Assembly (NCBI RefSeq): GCF_033193315.1
Contig: NZ_CP136187.1
Coordinates: forward strand, 2,797,501 to 2,861,500
Reading direction: 5' to 3'
From: Agathobaculum sp. NTUH-O15-33
Lineage (GTDB): Bacteria; Bacillota; Clostridia; Oscillospirales; Butyricicoccaceae
Length of the DNA stretch: 64,000 nt
Of this stretch, positions 1 through 64,000 are shown in pieces. Each line of letters opens with the position of its first letter. Position 1 is the stretch's first letter. A program made the translations under genes and the position numbers. The notes under the pieces were generated by a model that saw nothing but the letters and a program-made list of their open reading frames with translations, was not told where the DNA came from and did not search any database.

Positions 1-130
<130 letters not shown>

Positions 131-394
131 TTGTATTAACAGAGCCAAAGCTCAATTAATCGACTTCTTAGAGTCTGACGATATGGTTTGTTTTAAGTGG
201 AGTTCCATATGTCCACCGATTTACTTTATAGAGTGTTTACTCTTAAAAGAATTTTCAGGTTCACATTCCTACACCAGTCTTTCAACCGATGCAGTCAAGC
301 TTTCTCGTTGTTTAATTTACAAGGTGCAATTTCGCTGTTTCGGAGAGTTTTCAGAACTTTTCAGGCTCTTTCGTTTCTCGGTGACAGCTTATTT
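131..394 (-). other. 16S rRNA leader (transcribed spacer)
   Basis: This non-coding stretch lies between the rRNA promoters and the mature 16S 5' end. On the minus strand it carries a TGAAAACT stretch like the boxA/leader sequences of Firmicutes rrn operons, and AT-rich segments likely involved in processing. Open reading frames crossing it have no recognisable protein content and I treat them as chance. Confidence 0.75.
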
Positions 395-423
395 AGTATA
401 TCAGGTTCGGAATCGTTTGTCAA
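395..423 (-). promoter_or_regulatory. rRNA promoter P2 (proximal)
   Basis: On the minus strand there is TTGACA (418-423), a 17-bp spacer and TATACT (395-400), preceded by A-tracts that could act as an UP element. After the -10, the sequence TAAATAAGCT is shared exactly with the upstream promoter. Confidence 0.9.
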
Positions 424-499
424 GAACTTTTTTCAACTTTTTTCGTTTTCAAAGTCTTGCTCAGTTCCTCGCCGCCGCTCTCTCAGAAGCAGCTTATTT

Positions 500-528
500 A
501 GTATATCGCACACCCCTCCTTTTGTCAA
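500..528 (-). promoter_or_regulatory. rRNA promoter P1 (distal)
   Basis: On the minus strand there is TTGACA (523-528), a 17-bp spacer and TATACT (500-505). The 17 bases GATATACTAAATAAGCT spanning the -10 and start region are identical to those of the promoter 105 bp downstream, so the two look duplicated. A/T-rich sequence lies upstream. Confidence 0.9.
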
Positions 529-637
529 CACCTTTTTTAGCGAAAAAAGAAGAAATTTGCGGCCTCCCCAATCTTCGGGGTGGTTTTTATATTTTACTGC
601 AATTTCACGCGGATTGTCAAGGATATTTTCACACAAA

Positions 638-672
638 AATCCCGTCCGCTTTCTGTGGAAGCAGACGGGATT
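638..672 (-). terminator. Intrinsic terminator after the SCP2 gene
   Basis: A 9-bp stem (AATCCCGTC/GACGGGATT) extended by inner pairs is followed on the minus strand by a T-rich run. It separates the SCP2 gene from the rrn promoters. Confidence 0.8.
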
Positions 673-696
673 CTTGTACTTTTTGATCGGAAAGAC

Positions 697-1020
697 TTAC
701 TGCTTGAGCAATTCGGCCAAGACCATAACCTTGTCCACATTACCCTCGACCTTGATCTTTCCTTCCGCCATGGCAACCTGAGGAACCAGTTTGCCGGTGA
801 AAACCTTTTCGATGTTAGTCATGGTGCCGCATACGCTGGCATCGCGATCGATGTACTCATAAGGCATTACAGAAAGCACGCCGTTGAGGATTTCCACATA
901 GAAAACGCCCCCAACCTTACCGGTCAGGTTGAACTGTACCGCAACCTTCCCCTGCGTACCGCTGATATCGGCCTTGCTGAGCCTGTTGTAAATCTTTCCG
1001 ATCAGCTGATCCATTGTCAT
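697..1020 (-). CDS. SCP2 sterol-binding-domain protein
   Basis: This is a 107-residue single-domain protein that I recognise as a bacterial SCP2 (sterol carrier protein 2-like) domain. The features are an alternating beta/alpha pattern, a VAVQFNLTG strand, a GGVFYVEILNG hairpin and a C-terminal GKIKVEGNVDKVMVLAELL helix. Such domains bind hydrophobic ligands; the bacterial role is unknown. The start is the ATG at 1020, because AAGGGGGC sits 7-8 bases upstream of it, whereas the in-frame GTG at 1041 precedes that ribosome-binding site. It is monocistronic, with its own promoter and terminator, just upstream of the rrn operon. Confidence 0.85.
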   Translation of the reverse strand: MTMDQLIGKIYNRLSKADISGTQGKVAVQFNLTGKVGGVFYVEILNGVLSVMPYEYIDRDASVCGTMTNIEKVFTGKLVPQVAMAEGKIKVEGNVDKVMVLAELLKQ

Positions 1021-1055
1021 TGGCTTCGCCCCCTTATACACTATAGGTTAACTAT

Positions 1056-1083
1056 ATTATAAGACTTTTTCAAAAAATTGCAA
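1056..1083 (-). promoter_or_regulatory. Promoter of the SCP2 gene
   Basis: Minus strand: TTGCAA (1078-1083), a 16-bp spacer and TATAAT (1056-1061), about 35 bases before the start codon. Confidence 0.7.
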
Positions 1084-1130
1084 CAGTATTTTCCCACTTT
1101 ATCAGACAACATTTCTAAAAAGTAACATTT

Positions 1131-1523
1131 TTAGCTTTTACGGATAAATTGCGTGCGGCATTGGGGACAAGTAATGTTTATTTTGCCACGTCCACGCGGC
1201 ACGCGCAGGCGCTTGCCACACTGCGGGCACTTATAATACCGGTGCGTTTTACGGTCGGCAAAGCGTGCGGAGGCATCGCGCAGCCGCTGGCGAATCGGAT
1301 TCCAAAAGCCCATAAAGCGTTGGTTCTCCATATAGCGCGCGTTAATATTGCGCGAAAACATGCGGAAATAGCAAAGGAAAAGCAAGGCCACCGCCAGCCA
1401 GCCCATAACGGCCCAGCCGGTCGCCCAGCGTAGAGCGATCAGCAAAAGACACAGCAGGAGCAGGGCGTTATTCAACGGATCCCCGCCGTAGCGACCCATC
1501 ATCATGCGGCGCAAAAAATTCAT
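1131..1523 (-). CDS. Small membrane protein with C-terminal zinc ribbon
   Basis: This 130-residue protein has one or two hydrophobic segments (about residues 18-53, rich in Leu/Ala/Trp), a basic linker, and a C-terminal zinc ribbon (CPQCGKRLRVP...ITCPQCRTQF, two CxxC knuckles, about residues 99-126). The ribbon presumably faces the cytoplasm. It overlaps the upstream engB gene by an ATGA junction, so the two are translationally coupled. No function can be assigned; the position at the end of the lon-engB run suggests a link to protein quality control or ribosome assembly, but that is only context. Confidence 0.75.
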   Translation of the reverse strand: MNFLRRMMMGRYGGDPLNNALLLLCLLLIALRWATGWAVMGWLAVALLFLCYFRMFSRNINARYMENQRFMGFWNPIRQRLRDASARFADRKTHRYYKCPQCGKRLRVPRGRGKINITCPQCRTQFIRKS

Positions 1524-2122
1524 GATTTATACGCATCCTTTCCCATATGCGCGATCAGCATGTCTAAAACGGTCTCTCTGCCATCGCCTTTTTCTGCGGA
1601 AAACGGAATGACGGGGACCTCTTCCGGCAGCAGCAGTGTCTGCCGGATCACATCAAGACAGCCCTGTAATTGGCTTTTCTTGATCTTATCCAGCTTATTG
1701 GCGATCACGAGCCAAGGCATGCCCGAAGCGCGGAACCAGTTCGCCATCGTCGCGTCGTCCTTCGTTGGCGCATGACGGATGTCGACGATCTGCACCCCGC
1801 AGGAGAGCAGGCCGGAATCGAAATATATCTGCATCAGCTCGCCCCAGCGGTTCTGTTCCGCCTTGGATACCTTGGCGAAGCCATAGCCGGGCAGATCGAC
1901 AAAATAAGTCTGTTTGTCGATCAGAAAGAAGTTGATGTGTACCGTTTTGCCCGGCTGCGCGCCGACGCGCGCAAAGTTTTTGCGCCGCAGCAAACGATTG
2001 AGCACAGAGGACTTGCCGACGTTGGATTTGCCCGCAAAGACAAATTGCGGCAAACCATCCCTCGGAAAATCCTTTTCACTCACAGCGGATCGAATAAATT
2101 CTGCTTGTTGCAGATTGAGCAT
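1520..2122 (-). CDS. engB: Ribosome biogenesis GTPase EngB/YsxC
   Basis: This is a 200-residue TRAFAC GTPase of the YihA/EngB/YsxC family, needed for 50S subunit assembly in the family's studied members. The G1 motif GKSNVGKSS, G3 DLPGYG (with the family's GYG ending) and G4 ANKLDK are visible, and length is normal. It follows lon closely, the arrangement seen in many Firmicutes (lon-ysxC), and overlaps the next gene by four bases. Confidence 0.96.
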   Translation of the reverse strand: MLNLQQAEFIRSAVSEKDFPRDGLPQFVFAGKSNVGKSSVLNRLLRRKNFARVGAQPGKTVHINFFLIDKQTYFVDLPGYGFAKVSKAEQNRWGELMQIYFDSGLLSCGVQIVDIRHAPTKDDATMANWFRASGMPWLVIANKLDKIKKSQLQGCLDVIRQTLLLPEEVPVIPFSAEKGDGRETVLDMLIAHMGKDAYKS

Positions 2123-2143
2123 GTAGCTGCCCTTCCCTTCTGT

Positions 2144-4558
2144 TTACTGTACCACGGTCGGCACTGACGGATCCGTGCAGGGCACGGCCCGCCGGGTCGT
2201 TTTTTTCTTTTTCTTGGGACGGCGCGAAAAATCGATTGCGGTCTCCATCACCGTATCCATATGAGCGGCAGGCACAAACTGCAGCTTCTCGCGCACGACC
2301 GGTTCGATATCCTGCAAATCAGACTCGTTCTCCTTGGGTATCACAACGGTCTTGATGCCGGCGCGGAACGCCGCCATGGTTTTCTCCCGCAGGCCGCCGA
2401 TCGGCAGCACGCGGCCGCGCAGCGTCACCTCGCCCGTCATGGCGACGTCGTGCCGCACCGGGGCTTCGGTCAAGGCGGAGATGAGCGCGGTGGTGATCGT
2501 CACACCGGCGGAGGGGCCATCCTTCGGGATAGCGGCCTCCGGGAAGTGGATATGCAGGTCGTTGACCTTATAGAACATCGGATCAATCGCCAGCTCTTCT
2601 GAACGGGAGCGCACGAAGGTAACGGCAGCCTTGGCGCTTTCCTGCATGACGGTGCCCAAATTGCCGGTCACCTCGATCTTGCCCGTGCCGGGCACGACGG
2701 CGACTTCGACCTCCAGCATCTCGCCGCCCACGCTGGTCCACGCAAGGCCGTTGACGATGCCGACCTCATCATTATGCGAGATCAAGTCTTCCTTATACGG
2801 GGCCACGCCCAGCAGGTCCTCCAGCTTGTCCTCTGTCACGGTAAGGCCCGTTTCGCCGTCCGCGATCTTCTTGGCCGCCTTGCGGCACACACGCGCGATC
2901 AACTGCTCCAAGCGGCGCACGCCCGCCTCACGGGTATAGCCCACGATGATGGCGCGCAGCATCTCCTCAGGCAGCGTAAGCTGTTCTTCCTTTATGCCGT
3001 GCTTTTTCATCTGCTTGCCGATCAGGTGGCGCGTAGCGATCTGCACCTTTTCCTCTTCGGTATAGGAAGAAAGCTCGATCACCTCCATGCGGTCGAGCAG
3101 CGGACGCGGAACGCCGCCAAGGTCGTTCGCGGTCGTCAGGAACAATACATCGGACAGGTCGAACGGCAGTTCGATATAATGGTCGCGGAACGCGACGTTC
3201 TGCTCGGTGTCCAGCACCTCGAGCATGGCGGAAGCCGGGTCGCCCCTAAAATCGTTGCCCATCTTATCGATCTCATCGAGCAGGATCAACGGGTTGGACG
3301 TGCCCGCGCGGCGCAGCGCGTCCATGATACGGCCGGGCATCGCGCCGATGTAGGTCTTGCGGTGGCCGCGGATGTCCGCCTCGTCGCGCACACCGCCCAG
3401 CGACATGCGCGCATAGCTTCTGCCCATTGCCTCCGCGATCGATCGCGCGATCGAGGTCTTGCCCACGCCGGGCGGGCCGACCAGACACAGCACCTGCCCC
3501 TTTAGCTCGGGCGACAGCGCCTTGACCGCCAAGAATTCCAAAATACGCTCCTTGACCTTGGTCAGACCAAAGTGATCACGATTCAAAACCGCTTCGGCTT
3601 CCGTTAGGTCGATGCGCTCCTCGCTCTTTTTATCCCAGGGCAGCTCAAGCACCGTGTCCAGATATGTACGCACCACGCCCTGCTCGGCCTGTGAGCCGCT
3701 GAGCTTGGCCAGCCGGTCAGTTTCCTTAAGGAGCTTCTCCTCGGATTCCGCGGGCAGGTGGAGCTTCTGGATGCGCTCGCGGTAGCTGTCGGCTTCGGCC
3801 GCGATGTCCTGCTCGCCCAGCTCGCCCTGAATGACCTTGATCTGTTCGCGCAGATAATATTCGCGCTGGTTTTTATCGATCTGCGTTTTCAGCTCGTCCT
3901 GAATTTCGTTTTCAATTTTTAGGATTTCCGTCTCTTCGCCCAGCAGCCGGATGATCATGGTCAGGCGGCGCGTCACGTTGAGTTCCTCCAATATCTCCTG
4001 CTTGACCTCGACGTCGACCGCGAGATTCTGGGCGATAAAGTCCGCCAGAAAGCCGGCGTCGCCGCCAGCCGCCACCGACATTTCCACATCGGCTGAAACG
4101 CGCGCGGCATACTGCGCGTATTCGGAAAAGCGTTCCTGCGCGGTGCGGATCAGCGCCTGTGAGCGGCGCTCGGCAGCGCCCAGCGCATAATCGATCAGCT
4201 CCGAAACCTCGGCGAACAGGCAGTCCTCCTCGTCCTCCGGATGGTTGAACTGATACGCGGCGGCGCGCGCTTTGCCCTCGACAAGCACGCGGATATTGTC
4301 GCCCGGCAGGCGCAGAATCTGCTTGATCACGCAGATCGTGCCGATCTGGTACAGATCGCCCGGCCCGGGCGCATCGGTCTTCAGTTCGCGCTGCGCGGTA
4401 AGGAAGATCATCTGCTCATTCTTCATTGCCGCTTCCAGCGCGCGAATCGACATTGTCCGCCCCACGTCGAAGTGGATCAGCATCCGCGGAAACGCGACCA
4501 AGCCGCGCAGCGGCAGCACAGGCAGCAGGCGCAGGGTAGTTTCTTCGGTTTGTAACAT
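2144..4558 (-). CDS. lon: ATP-dependent protease Lon
   Basis: This is an 804-residue LonA protease of cytoplasmic protein quality control. It has the N-terminal substrate-binding LON domain ([12 protein letters not shown], residues ~12-200), a coiled-coil linker, an AAA+ module with Walker [10 protein letters not shown] and Walker B LILLDEID, and the C-terminal Ser-Lys protease domain with the catalytic-serine motif PKDGPSAG. The start is the ATG at 4558, which has GGAGAG upstream; the in-frame start 13 codons earlier would place that site inside the gene. The C-terminal tail is short and lysine-rich. It has its own promoter. Confidence 0.97.
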
Positions 4559-4635
4559 GTATTTTTCTCTCCTGTATACGGGGGATGTGCGTCGCACGGC
4601 GCTATTTTTCGCTTCTGTGCGGCGTTAATAGGGTT

Positions 4636-4664
4636 AGTATAGTCTATTTTTCGCGTTTTGGCAA
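4636..4664 (-). promoter_or_regulatory. Promoter of lon
   Basis: Minus strand: TTGCCA (4659-4664), a 17-bp spacer and TATACT (4636-4641). I see no convincing CIRCE or CtsR-type repeat beside it. Confidence 0.8.
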
Positions 4665-4761
4665 GCGGTAATGCCTGTTCAGAATAGCAAAACGCAGGCG
4701 GAAACACACGTCCCGCCCACGTTTTCCATCGTCCACCGGTCAGGGATCGGCGGACGCCGTT

Positions 4762-6078
4762 TTATGCGCTTTTGTTATTTTTGCCCGGTTTTGCCACAGG
4801 CCGCGCGCGCCCTTTCCCCTCGGGCAGGCGCAGCCGCTCGCCGTGTTCCAGCACCGGTTCGCTCTCGCCCGTGACCGTACCGCGCGTGATCGTCACCTTG
4901 GTGATGGTCTCGTCGGACGGGATGCGGAACATGATATCGGTCATCATCGTTTCCAGCACGCCGCGCAGGCCCCGCGCGCCCGTTTTGCGCTTGAGCGCGA
5001 TCTGCGCCACCTCGGTCAGCGCTTCCGGCTCGAAGACGAGCTCGGCGCCGTCCATCTTGAGCAGCGCCTGATACTGCTTGACCAGTGCGTTTTTCGGTTC
5101 CTGCAAAATGCGGACCAACGCCGATTCATCGAGCGTTGAAAGCGCCACGAGCATCGGCATACGCCCGATCAGTTCAGGAATCAGACCGTACTTCATCAAA
5201 TCGTGCGGCTCAATACGGGCCAGCAGTTCATCGTTGTTGTCCGCCTCGTTGCTGTGCACCTCCGCGCCAAAGCCAAGGCCCTGCTTACCCACGCGCTTTT
5301 GGATGATGCCCTCGATGCCGTCAAACGCACCGCCGCAGATAAACAGGATATTGGTCGTATCGATCTGGATAAAATCCTGATGCGGGTGCTTGCGGCCGCC
5401 CTGCGGCGGCACGTTGGCCGTTGTGCCTTCCAGCATTTTCAGCAGCGCCTGCTGCACGCCCTCACCCGAAACGTCGCGGGTAATGGACGGATTTTCGCTC
5501 TTGCGGGCGATCTTGTCGATTTCATCGACATAGATGATGCCATGCTCGGCCAGCTCGATGTCAAAATCCGCCGCCTGAATCAGGCGCAGCAGGATATTCT
5601 CAACATCCTCACCGACATAGCCGGCTTCGGTCAGGGTGGTGGCGTCCGCGATGGCGAACGGCACCTTAAGCGTTTTGGCCAGCGTCTGCGCGAGCAGCGT
5701 TTTACCCGAACCGGAAGGGCCGAGCATCAGGATGTTCGACTTTTGCAGTTCGATATCGCTCTCGCCGCTGTAGATACGCTTGTAGTGGTTATACACGGCC
5801 ACCGACAGAGCGACCTTGGCGCGTTCCTGCCCGATGACATATTCATCGAGCGTGGCCTTAAGCTCCTGCGGGGTTGGCAGCTTTTCGGGTTCGAGCACCG
5901 CCTCGTCCTCGCGCAGCGAAGGCGCAAAATCCAGCTCATCGTCCAAAATGCTGGTGCATACGCCAATACATTCGTCGCAGATATACACGCCCGGCCCCGC
6001 GATAAGCTTGCGGACGCGGTTCTGCGGCTTGCCGCAGAACGAACACTTCAGCGTCTTATCATCATCAAAATTTGGCAT
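4762..6078 (-). CDS. clpX: ClpXP unfoldase subunit ClpX
   Basis: This is a 438-residue AAA+ unfoldase that feeds substrates to ClpP. The N-terminal zinc-binding domain (CSFCGK...YICDECI) is present, then Walker A GPSGSGKT, Walker [10 protein letters not shown], and a sensor/arginine region in [19 protein letters not shown]. The IGF-type ClpP-contact loop reads LGFG here, in the segment [10 protein letters not shown]. Length is normal. It follows clpP with a 37-bp gap, so the two form one transcription unit. Confidence 0.97.
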
Positions 6079-6115
6079 CTTGCACCCCTAAAATACTGTG
6101 ACATTTCGATCGCTT

Positions 6116-6697
6116 TTATCTCTTATCGAAGATACGGTCGATCAGGCCGTATTCCAGCGCTTCCTCCGCGGACATGAAATTGTCGCGCTCGGTATCGTGC
6201 GCGATGATCTCAAGCGGTTTGCCGGTGTTTTCGGCAAGGATGCGGTTGAGCTTGTCGCGCGTCTTGAGAATCCAATCGGTATGGATCTTCATATCGGAGG
6301 CTTGACCCTGCGCGCCGCCCGAAGGCTGGTGGATCATGATCTCCGCGTTGGGCAGCGCGAAGCGCTTGCCCTTGGCGCCCGCCGCCAGCAGGAACGCGCC
6401 CATCGAAGCCGCCAGACCGACGCAAATGGTCGATACATCGGGCTTGATATAGTTCATTGTGTCAAAGATCGCCATGCCCGCGGTAACAGAGCCGCCGGGG
6501 CTGTTGATATAGAACGAAATGTCCTTATCAGGGTCCTGCCCCTCCAGATAGAGGAGCTGCGCGACGACGAGCGAGGCCGTCACATCGTTGACCTCTTCGC
6601 CGAGCATAACGATCCGATCGTTGAGCAGACGCGAATAAATATCGTAGGAACGCTCGCCGCGCCCGGTCTGCTCAATGACCATTGGTACCAAACTCAC
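6116..6697 (-). CDS. clpP: ATP-dependent Clp protease proteolytic subunit ClpP
   Basis: This is a 193-residue serine peptidase (family S14) that forms the ClpXP chamber. The catalytic triad is visible: Ser in [11 protein letters not shown] (~97), His in IMIHQP (~122) and Asp in HDTERDN (~171). Start [25 protein letters not shown] is the standard ClpP N-terminus. It lies between tig and clpX, the canonical order. Confidence 0.98.
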
Positions 6698-6740
6698 GAA
6701 AAAAGACTCCTTTCCTTATTGAAAAGAAACTGCTTTGTAA

Positions 6741-8072
6741 TTACTCTTCGCCCTCGGCGGCGTCGTCCGCCTTTTTCTTGGCAGCGGCCTTCTTCTTAAC
6801 CTTGGCGTTGGTGGTCAGGAATTCAAGCGCGCGGTCGATCTTCATGTCGGCCGTGAGAGCGTCGGCATTGACAGCGGCGCGGACCTTTTCGGCCTCCATG
6901 CCATACTGCTCTGCCATTTTAGCATACTGCTCATCAAGATCGGTGTCGGAAACGGTCAGGTTCTCCAATTCGGCAACCTTTTTCAGCGCAAGGCGCACCT
7001 TGACCTGACGCTCGGCCTGATCGCGGAACATCGAGCGGAAGGTGGTCATGTCCATATTGTTCATGGCCAGATAGCGGTCGAGCTGCATGCCCTGCATCTG
7101 CAGGCGGTAGCCAAAGTCCTGAATGATCGTGTTGATCTGGTTTTCATACATGGCTTCCGGGATATCAGCCTTCATGTTTTCCAGTACGGCGTCCAGCACT
7201 TTTTCTTCAAAGTCGCGGTCGGCGGCCTGCTGGCGCTCGTTCTTCAGGCGCTCGGCGATCTCTTTCTTCAGGTCGTCAAGAGTCTCGCTGGTTTCGGATA
7301 CGTCCTTGGCGAACTCATCGTCGATCTCGGGCAGAATGGTCTCCTGCACCTTGTGCACCTTGCACTTAAACACGGCTTCCTTGCCGGCCAGATCGCTGGC
7401 ATGGTACTCCTCGGGGAAGGAAACGACAACGTCCTTTTCCTCGCCGGCCTTCACGCCGATCAGCTGATCCTCAAAGCCCGGGATAAAGGAACCGGAGCCA
7501 AGCGTCAGCTCGTAGTTTTCAGCCTTGCCGCCGTCGAACGGCGTACCGTCCACAAAGCCTTCAAAATCGATTTCGACCGTGTCGTTCTTCTTGGCCTTGC
7601 GGTCAACGGTCTCGGTGCGGCCGCCGCGCTCGGCCATACGGGTCAGCTCCGCCTTCACGTCGGCCGCGGGAACCTTTACGGTCTCCTTCTCGGCTTCGAC
7701 GCCCTTGTATTCGCCCAGCTCTACTTCGGGCTCGACCGGCACCTTGGCCACGATCGTCAGGCCGCCTTCTTCCTCGGCGTCGCCCAGATCGACGTCCGCG
7801 CGGCCCACAGGCTCGATGCCGGCTTCCTTGACCGCCATGTCCATCGCGTCCGGATATACGATATTAAAAGCATCCTCAAAGAAAACGCCTTCGCCATAAA
7901 GCTTTTCGATCATCTTGCGGGGGGCCTTGCCCTTGCGGAAGCCGGGTACCGTAATGTTCTTGCCGGACTTCTTGAACGCCTTATCCTTTGCGGCGTCAAA
8001 CTCCTGAGCCGAAACAGCGATGGTCAGCTCCACCATGCTGTGTTCCAGCTTTTCTGTCTTTTTCAGTTCCAT
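6741..8072 (-). CDS. tig: Trigger factor (ribosome-associated chaperone)
   Basis: This 443-residue protein has all three trigger-factor parts: an N-terminal ribosome-binding domain with the signature GFRKGKAP (~residues 44-51), a central FKBP-type prolyl isomerase domain (KKNDTVEIDFEGFVDG...GFEDQLIG), and a long helical C-terminal chaperone domain. The tail is Lys/Ala-rich and ends in acidic residues. It is the first gene of the tig-clpP-clpX set, with AAGGAG ahead of its start. I could not place its promoter with confidence in the AT-rich 80 bases upstream. Confidence 0.97.
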   Translation of the reverse strand: MELKKTEKLEHSMVELTIAVSAQEFDAAKDKAFKKSGKNITVPGFRKGKAPRKMIEKLYGEGVFFEDAFNIVYPDAMDMAVKEAGIEPVGRADVDLGDAEEEGGLTIVAKVPVEPEVELGEYKGVEAEKETVKVPAADVKAELTRMAERGGRTETVDRKAKKNDTVEIDFEGFVDGTPFDGGKAENYELTLGSGSFIPGFEDQLIGVKAGEEKDVVVSFPEEYHASDLAGKEAVFKCKVHKVQETILPEIDDEFAKDVSETSETLDDLKKEIAERLKNERQQAADRDFEEKVLDAVLENMKADIPEAMYENQINTIIQDFGYRLQMQGMQLDRYLAMNNMDMTTFRSMFRDQAERQVKVRLALKKVAELENLTVSDTDLDEQYAKMAEQYGMEAEKVRAAVNADALTADMKIDRALEFLTTNAKVKKKAAAKKKADDAAEGEE

Positions 8073-8153
8073 GTTGCCAAACTCCTTACTATCAATACTT
8101 CGATTGTATCCAATCTATTTTATCAGATATACTTTCGGATTTCCACACTTTTT

Positions 8154-8855
8154 TTATTTTTTAAGCAAAACCGGTGTAAAATCCACATGATCTCCCGAAA
8201 CCAGCCGCCATTCGATGCCGTCGTACACCCCTTCCACCGCGTACCGCAGGCTTTCCGAGTGCAGGTGACCGTAAAAACAGCGCCGCACGCCGTACTTTTG
8301 CAGCATGGAAACGATCGCTTCGCAGCGAAACGAGGCGTAAAGCGGCGGGTAATGGAGAAAACAGACGATCTCCTCCGGCGCGGCCGCGGCCCCCTGCCGG
8401 AGCGAGGCCTCCAGCCGCATCAGCTCCCGCCGGAATATTTTTTCGTTGTGCGGATCGGCAAAGTCCTGCTCAAAGGGCCAGCCGCGCGTGCCGCACAGCG
8501 CGGTGTTTTCGTAAAAGAAGCAGTTATTATGCAGAAAATCGATGCTTTGCATGCCGTGCTCCTCAAGGAACCGGTGCATCTTGGCCGCCGTTTCCCACCA
8601 AAGATCGTGGTTGCCCTTTAAAATGAGCTTACGCCCGGGCAGGCTTTCGAGCAGTTCAAAATCCGTGCGCGCTTCGCTCAGGCTAATGCCCCACGAGATA
8701 TCGCCGCCCAGAACGACCGTGTCCTCCGGCGCGATCAGCGCGCGCCAGTTTTTGACGATCTTTTCCGTGTAGCCCTGCCACCTGCCGCCAAATATATCCA
8801 TCGACTTGGGCACGGCGGTGGAGAGATGCAGATCGGCCAGCGTAAAAAGCGCCAT
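8154..8855 (-). CDS. Calcineurin-like metallophosphoesterase
   Basis: This 233-residue protein has the metallophosphoesterase metal motifs in order: ADLHLS near the N-terminus, GGDISW, LKGNHDLWW, a histidine in FLHYPP, and GHLHSE near the C-terminus. The family uses a di-metal centre to hydrolyse phosphoesters; the substrate is unknown. Its start is only 5 bases downstream of the thrC stop codon, so it is cotranscribed with thrC. The metabolic link between the two is not obvious. Confidence 0.9.
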   Translation of the reverse strand: MALFTLADLHLSTAVPKSMDIFGGRWQGYTEKIVKNWRALIAPEDTVVLGGDISWGISLSEARTDFELLESLPGRKLILKGNHDLWWETAAKMHRFLEEHGMQSIDFLHNNCFFYENTALCGTRGWPFEQDFADPHNEKIFRRELMRLEASLRQGAAAAPEEIVCFLHYPPLYASFRCEAIVSMLQKYGVRRCFYGHLHSESLRYAVEGVYDGIEWRLVSGDHVDFTPVLLKK

Positions 8856-8860
8856 CCGTC

Positions 8861-10354
8861 TTACCGCGCCTTCAGCAGCTCGATTGTCTGAAAGATCGCT
8901 TCCTTGTCCACCACGCGGTCAAAGCGCGGCGTCTTGCCCGCGAGCGCGGCAAGCGGCGCGGGAGCCTTTTCGCCCGTCAGCTGTTCCAGAACGCCGAGCT
9001 GCGTCACATCGTCCCGCTCGAGCGAACCGCCCAGCGCTTCGATCACCGAACGGCAGAACTTAAACGGCGACGCGGTGGAAGCAATGACGACCGGCGTCTC
9101 GTCGCCGGTGCGCGCGCGGTAGTCCTCGTACACCCGCACGGCGACCGCCGTGTGCGTATCGGCCAGATAGTGCTCCTTTTCCCACAGTGCGCGGATGGTC
9201 TCGGCGGTCTCGGCATCGTCGCAGCAGCCCGCGTCGAAATCCGCGGCGATACCGGAGAACATTTCCGCCGTCAGCGCGTAGCGGCCCTCGGTCCCCAGCT
9301 TGTCCATCAGTTCGGCGACCAGCTTGTCGTTCTGTCCCGAGGCGAGGAACAGCAGGCGTTCCAGATTGGACGAGATCAGGATATCCATCGACGGCGAGGC
9401 GGTGGTGTAAAACGCGCGGTTCTTATCATAGCTGCCGCCCTTTTTGAAAAAGTCGGTCAGCACATTGTTGCGGTTGGAGGCGCAGATGAACTTGTTCACC
9501 GGCAGGCCCATCTGCTTTGCGATGTACGCCGCGAGGATATTGCCGAAGTTGCCCGTGGGCACGCAGATATTGATCTGATCGCCATGCGCGATCTTACCTT
9601 CGGCGAGCAGATCGCAATACGCCGAAATATAGTAGGCGATCTGCGGGGCCAGCCGCCCCCAGTTGATCGAATTGGCGGAGGACAGCATCATACCGTCGCG
9701 GTCCAGCGCCTCGCGCGTCGCCGCATCGGTAAAGATTTGCTTGACGGCGGACTGGGCGTCGTCGAAGTTGCCGCGAATGGCGACCACCTCAACGTTTTCC
9801 CCTGTCTGCGTGTTCATTTGCAGCTTTTGCATCGGGGACACGCCGTTTTCCGGATAGTATACCATGATCTTGGTGCCCGGCACATCGGCGAAGCCGTCGA
9901 GCGCGGCCTTGCCCGTATCGCCCGAGGTCGCGACGAGGATGCACGCGGTGCGCTTTTCGCCGATCTTGCGGAGCGACGCGGTCAGCAAATGCGGCAGGAT
10001 TTGCAGCGCCATGTCCTTGAACGCGCAGGTGGGGCCGTGCCACAGCTCCAACAGATGCTTGCCGTCCGCGAGCGATACGACGGGCGCGGTATTCGCGCCG
10101 CCGAATTTTTCATCCGCATACGCCTTCGCGGCAAAGTCCGTAAGCTCTTCCGCCGAAAAATCGGTCAGGAACCGGCCGAGTATCATGGCCGCGCGGCCTT
10201 TGTAGTCCATTTTCGCCAGCGCGTGCCAATCCTCCGCGGAAAGCGACGGGAATTCGGTCGGGCAATACAGGCCGCCGTCCGGCGCGATGCCGTTCGCGAT
10301 CGCGTAGGCCGACGAGACCGCACGGCTCTTGTCTCTCGTGCTTACATATTCCAT
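8861..10354 (-). CDS. thrC: Threonine synthase
   Basis: This is a 497-residue PLP enzyme converting O-phosphohomoserine to threonine. The start MEYVSTRDKS is typical of the class, and the PLP-lysine motif reads HGPTCAFKDMALQ (Lys ~112). The phosphate-binding region is ATSGDTGKAAL and the later SANSINWGRLAPQI block is diagnostic. It lies in the rplS-downstream housekeeping run between a dipeptidase gene and a phosphoesterase gene. Confidence 0.96.
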   Translation of the reverse strand: MEYVSTRDKSRAVSSAYAIANGIAPDGGLYCPTEFPSLSAEDWHALAKMDYKGRAAMILGRFLTDFSAEELTDFAAKAYADEKFGGANTAPVVSLADGKHLLELWHGPTCAFKDMALQILPHLLTASLRKIGEKRTACILVATSGDTGKAALDGFADVPGTKIMVYYPENGVSPMQKLQMNTQTGENVEVVAIRGNFDDAQSAVKQIFTDAATREALDRDGMMLSSANSINWGRLAPQIAYYISAYCDLLAEGKIAHGDQINICVPTGNFGNILAAYIAKQMGLPVNKFICASNRNNVLTDFFKKGGSYDKNRAFYTTASPSMDILISSNLERLLFLASGQNDKLVAELMDKLGTEGRYALTAEMFSGIAADFDAGCCDDAETAETIRALWEKEHYLADTHTAVAVRVYEDYRARTGDETPVVIASTASPFKFCRSVIEALGGSLERDDVTQLGVLEQLTGEKAPAPLAALAGKTPRFDRVVDKEAIFQTIELLKAR

Positions 10355-10379
10355 TTACGTTAAACCTCCGAATTTTTAA

Positions 10380-11348
10380 TTACAGCATTTTTTCTATAAA
10401 CGCGAACGCATTGTCGTAAAACAGCCCGTTCACGGTGCTTTCCTTATACCCCTTGCGCAGCATCAGTTCGCCCAGCTTATACAGGTCGCCCAGACCTCCC
10501 ACCCCGGCGGGCAGCTCGTCGCACCCGTCCAGATCGCAGCCAAGCGCCAAATGGCCCTCGCCGTAAAGGCCGAGAAAATGCTCGATATGGTCGAGCGCGT
10601 CCTCCAAGACCGAATCGCTCTGACGCACCAAAAACGGCGTGTACAGGTTGACGCCCACCAGACCGCCCCCCGAAACAATCGCGGCAAACTGCCGGTCGGT
10701 CAGGTTACGCGGATGGCGGCAAAGCGCGCGCGAATCGCTGTGCGTGGCCACAAAGGGCTTCGCCGCCGTTTCACATACGTCCCAAAAGCCCTGTTCGGAC
10801 AGGTGGGACACATCGACAATAATCCCCTTTTGTTCGCAATCCCGCACCAGCTTGCGCCCTTCCTCCGTCAGCCCCTCGGCTTGATCGACCGACGCCGGGC
10901 AGCCGAATTTGCTGCGGTAATTCCATGTCAGCGTCAGCAGGCGCACGCCCGCGTCATAGGCCAAATCCAGTCCGTCCGGAGTGTCGGGCAGCAGTTCTGC
11001 GCCCTCGACTGAAAGGAACGCCGCCGCCTTGCCTTCGGCCGCCGCGCGCGCCAAATCCTCCGATGTACGGCAAAACGTCAGCCAATCGGCGTTTTTTTCA
11101 AATTCGCCCATCGCGGTTTTTACCATGCGGGCAAAGCGCTCGTTTGGCGGCGTATCCAAAAGCGATGCCCGACCGGCCGCCAGCTCGGCGCTCGGCGCGC
11201 GCGCGCCGCAGAACAGCGCAAAAAACTGTGCGTAATGCGTATACCGCCGCGCGCCGGCCAAATTCACGTGCAGGTCGTTTTCCCGCAGGACCTTGCCGGT
11301 CTCGCAGCATTCATAGATCGTGTCGCAGTGCAGGTCAAAAAGCTTCAT
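10380..11348 (-). CDS. Membrane dipeptidase (peptidase family M19)
   Basis: This is a 322-residue zinc dipeptidase of the renal-dipeptidase family. The N-terminal metal motif FDLHCDT, the bridging Glu in SVEGAELL, VDVSHLSE and ATHSDSRALC match the family. The start is the ATG at 11348, one base beyond the stop of the yraN gene, with a GGGGGAT ribosome site lying inside the end of yraN, so the two are coupled. The enzyme cleaves dipeptides, possibly including D-residues at the C-terminal position; the true substrate is unknown. Confidence 0.93.
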   Translation of the reverse strand: MKLFDLHCDTIYECCETGKVLRENDLHVNLAGARRYTHYAQFFALFCGARAPSAELAAGRASLLDTPPNERFARMVKTAMGEFEKNADWLTFCRTSEDLARAAAEGKAAAFLSVEGAELLPDTPDGLDLAYDAGVRLLTLTWNYRSKFGCPASVDQAEGLTEEGRKLVRDCEQKGIIVDVSHLSEQGFWDVCETAAKPFVATHSDSRALCRHPRNLTDRQFAAIVSGGGLVGVNLYTPFLVRQSDSVLEDALDHIEHFLGLYGEGHLALGCDLDGCDELPAGVGGLGDLYKLGELMLRKGYKESTVNGLFYDNAFAFIEKML

Positions 11349-11349
11349 A

Positions 11350-11697
11350 CTATCCCCCAAAGGCGTCTATGAGGTGGCAGATATCCCGCGGGGCCGCGCC
11401 TTCCTCCCCGTATACCTCGATCACATCGAAGCGCGGCTGCCCCGCGCCGGGGTTTCGCTGCAGCCACTGTTCGGCCGTGACGCAAATGCGCTGCCGCTTG
11501 GCAGCCGTCACATGCTCGCGCGGCAGCGCAAAGCGGCTGTCCCTTCGCGTTTTCACCTCGGCGAATACAATATATGGGCCGTCGCGCGCAATAATGTCGA
11601 TCTCACCCAGCCGGGTGCGAAAATTCGTTTCCACGATACGGTAGCCCTTGCGCTTCAAATACGCCTGCGCTTGCCGCTCGCCCCATGCGCCCTTCAT
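11350..11697 (-). CDS. YraN family protein (UPF0102, nuclease-like fold)
   Basis: This 115-residue protein carries the YraN hallmarks: the N-terminal [22 protein letters not shown], then [10 protein letters not shown] and VFAEVKTR, which together resemble a PD-(D/E)xK core (E, D, ExK). Activity is uncertain in the family. I prefer the ATG at 11697, which overlaps the rnhB stop as ATGA; the longer reading would run into rnhB. The rnhB-yraN order is common in bacteria. Confidence 0.92.
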
Positions 11698-12311
11698 CGC
11701 GGCGCCTCCGGGTGCTGCTCGTAGAACTTGCGCAAAAATGTGCGCCGATGGATCGGGCACGGGCCGTATCGCAGCAGCGCTTCGTAATGCGCCCGGCTGC
11801 CGTAGCCCTTGTGCTTTGCAAAGCCGTACTGGGGATAGGTTTCGTCATACTGACGCAGCAGCCGGTCCCTCGTCACCTTGGCAATGATCGACGCGGCCGC
11901 GATTGAGGGCGATAGGCCGTCTCCGCCCGCGATACAGCGGTGCGGTACCGCCAGCCCTTCCGAGCGGTTGCCGTCCACCAGCACAAAATCCGCCGGAACG
12001 GAAAGCCCCTCCACCGCCTGCCGCATCACGCGGTAAGTCGCCTGTAAAATATTGATCTCATCGATCACCTGCTCATCCACCAGCGCCGCCGACCACGCGA
12101 CCGCGTTCTCGCAAATGACGGAGTAGAGCGCTTCGCGCTTTTTTTCCGTCAGCTTCTTGCTGTCGTTCAGGCCATCGATCACAAGGCCCGGCGGCAAAAT
12201 GACCGCCGCCGCGCACACCGGTCCCGCGAGCGGCCCGCGCCCGGCTTCGTCCACGCCGCAGACCGCCCGGTAACCATCCGCCGCAGCCTGTTCTTCATAT
12301 TCCCAGATCAT
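11694..12311 (-). CDS. rnhB: Ribonuclease HII
   Basis: This 205-residue enzyme removes RNA from RNA/DNA hybrids and misinserted ribonucleotides. The catalytic start motif [14 protein letters not shown] (Asp, Glu) is intact, followed by [14 protein letters not shown], the VDGN motif, and [10 protein letters not shown]. It is coupled by four-base overlaps both to the upstream GTPase gene and the downstream yraN gene. Confidence 0.97.
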
Positions 12312-13171
12312 GCGTATTCCTCCGGTGTTTCCAGCGTGATGCGGCCCAAAACGCCGCCGCGGAACTCGTCCAGCAAAATACGCGCCATACGCTCGGTATC
12401 GATCTCGCCGCCGCGCAGCAAAAAGCCGCGCTTCTTACCGGCCTGTTGCAATAGATCATAGCCGGGAAAATCGCTGTCCGCCGGCGCCGCCACGCCATAT
12501 CGCGCGGCGATCGTCTCCGGGGCGCGCGCCGCGAGCAGCTCCATCAGCTTGCAGCCAAGCGTTTCCACATCCAATATATCGTCCTTGATCGCGCCGGTGA
12601 CCGCCAGCAGCAGGCCAACGCGTTCGTCGTCAAATTTGGGCCAGAGTATGCCCGGCGTATCCAGCAAATCGATGCCGCTTTCCACACGGAACCACTGGCT
12701 GCCGCGCGTCACGCCCGGCTTGTCCGCCGCCTTGGCCGACTTGCGGCCCAGAATACGGTTGATGAACGTGGATTTGCCGACATTCGGAATGCCGACCACC
12801 ATCACGCGCACCGACTTGCCGATCTGTCCCTTTTCGTTCCACTGCGCGATCTTATCCGCGAGCAGCGCGCGCACCGCGGACGCGAACGCCTGCGTGCCTT
12901 GTCCCAAGCGACTGTCCGTCTCTATGACCGCCCAGCCCTTTTCACGGAACCAGCGAGCCCACGACGCCGTTGCGGCGGGATCGGCCAGATCGATCCGGTT
13001 TAAAATGATCAGGCGCGGCTTGCCCGCGGCGATCTCTTCCATGTCCGGGTTGCGGGACACCTGCGGGATGCGGGCGTCCACCACCTCGCACACCGCGTCC
13101 ACCTGCTTGATATACTCCGCCATTTGCCGGCGGGTCTTGGTCATGTGACCGGGATACCACTGAATATTCAT
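12308..13171 (-). CDS. rbgA: Ribosome biogenesis GTPase RbgA/YlqF
   Basis: This is a 287-residue circularly permuted GTPase that acts late in 50S assembly in studied Firmicutes. The N-terminal [13 protein letters not shown] is diagnostic. The order of motifs is permuted: G4 (LNRIDLAD) comes first, then G1 (GIPNVGKST) and G3 (DTPGILWP). It lies directly after lepB and before rnhB, the same order as in Bacillus (lepB-rbgA-rnhB). Confidence 0.97.
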
Positions 13172-13173
13172 AC

Positions 13174-13758
13174 TTACTCCACCGAGCCAAACTGGCTGAA
13201 CGGGAACAGCACCGAAAGCACATGGCCGAGCACATAGCGCTCATCCACCATGCCCAGATCGCTCCGTCGGCTGTCGGACGAGTGGTTGCGGTTATCGCCC
13301 ATCACGAAAATACAGCCCTCCGGCACGGTCTGCGGGTAGGTCATATCGCCCAAGTGCTCGAACGTGTTGATCTTCTCCGCGATATAAGGTTCGTCCAGCA
13401 CGGTTCCATTGACGATCACATCGCCGGTGTCGGCGCTGATTTCAATCGTATCGCCGCCGGTCGCAATGACGCGCTTCACGATCGGCTGGCCGTGATAAAA
13501 ATTCGGCTTGTTCAAAACCACGATATCGCCTTTTTCGGGCGTATAATTCAGGTTGCTCACCAACATGATGTTGTGATCCTGCAGCGTCGGCACCATTGAG
13601 GAACCGTCCACGCCAATCAATCGGGCAAAAAAGGTAAAAACGATCACAAAAAAGATCAAAACGGTCAGCAGAGACTCGCCCCAGCCGAACAACTCGCTTT
13701 TGAAGCGGCCTTCCTGCTTTTCGTGCTTGCCCGCGCCGTTTTCCTGTATTTCCTGCAT
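13174..13758 (-). CDS. lepB: Signal peptidase I
   Basis: This is a 194-residue type I signal peptidase. It has one N-terminal transmembrane helix (LLTVLIFFVIVFTFFARLI), the catalytic serine in GSSMVPTL, the catalytic lysine in VKRVIATGGD, and the conserved box GDNRNHSSDSR. The start is the ATG at 13758, with GGAGG eight bases or so upstream; the reading frame extends another 32 codons but those run through the promoter. It heads the run lepB-rbgA-rnhB-yraN-dipeptidase-thrC-phosphoesterase. Confidence 0.96.
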   Translation of the reverse strand: MQEIQENGAGKHEKQEGRFKSELFGWGESLLTVLIFFVIVFTFFARLIGVDGSSMVPTLQDHNIMLVSNLNYTPEKGDIVVLNKPNFYHGQPIVKRVIATGGDTIEISADTGDVIVNGTVLDEPYIAEKINTFEHLGDMTYPQTVPEGCIFVMGDNRNHSSDSRRSDLGMVDERYVLGHVLSVLFPFSQFGSVE

Positions 13759-13789
13759 AATCAGTCCTCCAAACAATACATACTTTGTT

Positions 13790-13818
13790 ATTATAGCTTT
13801 TAAATGCTGCAAACGCAA
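13790..13818 (-). promoter_or_regulatory. Promoter of lepB
   Basis: Minus strand: TTGCGT (13813-13818), a 17-bp spacer and a perfect TATAAT (13790-13795). It lies just past the rplS terminator, so lepB is transcribed independently of rplS. Confidence 0.85.
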
Positions 13819-13844
13819 GCCTTCACGCGGCATTTCCGCCCGAT

Positions 13845-13882
13845 AAACAAACAAAAACGGGAAGCATAAAGCTCCCCGTTTT
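13845..13882 (-). terminator. Intrinsic terminator after rplS
   Basis: A stem ACGGGGAGC/GCTTCCCGT with a short TTTAT loop is followed on the minus strand by TTTTGTTTGTTT. Confidence 0.9.
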
Positions 13883-13893
13883 GTTTGATCCTA

Positions 13894-14235
13894 TTAAACC
13901 TTTTCCGCAACCTTGGCAGCCTTGCCGACTCTGCCGCGCAGATAGTACAGCTTGGCGCGGCGAACCTTACCACGGCGCACGATCTCGAACTTCGCAACGT
14001 TCGGGGAATGCACCGGGAACGTCTTCTCAACGCCTACGCCGTAAGAAATGCGGCGAACCGTAATCGTCTGGTTGACGCCGGAGTGCTTTCTGGCAATAAT
14101 GATACCCTCGAACACCTGAATGCGCTCGCGGTTACCTTCCTTGATCTTTGCGTGCACCTTAACGGTGTCGCCGATCTTCAGATCGGGCAGATCGCTTTTC
14201 AGCTGCTGCTCGGACAGTACCTTGACTAAATCCAT
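13894..14235 (-). CDS. rplS: 50S ribosomal protein L19
   Basis: This 113-residue protein matches L19 throughout: [48 protein letters not shown] and the C-terminal [22 protein letters not shown] choose the ATG at 14235, because the AAAGGA site is about 10 bases upstream, whereas it is too close to the alternative TTG two codons earlier. It stands alone here, with its own promoter, a leader of about 75 bases and a terminator; the usual partners rimM/trmD are not adjacent. Confidence 0.98.
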
Positions 14236-14316
14236 TTTCAAGTCATCCTTTCGTCTTAGACATTCTTACCCCGTTTCACCGCGAAACAGACAGAGGAATG
14301 CCCGTGTTACCGATAT

Positions 14317-14345
14317 ATTCTACCATATCGCCCAGCCGCACGCAA
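14317..14345 (-). promoter_or_regulatory. Promoter of rplS
   Basis: Minus strand: TTGCGT (14340-14345), a 17-bp spacer and TAGAAT (14317-14322). The leader of about 75 bases may hold an L19 autoregulatory structure (a GTTTCGCGGTGAAAC hairpin is visible), which I cannot prove. Confidence 0.8.
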
Positions 14346-14384
14346 GTGTTTTTTTCGTTAAATTATATTCTTTCGGCATTTTAC

Positions 14385-14412
14385 TTGTAATTCCAAATAT
14401 CCATAGTATACT
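14385..14412 (+). promoter_or_regulatory. Probable promoter of the GH13 gene
   Basis: TTGTAA (14385-14390), a 16-bp spacer and TATACT (14407-14412) are followed by an AAAGGAGG ribosome-binding site. The -35 is only a partial match. Confidence 0.6.
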
Positions 14413-14450
14413 TAAACTATCCCCAAATTGTAAAGGAGGATAATCAATTT

Positions 14451-15758
14451 ATGTGGGCATACGAAAGCGTGTTCTATCAGATCTATCCGATCGGTTTCTG
14501 CGGCGCGCCGCGTGAAAACGACGGTGTCGCCGTTCCACGCATCGCCAAGGTGGGCGACTGGGCGGCGCATATCGAAAAGCTCGGCTGCGACGCCGTGTAC
14601 TTCTCCCCCCTGTTTGAATCCGACTCGCACGGCTACGACACCCGTGATTACCGCAAGCTGGACTGCCGCCTTGGCACGAACGCGGATTTTGCAAAGGTGT
14701 GCGATACCCTGCACGAGCATAACGTCCGCGTCGTGCTGGACGGCGTGTTCAACCATGTCGGCCGCGGCTTCTGGGCCTTCCGCGACGTGCAGGAGAAAAA
14801 GCGGGACTCCCCCTACAAGGACTGGTTCCATATTTCGTTCGACGGCAACTCGAATTACAACGACGGCTTTTGGTACGAGGGTTGGGAGGGCCACTATGAG
14901 CTGGTGCGCCTGAACCTGCAAAACCCTGAAGTCGTGGCGCATCTGTTCGATTGTATCCGCCTGTGGGTGGACGAGTTCGATATCGACGGCCTGCGGCTCG
15001 ATGTCGCCTATTGTTTGGACAAGGATTTTATTCGGCAGCTGCGCGCGTTTTGCGACGGCTTGAAGCCCGGCTTTTTCCTTGTCGGCGAGCTGCTCCACGG
15101 CGATTACAATCAATTTGTCGGGAACGAGATGCTGCACTCCTGCACCAATTACGAATGCTACAAGGGCCTGTATTCTTCGCTCAACTCCATGAACCTGTTT
15201 GAAATCACGCATTCGCTGCTGCGTCAGTTCGGCCCGGAAAACTGGACGCTTTACCGCGGCAAGCATCTGCTGTCCTTTGTCGATAACCACGATGTGACGC
15301 GCGCAGCCTCTATCCTGTCCGACCCTAAGCACCTGCCGCTGCTCTACGGCATGCTGTTTGGCATGCCGGGCATTCCCTGTGTATACTACGGCAGCGAATG
15401 GGGCATTACGGGAGAAAAATCGCATGGCGACGACGCGCTGCGTCCCTCCTTCGACGCGCCTGAATGGAACGACCTGACCGACCGGATCGCCGCCATGGCG
15501 GGGGCGCACCGCGCGAGCAAGGCCCTCTGCTACGGCGATTTCAAGCAGCTTGTACTCACCAATAAACAGTGTATCTGGGAGCGGGTATGCGAGGAGGAAC
15601 GCGTTCTCGTCGCCCTCAACATCGATTCCGAACCCTTCACCGCGCACTTCAACGCAAACGCCGGCCGCGGCGTCGACCTGATCACCGGCGAGATGCACGA
15701 TTTCGGCGGCGGCAGCGAACTGCCCCCCTACTCCGTCGCGTTCTGGAAGACCGAGTAA
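14451..15758 (+). CDS. GH13 alpha-glucosidase / neopullulanase-like enzyme
   Basis: This 435-residue protein is a glycoside hydrolase family 13 barrel. The conserved regions are visible: VVLDGVFNHVG (region I), GLRLDVAY with the catalytic Asp nucleophile (region II), FLVGELLHGDY with the acid/base Glu (region III) and FVDNHD with the transition-state Asp (region IV). The GDWAAHIEKLGCDAVYFSPLF opening and a short C-terminal beta domain fit the cyclomaltodextrinase/maltogenic group. No signal peptide is present, so it probably acts on imported maltodextrins in the cytoplasm. It is transcribed alone, against its neighbours. Confidence 0.92.
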   Translation: MWAYESVFYQIYPIGFCGAPRENDGVAVPRIAKVGDWAAHIEKLGCDAVYFSPLFESDSHGYDTRDYRKLDCRLGTNADFAKVCDTLHEHNVRVVLDGVFNHVGRGFWAFRDVQEKKRDSPYKDWFHISFDGNSNYNDGFWYEGWEGHYELVRLNLQNPEVVAHLFDCIRLWVDEFDIDGLRLDVAYCLDKDFIRQLRAFCDGLKPGFFLVGELLHGDYNQFVGNEMLHSCTNYECYKGLYSSLNSMNLFEITHSLLRQFGPENWTLYRGKHLLSFVDNHDVTRAASILSDPKHLPLLYGMLFGMPGIPCVYYGSEWGITGEKSHGDDALRPSFDAPEWNDLTDRIAAMAGAHRASKALCYGDFKQLVLTNKQCIWERVCEEERVLVALNIDSEPFTAHFNANAGRGVDLITGEMHDFGGGSELPPYSVAFWKTE

Positions 15759-15775
15759 AAACAGCATACGATCAC

Positions 15776-15815
15776 GCAAGGCCGCCCCGCTGATAAGCGG
15801 GGCGGCCTTTATAAT
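15776..15815 (+). terminator. Bidirectional terminator between GH13 and SLH genes
   Basis: A 13-bp GC-rich stem (AAGGCCGCCCCGC and its complement, loop TGATAA) is flanked by A- and T-rich sequence. It serves both convergent genes. Confidence 0.9.
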
Positions 15816-15819
15816 AGTA

Positions 15820-17904
15820 TTAAATGTAGTCGACAACCAGAACCACCACTGAATTATCGTTCATCGTAATGGTGAACTCCACAAGGCCCTTGCTCTGGCG
15901 GAAGGCCTCCAGCGTTGTCTTTTTAAAGGTCATCTTCGTCTTATCGACCGTATAATCGGTATTCTGCACGAGCGTTTGCACGGCGTTGTTCCGGATCGCG
16001 GTCACGCTGCGCACATTGAGCCGATCGAGATCGAGCGGCACGCTCACCTCCACCGGGTCAAAGGTGTCGTATTCGGCCACCTGCGCCGTCAAGCCGGAGG
16101 GCGTCGAATCGGATACCGTCAGCTGCGCCTGCTCCTCGGTGCCGGTTTTCAGGTTGACCGTGATCGTATACAGGCCCTCGGGCAGCTGCGCCAACAGACC
16201 GCGCCGCAGGATAATGCTGCGCGTCGCGCTGTCAAACTCGTAATCCAGATTGGTCAGCCCCAGCACGACCGAACGGATATCACTCGCGGCGTTGATTGAA
16301 GACAGACGAAGCGACAAATCCTTAAAGCCGGCGGATTTATAGTACCGGTCGAACGAAAGCTCCGATGCGCCGGCCAGACTGTTGGAATTGGTCACCGCGA
16401 CGGCGATCGAATACTTATGTCCATCCGACGAGGTGATCAGCAGCGTGTGGTTGCCGCGCGCCAGCGTGGCAAGGTACGAAGTCTGCACGCGGATGCCGTT
16501 CGCGGTTTCCGTATAGGCGACCGACGGCGAAAGGATCAGCCCGTCGCAAGTGACGGTTTGCACCTTGGCGCCTGTCGGCAGCGAAATATCGACCGCCGCG
16601 CCCAGCGGCGAAAGATCGTTTAAATCAACCGAGATCGAGGTAGGCGTCACGCTCGCGGCGGAAGAAGTGTTCACCGTTTCGCCGCCGATGTTCGCGGTCA
16701 CGCCGCTTGCGAGCGTATAGCCGGAAACCGCGATATCCTTTGCAATGGTCACGCCGTTTACATTGATCTCCGCCTGATAGATCGAGCCGTAGCCCGTGAT
16801 GGATGCCGCCTTATCCGCCGTCAGGTGATAAATCGAGGTGCCCGCGGTCGTGTTGACGGAAGCTTCGCCCGCAAGGTGCAGGTTGCTTACCGCCGCGTCC
16901 AGCGTCAGCGACACGCGGCTGCCGCCGTCCACCGCTACGTTGGCAAAGCCTTCATAGCCGGTCGTCGTCAGCCCGCGCTCGTAAAGGGTCGCGTTGGAGT
17001 CGATCTCGGTCTCACGGATATGGCTAGCGCCCGTTGCAGTTACTTGCAGCAGGCGCCCCATCGGAGACGAAACGATCATGTGATCGCTCGTCGTATTTAC
17101 CATTGTAACCGTACCACCGGACACGATGACAGAACCCTCAACCTTCACATTTGTGAGGGTCACAGCGTCGGCCCCGAGGCCTTCGGTGATGTACAGATCG
17201 CCAGTGATCGTCGCGTCGGACAGCGTGCAGTTTTCCGAAATCGTCACATTGGCGGTATCGCTCTTCAGATCGGCTCCCGTGTAGGCCTTGCCGGCCGTGG
17301 ACAGCGAGGTGCCGAGGTAGAAATACAGTATTTTAGCCACTTCGCCGCGGGACACGACCTGATCCGGCTTAAAGGAACCGTCCGTATAGCCCGCCAAAAA
17401 GCCCTTATCGGTCGCGGCCTTGATATAGCCCGCGCTCCATTTCGATATCTTGTCCTTATCGGTAAAGGAAAGCGACTCCGGATCGATATCGCCGGGGTCC
17501 GCCTTGAACAGACGGCCGATCAGCGTCGCGGCCTGTTCACGCGTAACCGGGCCTTCGGGCTCCATCTTGTTGTCGCCCACGCCGTTGATGTAACCGTACT
17601 TGGCCGCGATGCGCACGGTATCGTAGTACCACGCGTTGCTCTTTACGTCGTCGTAATTGATGGCCGCGGTCTCGGTAAAATGAAACGCGCGGTTAATATA
17701 GCGCATAAATTCAGCGCGCGTCATATCCCGGTCGGGCTCAAAGTCGCCGGTCGTCGCGCTTGGCTTATACACGCCCTCTTCATTTAAATATTCAATATAG
17801 GTTTTCGCCCAGTGCTTGTCGATATCGCTCGCGGCAAAGGCCGCAGGAGCCAGACCGACCATCAGTGATGCGGATAGCATAAAGGCTATCAATCTTTTTT
17901 TCAT
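15820..17904 (-). CDS. Secreted S-layer homology (SLH) domain protein
   Basis: This 694-residue protein has a signal peptide (MKKRLIAFMLSASLMVGLA, cleavage likely after AFA), then three SLH domains: ~residues 28-80 (DKHWAKTYIEYL...MTRAEFMRYINRAF), ~88-135 (AWYYDTVRIAAKYGYINGVGDN...TREQAATLIGRLF) and ~145-200 (WSAGYIKAATDKGFLAGYTDGSFKPD). SLH domains hold proteins on pyruvylated secondary wall polymers. The remainder is Thr/Ser-rich beta-type sequence with repeats such as 'ITGDLYITEGLGADAVTLTNVKVEGSV' split over adjacent strands, suggesting a beta-solenoid, then Ig-like segments. Ligand unknown. The ATG at 17904 is preceded by GAGGGGTGG. Confidence 0.9.
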   Translation of the reverse strand: MKKRLIAFMLSASLMVGLAPAAFAASDIDKHWAKTYIEYLNEEGVYKPSATTGDFEPDRDMTRAEFMRYINRAFHFTETAAINYDDVKSNAWYYDTVRIAAKYGYINGVGDNKMEPEGPVTREQAATLIGRLFKADPGDIDPESLSFTDKDKISKWSAGYIKAATDKGFLAGYTDGSFKPDQVVSRGEVAKILYFYLGTSLSTAGKAYTGADLKSDTANVTISENCTLSDATITGDLYITEGLGADAVTLTNVKVEGSVIVSGGTVTMVNTTSDHMIVSSPMGRLLQVTATGASHIRETEIDSNATLYERGLTTTGYEGFANVAVDGGSRVSLTLDAAVSNLHLAGEASVNTTAGTSIYHLTADKAASITGYGSIYQAEINVNGVTIAKDIAVSGYTLASGVTANIGGETVNTSSAASVTPTSISVDLNDLSPLGAAVDISLPTGAKVQTVTCDGLILSPSVAYTETANGIRVQTSYLATLARGNHTLLITSSDGHKYSIAVAVTNSNSLAGASELSFDRYYKSAGFKDLSLRLSSINAASDIRSVVLGLTNLDYEFDSATRSIILRRGLLAQLPEGLYTITVNLKTGTEEQAQLTVSDSTPSGLTAQVAEYDTFDPVEVSVPLDLDRLNVRSVTAIRNNAVQTLVQNTDYTVDKTKMTFKKTTLEAFRQSKGLVEFTITMNDNSVVVLVVDYI

Positions 17905-17936
17905 GGATGCAACCACCCCTCAAAGTTCCTGACTTT

Positions 17937-17965
17937 AGTATAGCATAGTTTGCGAAACGTGACAA
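17937..17965 (-). promoter_or_regulatory. Promoter of the SLH gene
   Basis: Minus strand: TTGTCA (17960-17965), a 17-bp spacer and TATACT (17937-17942). Confidence 0.85.
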
Positions 17966-17992
17966 TCCCTAAAAAAAACCTTAACAGGCCGT

Positions 17993-18787
17993 TTATAACA
18001 CACTTTTTGCATAGGTGACAAATAAGCGGCCTTTTCGGCTGATTCCTCCAAACGACACGATCCGCGCCCTGCCGCGGCCGCGCACGGTCAGCCGGTCGCC
18101 CTCGCGCAGCTCGCGCTCATCTTTCAGGCAGGGCGCTCCATTGACGAACACCGTTCCCCGCGCGATCTCCGCCTGCGCGTTCGCGCGGGACAGGCCGAAG
18201 ATAAGCGCGATCACGCTGTCCAGCCGGGGCGACGCCACCGAGCCTTGCCCTTCCTCCTCCCGCTGCTCGGAAATGCGCAGGCTTTCGATCGGCTCGCGCG
18301 TCAATTCGATCCGTTTGCGGCCCGCCTTATCAAAGTGCATGAGCAAGAAATCCGCGATCTCCTCGCTTACCAATAAATCCGCGCCCGCTTCATGCACCAC
18401 GATATCGCCGATCATCGCCCGGTCGATCTGCAAGCCCATCAGCGCGCCCAGATAGTCGCGGTGCGTCAGCTCGTCCCCCGGCCTTTTGTGCGCCCTCAGC
18501 AACGCGACCGGCGCGGCCTGTTTGGCGCTTTCCTCATCCAGATAATCGGGATAAAACACGGCCATGGCTCGCTCGGCCCCCTCGTAGCCGCCCCAGAACA
18601 ACGCGCCGCCGCCCATTTGGCGCGCCGCCGCCTCCGCCATGGCGCGCTCGGCCATGTTCAAAAACCGCGTGTGCGTCAGGTAGCCGCGGGTCTCGCACTC
18701 CTGCGCCTTGTCCAATACCTGCGCCAACAGCAGCCGGTCGTCCTCTGTGCGCGCCAGCGCGCTTATGATCTCCTTTTTGGTCTTCAA
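17993..18787 (-). CDS. ylmH: S4-domain RNA-binding protein YlmH
   Basis: This 264-residue protein has the YlmH/RqcP2 layout: an N-terminal alpha/beta region with RFLNMAERAMAE, a central domain (PVALLRAHKRPGDELTHRDYLGALMGLQIDR), and a C-terminal S4 RNA-binding domain (RLDSVIALIFGLSRANAQAEIARGTVFVNG). The family binds the large ribosomal subunit and acts in ribosome quality control. Translation most likely begins at the TTG at 18787, because GGGAGGAAGG lies just before it; the earlier in-frame start would put that site inside the gene. It is divergent from birA. Confidence 0.92.
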   Translation of the reverse strand: MKTKKEIISALARTEDDRLLLAQVLDKAQECETRGYLTHTRFLNMAERAMAEAAARQMGGGALFWGGYEGAERAMAVFYPDYLDEESAKQAAPVALLRAHKRPGDELTHRDYLGALMGLQIDRAMIGDIVVHEAGADLLVSEEIADFLLMHFDKAGRKRIELTREPIESLRISEQREEEGQGSVASPRLDSVIALIFGLSRANAQAEIARGTVFVNGAPCLKDERELREGDRLTVRGRGRARIVSFGGISRKGRLFVTYAKSVL

Positions 18788-18817
18788 TGTCCTTCCTCCC
18801 AATCTCCACTTTTCCCA

Positions 18818-18846
18818 TTGTACAATTTACCGCTTTGGTTTACAAT
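18818..18846 (+). promoter_or_regulatory. Promoter of birA with BirA-like operator half-site
   Basis: TTGTAC (18818-18823), a 17-bp spacer and TACAAT (18841-18846) form a good promoter. The -35 and -10 are also the arms of an inverted repeat (ATTGTA...TACAAT), and the right arm extends to GGTTTACAA, which matches the half-site I recall for BirA operators. The left arm is degenerate. Confidence 0.65.
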
Positions 18847-18880
18847 AGGAATATCGTTTTATAAGGGGGCAAGCAATGTT

Positions 18881-19863
18881 ATGTCTGTCAAAGATGCGGT
18901 ACTGAAAGCGCTGGAGGAGGCGCGCGGCGAACAAATATCCGGCGCCGCGCTCGCCCGCACGCTCGGCGTTTCGCGCGCCGCGGTGTGGAAGGCGGTCGGC
19001 GCGCTGCGGGAAGCGGGCGTAGCGATTGACGCCGCGCCCGGCGGCGGTTATCTGCTCCGCACCGAGGACGACAGCCTGACCGCCGCCGGTGTAGGCGCGC
19101 TGCTGGAGACCGAAGCCTTTGGCCGCGAGCTGCTCGTTATGCCCAGCCTTACCTCCACCAACACGGTACTCAAGCAGGAGTATACGGCAAAGCCTCACGG
19201 CTTTACGCTGATCGCGCTTGAGCAGTCGGGCGGGCGCGGCCGTCTGGGCCGGTCGTTCGCTTCGCCGCCCGGCTCCGGACTTTATATCAGCGTGCTGATG
19301 CATCCCCGCTTTCCGCTGGACAAGCTGCATTTTGTCACGGTGGCAGCCGCCGTCGCGGTTTGCGAAGCGATCGAGCAGACCGCCGGTTTCACCCCCGGAA
19401 TCAAATGGGTCAACGACGTGCTGATGGAGGAAAAAAGCTCTGTGGTATCCTGACCGAGGCCGTGATCGAAGGCGAGACTGGCGCGGTGGACGCGGTCGTC
19501 ACCGGCTTCGGCATCAATTTGTTCCCCAGCCCCGCGTGGCCGGAGGAGGTACGCGCGGTTGCCGGGGCGCTCAGCGAATTTTCCGCCGCGCCGCGCCGCG
19601 CCGCGCTGGCCGCCGCCCTGCTCGGCGCGTTCGAACGCGGCATCCGCCTGCTGAGCGAAGGCGGCACCGCCGCGCTGATCGCGGCGTACCGCAGCCGCCT
19701 GTGCTGCCTCGGCAAACCGGTTACCGTGCACAGCCCCGCCACGCAGTACCACGCCGTCTGCGTGGGCCTGACCGAGGAGGGGCACCTGCTGGTCCGCGAC
19801 GACGCGGGGCAAACACACACGCTTTCCACCGGCGAGATCAGCATCCGCCTGTCCCCATCGTAA
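18881..19863 (+). CDS. birA: Bifunctional biotin ligase/repressor BirA (frameshifted)
   Basis: Two overlapping reading frames (18881-19453 and ~19430-19863) together give a complete BirA of about 327 residues. The first holds an N-terminal winged helix (SGAALARTLGVSRAAVWKAV), the biotinyl-AMP motif GRGRLGRSFASP and KWVNDVL. The second continues exactly where expected with KKLCGILTEAVIEGE and the C-terminal SH3-like domain. The junction is the A6 run at 19431-19436: one base is missing, which shifts the frame and yields a stop at 19451-19453. The enzyme attaches biotin to acyl-CoA carboxylases. I regard a sequencing error as most likely, since loss of the only ligase would be severe. Confidence 0.88.
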
Positions 19864-19899
19864 AAAACAAGACCACACGATTATAAAGGAGAAGCCCTT

Positions 19900-20442
19900 A
19901 TGTTTGAAACCGCCTCCGGCGTCACCGTTCCCCATCCCGAGCGACTGCGCGAGGAATATGAGCTCGCCGGCGATACCCTGACCATGAACCTCAGCTTTGA
20001 AAAACTGCCCGCCTTTGTACAGGCCTTTTACGAGCTGCTTCCCGAACCGCTTTTTCTCGCCGTCCACCCGGACGCGGATAACGAAAACCTCGTCTATTAT
20101 CTGGACGGCATGACCAAATCGCAGCTTGAAACCGTACTCGGCGGCTACGGCGAGCTGCTCTATCAGGACGGCCTCTCCTCCTTTGCGATCGCCTCGCACG
20201 AAACGGAGGAAGAACTGTTCGTGCAAAAGTACAAGGTGCTGTCCCTTTACAGCACCAAGCTGCCCCGTTTCTTCCCGCTGCTCCAGCAATTCGGCGTGGC
20301 CCCCACCGCCAAGCTCGTCACCGCGTGGGATACCTTTTCCGAGGCGGAACCCGGCTCCGCATCCCGTTTGCAGGTCGCGGGCGAGACCGTGGAGGACATG
20401 ATCAAGGAACTGCAAAAGATTGGTATGTATCAGGCGAAATAA
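19900..20442 (+). CDS. Conserved hypothetical protein downstream of birA
   Basis: This 180-residue soluble protein is not one I recognise. It has no signal peptide or membrane segment and is acidic, with an alpha/beta pattern (LTMNLSFEKLPAFVQAFYELLPEPLFLAVHP near the N-terminus, KYKVLSLYSTKLPRFFPLLQQFGV in the middle) and a C-terminal helix. AAAGGAG lies upstream of the ATG. It starts 36 bases after birA on the same strand with no terminator between, so they are probably cotranscribed. No function is assigned. Confidence 0.8.
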   Translation: MFETASGVTVPHPERLREEYELAGDTLTMNLSFEKLPAFVQAFYELLPEPLFLAVHPDADNENLVYYLDGMTKSQLETVLGGYGELLYQDGLSSFAIASHETEEELFVQKYKVLSLYSTKLPRFFPLLQQFGVAPTAKLVTAWDTFSEAEPGSASRLQVAGETVEDMIKELQKIGMYQAK

Positions 20443-20454
20443 AAAAGGTCACAG

Positions 20455-20492
20455 GAAAGGCGCGTCGCATCATTGTATGCAACGCGCCTTTG
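20455..20492 (+). terminator. Bidirectional terminator between the birA operon and the EFR1 gene
   Basis: A 10-bp stem AAAGGCGCGT/ACGCGCCTTT with inner GCAT/ATGC pairing lies between two convergent genes. Confidence 0.8.
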
Positions 20493-20507
20493 CTTTATGA
20501 CCGTCTT

Positions 20508-21323
20508 TTAGAGAAACACCGCGTTTTCCGCGCGGCGCGCATAAGCGGCTTCCAGCTCGCTTTTATGGTATAAGTAGCCCGGATCGTCAAAATACTTGGC
20601 GTTTTGCGGGCATTTTTTCACGCAAGCGCAACACTTTATGCATATTCCGCGAATCTCCCGCACATCGTCCGGATCGATCGAACCCATGGGGCACAGCGCC
20701 GCGCACAGGCCGCAGTTGTCGCACGCGTCGCTCGTCTTGGGCTTTACCTTGCGGATATCAATCGGGTTGCCCGCGCGGTCGCGCGGCTGGTAATAGCCGC
20801 GGTACGGCTTTGGCGTTCCCGCGACCGCGACCAGACCATCCATGCCCGCGCGCGCTTTTTCAGCGGCCTGCGCGGAAAACCGGCGCAAAGCCGCGAGGTC
20901 GTCCTCATCCGGCCGCCCGGCGGCCAGCGTTTCGGAAAAGGCGTGCTGGCAGGCGAACGCCCCGGCGGCAAACGGCCGGAACCCGTCTTCCTCTAAAAGG
21001 TCGCGCAGCTCGATCAGCGCGTCGTCAAAGTCGCGGTTGCCAAAGGTGACGAGCGGCACGGCCAGCGCGCCGCCGCCCCGCACGGTTTTCACATACGGCA
21101 GCAGGAGATTGGGCACCCGCCCCGCATAGGTCGGCGTGCCGAACACCACCAGATCATCCTTCTCAAAAGCGGGCGCGCGCTCCCGCGCGGCCGGCTCCGT
21201 AAAATCATAATACTGGACCGGCGCGCCGAGCCGTTCGCCAATTTCCCGCGCCGCCGTGCGCACGATCGTCTCCGTCGTTCCCGCCGCGCTCCAATACATG
21301 CCCCATATCTGTTTGATCGGCAT
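20508..21323 (-). CDS. EFR1-type flavodoxin/ferredoxin fusion
   Basis: This 271-residue protein fuses an N-terminal flavodoxin-like domain (MYWSAAGTTETIVRTAA at the FMN phosphate site, then VVFGTPTYAGRVP) with a C-terminal 2[4Fe-4S] ferredoxin domain. Both clusters are complete: CDNCGLCAALCP and CIKCCACVKKCP, each C-x2-C-x2-C-x3-C. Such EFR1-family proteins are common in gut Clostridia and are presumed to be electron carriers between iron-sulphur and flavin partners. It stands alone between two terminators. Confidence 0.9.
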   Translation of the reverse strand: MPIKQIWGMYWSAAGTTETIVRTAAREIGERLGAPVQYYDFTEPAARERAPAFEKDDLVVFGTPTYAGRVPNLLLPYVKTVRGGGALAVPLVTFGNRDFDDALIELRDLLEEDGFRPFAAGAFACQHAFSETLAAGRPDEDDLAALRRFSAQAAEKARAGMDGLVAVAGTPKPYRGYYQPRDRAGNPIDIRKVKPKTSDACDNCGLCAALCPMGSIDPDDVREIRGICIKCCACVKKCPQNAKYFDDPGYLYHKSELEAAYARRAENAVFL

Positions 21324-21392
21324 CTGCCCATCCCTGCTTCCTTATATATAATAAGGTAAGTATATCAAAAAAGCCTTCCCCTGTCTATGCAC

Positions 21393-21421
21393 AAAAAAGG
21401 CGGCCATGCGGCCGCCTTTTT
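21393..21421 (-). terminator. Bidirectional terminator after rnjA
   Basis: A stem AAAGGCGGCC/GGCCGCCTTT with a 3-5 base loop is flanked by A and T runs on both strands, downstream of the RNase J gene. Confidence 0.85.
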
Positions 21422-21428
21422 GAATCTT

Positions 21429-23087
21429 TTATATTTCCATAATGATCGGCAGCACCATGGGGCTGCGCTTGGTCTTTTTGAAGAGGAAATCGCTCAGGTC
21501 GCCCTTGATCGCGCTCTTCAGGCCGTTCCATTCGCGCACGCCCTCGGTGGCGCAGCGGTCGAGCGCCGCCTGCGACAGCTTGCGCAGCTCTTCCATCAGA
21601 TCCTCGGCTTCCTTGACATAGACAAAGCCGCGGGACACGATATCCGGCCCGGCGATCACCACGCCGGTCGTCGCGTCCACCGTGACGACCACAACGAGCA
21701 GGCCGTCCTCGGACAGATGCTTGCGGTCGCGCAGCACCGCGGTGCCCACGTCGCCGATGCCAAGGCCATCCACCAGAAGCCGTCCGGCGGGCACGGGATT
21801 TGCCAGCCGGGCCGTGCCCTCGCCGATCTCGATCGGCCGCCCGATCTCGGAGATCAGAACATTTTTCGGATTGACGCCCATTTCGCGCGCAATGTTCGCG
21901 TGCTGCACCAGCATGCGGTATTCGCCGTGTACCGGAATGAAGTACTTCGGCTTGCAAAGGCCGATCATCAGCTTTTGCTCTTCCTGACAGGCGTGGCCGG
22001 ATACGTGAATCGCGGCCGAGCGGTCATAAATGACCTCCGCCCCCTGCTTGTAGAGCTCGTTAACCATATTGTTGACCGACTTTTCGTTGCCCGGGATGGC
22101 GGAAGCGGCGATCAGGATACGGTCGCCCGCCGAAACCTCGACCTGCTTGTGGCTGCCGTAGGCCATGCGGTAAAGGGCGGACATGGTCTCGCCCTGCGAC
22201 CCGGTGGATACAATGATCAGCTGGTTGCGCGGATAACGCCGGATATCGCTGATATCGATCATCGTCTTGCCCGTGTCCTGTAAATAACCGAGCTCTGTCG
22301 CGACCGAGGATATCTTCTCCATGCTGCGGCCGCATACCGCGACCTTGCGGCCCGCCAGCGCGGCGATGTCGAGGATCTGCTGCAAACGCGATACGTTCGA
22401 GGCGAACGTCGCGATAATGATGCGCTGATCGCTCTCCATGATGAACTTCTCCAGCGATTTGCGCACGGTCTTTTCGCTCGGCGTATAGCCCGGACGTTCG
22501 ACGTTGGTCGAATCGCTCATCAGCGCGAGGATGCCCTTCTTGCCCAGCTCGCCGATGCGGACCAGATCGATCATTTCGCCCAAATCAGGCGTCAGGTCGA
22601 TCTTGAAGTCGCCCGTGTGGAACAGCACGCCAAGCGGCGTGGTGATGGCAAGCGCGACCGAATCCGCGATCGAGTGGTTGGTGTGGATAAATTCCACCTT
22701 AAAGCAACCAAGCTTGATCGTATCGCCCGCGCGCACACGGCTGAGCTTTACCTTCTGCGGCATGCGGTGCTCGGACAGCTTCGCCTCGATGATGCCGCAG
22801 GTCAGCTTAGTCGCATAGACCGGCGCGTTGCATTCGCGCAGCACATACGGAATCGCGCCGATGTGGTCCTCATGACCGTGGGTGATGACGTAGCCGCGCA
22901 GCTTTGCAAGATTGCGCTTGATATACGTCGTGTCCGGGATGACCAGATCGACGCCCAGCATGTCGTCGTCCGGAAACGCGATGCCGCAGTCTATGACCAG
23001 CATGTCGTTACCGTACTCGATCACCGTCATGTTCTTGCCGATCTCGTTGAGGCCGCCGAGCGGTATGATTTTCAGTTTTTCTTTCAT
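21429..23087 (-). CDS. rnjA: Ribonuclease J
   Basis: This 552-residue metallo-beta-lactamase/beta-CASP ribonuclease has the zinc motif THGHEDHIGAIPY, the DTGDF-type site in LFHTGDFKIDLTP, the beta-CASP block with STGSQGE and AIPGNEK, and HVSGHACQEEQ, then the C-terminal domain. The opening LKIIPLGGLNEIGKNM is typical. It has 5'-3' exonuclease and endonuclease activity in mRNA decay and rRNA maturation. Only one copy lies here; whether it behaves as J1 or J2 cannot be told. The ribosome-binding site (AAGGAAAG) is unusually far, about 15 bases, from the ATG. Confidence 0.96.
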   Translation of the reverse strand: MKEKLKIIPLGGLNEIGKNMTVIEYGNDMLVIDCGIAFPDDDMLGVDLVIPDTTYIKRNLAKLRGYVITHGHEDHIGAIPYVLRECNAPVYATKLTCGIIEAKLSEHRMPQKVKLSRVRAGDTIKLGCFKVEFIHTNHSIADSVALAITTPLGVLFHTGDFKIDLTPDLGEMIDLVRIGELGKKGILALMSDSTNVERPGYTPSEKTVRKSLEKFIMESDQRIIIATFASNVSRLQQILDIAALAGRKVAVCGRSMEKISSVATELGYLQDTGKTMIDISDIRRYPRNQLIIVSTGSQGETMSALYRMAYGSHKQVEVSAGDRILIAASAIPGNEKSVNNMVNELYKQGAEVIYDRSAAIHVSGHACQEEQKLMIGLCKPKYFIPVHGEYRMLVQHANIAREMGVNPKNVLISEIGRPIEIGEGTARLANPVPAGRLLVDGLGIGDVGTAVLRDRKHLSEDGLLVVVVTVDATTGVVIAGPDIVSRGFVYVKEAEDLMEELRKLSQAALDRCATEGVREWNGLKSAIKGDLSDFLFKKTKRSPMVLPIIMEI

Positions 23088-23573
23088 AATAGAACTATCA
23101 CTTTCCTTATTATATTAAAAATTAATTTCATGATCGAAGCGGGTTCCTGCCCGCATTTCAAAAAGGTGAAAATTCCCGTTTCTTCACCTTTTCTTTCAAA
23201 TCATATCAAACAGTGACAACACAGGCTGGTTTTACCACGAAAACCGCGGCACATTCCGTACGCAGCCTGCAAACACTTATTATTAGCATACCACAACCGA
23301 AAGGGACTGTAAAGAAATTTCTGTCCGGCGGACCGTAAAGCGGATATTCCACGCAGGGCTGCTTTCTAAATGTAGTATCGTCTGCCTTTCGCCGTCCTAT
23401 ACCTTGGACCTTCTGCGAAATCCGGCCGATTCGACATCCCGGTATTTTTTCAACTGGATAAATTTTGGATGTATTTTCTTATCGAATATGCTGAAAACTT
23501 TAGAAGCCTTCACAGCTTTCTGTCCACGACCGAAAAACTATTGTGCACATTACACTAATTTCCTCAAAACCAT
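23088..23573. other. Intergenic region between rnjA and the 3D-domain gene
   Basis: This stretch of about 480 bases has no convincing gene. Its left part is the rnjA leader (about 190 bases) and promoter. Between about 23320 and 23560 I see only unstructured sequence with no clear ORF, RNA motif or repeat. Confidence 0.6.
23285..23313 (-). promoter_or_regulatory. Promoter of rnjA
   Basis: Minus strand: TTTACA (23308-23313), a 17-bp spacer and TATGCT (23285-23290), giving a leader of about 190 bases. Confidence 0.75.
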
Positions 23574-23602
23574 TTGACAAATCAGCTCCGATGCAGTATC
23601 AT
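23574..23602 (+). promoter_or_regulatory. Promoter of the 3D-domain protein gene
   Basis: A perfect TTGACA (23574-23579), a 17-bp spacer and TATCAT (23597-23602). Confidence 0.85.
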
Positions 23603-23604
23603 TG

Positions 23605-23665
23605 GTTACAGATCGGAAACAGACCGACAACAAAACAGTAACAACCTGAGAACAAATCGGTAACA
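23605..23665 (+). promoter_or_regulatory. Array of six hexamers at 11-bp spacing (WalR-like)
   Basis: Six hexamers ending in ACA follow each other with exactly five bases between: GTTACA, GAAACA, ACAACA, GTAACA, AGAACA, GTAACA. Read on the other strand, three are TGTTAC or TGTAAC, which fit the WalR (YycF) half-site TGTWAH, whose functional unit is two half-sites five bases apart. The array begins three bases after the -10. A small CCGCG/CGCGG hairpin follows at 23671-23684. Confidence 0.65.
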
Positions 23666-23712
23666 CGGTGCCGCGACCACGCGGGTTCTCACGACGATTT
23701 AGGAGTGTTTCA

Positions 23713-24405
23713 ATGACTACGACCTTGAGAAAGCATGCAGTGAAGCTGCTTGCCGCCGCGGTGGCGATCAGTTCTCTGGCGACAGTCGGCGCCGCTGCTG
23801 TGTCCACGACGGACGCGCCGGTACCCACCGCCGTGCTCACCTCAAATCTGAATTCCACTGTCGGCAACGCGCTGACGAGCGACGAAGTCCTTACTGCCGA
23901 GCAAGCGCTGAACAAGGCCAAGGCGGAAGCCGAAGCCAAGGAAAAGGCCGAAGCGGCTGCAAAGGCCAAGGCGGAAGCCGAAGCAAAGGCCGCGGCACAG
24001 GCCAAGCAGCAATCCGAGCAGGCGTACAGCGCGCTGCTGAACGATCCCATCGCTGCTAAGACCGTTGCCTACTCCTCTTCCCTTACGGCCGACAGCGTCG
24101 TTAAGAACAACGCCACGTCGCTCGGCAACTACAAGCTCACCTTCTACTGCCCCTGCGCGATCTGCAACGGCAACGACAGCGGCAAGACCGCTTCCGGCAC
24201 CTACGCAGAGGAAGGCCGCACCATCGCGGTGGACAGCTCGATCATCCCGCTTGGCAGCCGCGTTTATATCGACGGCTACGGCGTCTTCATCGCCGAGGAT
24301 ACCGGCGGAGCGATCAAGAGCAACAAGATTGACGTATTCGTTGGTTCCCATGAGCGTGCGTACGACCTCGGCGTCAGCTATGCCGATGTTTACCTGCTCG
24401 CCTAA
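23713..24405 (+). CDS. Secreted 3D-domain protein (probable cell-wall lytic enzyme)
   Basis: This 230-residue protein has a signal peptide (KHAVKLLAAAVAISSLATVGAAA), an extended Ala/Lys/Glu-rich helical segment (~residues 75-105, repeating KAEAEAK), and a C-terminal 3D domain (~135-230). The three aspartates of that fold are in TIAVDSSIIPLGS, FIAEDTGGAI and KIDVFVGSHERAYDLG, and a YCPCAICNGN segment precedes them. The fold is shared with lytic transglycosylase MltA and with Bacillus YocH and YabE. It probably cuts or remodels peptidoglycan outside the cell. AGGAG precedes the ATG at 23713. Confidence 0.9.
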   Translation: MTTTLRKHAVKLLAAAVAISSLATVGAAAVSTTDAPVPTAVLTSNLNSTVGNALTSDEVLTAEQALNKAKAEAEAKEKAEAAAKAKAEAEAKAAAQAKQQSEQAYSALLNDPIAAKTVAYSSSLTADSVVKNNATSLGNYKLTFYCPCAICNGNDSGKTASGTYAEEGRTIAVDSSIIPLGSRVYIDGYGVFIAEDTGGAIKSNKIDVFVGSHERAYDLGVSYADVYLLA

Positions 24406-24417
24406 TTTCATCTGACC

Positions 24418-24452
24418 GCAAAGGACTATGCTTGCATAGTCCTTTGCTTTTT
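24418..24452 (+). terminator. Terminator after the 3D-domain gene
   Basis: A perfect 13-bp stem (GCAAAGGACTATG and complement, loop CTTG) is followed by TTTTTG. It overlaps the -35 of the next promoter. Confidence 0.9.
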
Positions 24453-24460
24453 GCTATGAT
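24432..24460 (+). promoter_or_regulatory. Promoter of niaR
   Basis: TTGCAT (24432-24437), a 17-bp spacer and TATGAT (24455-24460). The -35 lies inside the preceding terminator hairpin. Confidence 0.7.
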
Positions 24461-24507
24461 AAGGTAAGATAGCGCAAGCCACAGGCAACAAAGGGAGGAA
24501 ACCGCAC

Positions 24508-25032
24508 ATGAACGCAGCCGAACGCCGCCAGCATATCACCCATCTGCTCTCTGATGCAAAGGATCCGGTCTCGGCCACGGCGCTCGCGGCGCAGTGCGGC
24601 GTCAGCCGGCAGATCATCGTGGGCGATATCGCCCTGCTGCGCGCAGGCGGCCTATGCGTGCTTGCCACGCCGCGCGGCTATGTGCTGGAAGCGCCGCCCG
24701 CCGTGCCCGCGTATGCGTCGTGCAGCGTGGTGTGCCGCCACGGCGACGAGCGTATGATGCAAGAGCTCTATACCGTTGTCGATCTGGGCGGCGCGCTGAT
24801 CGATGTAACGGTCGAGCATTCGGTCTACGGCGAGATCTGCGCGCCGCTGCGGATTTTTTCCCGCTTCGACGCGGATGCGTTCCATGATAAGATTCTTTCC
24901 TCCGGCGCCCGCCCACTATGCGACCTGACGGGCGGCATCCACCTGCATACCCTGCGCGCGCCGGATCAGCAGACACTGGACCGTGTTGTCGAAGGCCTTC
25001 GCGGCGAGGGCTTCCTTCTTTCCGAAACTTAA
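24508..25032 (+). CDS. niaR: Niacin-responsive transcriptional repressor NiaR (HTH_11 + 3H domain)
   Basis: This 174-residue protein has an N-terminal winged helix (VSATALAAQCGVSRQIIVGDIALLRAGG, residues ~20-60) and a C-terminal 3H domain named for its conserved histidines, visible in VVCRHGDERM, TVEHSVYGEI and GIHLHTLRAP. This architecture is that of NiaR (YrxA), the nicotinate-binding repressor of NAD synthesis and niacin uptake in Firmicutes. The next gene on this strand is a likely niacin transporter with a candidate operator in its promoter, which supports the call. GGGAGG precedes the ATG. Confidence 0.92.
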   Translation: MNAAERRQHITHLLSDAKDPVSATALAAQCGVSRQIIVGDIALLRAGGLCVLATPRGYVLEAPPAVPAYASCSVVCRHGDERMMQELYTVVDLGGALIDVTVEHSVYGEICAPLRIFSRFDADAFHDKILSSGARPLCDLTGGIHLHTLRAPDQQTLDRVVEGLRGEGFLLSET

Positions 25033-25070
25033 AAAAAGCCGCCGACCCGTCATGGGCCGGCGGCTTTTTT
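25032..25070 (+). terminator. Bidirectional terminator between niaR and the metallopeptidase gene
   Basis: A stem AAAAAAGCCGCCG with its complement, with further CC/GG pairs inside, is flanked by A and T runs. It serves both convergent genes. Confidence 0.85.
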
Positions 25071-25449
25071 AAAGCTCGTCCTTTTTCGCCGCGCGATAGG
25101 CCGCGATCTGCTCTTCATCCCACACCTCCAGATCGCGCACGCCCGCGCGCCCTTCCACATGGTGGCGGAATTCATGCCGCAGCACTTTTCGCATTTCCTC
25201 GGTCAGCGCCTGTTCGTCCAGATCGCCGAACACCCGGCGAAAGGAACCGTAAAACATCACGATATACTTGCCCATAGCCGGGTCTATCCGGTATTCGCCC
25301 AGAATATACAGGCTGCCGTCCTGATCCGCCGGATGCAGCAAACGGCCGGGATCGACGATGATCCCGCCGTTGAGCTCCTCATAAAACGCCGCGGGCAGCT
25401 CTTCCGCGAGCAGACCCAATATCTCTTCAAATCGATCGATCGAAATCAT
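25069..25449 (-). CDS. Zincin-like metallopeptidase family protein
   Basis: This 126-residue protein carries HEFRHHVEG (HExxH) near residue 92, in the context of the small bacterial zincin family (metallopeptidase family; the N-terminal FEEILGLLAEELPAAFYEEL and the YHILGEY-like LYILGEYRID are typical). The second histidine of HExxH is present, so it may be catalytic, though activity is unproven in the family. It is a single gene, convergent with niaR. Confidence 0.85.
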   Translation of the reverse strand: MISIDRFEEILGLLAEELPAAFYEELNGGIIVDPGRLLHPADQDGSLYILGEYRIDPAMGKYIVMFYGSFRRVFGDLDEQALTEEMRKVLRHEFRHHVEGRAGVRDLEVWDEEQIAAYRAAKKDEL

Positions 25450-25524
25450 GCTGAAAGTCCATCCTTTCCGCCCTTACTATAACACAGCGCACCGTCCGCC
25501 GCAACCGTGTATTTTTTCTTTTAT

Positions 25525-25560
25525 AGGTGTCTTGACAGGTGTTTTATTTTGCTGTATACT
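25525..25560 (+). promoter_or_regulatory. niaX promoter with candidate NiaR operator
   Basis: A perfect TTGACA (25532-25537), a 17-bp spacer and TATACT (25555-25560). Direct repeats AGGTGT at 25525-25530 and 25537-25542, twelve bases apart, straddle the -35, in the context ATAGGTGTCTTGACAGGTGT. This resembles NiaR sites as I remember them and would block the promoter when occupied. Confidence 0.75.
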
Positions 25561-25600
25561 AGGCTACAGTAACAAAAGATCGGAAAGGAATTTAAACATT

Positions 25601-26167
25601 ATGACGAAAAGCAAGAGCCTGTACCATCTGGTACTCGCCGGCGTGCTCTGCGCGATCGGCATTATCATTCCAATGTTTTCTCCCATCAAGATTCGCCTCG
25701 ATCCCATGTCCTTCACGTTGGCCAGCCATGTAGCTGTATTTCTGGCGATGTTCATTTCCCCCGCTGTCGGCGTTGCGGTATCGCTCGGCACTACACTCGG
25801 TTTTTTCCTTGGCGGTTTCCCGTTGCCGGTTGTACTACGTGCACTGTCTCATATCATTTTTGCGGCTGCTGGTGCGATTTATCTGCGCAAGCGTCCCGAA
25901 CTTGTTGATTTTCATCAGCCGGTCGAAAATCGTGGTCTTAAGCTTACTGTTTTCGGCTGTTGGACCAGCCTGATCCATGGTGTGTGTGAAGCGTTGATTG
26001 TTATTCCCTTCTATGCCGCTACCCTGTCCGGCGGCGAGCTGATCCGCGTTGTACTACTGCTCGTGTGCGTGGGTTCTTTTGTTCACTCTATGATCGACTA
26101 TGCAATCTCCCTAATCATCTGGAAACCGCTGAGCGGCACCATGCGCAAGTCCTCGGTCACTGCATAA
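25601..26167 (+). CDS. niaX: ECF transporter substrate-binding subunit, probable niacin transporter NiaX
   Basis: This 188-residue integral membrane protein has five or six hydrophobic segments. The block ALGIIIPMF-like AIGIIIPMFSPIKI, then DPMSFTLASHVAVFLAMFISP and LGTTLGFFLGGFP, matches what I know of NiaX, the S component of niacin ECF transporters; the energising EcfA/A'/T module would be elsewhere. A BioY assignment was considered and is less fitting. The ATG at 25601 has GGAAAGGAA upstream. Codon and base composition are more AT-rich than neighbouring genes. Regulation by the adjacent NiaR is likely. Confidence 0.85.
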   Translation: MTKSKSLYHLVLAGVLCAIGIIIPMFSPIKIRLDPMSFTLASHVAVFLAMFISPAVGVAVSLGTTLGFFLGGFPLPVVLRALSHIIFAAAGAIYLRKRPELVDFHQPVENRGLKLTVFGCWTSLIHGVCEALIVIPFYAATLSGGELIRVVLLLVCVGSFVHSMIDYAISLIIWKPLSGTMRKSSVTA

Positions 26168-26175
26168 ATTACATA

Positions 26176-26214
26176 ACAGCGAGTCTGGCGCAGTCCAGCC
26201 TCGCTGTTTTTTTC
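26176..26214 (+). terminator. Terminator of niaX
   Basis: An ACAGCGAG/CTCGCTGT stem with inner CTGG/CCAG is followed by TTTTTTTC. Confidence 0.9.
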
Positions 26215-26223
26215 TAAGGCAAA

Positions 26224-26253
26224 CAAGACCGTCGGTTTAAACCGACGGTCTTG
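26224..26253 (-). terminator. Terminator of the inositol-type operon
   Basis: This is a perfect 30-bp palindrome with arms CAAGACCGTCGGTTT. It is followed on the minus strand by TTTGCC and lies just after the last dehydrogenase gene. Confidence 0.85.
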
Positions 26254-26264
26254 CTTTGTTTGTT

Positions 26265-27263
26265 CTACGCGGTCACCGGCTCCCATTGCCCAGTCTGCTG
26301 CGCGTGGATGAGGGCTCCCGCCGCCACGCAGGCCGCGTAGCCGTCTTGCGTGCCCGGCCCCGGCTCGGCGACAAGGCCGCGCAGGTGATCCACCCAGTGC
26401 TGTAATTCCGCGCGGTAGGCTGTGACAAAGCGGTTTGTCCAATCCTCCGGAATGGCCTGCGCGCACTGTAGATACGACCGTACGAGAGGTTCCGCGCTTA
26501 CCGGAAGGCGGATAGTGCCCTTTTCACAGACCAACTCGCACAAAATCTCGTAGCCGTAATAGCTGTTGCCCGATACCTCCACATCGATCAGCACGCCGCT
26601 TTCGGATTGCATCAGCACCAGCTGCGGGTCTTTCAGTTCGGGACCGGCAAACTGCGTGGACCGTGGAAAGCGCACCGAGACCTCGCTTAGATCCTCGCCC
26701 AGCAGCCACCGGCAGATGTCGATCTCATGAATGGCGATGTTGGTGATATGCTGCGCCGTGGTATGGTGCGCCGGATGGCTGCGCGTACGGCTGATGCAGT
26801 GCGCCATCAGCGGCGCGCCCAGCTCGCCGGAATCCAGTATTTTTTTCATCTTGATGTAATCCGGGTCAAAGCGGCGCATAAAGCCCACCTGTACCAGCCG
26901 CTTACCGGCCGCCCGCTCCGCCTCCACGACTTTTTTTGCATCCTCCAGCGTGGTGGCAAGCGGTTTTTCGCAAAATACCGGTTTGCCCGCCTCAATGCAT
27001 TTCACCGCCAGATCGGCGTGCGTGCCGTCCCAAGAAGCGATCAGCACCGCATCCACCTCAGGCGAAGCGATCAGCGCCTCCGCGCTGTCCATGACCTTTG
27101 CGCCGTATGGTTCTGCGAAGGCCGTTGTTTTTTCCGCGTCCAGATCATATACGGCGGTCAGCCGCGCGCCGTCCACATAGGTCGCAATATTGTGCGCGTG
27201 CGTCCGGCCGATGTTGCCGCATGCGCCGAGCACGCCGACCGCGATTTCCTTCTTTTGCATCAT
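26265..27263 (-). CDS. Gfo/Idh/MocA family oxidoreductase (inositol dehydrogenase-like), last in operon
   Basis: This 332-residue NAD(P)-dependent sugar or cyclitol dehydrogenase has the Rossmann start VGVLGACGNIGRTHA, the conserved CEKPLATT motif (Lys of the EKP triad), and the catalytic region with AIHEIDICRWLLGE (Asp and preceding His). The N-terminal glycine motif is GxxGNIG rather than GxGxxG, typical of many inositol dehydrogenases. It is the fourth gene of the operon; substrate unknown. Confidence 0.88.
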   Translation of the reverse strand: MMQKKEIAVGVLGACGNIGRTHAHNIATYVDGARLTAVYDLDAEKTTAFAEPYGAKVMDSAEALIASPEVDAVLIASWDGTHADLAVKCIEAGKPVFCEKPLATTLEDAKKVVEAERAAGKRLVQVGFMRRFDPDYIKMKKILDSGELGAPLMAHCISRTRSHPAHHTTAQHITNIAIHEIDICRWLLGEDLSEVSVRFPRSTQFAGPELKDPQLVLMQSESGVLIDVEVSGNSYYGYEILCELVCEKGTIRLPVSAEPLVRSYLQCAQAIPEDWTNRFVTAYRAELQHWVDHLRGLVAEPGPGTQDGYAACVAAGALIHAQQTGQWEPVTA

Positions 27264-27278
27264 TGCTCGCGTCCCTTC

Positions 27279-28283
27279 TTATTTTTTGCCGTCCAAATAC
27301 GCCTGATGAAGCTGTAAGCAGAATTTCAAACTCATGGTGCCGTCGTGCGCGGTGGTCTCCGGCTTGCGGCCGGTCAGCACACAGTCGACAAAGTCATTCA
27401 TCTCGCCCGCGAAAGCGTCGCCCCAGCGCGCGATAAAGCTTTCCTGACACTCCTCTACATAGCCCGCGTCCGTAAACGAGGAAAGATAGTTTTTACGCGG
27501 CACGGAATTGACGCGGATGGTACCCTTGGTGCCGACGATCTCGCTCTCCACATGGCTGCACGTCGCCGTGCGGCCCACTTGAATAAACGCGGTCGAATCG
27601 TTGTTGAACTTGGTCAGCGAAAAACCGTTGTCATAGTCGTTATACGCGGCAAGGCCAGTGCAAACATACGCATCGCCGGTCGCAAAGGATTCTACCGGGT
27701 CTCCCTCCAAAAACCAGCGCGCCAGATCGGCGTCGTGACTGCCCATCTCGATAAACCACGGCACATAAATGCCCTTTTTAACCCCTTCCAGATGCGCGTC
27801 CAGCACGCTGGCCGGGTCGAGCGATACGCCCTTGAACAGAATCGGCTTGCCGATCTCGCCCGCGCGGATCTTTTGTTTCGCTTCCGCGTAGGAGGGATCA
27901 AAACGGCGCATGAAACCTACGGTAAAGCACAAGTCCGGGTTTTCATCGACCGCTTTTTCTATTTCCTCGCAGTCCTCCACCGTCTTGGCCAGCGGTTTCT
28001 CACAGAAAATATGTTTCTTTGCCTTTAAAGCCGCAAGGCAGGCTTCCTTGTGCGCGTCCGCGCCGGTTGCAATGACAAGCGCGTCCAGTTCGGGATTGCG
28101 CAGCATCTCATCCAGATCGGTATAGCCGTAGGGAATACCGAATTCCTCTTGCGTTTTCTTGACCTTGCTTTCGGTGCGGGCGCAAACGGCAATCACTTCC
28201 GCGTTCGGGTTGCGCTGCAGATCGGTCAGATGCTGCCGCCCCATGCTGCCAATGCCAATGATACCAAAGCGAATCTTTTTCAC
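27279..28283 (-). CDS. Gfo/Idh/MocA family oxidoreductase, third in operon
   Basis: This 334-residue dehydrogenase has the start IRFGIIGIGSMGRQH (GxGxxG), CEKPLAKT, VGFMRRFDPSYAEAK and EMGSHDADLARWFLEGD with the catalytic His/Asp pair. The MRRFDPSY stretch is close to that of inositol 2-dehydrogenase (IolG). It lies 12 bases after the dehydratase-like gene and 15 before the next dehydrogenase. Likely oxidises an inositol or a related ring sugar at the 2-position; exact substrate not known. Confidence 0.88.
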   Translation of the reverse strand: MKKIRFGIIGIGSMGRQHLTDLQRNPNAEVIAVCARTESKVKKTQEEFGIPYGYTDLDEMLRNPELDALVIATGADAHKEACLAALKAKKHIFCEKPLAKTVEDCEEIEKAVDENPDLCFTVGFMRRFDPSYAEAKQKIRAGEIGKPILFKGVSLDPASVLDAHLEGVKKGIYVPWFIEMGSHDADLARWFLEGDPVESFATGDAYVCTGLAAYNDYDNGFSLTKFNNDSTAFIQVGRTATCSHVESEIVGTKGTIRVNSVPRKNYLSSFTDAGYVEECQESFIARWGDAFAGEMNDFVDCVLTGRKPETTAHDGTMSLKFCLQLHQAYLDGKK

Positions 28284-28295
28284 GGTCAGCCCTCC

Positions 28296-29186
28296 TTACA
28301 GCTCCGCCGTACGGCGGATATAATCACACGCCATGAGCGCATACTCAAACGGATTGGCCTTGGCCGGGTCTTGCTCAGCCTCAACGATAAACCAGCCTTC
28401 ATAATGCGCGTCGCGCAGCGCCGCAAACACGCCTGGGTAATCCACGCAGCCATCGCCCGGAATGGTGAAGCAGCCTTCCAAAACGGCCTTGCGGAATTTA
28501 AAGCCCTCGGCATAGGCCTGTTGCATCTTGTCACGGCGGATATCCTTCAGATGCACATGGCCGATGCGCGGCCCGAACGCCTTAGCCGCCTCGACCGCGT
28601 CCTCGCCCGAAAAGGTGAAGTGACCCGTATCATAGCACAGCCATACATAGCGCGGATCGGTATTTTCCATCAGGCGGCGGGTCTCGGCAAAGGTCTGCAC
28701 CACGGTCGCCATATGGTGGTGAAAGCACAGCTTAAAGCCGCGGTCCGCCGCGATCTTACCCAGCTTATTAAGGCCGGTGCACAGCTTTTGCCATTCCTCG
28801 TCGGTGGCTACCGGCTTGTTGTCGCCAAACATCGAGCATTCCTCGGCGAACAGGCAGCGGGTCAATTCGCATACGTTGATGCGGCTCGCGCCCATCGCCT
28901 CAAGAAAGTCCAGCTGTTCTAGAAACGCCTTTTCGTTTTCCTCATAGGGCGAGGAGCACAGGAAGCTGGAAAACCACTGGCTGGCGATCTTGACGCCGCG
29001 CAGATTGAGCGCCTTGTTCAGCACCTTGGGGTCGGTCGGGAATTTGCCGCCGACCTCGGTGCCTTCAAAGCCCGCGAGCTTTGCTTCCGAGATCATCTGT
29101 TCAAAGGTCAGCTCCCCGCCGAGCTGCGGCATATCGTCGTTCGTCCAACCGATCGGCGCGATGCCGAGCTTTACGTTATTAAACAT
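28296..29186 (-). CDS. iolE: Inosose dehydratase-like TIM-barrel protein (IolE family)
   Basis: This 296-residue xylose-isomerase-like barrel opens with KLGIAPIGWTNDDMPQLG, the hallmark of 2-keto-myo-inositol dehydratase (IolE), and has the metal-binding CFHHHMATVVQT, YDTGHFTFSG, HVHLKDIR and a late IVEAEQD. The enzyme removes water from 2-keto-myo-inositol. Its position between three Gfo-type dehydrogenases supports an inositol-type pathway; the other Iol enzymes (IolB, C, D, J) are not in the window. Confidence 0.88.
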   Translation of the reverse strand: MFNNVKLGIAPIGWTNDDMPQLGGELTFEQMISEAKLAGFEGTEVGGKFPTDPKVLNKALNLRGVKIASQWFSSFLCSSPYEENEKAFLEQLDFLEAMGASRINVCELTRCLFAEECSMFGDNKPVATDEEWQKLCTGLNKLGKIAADRGFKLCFHHHMATVVQTFAETRRLMENTDPRYVWLCYDTGHFTFSGEDAVEAAKAFGPRIGHVHLKDIRRDKMQQAYAEGFKFRKAVLEGCFTIPGDGCVDYPGVFAALRDAHYEGWFIVEAEQDPAKANPFEYALMACDYIRRTAEL

Positions 29187-29198
29187 GCTTTTTCCTCC

Positions 29199-30326
29199 TC
29201 AGCACTTTTCCCACTGGCCGGATCGCACGCTCTTCAGCACCGCGCCGATCACGCCGTCCACCTTGGCGCCCATTTCAAAATCGCAGAGATAGGATGCGCC
29301 GTGCATCGCCTGCATCAGCGCGTGCGCCTGCAGCGTCTTCATATCGTCGAAAGCGATCGCAATGCCGCCCGCGGGCTGGAACCATTTAAAGCCCTCGTGC
29401 TCCGGGTTGAGCAGTACGGTGCGGAAGCCGCAGTCACGGCCGTTGTCTCGGTCGGCGTCGGCCTTGAAGTAGACCTGCACCTCGCCCATGCGCTGTAAAT
29501 CGTACACGACCGTGCCCTCTGTTCCCTGTATCTCATAGTAGAAATAATTCTTGCGGCCGGTCGCCACACGGGAGGATGAAAAATCGCCGATCGCGCCGTT
29601 TTTGTATTTTACCAAGAAAGTGATCAGGTCGTCGTTCTCGACCTTGCCCATCTCCGTGGAGTCGGGCTTTAGCGGGCGCTCCGGAATGACGATGGACTGT
29701 ACCGCGCTGACTTCGTCCATATCGCCCATCAGCATCTGTGAAACCGAAAGCAGATGGCTGCACAGGTCGCCAAGCGCACCGGAACCAGCCAGCTTGTTGA
29801 TGTGGCGCCATGCCAGCGGAATCGAAGGATCGAGCAGCATATCCTGATCGTATGTAGCGTGTACGCGCATGATCTTGCCCAGACGGCCGGACTGGATCAG
29901 CTCTCTGACATACTGGTTGGCCGGGTTCATTATGTTGGAAAATCCGCAGTAGTTGACCACGCCCTTCTCCTTCGCCAGATCGGCAAGGATGCGGGATTGT
30001 TCCGCCGAAAGGCTGAGCGGCTTTTCGCAGAACACGTGCTTGCCATGCTCAAGCGCCGCCTTTGCCATTTCAAAGTGCATGGAGTTCGGCGTCGCCACAT
30101 CGACCAGATCGACGTTCGGATCGGTCACAACCTCCATCCAATTCGTGGTATGGCGGTTATAGCCCATGCTTTCGGCAAAGGCCGAAACCTGCTCCTCGCT
30201 CACGTCGCTCACCAGCTCAAACACCGGCATATCGTCGCCAAAAATCATTTTTGCGTTGTGGAACGCGGTGGTGTGCGCCTTGCCCATCCAGCCCGCGCCA
30301 ATCAAACCAATGCGAATTTCTTTCAT
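29199..30326 (-). CDS. Gfo/Idh/MocA family oxidoreductase, first in operon
   Basis: This is a 375-residue dehydrogenase, larger than its two operon paralogues. It shows IRIGLIGAGWMGKAHTTAF, CEKPLSLSAEQ, and GDLCSHLLSVSQML in place of the usual HxxD. It carries an extended C-terminal half (GFRTVLLNPEHEGFKWFQPAG) like the GFO family members acting on larger or keto sugars. TGGGAGG precedes the ATG. It heads the operon, which runs 29199-30326, then iolE-like, then two further dehydrogenases. Confidence 0.88.
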   Translation of the reverse strand: MKEIRIGLIGAGWMGKAHTTAFHNAKMIFGDDMPVFELVSDVSEEQVSAFAESMGYNRHTTNWMEVVTDPNVDLVDVATPNSMHFEMAKAALEHGKHVFCEKPLSLSAEQSRILADLAKEKGVVNYCGFSNIMNPANQYVRELIQSGRLGKIMRVHATYDQDMLLDPSIPLAWRHINKLAGSGALGDLCSHLLSVSQMLMGDMDEVSAVQSIVIPERPLKPDSTEMGKVENDDLITFLVKYKNGAIGDFSSSRVATGRKNYFYYEIQGTEGTVVYDLQRMGEVQVYFKADADRDNGRDCGFRTVLLNPEHEGFKWFQPAGGIAIAFDDMKTLQAHALMQAMHGASYLCDFEMGAKVDGVIGAVLKSVRSGQWEKC

Positions 30327-30524
30327 GTCATATTCCTCCCAAATGATCGCTCTCTCAAATTTTCCTCTTCGTTATATCAAGAAATGATATTGGCATCTTT
30401 TCCGTGTGCTCTTCTTTTTACCAATGGACAATCAGAAAAAAGGCCTGCAAACCGGTGCTTTTTTGCTTGCTTTTGTTTGCAGCCCTATCGTATAATATTT
30501 ACTATCAGAAATCACTACATAATC
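30327..30524. promoter_or_regulatory. Divergent control region between the inositol-type operon and araC
   Basis: The 11-base motif TCTTGATATAA occurs once on each strand, facing opposite ways: complement at 30372-30382 and direct at 30523-30533, the latter at the edge of the region. Near the first, ATATCA and TGATAT form a short palindrome (30374-30390). These are candidate binding sites for the adjacent AraC-type regulator. A second -10-like TATAAT lies at 30491-30496. Confidence 0.5.
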
Positions 30525-30552
30525 TTGATATAAAACATCAAAAAATTATACT
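30525..30552 (+). promoter_or_regulatory. Promoter of the araC-type regulator
   Basis: TTGATA (30525-30530), a 16-bp spacer and TATACT (30547-30552), 34 bases before the ATG. Its -35 is part of one TCTTGATATAA motif, which would allow autoregulation. Confidence 0.65.
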
Positions 30553-30585
30553 GTTTTATGGAAGCGCGAAAGGGAGGTTTTCTTT

Positions 30586-31431
30586 ATGCTGAAGGACGTT
30601 GGCGTACTGCCCGATTCCATCCGCTTTTACCGCGAACCGGATGCCTTTACCGCCGCTAACCTTTGCCATGCGCCGCACGCCGGGATCTACCACTGCGACC
30701 GCCAGTATGTGGTACAGCGAGACGAGCCGCTCCATGCCTGCCAGATCATCATTGTGGACGCGGGCGAGCTTGGCTGCGAATATTTGGGCCAGCACAAGAC
30801 CGTGCCCTCCGGCGCGATCCTGCTGCTCGACTGCCGTACGCCGCACCGCTATTACGCCGTGACGGACGACCTGCGCATGCGCTGGTTCCATATGGTCGGC
30901 GGCGGAAGCGAAGCCTATACCCAGCTGATCCTGCAAAGCCAAGGCTTTGTGCTGCCCATCGCCCACAGCGCCGCGATAGAGACCTGCTGCGAGCGCGTGC
31001 TCACCGTAATTCGCCGCAAGGTAGACGAACCGCACATGCTTTCCGTCGCGCTGAACGATCTGCTGGCGCATTTGGCGATCATGGCGAACGCCAGCCCCAA
31101 GAGCGAGTTGGAACAAGCGATTCAGTCCTCCGCCGCATATATGGATACGCACTTTGCGGATAAAACCACCTCGGTAGAGCAGCTTGCCCACCGGGCCGCC
31201 ATGAGCACGTGCTATTATCTGCGCAAATTCAAGGAATACCGCGCGGTCACCCCGCACCAATATTTACTGAACGTCCGTCTGCGCGCGGCCAAGGAGCAGC
31301 TGACCACCACCTCCCGCAGCGTTGAGGAGATCGCCGAAGCATGTGGTTTTTGCAGCACCTCCCACCTTGTTTCGGCCTTTCGCAAAGGCACCGGCCTTAC
31401 CCCCCTGCAATTTCGCATCAAATGGCGATAA
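30586..31431 (+). CDS. AraC family transcriptional regulator
   Basis: This 281-residue protein has an N-terminal cupin sensor domain (QYVVQRDEPLHACQIIIVDAGELGCEY...RYYAVTDDLRMRWFHMVGGG) and the two C-terminal helix-turn-helix units of the AraC family (TTSVEQLAHRAAMSTCYYLRKFKEYRAVTPHQYLLNVRLRAAKEQL; SVEEIAEACGFCSTSHLVSAFRKGTGLTPLQFR). It is divergent from the inositol-type operon and most likely activates it in response to a sugar. AAAGGGAGG lies before the ATG. Confidence 0.93.
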   Translation: MLKDVGVLPDSIRFYREPDAFTAANLCHAPHAGIYHCDRQYVVQRDEPLHACQIIIVDAGELGCEYLGQHKTVPSGAILLLDCRTPHRYYAVTDDLRMRWFHMVGGGSEAYTQLILQSQGFVLPIAHSAAIETCCERVLTVIRRKVDEPHMLSVALNDLLAHLAIMANASPKSELEQAIQSSAAYMDTHFADKTTSVEQLAHRAAMSTCYYLRKFKEYRAVTPHQYLLNVRLRAAKEQLTTTSRSVEEIAEACGFCSTSHLVSAFRKGTGLTPLQFRIKWR

Positions 31432-31438
31432 AATGCGC

Positions 31439-31469
31439 GAAGGCCGCGCCCCAATGGGGCGCGGCCTTC
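31439..31469 (+). terminator. Bidirectional terminator after the araC-type gene
   Basis: A perfect 14-bp stem with AAT loop (arms GAAGGCCGCGCCCC) separates two convergent genes. T-rich on the plus strand, with the minus-strand tail weaker. Confidence 0.85.
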
Positions 31470-31502
31470 ACGTTCTTCTCTTCTCTCTTCTTTATGATAC
31501 GC

Positions 31503-32114
31503 TCACTTCTTGAGCTTATCAACATAGGACATAATGACTTCCACTGCATTTTCCACGCCCAGACGGCCCGCGTTGATGCAAAGGTCGTAATGGTCGCACT
31601 TGCCCCACACCTTGCCGGTGTAGTAGTTGTAATAAGTAGAACGCTGTTTATCCATCTTTTCGAGCGCAGCCTCCGGCGTTTTGCCTTCGATCTCGTAATC
31701 GCCGCAGGTCTGTATGCGTTTGACGCGGTCTTCGATGGAACCATGGATGAAGAAATCGAACCGGTTTTCAAAATCCCGTAGGACGTGGTCGGCGCAGCGG
31801 CCAACGACAACACAGGGGCCCGCCTCCGCGAGTTCGCGGATGGTGTTGGCTTGCGCCAGATAAAGCTGATCGGTCAGGCTCATGCCGTTCAGGCCGACCG
31901 AACCAAACATGGTAAGCGAATACAGGAAGCTGTTGGTGGCCCGCTTGTCGAGCTGTTCAAACAGCTTTTCATCAAAGCCGGTTTTCTTGGCTGCGCGCGT
32001 GATGAGCTCGCGGTCGTAGAACGCAATGCCCAGACGGAGGGCCAATTTCTGGCCGATTTCCCGACCACCTGTGCCATATTCACGGCCTATCGTGATAACT
32101 AAGTTCTGATTCAT
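31503..32114 (-). CDS. Cytidylate kinase-like family protein
   Basis: This 203-residue P-loop kinase-like protein begins ITIGREYGTGGREIGQKLALRLG, the cytidylate-kinase-like signature with an unusual GREYGTGGR loop, followed by FYDRELITRAA and CVVVGRCADHVL (the LID/NMP-like region). Such proteins are common in gut Firmicutes and are distinct from the housekeeping Cmk; the substrate is not known. It is preceded by a strong promoter and stands alone. Confidence 0.85.
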   Translation of the reverse strand: MNQNLVITIGREYGTGGREIGQKLALRLGIAFYDRELITRAAKKTGFDEKLFEQLDKRATNSFLYSLTMFGSVGLNGMSLTDQLYLAQANTIRELAEAGPCVVVGRCADHVLRDFENRFDFFIHGSIEDRVKRIQTCGDYEIEGKTPEAALEKMDKQRSTYYNYYTGKVWGKCDHYDLCINAGRLGVENAVEVIMSYVDKLKK

Positions 32115-32318
32115 AACGCACCCTCCTTTTGTCCTGCCAACTATACAAAGTGTACAATCTTGATAACCATAGTATGCACCAGTTTATGATTTTTGTCAAG
32201 AGGATTTCACTATTTTATTCTAATTCATGGAAACGCATAGCGTTTCATCCAGTTTCCACTTTATAGCAGCATTTGTTCCGCATCCGCCTGCTGGATTTCT
32301 TAAATAATTGCGTGTATT
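32115..32318. other. Intergenic region with kinase promoter
   Basis: These 204 bases hold the promoter for the kinase gene. The rest is AT-rich and contains no gene I can support; an ATAGCGTTTCATCC stretch lies near GGAAACGC (32229-32250), a weak inverted repeat. Confidence 0.5.
32171..32199 (-). promoter_or_regulatory. Promoter of the cytidylate-kinase-like gene
   Basis: Minus strand: TTGACA (32194-32199), a 17-bp spacer and CATACT (32171-32176). Confidence 0.8.
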
Positions 32319-33500
32319 TTATTGGCCACATGCATACGAACGCTCATAGATTCCCGCACATTCCCCGGCACTGAGCGGAACCCGGTCACATGCGAACAGG
32401 CCGCCCATGGTAGCGCGGGCATTTTCAGCTAAGGTCATAAACTCGTCGCTCCGGATACCGTAATCGGACATTTTAAGGTTTTCTACGCCGCATTCCTTTT
32501 GAAGCTGCCCCAACCGCTTGACAAAGTCCATCGGTTCCTTGGCTTCGGCCATGCCCAAAGCTTTCGCCATACGGACAAACCGCTCGTCACAGGCGTGATG
32601 GTCGATGAACCATGTATAATACTCTTTGGAGATCATGATAAGACCCGCGCCATGGGGCAGTTCCGGGTGATAGGCGCTCATCGCATGCTCCATAGAGTGC
32701 TCGCTGGTGCAGGCGCTCACTGTCATCACCACGCCGGACAGGGTATTGGCAAAGGCCACGCCCGCTCTTGCTTCTCGGTCGCCACCATTCTTCACCGCCC
32801 GTGCTAGATATTTACCGATATGCTCAATCGCCGTGAGCGCATACATATCCCCCATGGGGTTGGCTGCGGCGGATATATAGCATTCGGTGGCGTGAAACAG
32901 CGCGTCGAAGCCCTGATAGGCGGTGAACTTGGGGGGAACGGTTGCCATCAGTTCCGGATCTACGACAGCCAATACGGGAAACAGGCTGTCCATGCCGCCG
33001 CAGCCGATCTTTTCATTGGTTTCCGGATTGGTGACCACGCCCCACTGATCCACCTCAGATCCGGTGCCCGCGGTGGTGGTGATACAGATCACGGGCAAAG
33101 CCGCCTCCTCTAAGGGGCGGTTTTTGCCTGTCGCTCCCGCGACATAGTCCCAAAGCTCGCCGGGCTGGAGCGCGTACATCGCCATGATCTTCGCCGCGTC
33201 CATCACGGAGCCCCCGCCCAGCGCTGTGACGAAATCGCAGCCACTGTCCTTTGCTAATTTAGCCCCTTCTTCCACTGTGGATTTGAGCGGATTGGCGCCT
33301 ACCTTGTCAAACAAAACGGTCTCCACACCGGCCATACGCAGCTGCTCTTCCGTACGCTTCAGTGCGCCGTTCTTCCGGACAGATCTCCCGTTAGAAATGA
33401 CCAGCAGGGTCTTTTTACCCGGCATGGTCTGGTTGTGCAGCTCATTCAGTTTTCCCTCGCCGAACAAAATGCGGGTCGGTACATACATTTCAAAATTCAT
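32319..33500 (-). CDS. Iron-containing alcohol dehydrogenase
   Basis: This 393-residue group III (iron) alcohol dehydrogenase has VPTRILFGEGKLNEL, GGGSVMDAAKIMA, TTAGTGSEVDQWGVVTN, and the metal-ligand regions DALFHATECYISA and HSMEHAMSAYHPELPHGAGL. It uses NAD(P)H to interconvert an aldehyde and an alcohol; the exact substrate is unknown. The ATG at 33500 is chosen because GGAGG lies nine bases upstream of it. It follows the carboxymuconolactone decarboxylase gene by 81 bases in the same operon, whose promoter is MerR-type. Confidence 0.93.
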   Translation of the reverse strand: MNFEMYVPTRILFGEGKLNELHNQTMPGKKTLLVISNGRSVRKNGALKRTEEQLRMAGVETVLFDKVGANPLKSTVEEGAKLAKDSGCDFVTALGGGSVMDAAKIMAMYALQPGELWDYVAGATGKNRPLEEAALPVICITTTAGTGSEVDQWGVVTNPETNEKIGCGGMDSLFPVLAVVDPELMATVPPKFTAYQGFDALFHATECYISAAANPMGDMYALTAIEHIGKYLARAVKNGGDREARAGVAFANTLSGVVMTVSACTSEHSMEHAMSAYHPELPHGAGLIMISKEYYTWFIDHHACDERFVRMAKALGMAEAKEPMDFVKRLGQLQKECGVENLKMSDYGIRSDEFMTLAENARATMGGLFACDRVPLSAGECAGIYERSYACGQ

Positions 33501-33581
33501 GTCATAGTCCTCCATTAACGAAAATCATAGGTTTATTACTATCAGCCGTATCAGTCCGCCTTTCCCTGATCGACATGCTGC

Positions 33582-34343
33582 TTATGTTCCCTCCTTTTCG
33601 GCAGCCTCGTTGACACAACGAAGTGCGTTTAAACTGCGAGGATAGCCGATGTAGGGAAGGCACTGTGAAACGATTTTGATCAAAAACGCCTTATCGTTGC
33701 CCACTCTCAGATTGGCGGCGGCATGGCTGACGAGTTGCGGCTCACACCCGCCCTGCGCAGCCAGAAAACAGAACGTAATCATCTCACGCTGTCGGTAATC
33801 CAATCCCCCGCGGGTATAGAAATCGCCAAAACAGTTGGCGGCCAACCAGCGGTTGATGTGGCGGCTTTCCTCAGGACCGGACTGCCAGAAATCCCGCATC
33901 CCTTCGCCAAAGATGTCCACTTGCGCCTGAATACCGGCTGCCAACCGGGTGTCCATGGTGGTTTTTGCCTGCGCCTCTAGGGGCAGACGTTCACCGCGCG
34001 CCGTCAGCGCCTCGTTCAGCGTGTTTAGAAAAGGAAACACCCTTCCCATTCCCAGATAGTCCACGGCCTGATAGACGATCTCCCGAATTTCTATCGGTGT
34101 AACGCCAAAGTTTAACGCCGCGGGAAGCATATCCCGAAACAGGTCCGTACCCTGACAGCCCAACAGCGCCGACAGGATCGCTATAAAACGGGTACGCCCA
34201 TCTAAATCGTCGCTATTCACCACCTCGTCAAAAGCAAAGTTTTGAAACCGTTCGATCAACTCCGGATCGGTCGTGCATAGGTGCGTTTGATGACCGGGAA
34301 ACATTTTTTCATAGTAGTGTTTTGAATAATCCGAGAGCTCCAT
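33582..34343 (-). CDS. Carboxymuconolactone decarboxylase (CMD) family protein
   Basis: This 253-residue protein contains two CMD-like helical units, with a first unit around RTRFIAILSALLGCQGTDLFRDMLPAALNFGVTPIEIREIVYQAVDYLGMGR and a second around YRQREMITFCFLAAQGGCEPQLVSHAAANLRVGNDKAFLIKIVSQCLPYIGYPRSLNAL. The CMD family includes peroxidatic proteins of the AhpD type, but the CxxC pair of AhpD is absent here; a single Cys lies in each unit. It heads an operon with the iron alcohol dehydrogenase, suggesting aldehyde or electrophile stress response. Confidence 0.88.
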   Translation of the reverse strand: MELSDYSKHYYEKMFPGHQTHLCTTDPELIERFQNFAFDEVVNSDDLDGRTRFIAILSALLGCQGTDLFRDMLPAALNFGVTPIEIREIVYQAVDYLGMGRVFPFLNTLNEALTARGERLPLEAQAKTTMDTRLAAGIQAQVDIFGEGMRDFWQSGPEESRHINRWLAANCFGDFYTRGGLDYRQREMITFCFLAAQGGCEPQLVSHAAANLRVGNDKAFLIKIVSQCLPYIGYPRSLNALRCVNEAAEKEGT

Positions 34344-34403
34344 ACGCTTTCCTCCTGCCTCTTTATTCTTTTGAAGATTTCTTGCTCACAGCTTTCTGAT
34401 ATG

Positions 34404-34434
34404 ACTGTACCACTTGGAGTAAACTCCATGTCAA
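34404..34434 (-). promoter_or_regulatory. MerR-type promoter of the CMD-alcohol dehydrogenase operon
   Basis: Minus strand: TTGACA (34429-34434), a 19-bp spacer and TACAGT (34404-34409). Inside the spacer is the dyad TGGAGT-AA-ACTCCA (34414-34427). The 19-bp spacer with an internal dyad, in a GGAGT/ACTCC context, matches promoters activated by MerR-family aldehyde or thiol sensors (AdhR/NmlR group). Confidence 0.85.
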
Positions 34435-34488
34435 GAGAAAATTTGAAATTTATTTTCCGCACAGCGTTGTTCTTTTCCTGACCATATG

Positions 34489-34531
34489 AAAACCTCCAGT
34501 CATAGTTTGATCCTACGACTGGAGGTTTTTT
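34489..34531 (-). terminator. Terminator of the blaI-M56 operon
   Basis: A long stem AAAACCTCCAGTC/GACTGGAGGTTTT with inner TAG/CTA pairs, T-rich on both strands, lies downstream of the last M56 gene. Confidence 0.85.
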
Positions 34532-34597
34532 ACTGGATTCATTACTATGTCGAAACCTGATACAGCGCCTTAAACGCATGGCCAAAGCCTTTTCCCA

Positions 34598-37051
34598 CTA
34601 CGAATTCAGACCGACCGGCAGCCAATAATCGCCGTCCTTGTGCATATGTACATCGACTGAGCCGCTGCTGTCGTCAAATGTGAGCCGCACGACGGCGTCG
34701 CTCTCATTTTGGGATAGGATTAAAGTTTCACCATGAAATTGACTATACCATTCTAAATTCGTATAAGTAGTGGATTGCAGCGCGGTATCCGGCTGGCGCA
34801 ATGTGGAAAGATCGGGCCCATTATAACATCCGGCATCACCCGCTCGGATATTTAAAGCATATTCCAGCAACGGCCAACCCAATCCCGTTCCGTAATATAA
34901 GTTAAATTTATCACTTTGCGTATATTCCAAATCACTTATATTTTCTATAGCGGTAATGACCGAGCGGCCGTTTTCCTGTCCGGTTGTGACGCGGTACGCC
35001 ACTCGCCCATCGCTGGACCCTCCGCCATAGCTTTGCAGCACGGCGATACAGGCTTTGGGGTCGTCCGTCGATACAATGACATAATCCCGGAACGCGGGCG
35101 ACGAACCGCCCAGTTTCGTATACCATACTTCTTTTTTGTCCGGCGTGGCATCAGCCGACAAACGCAACTGATAATTGACCAATTTCTGCCGCTGTTCCTT
35201 GGATTGTACGGTGTAAAGGGGCCATACCGACTTATGATAAGCCGATCGTGCAAACTGCCGTGTCAAATCTGCGGCGGTGCGGCTGTTCTCGCCCTTTTCG
35301 GTCGTCCAGTCCTGCGACAACCATACCTTCTTATCACCGTTTGAAGAAGTGGCTAGCACCGGAGCCATGGTCAAGCACACGACGCTATTATCTGCAAAAG
35401 CATAGCGAACCTCGGCAAGGTCGTTCGTTCCGTCGTTCGTTGCATCCCACATACGGATTAACGATCCCTCGCCGCCATCAAGCTGTAATATGGCAACCGC
35501 CGCCTGCACGGGATCGCGCATCGCTTCCGGCGGTTCGTCCCAAATGTGCTGTCCGGAACTTCCCGGCGCATGGTCTGGCAAACCAAGATCATTTTGGTAC
35601 AAAGTACAGAATGCTTCCAAGCTATTCGCCTTTTGCATAAACGGCGTGTCATTGATATAAGGGTTGCCTTCCACCTTATCTACCTTCCATGTACCGTTTT
35701 GTTGCCGAAAATGCAGTCGCTCGGCAATCCGCGTCAGCACGCTGTCAGTCCCGCCCCACTCCGTTACCAAAATCACCTGTTGCGTTATTTCATCCGGAAA
35801 TACGGTAAACCGTTCCACATGCGGGTTGGACGCACCGATGCGCCACAAAGGCTCGCCCGGTATCGCACCCCCCAATTCACCGACTTGCTTGCCGTATTCC
35901 ACTTGCTTATCGTACAACTGTTTTGCCAGATCATCGGTCAGCAGCCGATACCACGGCTCTGCGTCACGGTAGCTTCCGCTCATCCATTGTCGTCCAAGCT
36001 CAACCAATTCTGCATCCGTCAAGCTTTCCGTTTTCTCACGGATCGAAAAACCGCAGCCCAACGTGCCGACCAGCACGGCGGCCGCGACGACCAGCGCAGC
36101 GCCGCGTTTTTTCACCCGCGTATCAAACAAACCCTCAAACCGCCGCATCAGCGTTTTCTTATCCCCGGTAAAGCACGATACCAGTGAACGGCGTTTGGCC
36201 TTATCGATCGCCGAGCGCAAGATCGTCTCACCGTACGCACGGCGTTCGGCGCTGTCCAAATTCTTTGCGACCGCGTCGTCACACGCCATTTCGATATCCT
36301 CACAGGCAAACCGCGCCATTAGATGGATCAGCGGATTGAACCACTGCATGGATCGTGCCAGCACGAGCAGCAGCTTGATCCACAGATCGCCGTGCCGATA
36401 GTGTATCAGCTCATGCCGGAAGATGAACGCCGCGTCCTCACGCAAAAGCGCCTCCCCCGGCAAGTAGAGCGTGGGACTGATCAATCCGGCCAGCATGGGA
36501 CAGTCCGCCGCGCCGCTGACCAACAGCGGAATGTCCCGCGAAATGCCAAGCGCTTGCTTTTCCCGCATGAACACTGCGTTAAGGAATTCATTTTTCATCA
36601 CGCGCGCGTTTTTCCTCAGCCGCCGGCGGAATAACAAATACATGACCGCCTGCCAAGCAGCGAAGCCCATAGCGCCCGCAAGCCATATCCAAGCGACCAT
36701 CGGCCCCACATGAAGAGTGGTGATGGAAGCCGTGTCTTGCTCGCCCAGCGCTGCCGCCTGCCGCTTATCCAGCCAGTGGTTGTCCAGCGGGTCCAATGTC
36801 GTTTCGTTCTGCTGCGGTAACGCCACCTCATGCAGCAAATAATAGGTGTGCGGCGTCACCTGTACCGGCGGTTCAGGCAATGTCAGCTGCACTGGTATAA
36901 GCAGACGAACCGCGAGCAACGCCCACACCAGACACATGGCCCGCGCGGGGTAGCGTTTTTTCAGCACCCGGCGCAGCACGATCGGAATCAGCGCGACCGC
37001 CGAAACGGTTAGCCCGATTTGCAATAGATCAAAAAGTAGGTTCTCCCACAT
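34598..37051 (-). CDS. BlaR1-like M56 metalloprotease with large extracellular domain (copy 2)
   Basis: This 817-residue protein has an N-terminal module of four predicted membrane helices (residues ~1-35, ~40-60, ~115-135 and ~325-345) with the cytoplasmic zinc-protease motif FRHELIHYRHGD (HExxH) and VHLMARFACEDIEMACDDAV, as in BlaR1/MecR1. The last helix (ALVVAAAVLVGTLGCGFS) leads into ~470 extracellular residues that are not a penicillin-binding domain. They contain Clostridia-type repeats (QNGTWKVDKVEG, GSVDVHMHKDGDYWLPVGL). It is the third gene of a unit with BlaI-like and a paralogous M56 gene, with a 24-base gap between the two. Confidence 0.88.
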   Translation of the reverse strand: MWENLLFDLLQIGLTVSAVALIPIVLRRVLKKRYPARAMCLVWALLAVRLLIPVQLTLPEPPVQVTPHTYYLLHEVALPQQNETTLDPLDNHWLDKRQAAALGEQDTASITTLHVGPMVAWIWLAGAMGFAAWQAVMYLLFRRRLRKNARVMKNEFLNAVFMREKQALGISRDIPLLVSGAADCPMLAGLISPTLYLPGEALLREDAAFIFRHELIHYRHGDLWIKLLLVLARSMQWFNPLIHLMARFACEDIEMACDDAVAKNLDSAERRAYGETILRSAIDKAKRRSLVSCFTGDKKTLMRRFEGLFDTRVKKRGAALVVAAAVLVGTLGCGFSIREKTESLTDAELVELGRQWMSGSYRDAEPWYRLLTDDLAKQLYDKQVEYGKQVGELGGAIPGEPLWRIGASNPHVERFTVFPDEITQQVILVTEWGGTDSVLTRIAERLHFRQQNGTWKVDKVEGNPYINDTPFMQKANSLEAFCTLYQNDLGLPDHAPGSSGQHIWDEPPEAMRDPVQAAVAILQLDGGEGSLIRMWDATNDGTNDLAEVRYAFADNSVVCLTMAPVLATSSNGDKKVWLSQDWTTEKGENSRTAADLTRQFARSAYHKSVWPLYTVQSKEQRQKLVNYQLRLSADATPDKKEVWYTKLGGSSPAFRDYVIVSTDDPKACIAVLQSYGGGSSDGRVAYRVTTGQENGRSVITAIENISDLEYTQSDKFNLYYGTGLGWPLLEYALNIRAGDAGCYNGPDLSTLRQPDTALQSTTYTNLEWYSQFHGETLILSQNESDAVVRLTFDDSSGSVDVHMHKDGDYWLPVGLNS

Positions 37052-37075
37052 TTTACGCCCCTCCGTCTCTTGGGT

Positions 37076-40000
37076 TCAGGCCGCTTTTTTATGTGCTTCC
37101 CATAGCTCACGCAGCGCACTGTTCCCCGACCAATCGATGGACGCATCGACCGCGTCGTCCACCTCTTCCGGGTCGCTGGCATACCGGCGGTCCAGTTCTG
37201 CAAGGATGTCATCGGTGTATGGGTCAGCCCAGCCCATATCCAAATACCAGAGCAGTTCATTCGTATCACGGTAGGGATAATAATCGACCGCTTCCGCAAG
37301 CAGCACATCGTAGGGACTGTATTGGCGGCCCAGCATGCCGATCGTTTCACCTTTTGCGTTATAAAGCGACCAATCATCTGGTACGTAGATTGCAGGGCGT
37401 TCCGTCGTCAACTGTATGCGGCGTAGGTTGAGCCGCAGCGTCGGCCCATCGGACAGCTTACCGGTCAACGTTACATTCTCTTCGTCCGCCGCTGTCGTAT
37501 CGCGTGACCATTTGATGTTCCGTGTGCCGAGCACGGTATCCGCCGCATGCTCAGGCGTATCCAGACCACCCGCTTGCAGATCGGTCTGCGCATATCCCAG
37601 CACCATCGGGCTAAGCGTTGGGAACCACGAGCCCCCTCGGTACAGCGTTAAAAAATCCGCTGAAGAGGTCACGCCGTCGCGACTGTCGCCCAGCGGCTCA
37701 GTGCGCGCGATCTCCCCGTTTTCCTGAAAGTATACCCGTTCGGCGGTATAAAGCAGCACTTTTTCTCCACTTTCGCTGCTCCATTGCACGCGTACTGTGC
37801 AGGCGTTTGCATCCGGCTCCGGCGTAATCTCCCAGCTATCAATAAATACCCCCTCTGCCGTTCTGTCTTGGCTATACATGTACTGTTCTCCCTGCTTTTT
37901 CAGGCGAAGCGTCTTGCACGCTTGTTTCTGCGCCTCTGTCTGGCTGGCAAAGGAAAGGGATTGCGGACCCAGCCGCGCCGCATCGCGCCGCATGGTCTGA
38001 TAAGCTGCAGCTATATCTGAATTATGCGTATCATACTGTACATCGGAAGCAAAGGCCAGAAAATAGGTCAAACCGTCCCGTTCGGCAAGCTTGGTACAAG
38101 GCACCGGATAGTTAGCTTCCCAGTTTTCTCCAAAATTTTCATAAAGCGCTGCTGTTAAATCCATGTTCAGCCACATGATAGCGCCGTAGTCGGTCTCATT
38201 TTCCACATCCTTACCCATTGCGTATTGCAGCCCGAACCGCGGCAATCCCTCTTTAACCAGTAGATAGCCGCGCTCAAGGAAGCTTTCAGGCAGAGTAAGC
38301 GTGTAGCCATAGGTCGGATCGTAATACGTGGCTGAAGAAATGGAATGGTCTTCCTCTACCGGTGCGTTTTCATTTTCCGTGCGGAACACAAAGGAGGCCG
38401 TATAGCGTGTGCCTTCCGCTTCGTACCGGACGGTCACGCCGCGATAGGTATATCGTTTGATCGTGGAGGCCAATAATTCAGCAAAATTCGGTTCCACAAC
38501 AAACTGACATCCGCTTCCGTCCTGCGCAAACTGGATTTCTTTGTGCTCCGTCACGCGCTCGTCATATTGCAGGGTGCCGTCCTCGCGAACGACCGCGTCC
38601 GTCACCGTAGCGTTTATGGGAGCCGCTTTTCCGTCAAGCGGCTCCAGCTTGATCTTCACGCCTTCAGGCAGGATCGGGATATCTCCGGCAGCGGCTGCCA
38701 CAGCTTCTTCTACTGTCGCGCCGGTTGGCAGGGCTTTGCCGTCGATCCACGCGTGAAAGCTTTCGTCAAACCGGTCGACAAGGCCGGTCGGCAGCCAATA
38801 ATCGCCAGCCTTCTGCATGCCGATATCGACCGATCCGCTGCCGTCGTCAAACGTGAGCCGCACGACCGCATTGCTTGCGGTTTGGGAAAGAAGCTCTACC
38901 CCGGCGAGCCACGACCGAAACGAGGTGTCCGCGCCGTTTTCCGTTTGCTTCGTAACCCATTCGCCAAAGTAGCCGAATACGGTTTCCGCCGCGCTCAGCG
39001 GCTGCGCCAAATCGGCGTAATGACCGCTGTTATAACTGTATTCCAACGGAATATCTGCTTTCGCCGTGGGCCACGGCAGGCCGGTATTGTAATATATATC
39101 AAACAATTCATTTCGCGTGAGCCCGGTTATTCGCGCCGCCATGTCGTCCATATCTTCCAATAGGAAGGTCAGATGGGTATCGTATTCTTCAAAGCCGGTG
39201 ATGACCGAGCGGCCGTTCTCCTTGCCCACAATCACTTTTACCGCGGTGCGGAAGTCTGTCGTACCGCCGCCGTGTCCCTGAAAAACAGCAATACAGGCAT
39301 TTGGGTCTTCCGTCGGTACGATGACGAACGCATCAAACGTCGGCGACGAACCGCCGAACTTGCTATACCAAACGCCGCCCGGCTCGCTATCCGCCCATCT
39401 CCGTTGATGGTTCGCCAAGGCTTGCCCTTCATTGGGCAGCACCGGATACAGCGGCCACACCGATTTGTACGAGACCGCGCGGGCAAACTGCTGTGTGAGG
39501 TCGGCGGCCGTGCGGTTATTCGTACCATCCGCCGCCGTCCAATCCCCTCCCACGAAGATCACGACGCTGCCGTCGGCAAAGGTATACCGCGTTTCGGCCA
39601 TATCGTCTTCCCCGTTGCCCGTTGCGTCCCATTCCCGGATCACTTCCGCCGTAGCGCCTTGCAGGAAATCGGATTCTGAAACACGGTCGGGCAGGCCAAG
39701 GTCATTTTCATACAGCATACGGAAGGTTTCCAGACTGTCCGCCTTGGTGGCGACGGTTTCGCTTCTCGCAACGCTCCAGCTGTCACCGTTTTTTTCAAAA
39801 TACAGCCGCTCCGCAACGCGCGGCTCTGCGCCCACGGTTTCGTCTTCCCTTGCTAGAATAAGCAGCGCCGTATCCTCTTCCGGTACGACCGTATAGCGGG
39901 TATAGCCGCTTTGCTGCTTTTCCACGGCCACAGCGGCTGCCAAACGCAGCATTTCTTCTTTTTCCGGGCCGCCGCTGCCCGCGCGCACGGAAAACGCGCA

Positions 40001-41000
40001 CCCCAGCGTGCCGACCAACACGGCGACCGCGACGACAAGGGCCACGCCGCGTTTTTTCACCCGCGTATCAAACAGCCCCTCAAACCGCCGCATCAGCGTT
40101 TTTTTATCCCCGGTAAAGCATGAAACCAGCACGCGGCGTTTGGCCTGCGCCACAGCCGAGCGCAAAATAGCCTCGCCGTACGCGCGGCGTTCGGCGCCGT
40201 CCATCTCCTTTGCGACCGCGTCGTCGCACGCCAGCTCAATATCCTCATAAGCAAACCGCGCCATCAGATGAACCAGCGGATTAAACCACTGCATCGCCCG
40301 CGCCAGCACGAGCAGCAATTTGAGCCATAGATCCCCGCGCTTGCAATGCGTCAGTTCATGCCGAAAGATAAACGCCGCATCGGGCGCGCTAAGGCTTTCA
40401 TCCGGCAGGAAGATCGCAGGCCTTGCAAACCCCGCCAGCATGGGGCAATCCGCCGCGCCGCTGACCAGCAAAGGAATCTCCCGTGCAATGCCGAGCGACT
40501 GCTTTTCTTCCTCAAAGACCGCCCGCAGTATAGGATTTTTTCACATCCGTTGCTTGTTCATTCAGCGCCTGCCTAAAGCGAAGGTAGCCGCGCCACTGCC
40601 GAAAGACGAACAGCGCCATGCCAAGCAGCCATATGTAAAACAAGATATTGCCCCAATAGGTTCTGATCCAGCTATTTTCCCCAGCCGCGCCGACATACTG
40701 ATCGGCTTCGGCGGCCGTCATCCAACGGCCTGTAAGTTCGATCTGCTGAAGCTGTTGATTGGCGGCCTGCGGCTGCGTCATCCGCACATAATTGACGCGC
40801 GGCGTGACCTGTACCGGCGGTTCGGGCAGCGTCAGCTGCACCGGGATAAGCAGCCGTATCGCGAGCAGCGCCCACACCAGACACATGGCCCGCGCGGGGT
40901 AGCGCTTTTTCAGTACCCGGCGCAGTGCGATCGGGATCAGCGCCACCAATGAAACCGTCAGCCCAATTTGCAACAAATTAAAAAGAAGGTTTTCCCACAT
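37076..41000 (-). CDS. BlaR1-like M56 metalloprotease, longer paralogue (copy 1, frameshifted)
   Basis: Two frames give one gene of about 1307 residues. The first (41000 to ~40512) holds the first three helices (WENLLFNLLQIGLTV...IWLLGMALFVF); the second (~40530-37076) continues with LRAVFEEEKQSLGIAREIPLLVSGAADCP, the HExxH motif FRHELTHCKRGD and the fourth helix. The break is at the T6 run 40536-40541; deletion of one base restores KNPILRAVF, which aligns with copy 2's KNEFLNAVF. About 770 more residues are extracellular, including a region repeating copy 2's (GSVDIGMQKAGDYWLPTGL) and then a C-terminal extension. The start at 41000 has GGAGGGG upstream and lies 20 bases after the blaI stop. 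Confidence 0.88.
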
Positions 41001-41019
41001 TATGTCCACCCCTCCGTTC

Positions 41020-41391
41020 TTATCGTCCCTGCGCGTCAAGGAAGGCGCGCAGTTCGTCGATATCGCTGTCGGTCAGCTCGCCCGCGTCCGACAGACTGGC
41101 CACCAAATTTTTGACCGACCCACCGCACAGCCGCCTGACAAAGCTGGCGCTCTCGCGCTGCAAATAAGCATCTCGTCCGATCAACGGCGTGTAAAAGTTC
41201 TGCCGCCCCTCTTTCTCGCACCGCAAGAAGCCTTTTTCACACAGGCGCGATAAAAAGGTAAGCACGCTTGTGGCCTTCCAGTCCTTCGCGGCGTTCTGCT
41301 GTACGTCAGCCGCGGTGATCGGCGGCGAATGCGCCCATATGATCTGCATGACCTCCAGCTCGGCGTCGGATAACCGCTTGATCTCCTGCAT
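41020..41391 (-). CDS. BlaI/MecI/CopY-family transcriptional repressor
   Basis: This 123-residue protein has the BlaI winged helix (LSDAELEVMQIIWAHSPPITAADVQQNAAKDWKATSVLTFLSRLCEKGFLRCEKEGRQNFYTPLI) and a short C-terminal dimerisation helix pair. In this family the repressor is cleaved or destabilised after the partner membrane protease is triggered. It is the first gene of the unit with two M56 proteases. A perfect palindrome sits in its promoter. GGAGGGG precedes the ATG. Confidence 0.93.
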   Translation of the reverse strand: MQEIKRLSDAELEVMQIIWAHSPPITAADVQQNAAKDWKATSVLTFLSRLCEKGFLRCEKEGRQNFYTPLIGRDAYLQRESASFVRRLCGGSVKNLVASLSDAGELTDSDIDELRAFLDAQGR

Positions 41392-41432
41392 CCCGTCCCC
41401 TCCTTTTCTATGTTTGTAGAATTCTTTCTGGT

Positions 41433-41464
41433 TATATTCTACATCAGTAGAATATAGCTGTCAA
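41433..41464 (-). promoter_or_regulatory. blaI promoter with palindromic operator
   Basis: Minus strand: a perfect TTGACA (41459-41464), a 17-bp spacer and TAGAAT (41436-41441). A palindrome with 10-bp arms (TATATTCTAC and its complement, 4-base ATCA centre, 41433-41456) covers the -10 and most of the spacer. A third half-site GTAGAAT lies at 41416-41422. The design is that of a BlaI operator (TAC/GTA arms) blocking its own operon. Confidence 0.85.
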
Positions 41465-41493
41465 GTATGCGCAGTTTACAATTTGGAAGCACG

Positions 41494-41534
41494 CAAACAG
41501 CCCGCGTTCGGTCAAGCCGAATGCGGGCTGTTTG
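41494..41534 (-). terminator. Terminator after the Smr-domain gene
   Basis: A stem CAAACAGCCCGC/GCGGGCTGTTTG with TTCGG/CCGAA inside is downstream of the Smr gene on the minus strand. Confidence 0.7.
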
Positions 41535-41555
41535 CGTTGTATGGATATCGGTACG

Positions 41556-41897
41556 TCAAACCACCAAGATTGTAATGCCGTTGTTATGTCGCTCTAAATC
41601 GCGGTCCTGCCGCAGCGCGGGCGCGAGGTCGAGCGCCCGCCGGGTGTCCGCGTCGAAAATAGAGAGCTTCTCGCCCGTAATAAAAAAGGAAATACGTCCG
41701 GACTGCTGCATCCGTTCCAGCTTACGCCGTACCTCGATACGGATGCGGCCGCCGGTGCCCGAAGAGCCGTAACCGTGGATCAGCTTGATTACCTGACCCC
41801 GGCGGCAGCTTTCCAGCGTGTGCAGCAGCCTGCCGATGGCCTGCGCGGCGGTCGGCAGACCCTCTTCCAAATTTAATACCTGATAATTTTCAGCCAT
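41556..41897 (-). CDS. Small Smr-domain protein
   Basis: This 113-residue protein is a stand-alone Smr (small MutS-related) domain: LNLEEGLPTAAQAIGRLLHTLE, then VIKLIHGYGSSGTGGRIRIEVRRKL, with the conserved HGxG and a basic helix. Smr domains nick or bind branched nucleic acids, and some are linked to mRNA cleavage in ribosome rescue. The C-terminal LERHNNGITILVV strand closes the fold. It follows murC by ten bases on the same strand, so it is likely cotranscribed. Confidence 0.85.
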   Translation of the reverse strand: MAENYQVLNLEEGLPTAAQAIGRLLHTLESCRRGQVIKLIHGYGSSGTGGRIRIEVRRKLERMQQSGRISFFITGEKLSIFDADTRRALDLAPALRQDRDLERHNNGITILVV

Positions 41898-41907
41898 GTC
41901 CCTGCCC

Positions 41908-43287
41908 TTACGAAGCGCCTGAGACCAGCATCGGGCCCACCTCGTTGATGTTGCCCGCGCCCATCGTCAGCACCAGATCGTTCGGGCCCGCTTCGCGCGC
42001 AAGATAAGCCGCGATCTCCTCAAAGCTGTCCAGCGCGACCGCGCCGGGCACCTTTTCCGCCAGATCGTGCGAAGAAATGCCCACGGTATTTTTTTCCCGC
42101 GCGGCGTAAATCGGCGCGAGCACCGCCTGATCGCATAGGGAAAGCGAATGCACGAATTCATCAAACAGCGCCTTGGTGCGGGTATAGGTGTGCGGCTGGA
42201 ACGCGCACAGAATGCGGTCGAAGTTCATTTGGCGCGCGGCGTCCAGCGTGGCGCGCATTTCGCTCGGGTGGTGCGCGTAATCGTCCACCACCGTCGCGCC
42301 GCAGGGCATTTTGCCCATCAGCTGGAACCGGCGGGAAGAGCCGGTAAACGCCGAAAGTCCCGCCGCGGCCTTATCGCCGGGCACGCCGAGATATTCAGCC
42401 GCCGCGCAGCAAGCCAGCGCGTTCATCATATTATGCCGCCCCGGCACGGAAAGGCGCACCTTTGCGTAGGGGGCGCCGTCCACCAGTACGGTAAAACGAT
42501 AGTATCCGTTTTCCTCCAATATCTCAGCGGCGCGCACATCGGCGTTTTCCGAAAGGCCAAAGGTGCGCACGCGGCGCTTCAGCCCATCGATGCAGCGCAT
42601 GACGTTTGCATCGTCCGCGTTCGCAACAACGAGACCGCCCTCCGGCGTCAGCTCGCAGAACGAACGGAACGAATGGATGATGTCGCTGAGATCCTTGAAG
42701 AAGTCTAAGTGATCCTCCTCAATATTGAGCACGACCGTGACCGTGGGCGCGAAATTCAAAAAGGAGTTGCAGTATTCGCAGCTTTCCGCGACAAAGTAGC
42801 CCTTACCGCCAATGCGCAGCGTGCCGTCGATCGCGGGCAGGCGGCTGCCGACCATAACGGTCGGATCGAGGCCGCCCTCAAGCGAAACGAGCGTCATCAT
42901 CGAGGTCGAGGTGGTCTTGCCGTGCGTGCCGGAAAAGCATACGACGTTTTCATAATCGCGCATCAGATGGCCCCAAGCCTCGGCCCGCTCCATCACGGGA
43001 ATGCCCTTTTCATGCGCGCGCACCATTTCGGGGTTATCGTCGTGCACAGCGGCCGTGCGGACGACCAGCGCCGCCCCTTCGACGTTTTCAGCCAGATGCG
43101 CGTAGGTGATTTTTGCGCCCAGCTGTTCCAGCCGGTCGGTCACTTCGGTATGGAGGCGGTCGGAGCCGGTGACCGGCACCCCCATAGAGAGCAGCAGCTC
43201 GGCCAGCGAGTTCATGGATACGCCGCCGATACCGGTCAGATGGATCGTTTCTTTCCGGTCGATATACGGTTTGATTGAAAGGGCCAT
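41908..43287 (-). CDS. murC: UDP-N-acetylmuramate--L-alanine ligase
   Basis: This 459-residue ligase adds the first alanine of the peptidoglycan stem. The N-terminal UDP-sugar-binding domain (TIHLTGIGGVSMNSLAELLLSMGVPVTGSD), the ATP loop SGTHGKTTST, LNIEEDHLDFFKDL and DDYAHHPSEMRATLDA are all present. I use the ATG at 43287, with GGGAGG ahead of it; the longer frame extends through the control region shared with divergent spoVG. Normal length. Confidence 0.96.
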   Translation of the reverse strand: MALSIKPYIDRKETIHLTGIGGVSMNSLAELLLSMGVPVTGSDRLHTEVTDRLEQLGAKITYAHLAENVEGAALVVRTAAVHDDNPEMVRAHEKGIPVMERAEAWGHLMRDYENVVCFSGTHGKTTSTSMMTLVSLEGGLDPTVMVGSRLPAIDGTLRIGGKGYFVAESCEYCNSFLNFAPTVTVVLNIEEDHLDFFKDLSDIIHSFRSFCELTPEGGLVVANADDANVMRCIDGLKRRVRTFGLSENADVRAAEILEENGYYRFTVLVDGAPYAKVRLSVPGRHNMMNALACCAAAEYLGVPGDKAAAGLSAFTGSSRRFQLMGKMPCGATVVDDYAHHPSEMRATLDAARQMNFDRILCAFQPHTYTRTKALFDEFVHSLSLCDQAVLAPIYAAREKNTVGISSHDLAEKVPGAVALDSFEEIAAYLAREAGPNDLVLTMGAGNINEVGPMLVSGAS

Positions 43288-43415
43288 TCGTGAGAGCCTC
43301 CCAGATTTTTTCATTCTTTTTATTGGTCTACGGTATATTATAATGCAGGATGCCCAAAATATATATAGGCAAACAGACGAAATTGACATTTTATTTGGTA
43401 GCAAAGGAGTATACT

Positions 43416-43676
43416 ATGGAGATCACGGATATCAAATTTCGCCACCTTGAGGAATACGGGCGGTTGAAAGCGCTGGTTTCGGTTACATTCGACGGCGTGT
43501 TTGCGGTGCATGACATTAAGATCATCGACGGGCACGACCGTCTTTTTCTTGCTATGCCCTCGCGGCGAATGCCGGACGGCAAGTTCCGCGACATCGCGCA
43601 TCCGGTCGGCAATGAGCTGCGCGAGGAACTGGAGCACCGCGTGCTGGACGCCTACCGCGCGACCATTATGGAATGA
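43416..43676 (+). CDS. spoVG: Septation/sporulation regulator SpoVG
   Basis: This 86-residue protein matches SpoVG: MEITDIKFR, LKALVSVTFDGVFAVHDIKIIDG, LFLAMPSRRMPDGKFRDIAHP and the C-terminal helix. SpoVG is a small nucleic-acid-binding protein acting in sporulation and cell division. AAAGGAG precedes the ATG at 43416. It is divergent from murC. A TATAAT lies at 43339-43344, but I could not pair it with a good -35. Confidence 0.96.
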   Translation: MEITDIKFRHLEEYGRLKALVSVTFDGVFAVHDIKIIDGHDRLFLAMPSRRMPDGKFRDIAHPVGNELREELEHRVLDAYRATIME

Positions 43677-43716
43677 GCCTTGATCGGGCGCGCCATCACG
43701 GGTTGAATCGGTTTAT

Positions 43717-43745
43717 TTGCATTTTTCCCCACCTTCGTGTAAAAT
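43717..43745 (+). promoter_or_regulatory. Promoter of the glycolipid synthase gene
   Basis: TTGCAT (43717-43722), a 17-bp spacer and TAAAAT (43740-43745), 25 bases before the ATG. Confidence 0.75.
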
Positions 43746-43769
43746 AGCCTTATATGAGGTGGAGTTTAA

Positions 43770-44906
43770 ATGAGAGTATTGATTTTATCGGTAACGGCGG
43801 GCTTTGGCCACCACGCCACCGCCAAAGCGATCGGCGACATGCTTACCGCCAAGGGCGCGGAGGTGCACACGCTCGATGTTTACGCCTATATCAGCGGTCT
43901 TGTCAAAACAACGATTGACAAGGGCTATCTGTTTTCTTCCAAGCATATGCAAACGCTTTACCGCCTAGTCTATCAGCTGGCGGAAAATAACGGGCAGAGC
44001 TATCTTTCCGCGGGGCCGAGCATGATTAACGTTATCAACGCGCTCGGCGCTTCCAAGTTTGCCAAGGTACTGGCGGGCTACGCGCCGGATGTGATCCTGT
44101 GCACCCATGTTTTTGCCGCGCAAATGGTGGACGAGCTGAAAAAGCGGAAAAAGCTGCCCGATATCATGACCATCGGCATCGTGACGGATTACACCCTCCA
44201 TCCCTATTGGGAGGATGTGCCGCGCGTGCAGTATATCGTCACCGCGAGCGAGCTATTAACCTACCGCTGCGTGGGGCGCGGCATACCGGCTTCGCGCATC
44301 CTGCCGTTCGGCATCCCGGTGCACCCTAAATTCAACCAGCCGCTCTCGCGCGAGGACGCGGCGGGGCAGCTCGGCATCGATCCAGCCCGGCCCACCATCC
44401 TGCTGATGGGCGGCTCAATGGGCTACGCGGACAATGCCAAGAATCTCGAAAAGCTGACCGAGATCGGCCTCCCCTTCCAGTTCCTTGTCGTATGCGGCAA
44501 CAACAAAAAGCAGCTGCTCCGCGTTGAACAATACGCTTCCCGGTACGAGGGCGACTGTCTGGTAAAGCCCTACGGCTTTGTCGGCAATGTGGAAGTGATG
44601 ATGAGCGCGGCGGACTGCATCGTATCCAAGCCGGGCGGACTGACCGTGAGCGAAGCGCTGGCCAAAAACCTGCCCATGCTTCTGGTCGACCCGATTCCGG
44701 GCCACGAGGAGCGCAACGTCGATTTTCTGGTCAACAACGGCATGGCCGCGCTGATCACCAAGCATTTCCCCATTGACGAAGCGGTCTATCAGCTGTTTCA
44801 CAGCCCCGGCCGCTTAAACACGATTCGGCAAACCATGAACGCCGTCGCCCACCCGGACGCCACCGAGCGGCTGGCGGACTTTGTTCTAAACCTGAAAACG
44901 AAATAA
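43770..44906 (+). CDS. MGDG synthase-family glycosyltransferase (UgtP-like)
   Basis: This 378-residue GT28-type enzyme begins VLILSVTAGFGHHATAKAI, the N-terminal acceptor-binding signature of MGDG synthase/diglucosyl-diacylglycerol synthases, with IVTDYTLHPYWE, ASELLTYRCVGRGIP, LMGGSMGYADN and the donor-binding SKPGGLTVSEALA. It likely transfers sugar from a UDP- donor to diacylglycerol at the membrane face, making glycolipids that anchor lipoteichoic acids. No signal or membrane helix is evident, typical of the family. Confidence 0.93.
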   Translation: MRVLILSVTAGFGHHATAKAIGDMLTAKGAEVHTLDVYAYISGLVKTTIDKGYLFSSKHMQTLYRLVYQLAENNGQSYLSAGPSMINVINALGASKFAKVLAGYAPDVILCTHVFAAQMVDELKKRKKLPDIMTIGIVTDYTLHPYWEDVPRVQYIVTASELLTYRCVGRGIPASRILPFGIPVHPKFNQPLSREDAAGQLGIDPARPTILLMGGSMGYADNAKNLEKLTEIGLPFQFLVVCGNNKKQLLRVEQYASRYEGDCLVKPYGFVGNVEVMMSAADCIVSKPGGLTVSEALAKNLPMLLVDPIPGHEERNVDFLVNNGMAALITKHFPIDEAVYQLFHSPGRLNTIRQTMNAVAHPDATERLADFVLNLKTK

Positions 44907-44910
44907 AAGA

Positions 44911-44943
44911 GGGAGCGCAGCCTTTTTAGGGCCGCGCTCCCTT
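44911..44943 (+). terminator. Terminator after the glycolipid synthase gene
   Basis: A GGGAGCGC/GCGCTCCC stem with partial inner pairing and a TTGTT tail. Confidence 0.75.
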
Positions 44944-44949
44944 GTTATA

Positions 44950-45103
44950 ACCTCTGTCATTCTGAATGTAACGGAGTGAAATGAAGAATCCCGCGCGTAC
45001 AGCGTCACGGCAAGTCATATCAAAACAAACGGACGGCAAGCCTCGCCCCAGACAGCGCACGGTTTTTCCCTTCCCCTTTTGTTCCCGCGGCGGACGCCGC
45101 ACG
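44950..45103. repeat. Intergenic repeat element (CATTCTGA-type and GC-rich unit)
   Basis: This non-coding stretch carries a TGTCATTCTGA...GAAGAATCC block (44957-45000), which resembles a short repeat I recall as dispersed in many Clostridia genomes, and a GC-rich block TTCCCGCGGCGGACGCCGCA (45081-45100) that recurs with few changes at about 51450-51472. I see no gene in it. Confidence 0.55.
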
Positions 45104-45661
45104 CTATTTCTCCAACTGGATGAGCGGCGAGAGCACATGCTCCATCAGTACGACGATATCCCTGCTTGAAATTTCGTCGCCGCTGCTGATCCACTTTTCC
45201 AGCATGCCGATCACGCCGCTGGCGATGAAGCGCGCCACATACCGGTCCTCCACCGTCCGCCCGGGCGTGATGGCAAGGCGGCATTCCTCCACTACCTCGA
45301 TCAGCTTGCGGCCAAAGCCCTCCGGGGCGGATGTGCGCATCAGCACGGTCACCGCGTCGCGGTTTTCCTCTAGATAATCGACCGCGCGCGCCAGCATGGG
45401 GCGCAGCGAGGTATTGCGCTCGGTCGGTCGGAAGCCGTCGATCATGGCGCGGAAATCCGCGATCATCTCCTCCTCGATGCGTTCGCGCAGGTCATATACA
45501 TCCCGGTAATGCGCATAGAAGGTACCGCGGTTGATATCGGCTTCGCGCACGACATCGGTCACAGTGATGCTCTGAAAATCCTTTTGCTGCATCAATGTGG
45601 TCAGCGCCTGCCGCAGCAGCTTTTTGGTACGCCGGATTCGTTTGTCCTCTTGTGGTTCCAT
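45104..45661 (-). CDS. TetR family transcriptional regulator
   Basis: This 185-residue protein has a TetR-type DNA-binding domain (RRTKKLLRQALTTLMQQKDFQSITVTDVVREADINRGTFYAHYRDVYDLRERIEEEM) with the Tyr-His/Phe pattern at the third helix, and a helical C-terminal domain of the type found in Clostridia regulators (VRAVDYLEENRDAV, VARFIASGVIGMLEKWI). The ATG at 45661 has GGAGG upstream. It is divergent from the MMPL exporter gene, which it probably controls. Confidence 0.9.
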   Translation of the reverse strand: MEPQEDKRIRRTKKLLRQALTTLMQQKDFQSITVTDVVREADINRGTFYAHYRDVYDLRERIEEEMIADFRAMIDGFRPTERNTSLRPMLARAVDYLEENRDAVTVLMRTSAPEGFGRKLIEVVEECRLAITPGRTVEDRYVARFIASGVIGMLEKWISSGDEISSRDIVVLMEHVLSPLIQLEK

Positions 45662-45712
45662 AGGTGCGCCATCCTCCTTTTGCTGTGAAAATATTTGTCC
45701 GCAAACATACAT

Positions 45713-45847
45713 TAACTATACATTTTGTTCATTATCATATATTTAATACATATTTAGCTCTTGTGTTCAGTAATCTTATGCTATATACTATAACACGAAA
45801 AGAAAACGAACGCAACGTCTATTTTTCGGAAGAGTGGTGTTTTTCTT
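45713..45847. promoter_or_regulatory. Divergent control region of tetR and the MMPL operon
   Basis: On the plus strand TTGTGT (45761-45766), a 17-bp spacer and TATACT (45784-45789) form a promoter for the exporter operon. The stretch around 45739-45755 (ATATATTTAATACATAT) is an imperfect dyad and a possible TetR operator. I see no clear promoter for the tetR gene. Confidence 0.6.
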
Positions 45848-48160
45848 GTGAAACTTAAGGGACATAGCCCTGTCGACCTGATCATTAACCATCGCAAGCT
45901 GATCGAAAAGATCTTTACCATATGCGTGTTGTTCAGCCTGCTCAGCGTGCCTTTCGTGGGCGTTAACTACGATTTGACCAAATACCTGCCGGATTCCACG
46001 CCCTCCGCGCAGGCGCTCGATATCATGAAAGAGGAATTCACTTACCCCGGCATCGGCCGCGTCATGCTAAACGATGTAACGCTGTATGAAGCCAAATCCA
46101 TCAAGGACCGCATTGCCGATGTGGACGGCGTAGACCTAATCCTTTGGTGCGATACCTCGACCAACATTTACGGTTCCAGCCAGTTTATCGACTATTCCAA
46201 GATAGATGATTACTACAAAGACGGTTCAGCCTATATGGACCTCACCTTTGCGGAGAGCGACTCCTCCTCCCGCACACACCGCGCGGTAAAGGAGATTCGC
46301 GAGATCGTGGGCGACCGGGGGCTCGTCGCGGGCTCGGCCGCGTCGGACACCGATTTAGGGCCGACGATCAACGGCGAGGTCGCGCGCGTGATGGTGCTCG
46401 CGGTCATATTCATCTTTATCATCCTGACGCTCACCACCACTTCGTGGTTCGAGCCGGTGCTCTTTCTCTCGGTCATGGGCATTGCGATCGTGATGAATAT
46501 GGGCTCGAACATTATATTCGGCGAGATCTCGTTCCTGTCCAACGCGGTGGGCGCGGTGTTGCAGCTCGCTTGCTCAATGGACTATTCCATCTTCCTGCTG
46601 CACTCGTTCACGCACGAAAAGGCCAACGGCATCGAACCCGAGCAAGCCATGGCCAACGCGCTGCGCAGCGCCTTTACCTCGATCGGCGCGTCCGGCGCGA
46701 CCACCGTCGTCGGCTTTCTGGCGCTGGCGCTCATGCGCTTCGGTATCGGACCGGATATGGGCTTTGTGCTGGCCAAGGGCATTATCCTAAGCCTTGTCAC
46801 CGTCCTGCTGCTCATGCCCGCGCTCATCCTTCGTTTTCAAAAGCTGATCGACCGAACGCAGCACCGCTCCTTCATGCCGTCGTTTCGGCGTTTCGGCGAA
46901 TTCGCGTATAAAATCCGCAAGCCGGTCTTTATCCTTGTGATGCTGCTGGTGCTCCCTTGCTACATCGGGCAGGGCATGGCGGATTTTACATATGGCAACG
47001 AAGCGGTATCCAATTCGCCCGGCACGCCCGTGTACGCGGCGGAACAGCAAATGAACGCCAAGTTTGGGCAAAGTAATATGATGCTCGCCCTCATTCCCGC
47101 CGGCGACAACGTGACCGAAAAAGAAATGTCAGACGAGATAGGCGACCTGCCCTATGTCAAGGCGGCGCTCGGCCTGTCCTCTGTTTTGCCGGACGGCATT
47201 CCCGAAAGCTTTTTGCCGCACAGCTTGACCAGCCAGCTCCACGGCGATAATTGGGCGCGCGTTATCGTGAACGTCCGTTCCGCAGGCGAGAGCGACGCCG
47301 CGTTCCGCTATTCGGACGAGATCCGCGCCATCATCGAGCGGTATTACCCCGAGCAGCAGACCTATCTTGTCGGCGTCACGCCCTCGACGCAGGATATCAA
47401 GGCCATCATTACCACGGACTATTCGTTCGTCAATATCATTTCGCTGCTCGGCGTTGCGATCGTCGTCGCGATCACGTTTAAATCCATCGTGCTGCCGCTC
47501 GTCGTGCTGATCCCAATCGAGGCCGCCGTGTTCATCAACACCGCGCTGCCCTACATCACCGGCACGCGGACCATGTTCCTCGGCTTTATCATTGTTTCTT
47601 GTGTGCAGCTCGGCGCGACGATCGACTATTCCATTTTACTTACCAACAACTATCTGGACGCCCGCGCGCAGGGCGACAAAAAGGAAGCCGCCATTCGCGC
47701 CGTCACGTCGAGCGCGCTGTCCGTGCTCACCTCGGGCATTATCCTGATGACGGTGGCCTACGGCCTGTATTTCATGTCCTCGATCGAAGCGATCGGCGGG
47801 CTCGGTCATTTGATTGGCCGCGGCGCGCTGCTTTCCATGATCTTGGTGCTGCTGATGCTGCCCGTCTGCCTGATGTTGTTTGACCGCTTCATCGTCAAGC
47901 CGGACTACGCGCAGAAGAAGCACGCCCGCATGAACCGTATCCGCGCGCGCAAGATCAAGCTGCCCACGATCGACAAGCTGCGCGAGCAACGCTTGCAGCT
48001 GCAATCCCAGATCCGCGAAAACCGCCGCGCGCGGCATAAGGCCATCCGCGACCGGTTGGCGCGATATACCAAGTCCGCCAAACAGGACGCTCCGCCCGAT
48101 CCGCCCCAAAACGACTCCACCCCTACCGCCGAGGAGGAAAACGACCATGAAAAGAAATAA
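45848..48160 (+). CDS. MMPL/RND-type membrane exporter
   Basis: This 770-residue protein of the MMPL/RND superfamily has two repeats, each with a transmembrane helix, a large extracytoplasmic loop, and five more helices. Proton-relay-type signature helices read SMDYSIFLLH (first half) and TIDYSILLTNNYLDAR (second half). The C-terminal cytoplasmic tail (residues ~690-770) is basic and helical. The start is GTG at 45848, with a weak GGAAGAG. Substrates are not known; such pumps move lipids, wall precursors or antibiotics. It overlaps the next gene by 14 bases. Confidence 0.92.
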   Translation: MKLKGHSPVDLIINHRKLIEKIFTICVLFSLLSVPFVGVNYDLTKYLPDSTPSAQALDIMKEEFTYPGIGRVMLNDVTLYEAKSIKDRIADVDGVDLILWCDTSTNIYGSSQFIDYSKIDDYYKDGSAYMDLTFAESDSSSRTHRAVKEIREIVGDRGLVAGSAASDTDLGPTINGEVARVMVLAVIFIFIILTLTTTSWFEPVLFLSVMGIAIVMNMGSNIIFGEISFLSNAVGAVLQLACSMDYSIFLLHSFTHEKANGIEPEQAMANALRSAFTSIGASGATTVVGFLALALMRFGIGPDMGFVLAKGIILSLVTVLLLMPALILRFQKLIDRTQHRSFMPSFRRFGEFAYKIRKPVFILVMLLVLPCYIGQGMADFTYGNEAVSNSPGTPVYAAEQQMNAKFGQSNMMLALIPAGDNVTEKEMSDEIGDLPYVKAALGLSSVLPDGIPESFLPHSLTSQLHGDNWARVIVNVRSAGESDAAFRYSDEIRAIIERYYPEQQTYLVGVTPSTQDIKAIITTDYSFVNIISLLGVAIVVAITFKSIVLPLVVLIPIEAAVFINTALPYITGTRTMFLGFIIVSCVQLGATIDYSILLTNNYLDARAQGDKKEAAIRAVTSSALSVLTSGIILMTVAYGLYFMSSIEAIGGLGHLIGRGALLSMILVLLMLPVCLMLFDRFIVKPDYAQKKHARMNRIRARKIKLPTIDKLREQRLQLQSQIRENRRARHKAIRDRLARYTKSAKQDAPPDPPQNDSTPTAEEENDHEKK

Positions 48161-50249
48161 AACGCGCCTGACCGCCATGGCGCTCGCCCTGATCCTGCTG
48201 TTCACCAGCGCGGCCACCGCCGCGCCGCCGACGGTGGAGACCGACGAGGTCGTATACGTTAACCTTGACTATTACGGCGTGCCGCACGACACGCGCATCG
48301 TCAAGGGCGTCAGCCTGAACGGACAGGATACCTTTACCGATTACGGCAATTATGCCGATGTATACAACATGACCTCGCACGACCAGCCGGAGCTGGCGGA
48401 CGGTTCGGTGACTTGGAACCTGAACAGCGACGAGCGCCAGCGTTTTTACTATGAATGCATCCCGAACGAGACCGAAACCATGCAAATGCCGTGGGATTTC
48501 GACGTATCCTACAAGCTGAACGGCGTGCCCACCACGGCGGAAAAGTGCGCCGGGGCGGACGGTCTGGTGGAGATCACTCTGCACGCGCTGCCGAACGACG
48601 CGGCCAGCGAATACTACAAAAACAATATGATGCTGATCGCCGCGACCGGTATCGACACCTCCAAGGCCCTTTCGATCGACGCGCCCGGCGCGCAGATTCA
48701 ATCGGTCGGCACGTACAAGATCGTCTTCTTCATGGGCCTGCCCGGCGAAGAAAACACCTTTACCGTGCGCATCGGCTCAAACAGCTTTGAAAGCATGGGT
48801 CTGATCCTGTTCATGGCGCCCGCCACGCTTTCCTCGCTGAATCTGCTTTCCGATATGCGCGATATCAAGGACCGCATCGGCGATTCTGGCGACAGCCTGT
48901 ATCAGGGCTTATCCGACATGCTCAAGACCATGCAGTCGATGCAGGGCGGACTGAACACCATGAGTCAGGGCATCGCGGGCATCAACGAGGTGCGCCGCCA
49001 GCTAATCGATTCGCGCGGCACGCTCGACCCGGAGGCCGATGAAGCCCTCGCCGCGCTGGACGCGCTCGCGGGGCAGTCCGATTCCCTGATCCCGGAGCTG
49101 AACTCCATGCAAACCACGCTTACCTCGCTCAACGCGACGGTAAACAGCATGCTTGGCACGCTTTCCGATTCTAACCCCACGGTATCCGGCTATCAAAAGC
49201 TGTTGCAGGACCTGTATAAGACGCTCGGCAATCTGGACGATATGCTGGAAGAGTTACGGGAGAAAAAGGAAGCGAACGACTGGCTTTACATCAATGATTT
49301 ACAGGAATCGATCAGCGGTCTGGAAAAAGATCTGACCACGCTGCAAGGCGATATGAAGACCATGCGCGAGCGGCTGGACAGCCTCGCCGGCCGGCTTGTC
49401 GCTCTGCGCGGCCAAATCGACGACGCGCCGCTCGGCGACGAGCTGCGCGGCCTGCTGGATGTTTTTCTCGGAAGCGCGGAAGACCTGACCGATTCGCTCA
49501 TGGGTACGCTGAAGACACTGTCCGACGCGACCGGCAGGCTCAGTTCTTTGATGGGCACGTCGGATTCGATGCTGGATACTCTGGATGATATGAACGACAT
49601 TCTGACCGATTACGACGGTATCTCCGGCGATCTGATTGGCGAAGGACAGGATTTCACCCGTCTGGCCGAAAGCTCGCTGGAAATGGTCGGCAAGCTGCTG
49701 GCCGATATCCCCGCGCTGTCCGTTTCGCTGGAACAGCTCACCTCGGACGCGAACGCAATGGCGGATAAAGGCTCCAATATGATGGTATCCCTCACCAAAA
49801 CGCTCGCTTCCGCGACCAAGTTGATGCAATCCGCGCAGGACACGCTGCGCTCGGTGCGGGATAAGTCGGACGCAAGCATGCAGACCTCAATCGACGGCCT
49901 GCTCGACGTATTGGAGCGCGCGGCCGGTTCCAGCTCTTCCAGCAGCCTGCAATCCGCGACCGATTCCATCCACAACGCGATCGACGAGGGCAAAAAGGAT
50001 CTGGAAGAGGACACCAACGTTCTCAACATCGACGCCGAAGCCGATCTGCAATCGGTCACCTCGTCGGAAAACCCCTCTCCCGCCAGCCTGCAATTCATTT
50101 TACGCACCGATGAAATATCGGTGGATGAACTGGAAGACGACGCGCAAAACGAACCCGAAGCCGCAGACGAAGGCGTGTTCGCCCGCATCGCCAACATCTT
50201 CAAAAAGCTCTTCTCCGCCATAGCGGGCGTATTCACATCGGAGCAGTAA
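48147..50249 (+). CDS. Secreted coiled-coil protein, partner of the MMPL exporter
   Basis: This 700-residue protein starts with a signal peptide (KRNKTRLTAMALALILLFTSAATAA). The N-terminal ~230 residues are beta-rich (VYVNLDYYGVPHDTRIVKGVSLNG; GTYKIVFFMGLPGEENTFTVRIGSNSF). From about 240 to 640 it is long amphipathic coiled-coil with heptad Leu/Met and Asp/Ser, as in YhgE/Pip-like or exporter-adaptor proteins. The C-terminus is acidic and ends in a hydrophobic helix (VFARIANIFKKLFSAIAGVF). It overlaps the MMPL gene and is cotranscribed with it. It probably works as a periplasm-side or wall-side partner; function is inferred from context only. Confidence 0.85.
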   Translation: MKRNKTRLTAMALALILLFTSAATAAPPTVETDEVVYVNLDYYGVPHDTRIVKGVSLNGQDTFTDYGNYADVYNMTSHDQPELADGSVTWNLNSDERQRFYYECIPNETETMQMPWDFDVSYKLNGVPTTAEKCAGADGLVEITLHALPNDAASEYYKNNMMLIAATGIDTSKALSIDAPGAQIQSVGTYKIVFFMGLPGEENTFTVRIGSNSFESMGLILFMAPATLSSLNLLSDMRDIKDRIGDSGDSLYQGLSDMLKTMQSMQGGLNTMSQGIAGINEVRRQLIDSRGTLDPEADEALAALDALAGQSDSLIPELNSMQTTLTSLNATVNSMLGTLSDSNPTVSGYQKLLQDLYKTLGNLDDMLEELREKKEANDWLYINDLQESISGLEKDLTTLQGDMKTMRERLDSLAGRLVALRGQIDDAPLGDELRGLLDVFLGSAEDLTDSLMGTLKTLSDATGRLSSLMGTSDSMLDTLDDMNDILTDYDGISGDLIGEGQDFTRLAESSLEMVGKLLADIPALSVSLEQLTSDANAMADKGSNMMVSLTKTLASATKLMQSAQDTLRSVRDKSDASMQTSIDGLLDVLERAAGSSSSSSLQSATDSIHNAIDEGKKDLEEDTNVLNIDAEADLQSVTSSENPSPASLQFILRTDEISVDELEDDAQNEPEAADEGVFARIANIFKKLFSAIAGVFTSEQ

Positions 50250-50256
50250 GAAAATC

Positions 50257-50300
50257 AAACAAATAAAAACGCCGCATGGTAGCGGCGTTTTTATTTGTTT
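50257..50300 (+). terminator. Bidirectional terminator between the MMPL operon and a small XRE gene
   Basis: A perfect 19-bp stem (arms AAACAAATAAAAACGCCGC and its complement) with a 6-base loop, T-rich on both strands, separates convergent genes. Confidence 0.92.
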
Positions 50301-50307
50301 CACCCCT

Positions 50308-50520
50308 TTATATCATCTTTCCGCTTTCTTTAAGCGTAAAGATCCCATCATAATCACAGTCTAACGCCGCCGCGATCTCGCGCAGCTCTTTTTCGGAAAA
50401 ATTGTCACGCGCCAGCTTATTGCTCAGGTTGTTTCCGTTTGTCCCAAGCCTTGTGACAAGCTCCTTGATCGTCATATCCCGCTCCAGCAGCACCGTTCTG
50501 ATTTTCTTTGCCATTCCCAT
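50308..50520 (-). CDS. Small XRE-like helix-turn-helix protein
   Basis: This 70-residue protein is essentially one helix-turn-helix domain: IRTVLLERDMTIKELVTRLGTNGNNLSNKLARDNFSEKELREIAAALDC, with phage repressor-like (Cro/C1) spacing. The start at 50520 is chosen because GGAGG lies 9-10 bases upstream. It is too short to hold a sensor domain. It faces another XRE gene across an AT-rich spacer. Confidence 0.82.
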   Translation of the reverse strand: MGMAKKIRTVLLERDMTIKELVTRLGTNGNNLSNKLARDNFSEKELREIAAALDCDYDGIFTLKESGKMI

Positions 50521-50580
50521 TTGTGTAATCCTCCATCTATATGTCACAAATTGTATACCAAAATAGCGATTCTTCAACAA

Positions 50581-50783
50581 ATCTTGTTATTCATATATAA
50601 AAGCGGGTTTCACCATATGACATTCTCTCGTATTCAACTGTAAAATATTATATCGCACAAAATAGCTATAGTTAATATTATTGATAACTACTCTTCGACA
50701 AACGTAAAAATTATCGGTATAGTAAAACAAAAAGATAAGTTGTAGGAATGAATAAACAATAGAACTAAAAAGAGGGGTTAAAC
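50581..50783. promoter_or_regulatory. AT-rich spacer with promoter of the second XRE gene
   Basis: This stretch is far more AT-rich than its surroundings. On the plus strand TCGACA (50695-50700), a 17-bp spacer and TATAGT (50718-50723) form a promoter 60 bases before the gene. No other feature is clear. Confidence 0.65.
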
Positions 50784-51101
50784 ATGAAGCTATTGATGGG
50801 ACAGCGCTTGAAAAAAGCGCGAATCAGCCGTGGACTGACCGGCGAACAATTAGCGGAATTATGTCACATCAATGCGACTTATCTTCGCCAAATCGAAGCA
50901 GAGCGAAAGACGCCCAGTCTGCCGGTATTTATCAGCTTATGCGACGAACTTAAAGTATCGCCAACCTACTTACTTACCGAAGTGCTGATAGAAAACGAAC
51001 TAAGCGATTTTGGCGTACTTTCGGATCTATGGCAGAGCGCCACGCCTATTCAAATTCAAATTGTGACCGCTATGGTGCGCAGTGCATTGGAGCAACTGTA
51101 G
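50784..51101 (+). CDS. XRE family transcriptional regulator
   Basis: This 105-residue protein has an N-terminal Cro/C1 helix-turn-helix (MGQRLKKARISRGLTGEQLAELCHINATYLRQIEAERKTPSLPVFISLCDELKVSPTYLL, residues ~5-65) and a short C-terminal helical tail (IQIQIVTAMVRSALEQL). Similar small regulators with a C-terminal tail are common in Clostridia, and many are on mobile elements. AAGAGGGG precedes the ATG. Target genes are unknown. Confidence 0.88.
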   Translation: MKLLMGQRLKKARISRGLTGEQLAELCHINATYLRQIEAERKTPSLPVFISLCDELKVSPTYLLTEVLIENELSDFGVLSDLWQSATPIQIQIVTAMVRSALEQL

Positions 51102-51530
51102 TTTGGCATACCAAGAATCGGCAGAGTGGGGTCACTCCGCCCTACAAGCGGGGGACGCTTGGCTGGCGTAGGGCGGCGTGACTCACGCCGCCGCACGCGG
51201 CTACCGCCGCGCATCAAATCGTGAGCGAAGCGAACCACCAATCAAACGGAGCGCCGGCAAATGTGGGCGCGCAAAGCAGGCCGGTCCGGCCGAGCAGAGG
51301 CACCCGTCCACTGAATCCCTAGGCACCCGGTACAGCGCCACAAAACGTCACACAGGTACAAAGGGGCGGCGCGCGCCGCCCCAAACGGCATAAGGGAAAA
51401 GCGTGGAAGTCAAGAGGGAAGGGAAAACCGTTTAGGTTGTCCCCTCCCTTTTGCCCCCGCGGCGGGCGCCGCAACGTTCCCCCGCGGCTCATGCCGCGCA
51501 TTAAATCGCGAGCAAAGCGAGCCACCAATA
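51102..51530. repeat. GC-rich intergenic repeat element
   Basis: This 430-base region has no gene I can support. It contains an imperfect inverted repeat (GTCACTCCGCCCTAC at 51130-51144 facing GTAGGGCGGCGTGAC at 51168-51182) with a hairpin AAGCG/CGCTT between; a perfect 20-bp GC palindrome (51364-51383); and two copies of a 38-base unit ending GCGAAGCGA-like, CCACCAAT (51213-51251 and 51493-51530), about 280 bases apart. The GC block at 51450-51472 recurs at about 45081-45100. Confidence 0.6.
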
Positions 51531-51532
51531 CA

Positions 51533-51560
51533 AAAAGGACGCGCCAAAACGCGTCCTTTT
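51533..51560 (-). terminator. Terminator of the phosphate cotransporter gene
   Basis: A stem AAAAGGACGCG/CGCGTCCTTTT with a CCAAAA loop, downstream of the minus-strand gene. Confidence 0.85.
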
Positions 51561-51567
51561 CGTTTCA

Positions 51568-53355
51568 TCAGTTGGCCGCTTCGATCGCGTCCACCTGCGT
51601 TAAATATTTTTGCTGGTAGTATTTCAGCTTGTCCGCAAACTGGCGGGTCTTCTTGTACTCCTCCTTGGCGTACTGGTGCGTATCGAATTCGGACGCGCCC
51701 TCGCCGAGCTGGATGGTATAGATCGCGATGTTGGAGCAGTGATCGCTGATCTTCTCCAAATCGTGTACGATATCGAGGAAATGGATGCCGGTCTGCATCG
51801 TGCAGTCGCCCGCGCCAAGCCGCTCGATATGGCGGCTCTTGAGGCGCTCCTTGAGCGTATCGACAACCTCTTCGACCGGCTCGACCGTACGGGCCACGGA
51901 GACCGAACGGGTCACATAGCCCTCTACCGTCAAATCAAGCGCTTCGCCCACTGCCTGACACATGACGTGCAGCTCCTGCGAAGCGGAATCGGAAAAGCTG
52001 AGTTCGCTTTGGCGGAACGCTTCCATGCGGTCGAAAATATTCTGCGCATAGTCGCCGATCTTTTCAAAATCAGAAAGCGAATGCATCATCTCCGCCGACT
52101 GGCGGCGCTGATCCACCGAACGGATGTTATGAACATTCAGCAGATACTTGCCGATCTCGACTTCGGCACGGTCCAAAAACGCCTCGTGCTCGCGGAAGGT
52201 CTCATCATCCGGCTGCTCGTTGCCAAACAGCGGATCGGTTGCAAGGCGGAAGTTGCGCTTGGCCGCGTCGCCCATTTCGGCGATGCAGCGCTGCGCCTGC
52301 TCCAGCGCCAGCGACGGCGTGGTCAGGAAGCGAGGCTCCAGCTTGGAGAGCGGGTCCTCCTTCTGCTCGCCCGTGGGCACGCTCCACTCCGCCAGACGAA
52401 CCAAAAACCCGGTAAAGGGCAGGAACACCAACGTACAGGCCACGTTGAACAGCGTGTGGAAGTTTGCAATGCCGCCCTTATCGATCGCCGTGTCCCAGAA
52501 GGAGAAGCCGATCGCGGCGTTTAGCCCGTATATCGCGGTTAAAAAGACGATGGAACCGATTAGGTTGAAGTAAAAGTGCACCATCGCCGTGCGGCGCGCG
52601 TTTTTCGAGCCGCCGAGCGAGGACAGAAACGCGGTAATACAGGTACCGATATTCTGGCCCAGAATGATCGGCACGGCGGCGGCATAGGTAATTACGCCCG
52701 TGGTGGACAGCGCCTGCAAAATACCGACCGACGCGGAGGAGGACTGGATGATCGCGGTAACGCCCGCGCCGACCAGCACGCCCAGAATCGGGTTGGAAAT
52801 CGCGGCGAACAGCTGCGAGAACTGCGGCAGGTCGGCCAGCGGCGCGACCGATTTTTCCATAATCGACATACCGATAAACAGAATACCGAAGCCGGAGAAA
52901 ATATCCGCAATATCGCGCGTGCGGCGTTTCTTCGCCAGCATCATCACGATAACGCCGACCAAAACGATAACATAGGCGAGGTTGGCCGGCTTTAGCATTT
53001 GCATAAACAGGTTGCCGCTCAACCCGCCGCCCGAATCGAGCCGCAGGATCTGCGCGGTGATGGTGGTGCCGATATTGGCGCCGAGAATGACGCCGACCGA
53101 CTGCCGCAGTGTCATAATGCCGGCGTTAACAAAACCGACCACCATAACGGTCGTCGCCGAGGACGACTGAATGACCATGGTGACGACCATGCCCATCAGC
53201 AATGCTTTGCCGACGTTGCTGGTCATTTTTTCAAGCGTTTTTTCCAGTTTGGCGCCCGCGGCGCGTTCGAGGCCCTTCCCCATTGTCGTCATGCCGTAGA
53301 TAAACAGCGCCAAACCGCCTACCAACTGCACGAGCGAGAGCACATTGAACTCCAT
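51568..53355 (-). CDS. Na+/phosphate cotransporter with C-terminal PhoU domain
   Basis: This 595-residue protein of the NptA/YjbB family has about eight to ten membrane helices with two inverted copies of the QSSSAT signature (VIQSSSATTVMVVGF and IIQSSSASVGILQAL), plus a cytoplasmic PhoU-like helical domain from ~340 (LEQAQRCIAEMGDAAKRNF...FEKIGDYAQNIFDRM, DLEKISDHCSNIAIY). The family imports inorganic phosphate with sodium; the PhoU domain is the usual regulator. The ATG at 53355 has GGAGGAAG before it. Confidence 0.94.
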   Translation of the reverse strand: MEFNVLSLVQLVGGLALFIYGMTTMGKGLERAAGAKLEKTLEKMTSNVGKALLMGMVVTMVIQSSSATTVMVVGFVNAGIMTLRQSVGVILGANIGTTITAQILRLDSGGGLSGNLFMQMLKPANLAYVIVLVGVIVMMLAKKRRTRDIADIFSGFGILFIGMSIMEKSVAPLADLPQFSQLFAAISNPILGVLVGAGVTAIIQSSSASVGILQALSTTGVITYAAAVPIILGQNIGTCITAFLSSLGGSKNARRTAMVHFYFNLIGSIVFLTAIYGLNAAIGFSFWDTAIDKGGIANFHTLFNVACTLVFLPFTGFLVRLAEWSVPTGEQKEDPLSKLEPRFLTTPSLALEQAQRCIAEMGDAAKRNFRLATDPLFGNEQPDDETFREHEAFLDRAEVEIGKYLLNVHNIRSVDQRRQSAEMMHSLSDFEKIGDYAQNIFDRMEAFRQSELSFSDSASQELHVMCQAVGEALDLTVEGYVTRSVSVARTVEPVEEVVDTLKERLKSRHIERLGAGDCTMQTGIHFLDIVHDLEKISDHCSNIAIYTIQLGEGASEFDTHQYAKEEYKKTRQFADKLKYYQQKYLTQVDAIEAAN

Positions 53356-53469
53356 GCGCTTCCTCCGTTTCACACATTCCTTACACGTTTCTTACCATTT
53401 CTCCATACGTTATAAGTATACAGTACTACGCAAACCCAGTCAACGGGTAAACGTGGAAGGAGGAAAAAC

Positions 53470-54204
53470 ATGGCGAAATGCCCACTGATCTTAGTATCCA
53501 CCGGCCGCGGGATGGGAGAATTGTCAGTTTTTCGCCGTCAAAGTGAGCTTTACGGCGATTCTGTCGACCGCGCGGGCGGCGTGGCGGTGCTTGCGAGCGG
53601 CGGCAGCGCGCACATTTTGGCCGCACGGATGGACGGCCTGCTGCTCGCGGGCGGCGGCGATCTGCACCCAGCCCTATACGGCGAAGCGCGCAATAGCGAC
53701 CGGCTTTCCATCGACACCGCGCGCGACGCGGAAGAGCTGGCGCTTTTCGAGGCCTTTTATGCCTGCGGCAAGCCCATCTTCGGCATCTGTCGCGGCATAC
53801 AAGCCATCAACGTTTTTTTAGGCGGCACGCTGCACCAGCATATCGAGGATCACGGCGAGGGCTGTCATCCCGTATGCTGCACAGCCCTTCTCGGCGCGCG
53901 TATCGGCGCGGCGCCCATGGTGAACAGCTACCACCACCAAGCCTGCGCGCGCATCGCGCCGGGGCTGACGGTTGCCGCCCGCGCGTCGGACGGCACAGTG
54001 GAGGCGCTGGTGGGCGGCAGCGCGCCCTTGCTCGGCGTACAGTGGCACCCGGAGCGCATGGCGCCGCCCCTTTGCGAGGACGTCAAAGGGGCCGACCATC
54101 TGCCGCTGTTTACCTTGATTGATCGAGCGCTGCTGACACACCTTCCAAAAAAGGACCCGCGCGGCGTTCTGTCAGCCGCGCGGGTCTCAGACTGTCAAAA
54201 ATAA
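53470..54204 (+). CDS. Class I glutamine amidotransferase-like peptidase (C26, PuuD-like)
   Basis: This 244-residue protein has the amidotransferase fold with [16 protein letters not shown], the nucleophile elbow [21 protein letters not shown] (Cys), and the His/Glu pair in GVQWHPE. This is the gamma-glutamyl hydrolase type that cleaves gamma-glutamyl-GABA and similar compounds. The last six codons lie inside a terminator hairpin. It is oriented opposite to its neighbours on both sides. Confidence 0.92.
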
Positions 54205-54221
54205 TTTTTTGACAGTCTGGC
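54154..54221 (+). terminator. Tandem terminator hairpins overlapping the end of the C26 gene
   Basis: The first stem is GACCCGCGCGGC/GCCGCGCGGGTC (54154-54186), inside the coding sequence. The second is CAGACTGTCAAAAA with its complement (54188-54219), and the stop codon TAA is its loop. Both lie over the C26 gene end and act in both directions, including on rpoD. Confidence 0.8.
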
Positions 54222-54266
54222 GGCCTGCTCCCAACGGAGCAAGCCGCTTTACCATAATTGTATCGT

Positions 54267-55431
54267 TTAGTTTAAAAAATCCTTTAGCTTCTTGCTTCTG
54301 GACGGATGGCGCAGCTTGCGCAGCGCCTTGGCTTCGATCTGGCGGATGCGTTCGCGGGTGACGTTGAATTCCTTGCCCACCTCTTCCAGCGTGCGGGTGT
54401 GGCCGTCCTCGATGCCGAAGCGCAGACGCAGCACCTTTTTCCTCACGCGGGGTCAGCGTTTTGAGCACCTCGACCAGCTGCTCCTTGAGCAGCATAAAGG
54501 ATGCGGCCTCCGCCGGTTCGGGCGCGTCGTCGTCCGGGATAAAATCGCCCAGATGGGAATCCTCTTCCTCGCCGATCGGCGTTTCAAGCGAAACCGGCTC
54601 CTGCGCGATCTTCAAAATATCGCGCACGCGGTCCACCGGCATCGACATTTCCTTGGCGATCTCCTCCGGGCTGGGGTCGTGTCCCAGCTCCTGCAGCAGC
54701 TGGCGGGAAACGCGGATGACCTTATTGATCGTTTCCACCATGTGCACCGGAATGCGGATGGTACGCGCCTGATCCGCGATCGCGCGGGTGATGGCCTGAC
54801 GGATCCACCACGTCGCATAGGTGGAGAACTTAAAGCCCTTGGTACTGTCGAACTTTTCGACCGCCTTGATCAGGCCAAGGTTGCCTTCTTGGATCAGGTC
54901 GAGGAACAGCATGCCGCGGCCCACATAACGCTTGGCAATAGAAACGACCAGACGAAGATTTGCCTCGGCCAGACGCTTTTTGGCCTGCTCGCCGGGATAG
55001 CCGCCGGCGGCCATTTTTTCCGCCAGCGCGATCTCTTCCTCCGGCGAGAGGAGATCGACCTTGCCGATCTCCTTCAAATACATACGCACCGGGTCGTCGA
55101 TCGCAAAGGTCTCGGCCATGGCGGAGGTGTCAACCAGCTCCTCCTCGGGGACCTCTTCCACTTCCTCGGGCTCGAACACCTCGTCGTCGTCATTACCCAG
55201 CGCCTTTTCCAAAACGCCCTCGGCTTCGATCTCGATGCCCATGCCTTCCATGGTTTCGTACAGCTTATCGATGTCCTCGCTCTCCAGCTCCAGCTGGGAG
55301 AGCGCGTCGGCGATCTCCTTGAGCGTCAGCTTGCCGTTTTTCTTGCCCAGCGCGAGCAGATCGGTCAAAACCTTCTGCTGCTGCTCCATATCCGGCGCGC
55401 CGCCCTTTGCGTTCGTATTGCTCATCGTCAT
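54267..55431 (-). CDS. rpoD: Principal sigma factor RpoD (frameshifted near region 4)
   Basis: This is the primary sigma factor of about 387 residues. Region 1.2 ([26 protein letters not shown]), region 2 with the -10 recognition helix ([54 protein letters not shown]), and region 3 are in frame. After LTPREEK the frame shifts because of an extra A in the A5 run (T5 at 54436-54440, plus strand). With one base removed, region 4 reads [55 protein letters not shown] and ends at TAA 54267-54269. The essential nature of the gene argues that this is a sequence error. It overlaps dnaG by an ATGA. Confidence 0.93.
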
Positions 55432-57194
55432 ATCGTTTGTCCTCCAGCGTTTTGTTTTTTCATGCGTCCAAAGGTCAGCAGCGGATCCTCGCCCTGCTCG
55501 GCGGTCGTGCCGTCCTTGACACGCTGCAGCCTGATGGTATTTATGTATTCTAATAGCGCTTTTTGTTGCTCCGCGGCGGGAACGCCTTCGTTCAGCACAC
55601 GGGTCAGGTGGCTCATTTCTCCCGGCTCCAGATAGCCTTCAAAGGCCACGACGTCCACCATGTGCCCTTCGGCGTCCAGTTCCAGTGCGCGCTCGTATAT
55701 CTTACGCAGCACCGGCGCGGAGAACCACGCGGCAGGCAAATCTTTTTTCAGCCCCGCCACCAGCTTTTGATCGGAAAAGATCAGGCGCAGCACGCCCTCC
55801 TCCGCCTTGGCCGATTTAATATCCGGATAGGTGAGGGAGCGGTCCTTGGGCTGCGCCATGCCCACGGGCGAGCGGATCTCGCGCCGCTCGGCGGTTTTCC
55901 GTTTTTTCAGGCGAATGCCAAGCTCGCGCTTGACTTCGACCAGCATGGCTTCCGGCGTGACGCCCGCCATGCGCGCCGCCTTGCTCGCGTACACTTCGCG
56001 CTCGACTCCGCTGTCGATACCCGCGAGCATGCGCGCCGCGTCCTTCAGGAACAGCACGCGCGCCTCGTCGTCCTCCAAATCGTACTTGGAGGCGATCTGC
56101 TCCAGCCGGTAAGCGTTGTGGTTCTCGCTCCGCTCGATCAGATTGCGGAACGCATCCGGCCCTTTTTCGCGCAGAAACTCGTCCGGGTCCTTAGCGCCCG
56201 GTATTTTCAGCACCTTGACTTGCAAATCGCAGCGCCCCAGAATATCGATCGCGCGCTGGGCGGCGGCCTGTCCGGCCCCGTCCGCGTCGTAGGAGATCAC
56301 GATCTCGCTCGTATGCCGCGCCATCATGCGGGCCTGATCCTCGGTCAGCGAGGTGCCGAGCGAGGCGACCGCCGAATCGAACCCCGCCTGATGCAGGGCA
56401 ATGACGTCCATATACCCTTCCGCCAATATAAAGTAACCGTTTCGCGTGGTTTTAGCCAAATTCAGCGCAAAAAGGTTGCGGCTCTTGTGAAAAATCGGCG
56501 TTTCGGGTGAATTCAGGTACTTTGGTTTGGAATCATCCATCACGCGGCCGCCGAAGGCGATCACATTGCCGCGCACATCGATGATGGGAAACATCACGCG
56601 GCCCCGGAACCGGTCGTACACGCGGCCCTTTTCCGATTTGCTTAAAAGCCCGGCGTCCAGCATTTCCTCCCGCGTGTAGCCCTTGGCCTTCATCGCGTCC
56701 AAAAGCGCGGAAAAGTTGTCCGGCGCATAACCCAGACCAAAACGGTTCATCGTACGCCGGTGCAGGCCGCGGTTGAAAAAATATTGCTGCACCGCCCGGT
56801 TTTCGGGCTGCCAAAGCGTATCGTAAAAAAAGCGCGCGGCGTCCTTGCACAGGGCGTACAGCCGGTCGCGGCGGCGGGCCGCCTGCCGGTCGGCCTCGCC
56901 CTGCGTGGGCACCTCCATACCGGCCTTTCCTGCCAAAAAGCGTACGGCGTCCGGGAATTCCAGCCCCTCCGCCTTCATCACAAAGGTGATAACGCTGCCG
57001 CCCGCCCCGCAGCCAAAGCAGTGAAAAATCTGCTTATCCGGTGCAACGGAAAACGACGCCGTTTTTTCATTGTGAAACGGACACAAGCCGAAATAGTTTG
57101 CTCCGCTCTTTTTCAGCTGTACATACTGAGAGACGATATCGACGATATCGTTTCGTGCGGCCAGCTCGTCCAAAAACACACGGTCGAACGGCAC
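55428..57194 (-). CDS. dnaG: DNA primase DnaG
   Basis: This is a 588-residue primase with the N-terminal CHC2 zinc domain ([29 protein letters not shown]), the TOPRIM catalytic motifs ([27 protein letters not shown]) and a C-terminal helicase-binding helical domain. Normal length. It precedes rpoD with an ATGA overlap, the classic dnaG-rpoD arrangement. Confidence 0.97.
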
Positions 57195-57232
57195 TTCCCG
57201 TCACCTCTTTTCTCTATAGCATACCCATTTCG

Positions 57233-58234
57233 TCAGGCTTCTATTTTATTCCAGCTTTTCGGGATGAATATTCGCTTATAGGTCGCGATCGAGTAGCGGT
57301 CCGTCATGCAGGCGATATAATCGCAAACGGCGCGCTCCCGTGGGTCGCCCTCGCGCATCAGGCGCTGGTAATCCTCCGGCAGCTCCTCCGGGTGGGCGTC
57401 AAAGTATTCATAGAGCATGCGCAGCATATTTCTGGCGCGCTGCTCCTCGCTCTGCGCCTCGGTGCCCTGATAGACATGGTTAAACATGAACTCGCGCAGC
57501 GCCATCATATCGTCATGTACGCGGCTGTCCATGCCGATTTCGCGGTGCTGCTGCCCGTAGGAGATCATCGCGGTCACCATGGTGTCGATACGGCGGCCGT
57601 GCGAATCCCCCAAGCTATCAAGCAGCGAGCCCGGGATATCCTCGGCGGCGATTAGCCCGCCGCGCACCGCGTCGTCGATATCGTGATTGATATAGGCGAT
57701 GCGGTCGGCGTAATGGATGATGCGCCCTTCCGGCGTATCCGCTTTTTTCGCGCCGGTGTGGCAAACGATGCCGTCCCGCACCTCATAGGTAAGGTTCAGT
57801 TCCTCCAGCCGGTCCACCATGCGCAGGCTCTGTTCGTTATGGTGGAAGCCGAGGGGGCACACCTCGTCCAGCGCGCGCTCGCCCGCGTGGCCGAAGGGCG
57901 TATGGCCAAGATCGTGGCCAAGGGCGATCGCCTCGGTCAGATCCTCGTTCAGGCCCAGCGCGCGCGCGACCGTGCGCGCGATCTGCGCCACCTCCAACGT
58001 ATGCGTCAGCCGGGCGCGGTAGTGGTCGCCTTCGGGCGAAATAAAAACCTGCGTTTTATTCGAGAGCCGGCGAAACGCCTTGGAGTGGATGATCCGGTCC
58101 CGGTCGCGCTGAAAGCAGGTGCGGTAGGGGCACTCGGCCATCGGCCGCTGCCGCCCATGCGAGGCGGAGGACGGCGTGGCCCAGTCCGCTAAAATAAGCG
58201 CTTCCCGCTCCTGCTGCTGTTCCCTGACGGTCAT
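57233..58234 (-). CDS. dGTP triphosphohydrolase (HD domain)
   Basis: This 333-residue HD-domain dNTPase has the RTCFQRDRDRIIHSKAFRRLSNKTQVF opening, the metal sites in HTLEVAQIARTVARALGLN and ALGHDLGHTPFGHAGERALDE, and HHNEQSLRMVDR; it belongs to the dGTPase-like group. It hydrolyses dNTPs to nucleoside and triphosphate. Found 38 bases upstream of dnaG, likely cotranscribed. Confidence 0.94.
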   Translation of the reverse strand: MTVREQQQEREALILADWATPSSASHGRQRPMAECPYRTCFQRDRDRIIHSKAFRRLSNKTQVFISPEGDHYRARLTHTLEVAQIARTVARALGLNEDLTEAIALGHDLGHTPFGHAGERALDEVCPLGFHHNEQSLRMVDRLEELNLTYEVRDGIVCHTGAKKADTPEGRIIHYADRIAYINHDIDDAVRGGLIAAEDIPGSLLDSLGDSHGRRIDTMVTAMISYGQQHREIGMDSRVHDDMMALREFMFNHVYQGTEAQSEEQRARNMLRMLYEYFDAHPEELPEDYQRLMREGDPRERAVCDYIACMTDRYSIATYKRIFIPKSWNKIEA

Positions 58235-58327
58235 AGGATTTCCTCCCTTTTGACACAGCGAAAATGTCTTGCATATTGGTTATACCGCGCGCGCGGAGAA
58301 AATCCTCTTTTTTCGTAAAGAATATTT

Positions 58328-58966
58328 TTAGAAAATTTTGCGGCCCATGAACCGGGTCTCAATGGTCTCCGCATAGACCGCGCCCGCCGTCGCCTCGGCC
58401 AGCGCCTCGTTCAGCGCCGTTTCTCCGCCCGCGGGCACGGTGGCGGTCAGCGTCACATCCGCGCCGAAATCGGTATCCTGCACCGCGCAGTCAAAATCGG
58501 GCAGCAGGCGCTGCACCTTGTCAAAAAGCGGATACGGGCAGGCGATGAGCACCTCGGCGTAAAGGCTCATCCGCTGTACGCCCGCCGCTTCCACGGCCAC
58601 TTGCGCGCCCTTGGTGTACGCGCGCACCAGTCCGCCCGTGCCAAGCAAAACGCCGCCGAAATACCGCGTTACCACGCAGAGCACGTTTGTCAGCTCCATA
58701 TGGCGCAGCACGTCCAGAATGGGCATGCCCGCCGTGCCCTGCGGTTCGCCGTCGTCCGAGTATCGCATCAAATTGCCTTCGCGGATCAGGTAGGCCCAGC
58801 AGTGGTGGTTGGCGTCCCGGTGCGCCTCGCGCACCTCGCGCAAACGGGCGAGCGCCTCGTCCGCCGTTTCCACCCGCCATAGCCTGCCGATGAATTTTGA
58901 GCGTTTTTCCTCAAACCCATCCTCGCCAAACGGGGCGGCGGGTACAAAATAATCTTTTTCCGTCAT
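58328..58966 (-). CDS. YigZ/IMPACT family protein
   Basis: This 212-residue protein carries the YigZ/IMPACT (UPF0029) signature RSKFIGRLWRV, then DANHHCWAYLI and SDDGEPQGTAGMPILDVL, and the C-terminal ferredoxin-like domain. IMPACT proteins act in translation control in eukaryotes; the bacterial function is unclear. The ATG at 58966 is chosen because of the position of the ribosome site; it lies 14 bases after the hflX stop codon. Confidence 0.92.
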   Translation of the reverse strand: MTEKDYFVPAAPFGEDGFEEKRSKFIGRLWRVETADEALARLREVREAHRDANHHCWAYLIREGNLMRYSDDGEPQGTAGMPILDVLRHMELTNVLCVVTRYFGGVLLGTGGLVRAYTKGAQVAVEAAGVQRMSLYAEVLIACPYPLFDKVQRLLPDFDCAVQDTDFGADVTLTATVPAGGETALNEALAEATAGAVYAETIETRFMGRKIF

Positions 58967-58980
58967 AAGGGCACCACCGG

Positions 58981-60252
58981 TCACTCTTCAATTAAATATG
59001 CGGCCACGCGGCCGAACGTTTTATCATCCACCACGGCTTCGACCAGCGTGCCGTTTTCGACGTATTCCGTGCGCTCAATCTGCGCCTCGCGGTGCAGCAG
59101 GTCGAGCACCGCGCCCTCGCTGTAAGGAACGAGCAGCCGGACCGGATGCTTACCCCGGCCGAGCGCCTGCTCGACCGCCGCCAGCAGCCCGTCCAGTCCC
59201 GCGCCTGTTTTGGCCGAAATTTTCACGCCCTCCTTGGGGTCTATAAAGGGCAGCACATCCGGATCGCACCTATCCGCCTTGTTAAAAACAAGGATGCGCG
59301 GGATCTCCTTCGCGCCCAGCTGGCCGATGACCTTTTCCACCGTTTCGGCCTGCCCGCGCCAATCCTCGTCGGATACGTCGATGACGTGCAGCAGCAGATC
59401 GGCATAGGTCAGCTCCTCAAGCGTTGCCTTGAAGGCCGAGATCAAATGGTGCGGCAGCTTGCGGATAAAGCCCACCGTATCGGACAGCAGGATCTCCTGC
59501 GTATCCGAAATGCGCTTTTTGCGCGTCGTCGGATCGAGCGTGTCAAACAGGCGGTCGTTCGCTTCGATGCCCGCGCCCGTCAACTGATTGAGCAGCGTGC
59601 TTTTGCCCGCGTTTGTGTAGCCGACGATCGCCACCATGGGCAGCTCGGTCTTTTTGCGCTGGCGGCGCTGTACGGCGCGCACCTGACGCACCTGCTCCAG
59701 CTCCTCCTTCAGCTTATCGATACGGCGGCGGATATGCCGCCGGTCGCTTTCCAGCTTGCTTTCGCCCGGGCCGCGCGTGCCGATGCCGCCGCCAAGGCGG
59801 CTCATCGTTTTGCCGAGACCGGCAAGGCGCGGCAGGATATACTGGTACTGCGCCAGCTCGACCTGCAGCTTGCCCTCGCCCGTGCGGGCGCGTTGGGCGA
59901 AAATATCAAGAATCAGCCCCGAGCGGTCGAGCACCGGCAGGCCGGTCTCCTCTTCGAGCACGCGCATCTGCGAGGGGGACAGCTCGTTGTCAAACACGAT
60001 CAGCTCGGCCCCCTCGGCCTCGGCCAGCTGCCGTACCTCGAGCGCCTTGCCCTCGCCGATAAACGTGCGCGCATCGGGCGCGGGACGGCGCTGCAGCGTC
60101 ATCGCGGCGGCTTCGCCGCCCGCTGTTTCCACCAGCGCGCGCAGCTCGTCCATCGTGCGCTCGTCCGTGTCCTCCTCCCGGCTAAAGCCGGGGCAGGACA
60201 GGCCGACCAGCACCGCCCGTTCTATTTTTTTCTCTTCTTTTCTTTCGTTCAT
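58981..60252 (-). CDS. hflX: Ribosome-associated GTPase HflX
   Basis: This 423-residue GTPase has the HflX N-terminal domain (DELRALVETAGGEAAAMTLQRRPAPDARTFIGEGKALEV), the linker LPRLAGLGKTMSRLGGGIGTRGPGESKLESDRRHIRRRI, and the G domain with G1 GYTNAGKST, G3 DTVGF and G4 FNKAD. HflX splits stalled ribosomes after stress. GGGAGG precedes the ATG at 60252; the longer frame runs over the terminator of rpmE. It forms a transcription unit with YigZ. Confidence 0.96.
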   Translation of the reverse strand: MNERKEEKKIERAVLVGLSCPGFSREEDTDERTMDELRALVETAGGEAAAMTLQRRPAPDARTFIGEGKALEVRQLAEAEGAELIVFDNELSPSQMRVLEEETGLPVLDRSGLILDIFAQRARTGEGKLQVELAQYQYILPRLAGLGKTMSRLGGGIGTRGPGESKLESDRRHIRRRIDKLKEELEQVRQVRAVQRRQRKKTELPMVAIVGYTNAGKSTLLNQLTGAGIEANDRLFDTLDPTTRKKRISDTQEILLSDTVGFIRKLPHHLISAFKATLEELTYADLLLHVIDVSDEDWRGQAETVEKVIGQLGAKEIPRILVFNKADRCDPDVLPFIDPKEGVKISAKTGAGLDGLLAAVEQALGRGKHPVRLLVPYSEGAVLDLLHREAQIERTEYVENGTLVEAVVDDKTFGRVAAYLIEE

Positions 60253-60341
60253 AAAAAAATCCTCCCTTTCGGGACGCCGCGCGCATAAGGCGCGCATGTT
60301 AAAAATCGCAAAGCGACCGCATCTGTTCCGACCGAAACAAA

Positions 60342-60372
60342 AAACCATCGAAAACAGACGTTTCGATGGTTT
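60342..60372 (-). terminator. Terminator of rpmE
   Basis: A stem AAACCATCGAAA/TTTCGATGGTTT with a 7-base loop is followed on the minus strand by TTTTGTTT. Confidence 0.9.
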
Positions 60373-60379
60373 CCCGTAA

Positions 60380-60583
60380 TTACTTATCCAGATTGAAACG
60401 CTTCTTGAAGCGATCAACACGTCCGCCGGTGTCTACCAGCTTCTGCTTACCCGTGAAGAAGGGGTGGCACTTGGAGCAAACGTCAACGACGATGTTCTCC
60501 TTGGTGGAGCCGGTCTCAATGACATTGCCGCAGGCACAGCGGATGGTCGTCTGCTTGTACTCGGGATGGATGCCCTGTTTCAT
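60380..60583 (-). CDS. rpmE: 50S ribosomal protein L31 (zinc form)
   Basis: This 67-residue protein reads [20 protein letters not shown]...[29 protein letters not shown]. The cysteines in CACGN and CSKC form the zinc site of the C+ L31 type. GAAAGAGGTG precedes the ATG. It is a single gene with its own promoter and terminator. Confidence 0.98.
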
Positions 60584-60629
60584 GTTGTTTCACCTCTTTC
60601 CACGATAAATATCTCAAAGTCGTAAAATC

Positions 60630-60658
60630 ATGATATCACATATGTTTGCAAAATGCAA
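60630..60658 (-). promoter_or_regulatory. Promoter of rpmE
   Basis: Minus strand: TTGCAT (60653-60658), a 17-bp spacer and TATCAT (60630-60635). Confidence 0.8.
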
Positions 60659-60661
60659 GAA

Positions 60662-61120
60662 TTATTTTTGATAAACGAGTTTTTCCTCGCTCCAATCCTG
60701 CAATACCGGTATCATGGACGCGGCCAGCTTTTTCGCTCCGGCCAGATCGTGCAGCAGGTAATTGCCGCATTCCACGCGGCTCGCGCCCGGGATCTCGCCC
60801 TCGTACGCCGCGACAAAGTCCATCGTTTCGCGTACCAGCGCGATCGCGTCGGCCGTCTTAAGATCGCGCACCAGAAAATAAAAGCCGGTCTGGCAGCCCA
60901 TGGGCCCGCAGTAAATAATGTTTTCCGCAAACCGCGAATTGCGCGCATAGGTTGCGAACAAATGCTCAAACGTATGGCTGGCGGCGGGCGAAAGATACGT
61001 GCCCGCGTTCGGATAGACCATGCGGATGTCATAGGTCGTGATATCGCCGTCCACACGGGAAATATACATGCCCGGCGTGAGCTTATCATGGTTTACTTCA
61101 AAGCTTGCAATGCGTTTCAT
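60662..61120 (-). CDS. luxS: S-ribosylhomocysteine lyase LuxS
   Basis: This 152-residue enzyme has the metal site SHTFEHL, the catalytic cysteine in GPMGCQTGFYF, and the third metal ligand in VECGNYLLHD. It cleaves S-ribosylhomocysteine to homocysteine and DPD, the precursor of autoinducer-2. AAAGGAG precedes the ATG. The gene is divergent from the MerR-type regulator and sits just upstream of the rpmE promoter. Confidence 0.97.
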   Translation of the reverse strand: MKRIASFEVNHDKLTPGMYISRVDGDITTYDIRMVYPNAGTYLSPAASHTFEHLFATYARNSRFAENIIYCGPMGCQTGFYFLVRDLKTADAIALVRETMDFVAAYEGEIPGASRVECGNYLLHDLAGAKKLAASMIPVLQDWSEEKLVYQK

Positions 61121-61167
61121 GCTACCGTCTCCTTTTCCGTACTGGAAAATTTAAAATAAAATAAGTA

Positions 61168-61198
61168 TTGACTCTCACGCATCGTGATAGTGTACAGT
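61168..61198 (+). promoter_or_regulatory. MerR-type autoregulated promoter
   Basis: TTGACT (61168-61173), a 19-bp spacer and TACAGT (61193-61198). The spacer contains the near-perfect dyad ACTnTCACG-CAT-CGTGAnAGT (61171-61191). The long spacer with internal dyad is the signature of a promoter activated by a MerR-family protein, here probably its own product. Confidence 0.88.
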
Positions 61199-61262
61199 AG
61201 TAGTTGTAAAACCGGTTTACAAAGCCCTCCCCATTCTGCTGGAAAGAAGGTATGCCCTTTTT

Positions 61263-62126
61263 ATGATGACGGTCAAACAAGTCTCTTTGCTGACAGGCGT
61301 CAGCATCCGCTCGCTGCAGTTTTACGACGAAATCGGCTTATTAAAGCCAACGCAAACCACCGCCGCGGGATACCGCCTGTATGACGACGCTGCGCTCGAA
61401 AAGCTGCAGCAAATCCTATTTTTCAAAGAACTTGATTTCACGCTCAAGGAAATCAAAACGATCATGTCAGACCCCGCGTTCGACAAAGCGGCCGCCTTTG
61501 CAAAGCAGCGCGAGCTGCTCGAACTCAAACGCGACCGGCTCTCCGCCATGCTGGGGCTGCTTGACAAACTGATCAAAGGAGAAGATTGTATGGATTTCAA
61601 AACGTTTGATATGCGAGAATACTACCGTATCCTAGACGATTTCAAACGCACCCACACCGAGGCCATCACCACGCGGCTCGGCAGTATGGAGCGTTTTGAC
61701 GAAATGGTGCGGGAGCTGCAGGGCAATGAAAACGAGATCGCCGAAATGGCAGAAAAGCAATTCGGCAGTCTGAGCGGCTACACCAACGCCATGGAAAAAA
61801 ACCTTGCCGCGTTTTTGGAGAACGGCCCTTCCGTGTCCCCGGCGGACGTGGAAGGCCTCAGCCGCAAAACGGATGAACTGACCCAAAGGCTGACCGCGCT
61901 TCAGGACCGCGACGAAAACGCCGCGGAAGTGCGGTCGGCGGTCGGTGAGCTGATTGAATTCGTAAACGCCTGCAACGGCGATATGGAAATGGGCGAAAAC
62001 TATTGGCCCTTTATGGCGGAGCTCTATCTCTCAAACCCCGCCTTTATCCAAGCGACGGATCAGAAATACGGCGCCGGCGCGTCCCGTTTTATCGGGCGCG
62101 CCATCCGGGCGTATCTCGGCGGGTAG
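61263..62126 (+). CDS. MerR family regulator with TipAS effector domain
   Basis: This 287-residue protein has a MerR winged helix (MTVKQVSLLTGVSIRSLQFYDEIGLLKPTQTTAAGYRLYDDAALEKLQQILFFKEL, residues ~1-57), a coiled-coil linker (residues ~70-105, DRLSAMLGLLDKLI), and a C-terminal TipAS domain (~110-287) of the thiopeptide-binding fold (FDEMVRELQGNENEIAEMAEKQFGSLSGYTNAM). A single Cys lies in VNACNGDM. It faces the convergent MATE gene seven bases away. The start at 61263 is preceded by GGAAAGAAGG about 13 bases upstream. Confidence 0.93.
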   Translation: MMTVKQVSLLTGVSIRSLQFYDEIGLLKPTQTTAAGYRLYDDAALEKLQQILFFKELDFTLKEIKTIMSDPAFDKAAAFAKQRELLELKRDRLSAMLGLLDKLIKGEDCMDFKTFDMREYYRILDDFKRTHTEAITTRLGSMERFDEMVRELQGNENEIAEMAEKQFGSLSGYTNAMEKNLAAFLENGPSVSPADVEGLSRKTDELTQRLTALQDRDENAAEVRSAVGELIEFVNACNGDMEMGENYWPFMAELYLSNPAFIQATDQKYGAGASRFIGRAIRAYLGG

Positions 62127-62132
62127 GCCCTG

Positions 62133-63509
62133 TCAGTCGCCGTCGCCGAGCGTGCGCAGCTCGGTACGGTAAATACGGTAAAGTAGCGCGTAGGAGATAA
62201 AGAAGGCCGCGATCTCCGCGATCGGGAACGAATACCAAATGGCCGAAAGACCTTTCCACTGTCCCAGCAGCCAAGCCACGGGCAGAATGATGACGAGCTG
62301 GCGGCAGACCGAAACGATCAAACTGGCCATGCCCCGGCCAACCGCCTGAAAGATGGTCGAGTTGATGATACCGAACGCCGCGCCAAGGAAGGATAGGCTG
62401 ATGATTTTCAGCGCGGGCACGCCCACCGCCAGCATTTCCTGCGCGGCCGCCGCGTCGTTCTTGTCCACAAACATCATCAGCATGTTTTCGGAAAACAGCT
62501 GGAACACGATCAGACCCAGCACCATGATGGCGACCGCCCCGCCGAGCGTAATTTTATACGCGCTGCCCAGCCGCTTTTTGTTGCGCGCGCCGTAGTTGTA
62601 GCCCATGACGGGCAGCGCGCCCTGATTGAGGCCGAACACCGGCATAAACACAAAGGTTTGCAGCTTAAAGTACACGCCGAGCACGTTGACGGCGGTTTGC
62701 GAAAAACCGATAAGGATGCCGTTCAGGCCCGCCGTCATCACGGAAACGACGCTTTGCATGACGATGCCGGGCAGGCCGACGCGGTAAATATCCTGCACGG
62801 TGCGCGCGCGCCACTTGAACTCGCGCATTTTTACCTGCAAGATTTTCTGGTGCACAAACACCCCCCACAGGCCGATCACCATGCCCGCGATCTGGCCGAC
62901 GACGGTCGCGATCGCCGCGCCCTGCACGCCCAGACGCGGGAACGGGCCGATGCCGAAGATCAGCAGCGGGTCGAGGATGATGTTGATGATCGCGCCGGTC
63001 AGGCCCTGCACCATCGGGATCATCATGTTGCCCGTGGACTGCTGGATCTTTTCACACATCATGGAGATCAGCACGAATACGCTGAGGCCCACCGCGATAT
63101 GCGAATACTGCACCGCCTGCGTGTATACCTCCTCCGAGGCTTTGAACGCGCCGAGGAACGGCCCGGCCAGCACGAAGCCGATGATGATGAACGCCGCGCC
63201 GCCGATCACCGATAGCGCGATGCCGTGCTCCGCGGCGGAGTTGGCGTGCAGCTGGCGCTTTTCGCCGAGCCGTCTGGCGATCAGTGAGTTGACGCCCACG
63301 CCGGTGCCGACGCCCAGTGCGATCACCAGCGTTTGCAGCGGAAATACCAGCGAGACCGCGGCCAGCGCGCTCTGCGAATACTGGGCCACAAAGATACTGT
63401 CTACGATGTTGTACAGCGCGTTGATCAGCATCGAGATCATCGCGGGCAGCGCCATCGAAAAAATCAGCGGACCCATACGGGCGGTGCCCATCTTATTGGT
63501 TTGTTCCAA
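62133..63509 (-). CDS. MATE family multidrug efflux transporter
   Basis: This is a 458-residue, twelve-helix MATE exporter. The N-terminal motif GTARMGPLIFSMALPAMISMLINALYNIVDSIFVAQYS and the middle SLIARRLGEKRQLHANSAAEHGIAL match the bacterial (NorM/DinF-like) group. The start is TTG at 63509, with AGGAGGG seven bases upstream. Its substrate is unknown. It is convergent with the TipAS-type MerR gene. Confidence 0.93.
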   Translation of the reverse strand: MEQTNKMGTARMGPLIFSMALPAMISMLINALYNIVDSIFVAQYSQSALAAVSLVFPLQTLVIALGVGTGVGVNSLIARRLGEKRQLHANSAAEHGIALSVIGGAAFIIIGFVLAGPFLGAFKASEEVYTQAVQYSHIAVGLSVFVLISMMCEKIQQSTGNMMIPMVQGLTGAIINIILDPLLIFGIGPFPRLGVQGAAIATVVGQIAGMVIGLWGVFVHQKILQVKMREFKWRARTVQDIYRVGLPGIVMQSVVSVMTAGLNGILIGFSQTAVNVLGVYFKLQTFVFMPVFGLNQGALPVMGYNYGARNKKRLGSAYKITLGGAVAIMVLGLIVFQLFSENMLMMFVDKNDAAAAQEMLAVGVPALKIISLSFLGAAFGIINSTIFQAVGRGMASLIVSVCRQLVIILPVAWLLGQWKGLSAIWYSFPIAEIAAFFISYALLYRIYRTELRTLGDGD

Positions 63510-63532
63510 ACAAAAACCCTCCTGTCAAAATG

Positions 63533-63562
63533 CGGCTGCGGCGGAATTCTCCGCCGCAGCCG
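63533..63562 (-). terminator. Terminator between the HAD and MATE genes
   Basis: A perfect 13-bp stem (arms CGGCTGCGGCGGA), with a TTTTG tail on the minus strand, lies after the HAD gene. Confidence 0.75.
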
Positions 63563-63620
63563 TCAAGCTTTTCTCATACGTATAGTGTAAGGCATAATCC
63601 TACGCTTTTCAAGGGGTTTT

Positions 63621-64000
63621 TTACATTTTCCCTGAAAGTTCGTCAAAAGAACGCTCGACGAACCAGTCGCTCGCCGCGCGGAGCAGGCGCTCCCCTTCGG
63701 CGTAGGCCGGTTCGGCCATGCCGCACACGCGAAAGCCCGCTTTCTTCGCGGTCTGCCCCGCATAGGGCGCATCCTCGAATACGACGCAGCAAGCGGGGCG
63801 CAGCCCCAGCCGGTCCGCCGCCGCAAGATAAATATCCGGCTCGCGTTTGGATACGCCCACATCCTCGATCGTGAGCATGAACTCAAAATATTGCAAAAGG
63901 CCCCGGTCGCGCAGCGCCTTTTCCGCGTGGTGGCGCGCGGTCAGCGTCGCGATCGCCAGCTTTACGCCGCGCGCCCGCAGCCCTTCAAGAAAGGGGCGCA
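63621..64000 (-). CDS. HAD superfamily hydrolase (beta-phosphoglucomutase-like), partial
   Basis: The gene runs off the right end of the window; only the C-terminal ~126 residues are here. Visible are IATLTARHHAEKALRDRGLLQYFEFMLTIEDVGVSKREPDIYLAAADRLG (the motif II Thr and the motif III Lys in SKREPDIY) and CVVFEDAPYAGQTAKKAGF (motif IV acidic residues). The N-terminal DxD nucleophile lies outside. It is probably a sugar phosphatase or phosphomutase. Confidence 0.9.
   Translation of the reverse strand, partial: RPFLEGLRARGVKLAIATLTARHHAEKALRDRGLLQYFEFMLTIEDVGVSKREPDIYLAAADRLGLRPACCVVFEDAPYAGQTAKKAGFRVCGMAEPAYAEGERLLRAASDWFVERSFDELSGKM

What the first reader, a model, noticed from the sequence alone, without database searches (positions are those of the whole stretch)
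34598..41391. BlaI repressor with two tandem BlaR1-like M56 proteases carrying non-penicillin-binding sensor regions
A BlaI-type gene is followed by two large proteins with intact HExxH M56 domains. Unlike BlaR1/MecR1, their long extracellular regions (about 470 and 770 residues) show no penicillin-binding motifs (no SxxK/SxN/KTG layout is evident). They contain repeated modules instead. The pair is clearly paralogous. The repressor overlays its own promoter (see the operator finding). No beta-lactamase or other obvious target gene lies inside the unit. This could be a two-receptor sensing switch with an unknown wall, peptide or envelope ligand, where each protease responds to a different signal but both inactivate one repressor. 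The system as a whole I have not seen described.
Basis: partly seen in the sequence, partly recalled or inferred. Interest (0 to 1): 0.75.

Follow-up and report, generated by a model that had tools for sequence, protein, structure and literature searches.

The report
One repressor, two non-penicillin sensor proteases
A gut bacterium carries a self-controlled gene unit in which one DNA-binding repressor is paired with two membrane proteases whose outside parts do not resemble the penicillin sensor of the classic system, so it looks like a small two-input switch for signals that are not yet known.

Summary
Confirmed in outline, with one correction. On the minus strand a BlaI repressor is followed by two paralogous M56 proteases. 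In this genome the first protease is NOT intact: its frame changes near 40512-40545. A second strain of the species has both genes open, so the tandem is real.
The sensors show no penicillin-binding domain. They are built from a repeated two-domain unit; the first domain of M56b models as NTF2-like. Zinc ligands and a Phe matching the BlaR1 self-cleavage site are conserved, and a lipobox-like Gly-Cys ends the fourth membrane helix.
BlaI's double operator covers the -10 box and the leader; its geometry holds in 24 of 25 promoters compared. The strict motif is nearly absent elsewhere, so the unit seems to control mainly itself.
Tandem order: 20 of 23 other species of the genus carry the unit, with one M56 wherever the contig shows the end. 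A sister species probably has the pair. Independent one-BlaI/2-3-M56 arrays occur in 3 of 88 other genomes sampled from the order.
A BlaI + two BlaR1 operon is already in print for Clostridium thermocellum. New variant of a known kind; ligand and output unknown.

The parts
41488..41545 (-). stable hairpin between the upstream gene and the blaI promoter (terminator-like)
   Evidence: RNA fold -37.9 kcal/mol, z -7.9; the simple terminator scan did not list it
41459..41464 (-). -35 box TTGACA of the blaI promoter
   Evidence: 11 of 12 consensus with the -10; TTGAC 12 nt before O1 in 24 of 25 promoters
41436..41441 (-). -10 box TAGAAT, inside the right half of operator O1
41437..41452 (-). operator O1, TTCTACTGATGTAGAA
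   Evidence: perfect dyad in 23 of 25 promoters, 1 mismatch in the other 2
41406..41421 (-). operator O2, TTCTACAAACATAGAA, ending 14 nt before the blaI start codon
   Evidence: O1-O2 spacing 31-34 in 24 of 25 promoters
41020..41391 (-). BlaI-type repressor, 123 aa; site matching the S. aureus BlaI cleavage site is S99|L100 (41097-41092)
   Evidence: Pfam PF03965 E 1.1e-33; alignment to 1sd4/1okr
40512..41000 (-). M56a, N-terminal piece (first helices), out of frame with the rest in this genome
37076..40471 (-). M56a, C-terminal piece: protease core (HELTH at 40360-40346), TM4, sensor of about 970 residues
   Evidence: intact relatives
37079..39982 (-). M56a sensor: two two-domain units, an Ig-like part (residues 566-704 of the piece), a further part, a third unit, helical tail
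   Evidence: profile-profile comparison, model, structural alignment
34598..37051 (-). M56b, 817 aa, intact; HELIH at 36415-36401
   Evidence: Pfam PF05569 E 4.9e-51; model pLDDT 76.8
36170..36175 (-). M56b Cys293-Phe294, in the place of the BlaR1 self-cleavage bond Ser283-Phe284
   Evidence: profile alignment to 8exp; F294 in at least 90% of 45 rows
36053..36058 (-). Gly332-Cys333 at the end of TM4, lipobox-like
   Evidence: invariant columns in 45 rows; lipobox pattern 45 of 45 (the pattern is recalled)
34601..36040 (-). M56b sensor: two repeats of a two-domain unit (X1 338-474, Y1 475-588, X2 588-708, Y2 728-817); X1 NTF2-like
34484..34534 (-). stable hairpin after M56b (terminator-like)
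   Evidence: RNA fold -27.7 kcal/mol, z -9.4; not listed by the simple scan

Best explanation
A self-contained proteolytic switch with one repressor and two receptors. BlaI dimers sit on O1 (over the -10 box) and O2 (leader) and hold down blaI-M56a-M56b. Each M56 protein is a BlaR1-like membrane zinc protease with a non-penicillin sensor made of repeated two-domain units, at least one domain NTF2-like. A signal outside (ligand unknown; wall, peptide or envelope is a guess) is passed through the membrane helices; the protease cuts BlaI in its dimerisation region, and the unit makes more receptor and repressor (feedback). Two paralogues with a conserved protease and diverged outside parts let two inputs converge on one repressor. 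Shown by sequence: gene order, operators, conserved catalytic and self-cleavage residues, sensor divergence, purifying selection on both genes. Inferred: cleavage of BlaI by both, different signals, positive feedback. In this genome the M56a arm is broken or mis-sequenced, so this strain may run on M56b alone.
For: BlaI and M56 assignments. Two operators in the blaI promoter, geometry kept in 24 of 25 promoters. Strict dyad lies at the blaI promoter in 20 of 25 genomes of the genus set with only 3 places elsewhere. Zinc ligands and Phe at the self-cleavage position in at least 90% of 45 rows. Tandem open in a second strain; both genes under purifying selection (omega 0.20 and 0.22 for the two parts of M56b; 0 of 6 and 0.15 for the M56a C-piece; small counts). 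Tree puts the duplication before the split from a sister species. Cytosolic core 82-92% identical between M56a and M56b, outer loop 30-42% and sensor mostly 27-71%. Independent arrays elsewhere, one with the M56 part 97% and the sensor 53% identical. Published DAP-seq of two BlaI proteins shows double operators and tiny self-regulons, one of them an operon with BlaI and two BlaR1s (PMC8457756).
Against: M56a is out of frame in the window's genome. P1' of the presumed BlaI cut is Leu, whereas Phe is almost invariant there in BlaI/MecI according to PMC9834060. Most relatives manage with one M56. No ligand, no output gene and no expression data. Sensors also diverge faster than the protease between orthologues (96% against 80%, 94% against 62%), so divergence alone does not prove different signals.
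Confidence: 0.6

Rival explanations
1. Redundant duplicate in decay: the second receptor adds no new signal, and the pair is a lineage-specific duplication of which one copy is being lost (M56a in this strain).
For: Frame change in M56a. One M56 in the other species of the genus where the contig shows the end. In another array the first M56 is also in two frames (L122).
Against: Both copies are open in a second strain and both are under purifying selection; the duplication is older than the species split in the tree and both copies appear kept in the sister species.
Confidence: 0.2
2. Receptor as effector: because BlaI controls essentially only this unit, the regulated product is the outside part itself, a large surface domain possibly left lipid-anchored after cutting at the lipobox-like Cys, which binds or sequesters its ligand.
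For: No other strict operator pair seen; lipobox-like motif 45 of 45; outside parts of about 480 and 970 residues; S. aureus BlaR1 sensor is cut by signal peptidase SpsB (PMC9834060, legend passage).
Against: The motif may only be a conserved membrane helix end; no signal-peptidase-II test was possible; weaker operators could control other genes, and a relic promoter lies before a GGDEF-EAL gene.
Confidence: 0.13
3. An ordinary BlaI-BlaR1 beta-lactam resistance switch.
For: Same repressor family and same protease fold.
Against: NCBIfam BlaR1 model scores 125 bits against a cut-off of 400 and matches only the protease half; profile search of solved structures matches BlaR1 only at residues 66-311; the first sensor domain models as NTF2-like; no beta-lactamase gene in the unit.
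Confidence: 0.03

Closest known systems
BlaI-BlaR1 / MecI-MecR1 (Staphylococcus aureus, Bacillus licheniformis)
   Same: winged-helix repressor beside a membrane M56 protease; four-helix plan, HExxH, Phe at the self-cleavage site; operator over the repressor's own promoter
   Different: no class-D-like penicillin sensor; two receptors per repressor; no beta-lactamase or PBP2a target gene; Leu instead of Phe after the presumed BlaI cut
Clostridium thermocellum BlaI_0696 operon (BlaI, two BlaR1s) and BlaI_1845 (PMC8457756, section 25)
   Same: one BlaI with two BlaR1-type genes; two inverted repeats per regulated promoter; very small regulon that includes itself
   Different: the paper names three regulated promoters for BlaI_0696 and presumes beta-lactam sensing; I did not compare those sequences
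Single BlaI-M56 units of the same genus and genome
   Same: repressor, operator layout and sensor repeats; 8 further BlaI-M56 units in this genome
   Different: one M56 per BlaI; the other units of this genome have different sensors and other promoter motifs
NTF2-like extracytoplasmic domains (VirB8-like PrgL, OrfG)
   Different: not part of a secretion or conjugation machine; fold similarity only, 16% identity; Foldseek E 5.9e-3

Membership tests
Peptidase M56 (PF05569) | Pfam domain above curated cut-off, HExxH and third zinc ligand | tested here: met
   174.1 bits for M56b; 115.7 and 39.1 bits for the two pieces of M56a, cut-off 31; H213, E214, H217, E254 in at least 90% of 45 rows
BlaI/MecI repressors (PF03965) | Pfam domain above cut-off over the whole length | tested here: met
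   116.4 bits, cut-off 22.6, residues 7-119
BlaR1/MecR1 beta-lactam receptors | NCBIfam BlaR1/MecR1 cut-off | tested here: not met
   125 of 400 bits (M56b), 77.6 (M56a C-piece), 129.9 (intact P0013)
BlaR1/MecR1 beta-lactam receptors | penicillin-binding (class D-like) sensor domain after the last helix | tested here: not met
   no transpeptidase family in Pfam scans of the window proteins, P0013 and P0012; profile match to BlaR1 structures ends at residue 311. By fold the first domain is NTF2-like; the remaining domains were not each folded alone
BlaR1/MecR1 beta-lactam receptors | self-cleavage loop with Phe at P1' | tested here: met
   LVSC-F aligned to LSHS-F
BlaR1/MecR1 beta-lactam receptors | cleavage of BlaI on signal | not testable with these tools
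   needs an assay; P1' is Leu here
NTF2-like fold (sensor domain X1) | structural match clearly above unrelated rows | tested here: met
Bacterial lipoproteins | lipobox with cleavage and lipidation | tested here: inconclusive
   recalled pattern fits 45 of 45 at an internal helix end; processing untested

The most novel reading that the evidence does not exclude
Receptor arrays: Clostridia repeatedly duplicate the M56 receptor behind a single BlaI, keep the protease module nearly constant and let the outside parts diverge or be exchanged, so that one repressor integrates several signals; because BlaR1 is a domain-swapped dimer, the paralogues may even pair with each other, giving mixed-input receptors whose main regulated product is the receptors themselves.
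Probability: 0.35. Interest if true: 0.72.

Novelty: new variant of a known kind. Interest (0 to 1): 0.5.

Why it matters
BlaI-M56 switches are known almost only as beta-lactam sensors. Here the same protease is attached to sensors with another fold, in a genome with nine BlaI-M56 units, and several such proteases can share one repressor. If the two-input reading holds, one-repressor/many-receptor arrays are a simple way for bacteria to add signals without adding regulators, and calling such genes 'beta-lactam resistance regulators' by homology would be wrong.

Tried and rejected

Regulon search: the strict pattern has three places off the unit: G017:C3 inside an ORF, and G005:C2 and G006:C4 between ORFs beside the same genes in two species, so a minor extra target in those two cannot be excluded. 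The shorter dyad adds G005:C88 and G002:C4, both inside ORFs. The backward control patterns gave 0-6 hits a genome, so the number of hits is no argument; only their place is. One mismatch: five places off the unit in the window's genome, of which two are outside the ORFs I drew; not followed. A conserved divergent 145-aa gene in the genus was considered as target; it has no Pfam family and in this species lies elsewhere.

Array census limits: adjacent M56 pairs were picked by eye from the lists. (89 genomes, own included): six places, four are one-BlaI arrays (L119, L121, L122, L124), two are separate BlaI-M56 pairs (L120, L123). (118 genomes of the class, list cut short): two places, both separate pairs (L125, L126), so 0 of 2 there.

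Full report
WHAT IS THERE. The window lies in a complete 4.0-Mb genome (G000:C1:2797501-2861500). On the minus strand: promoter, BlaI (41391-41020), M56a, M56b (37051-34598), then a hairpin. M56a starts at 41000 and is open to 40512; the rest, 40471-37076, is in another frame, so the first protease is broken or mis-sequenced here. M56b starts 24 bases after the end of M56a. BlaI, M56b and both pieces of M56a pass their Pfam cut-offs.

THE TANDEM IS REAL. A second genome of the species (G060) has the same stretch at 98.6% identity over 15,747 columns, with M56a as one 1320-aa ORF and M56b of 817 aa. P0013 (1307 aa) is 99% identical to the M56a query. Between the strains M56b has omega 0.20 (M56 part) and 0.22 (sensor); the M56a C-piece has 0 amino-acid against 6 silent changes in its M56 part and omega 0.15 in the sensor (small counts). 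The frame change is therefore recent or technical.

HOW OLD. Of 23 other species of the genus, 20 have M56 matches and carry BlaI followed by this M56 family; G002, G007 and G010 have none. Among the 21 loci of those 20 genomes only one M56 follows BlaI; one contig is cut inside the M56 gene (L072) and one ends 388 bases after it (L023). P0003 (804 aa, near M56b) and P0012 (1304 aa, near M56a) both come from a contig of 13824 bases, probably the same contig; this is an inference. In a tree of 37 rows (quick method, SH-aLRT) M56a groups with P0012 (100) and M56b with P0003 (99), all inside a six-row set with P0006 (97), so the duplication is older than the two species. The tree warns of long branches (outgroup, L069, L073, L071), which lie outside that set.

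THE MACHINERY. Zinc ligands are in at least 90% of 45 rows. BlaR1 cuts itself between Ser283 and Phe284 and cuts BlaI between Asn101 and Phe102 (PMC9834060, abstract and passages seen). The first site aligns with LVSC-F here. The BlaI site aligns with S99|L100; the same S-L pair is seen by eye in the 25 BlaI rows of this unit family printed, so the usual Phe is missing. Gly332-Cys333 at the end of TM4 is invariant in 45 rows and fits a recalled lipobox pattern in 45 of 45.

CONTROL. The promoter (TTGACA, 17, TAGAAT, 11 of 12) carries O1 over the -10 and O2 just before the start codon. In 25 promoters compared (21 of the genus, 2 of other genera of the family, 2 strains of this species) O1 is perfect in 23 and has one mismatch in 2; -35 lies 12 nt before O1 in 24; O1 and O2 are 31-34 nt apart in 24, and L058 is the exception with a weak O2. 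Promoter-like sites as such are not in excess (3 found, 4.3 expected). The strict pattern was found in 20 of 25 genomes, at the blaI promoter in each, with three places elsewhere. Hairpins flank the unit (z -7.9 and -9.4), though the simple scan does not call them terminators. The nearest published case: two C. thermocellum BlaI proteins need two inverted repeats per target and control one and three operons, one of them BlaI with two BlaR1s (PMC8457756, section 25 read).

A RECURRENT DESIGN. In a sample of 89 genomes of the order (own included; 51 with M56) four places in three other genomes have one BlaI followed by two or three M56 genes: L119 (836 + 876 aa), L124 (693 + 830), L121 (three), L122 (first M56 in two frames, then 843). 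In a class-wide sample of 118 genomes the two adjacent places seen were separate BlaI-M56 pairs. M56 part against sensor identity: 48/29 (L119), 97/53 (L124), 70/42, 56/26 and 53/30 (L121), 70/48 (this species). In L124 the protease core is identical over residues 201-320 and identity falls after about residue 340; in this species the cytosolic core is 82-92% identical and the outer loop before it 30-42%. Orthologues show the same trend more weakly (96/80 and 94/62).

HOW IT MOST LIKELY WORKS. Shown: gene order, operators, conserved protease residues, sensor repeats, one NTF2-like domain. Inferred: either receptor, on its own signal, cuts BlaI and releases the promoter, giving more receptor. 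The output is unknown: the outside parts themselves, or genes with weaker operators. In L119 a C39-type peptidase gene follows the array by 10 bases, a hint that some arrays do carry an output gene.

PAPERS. PMC8457756: section 25 and passages. PMC9834060 and PMC7593790: passages. All others: search listings only.

Noticed in passing
L130:8640-8760 (G000:C1 near 324684): At the place where other species of the genus have the blaI unit (between the divergent 145-aa gene and an OAD_beta gene), this species keeps a relic of the blaI promoter (conserved upstream stretch, TTGAC and a degraded O1) now lying before a GGDEF-EAL gene; same in G060. The unit seems to have moved, and the relic could be an extra target.
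   Followed up: partly
G000 whole genome: Nine BlaI-M56 units (ten M56 genes) and one BlaI-like gene without an M56 match (G000:C1:3613161); three units have short M56 proteins of 377-384 aa with almost no sensor.
   Followed up: partly
L119:8590-9360: A C39-type peptidase gene follows a one-BlaI/two-M56 array by 10 bases in a genome of another family.
   Followed up: no
L122:4656-6120: In another array the first M56 is also split over two frames.
   Followed up: no
window 50694-50709: One-mismatch operator-like site outside the ORFs drawn, about 80 bases before a small HTH gene; may be chance.
   Followed up: no
genus loci L052-L071: OAD_beta-like gene in the neighbourhood of the unit in 17 of 22 loci, and a divergent membrane protein of about 145 aa without Pfam family in at least 11.
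   Followed up: partly
L130:9277-9867: Secreted ribonuclease-family protein (PF00545) next to the old locus.
   Followed up: no
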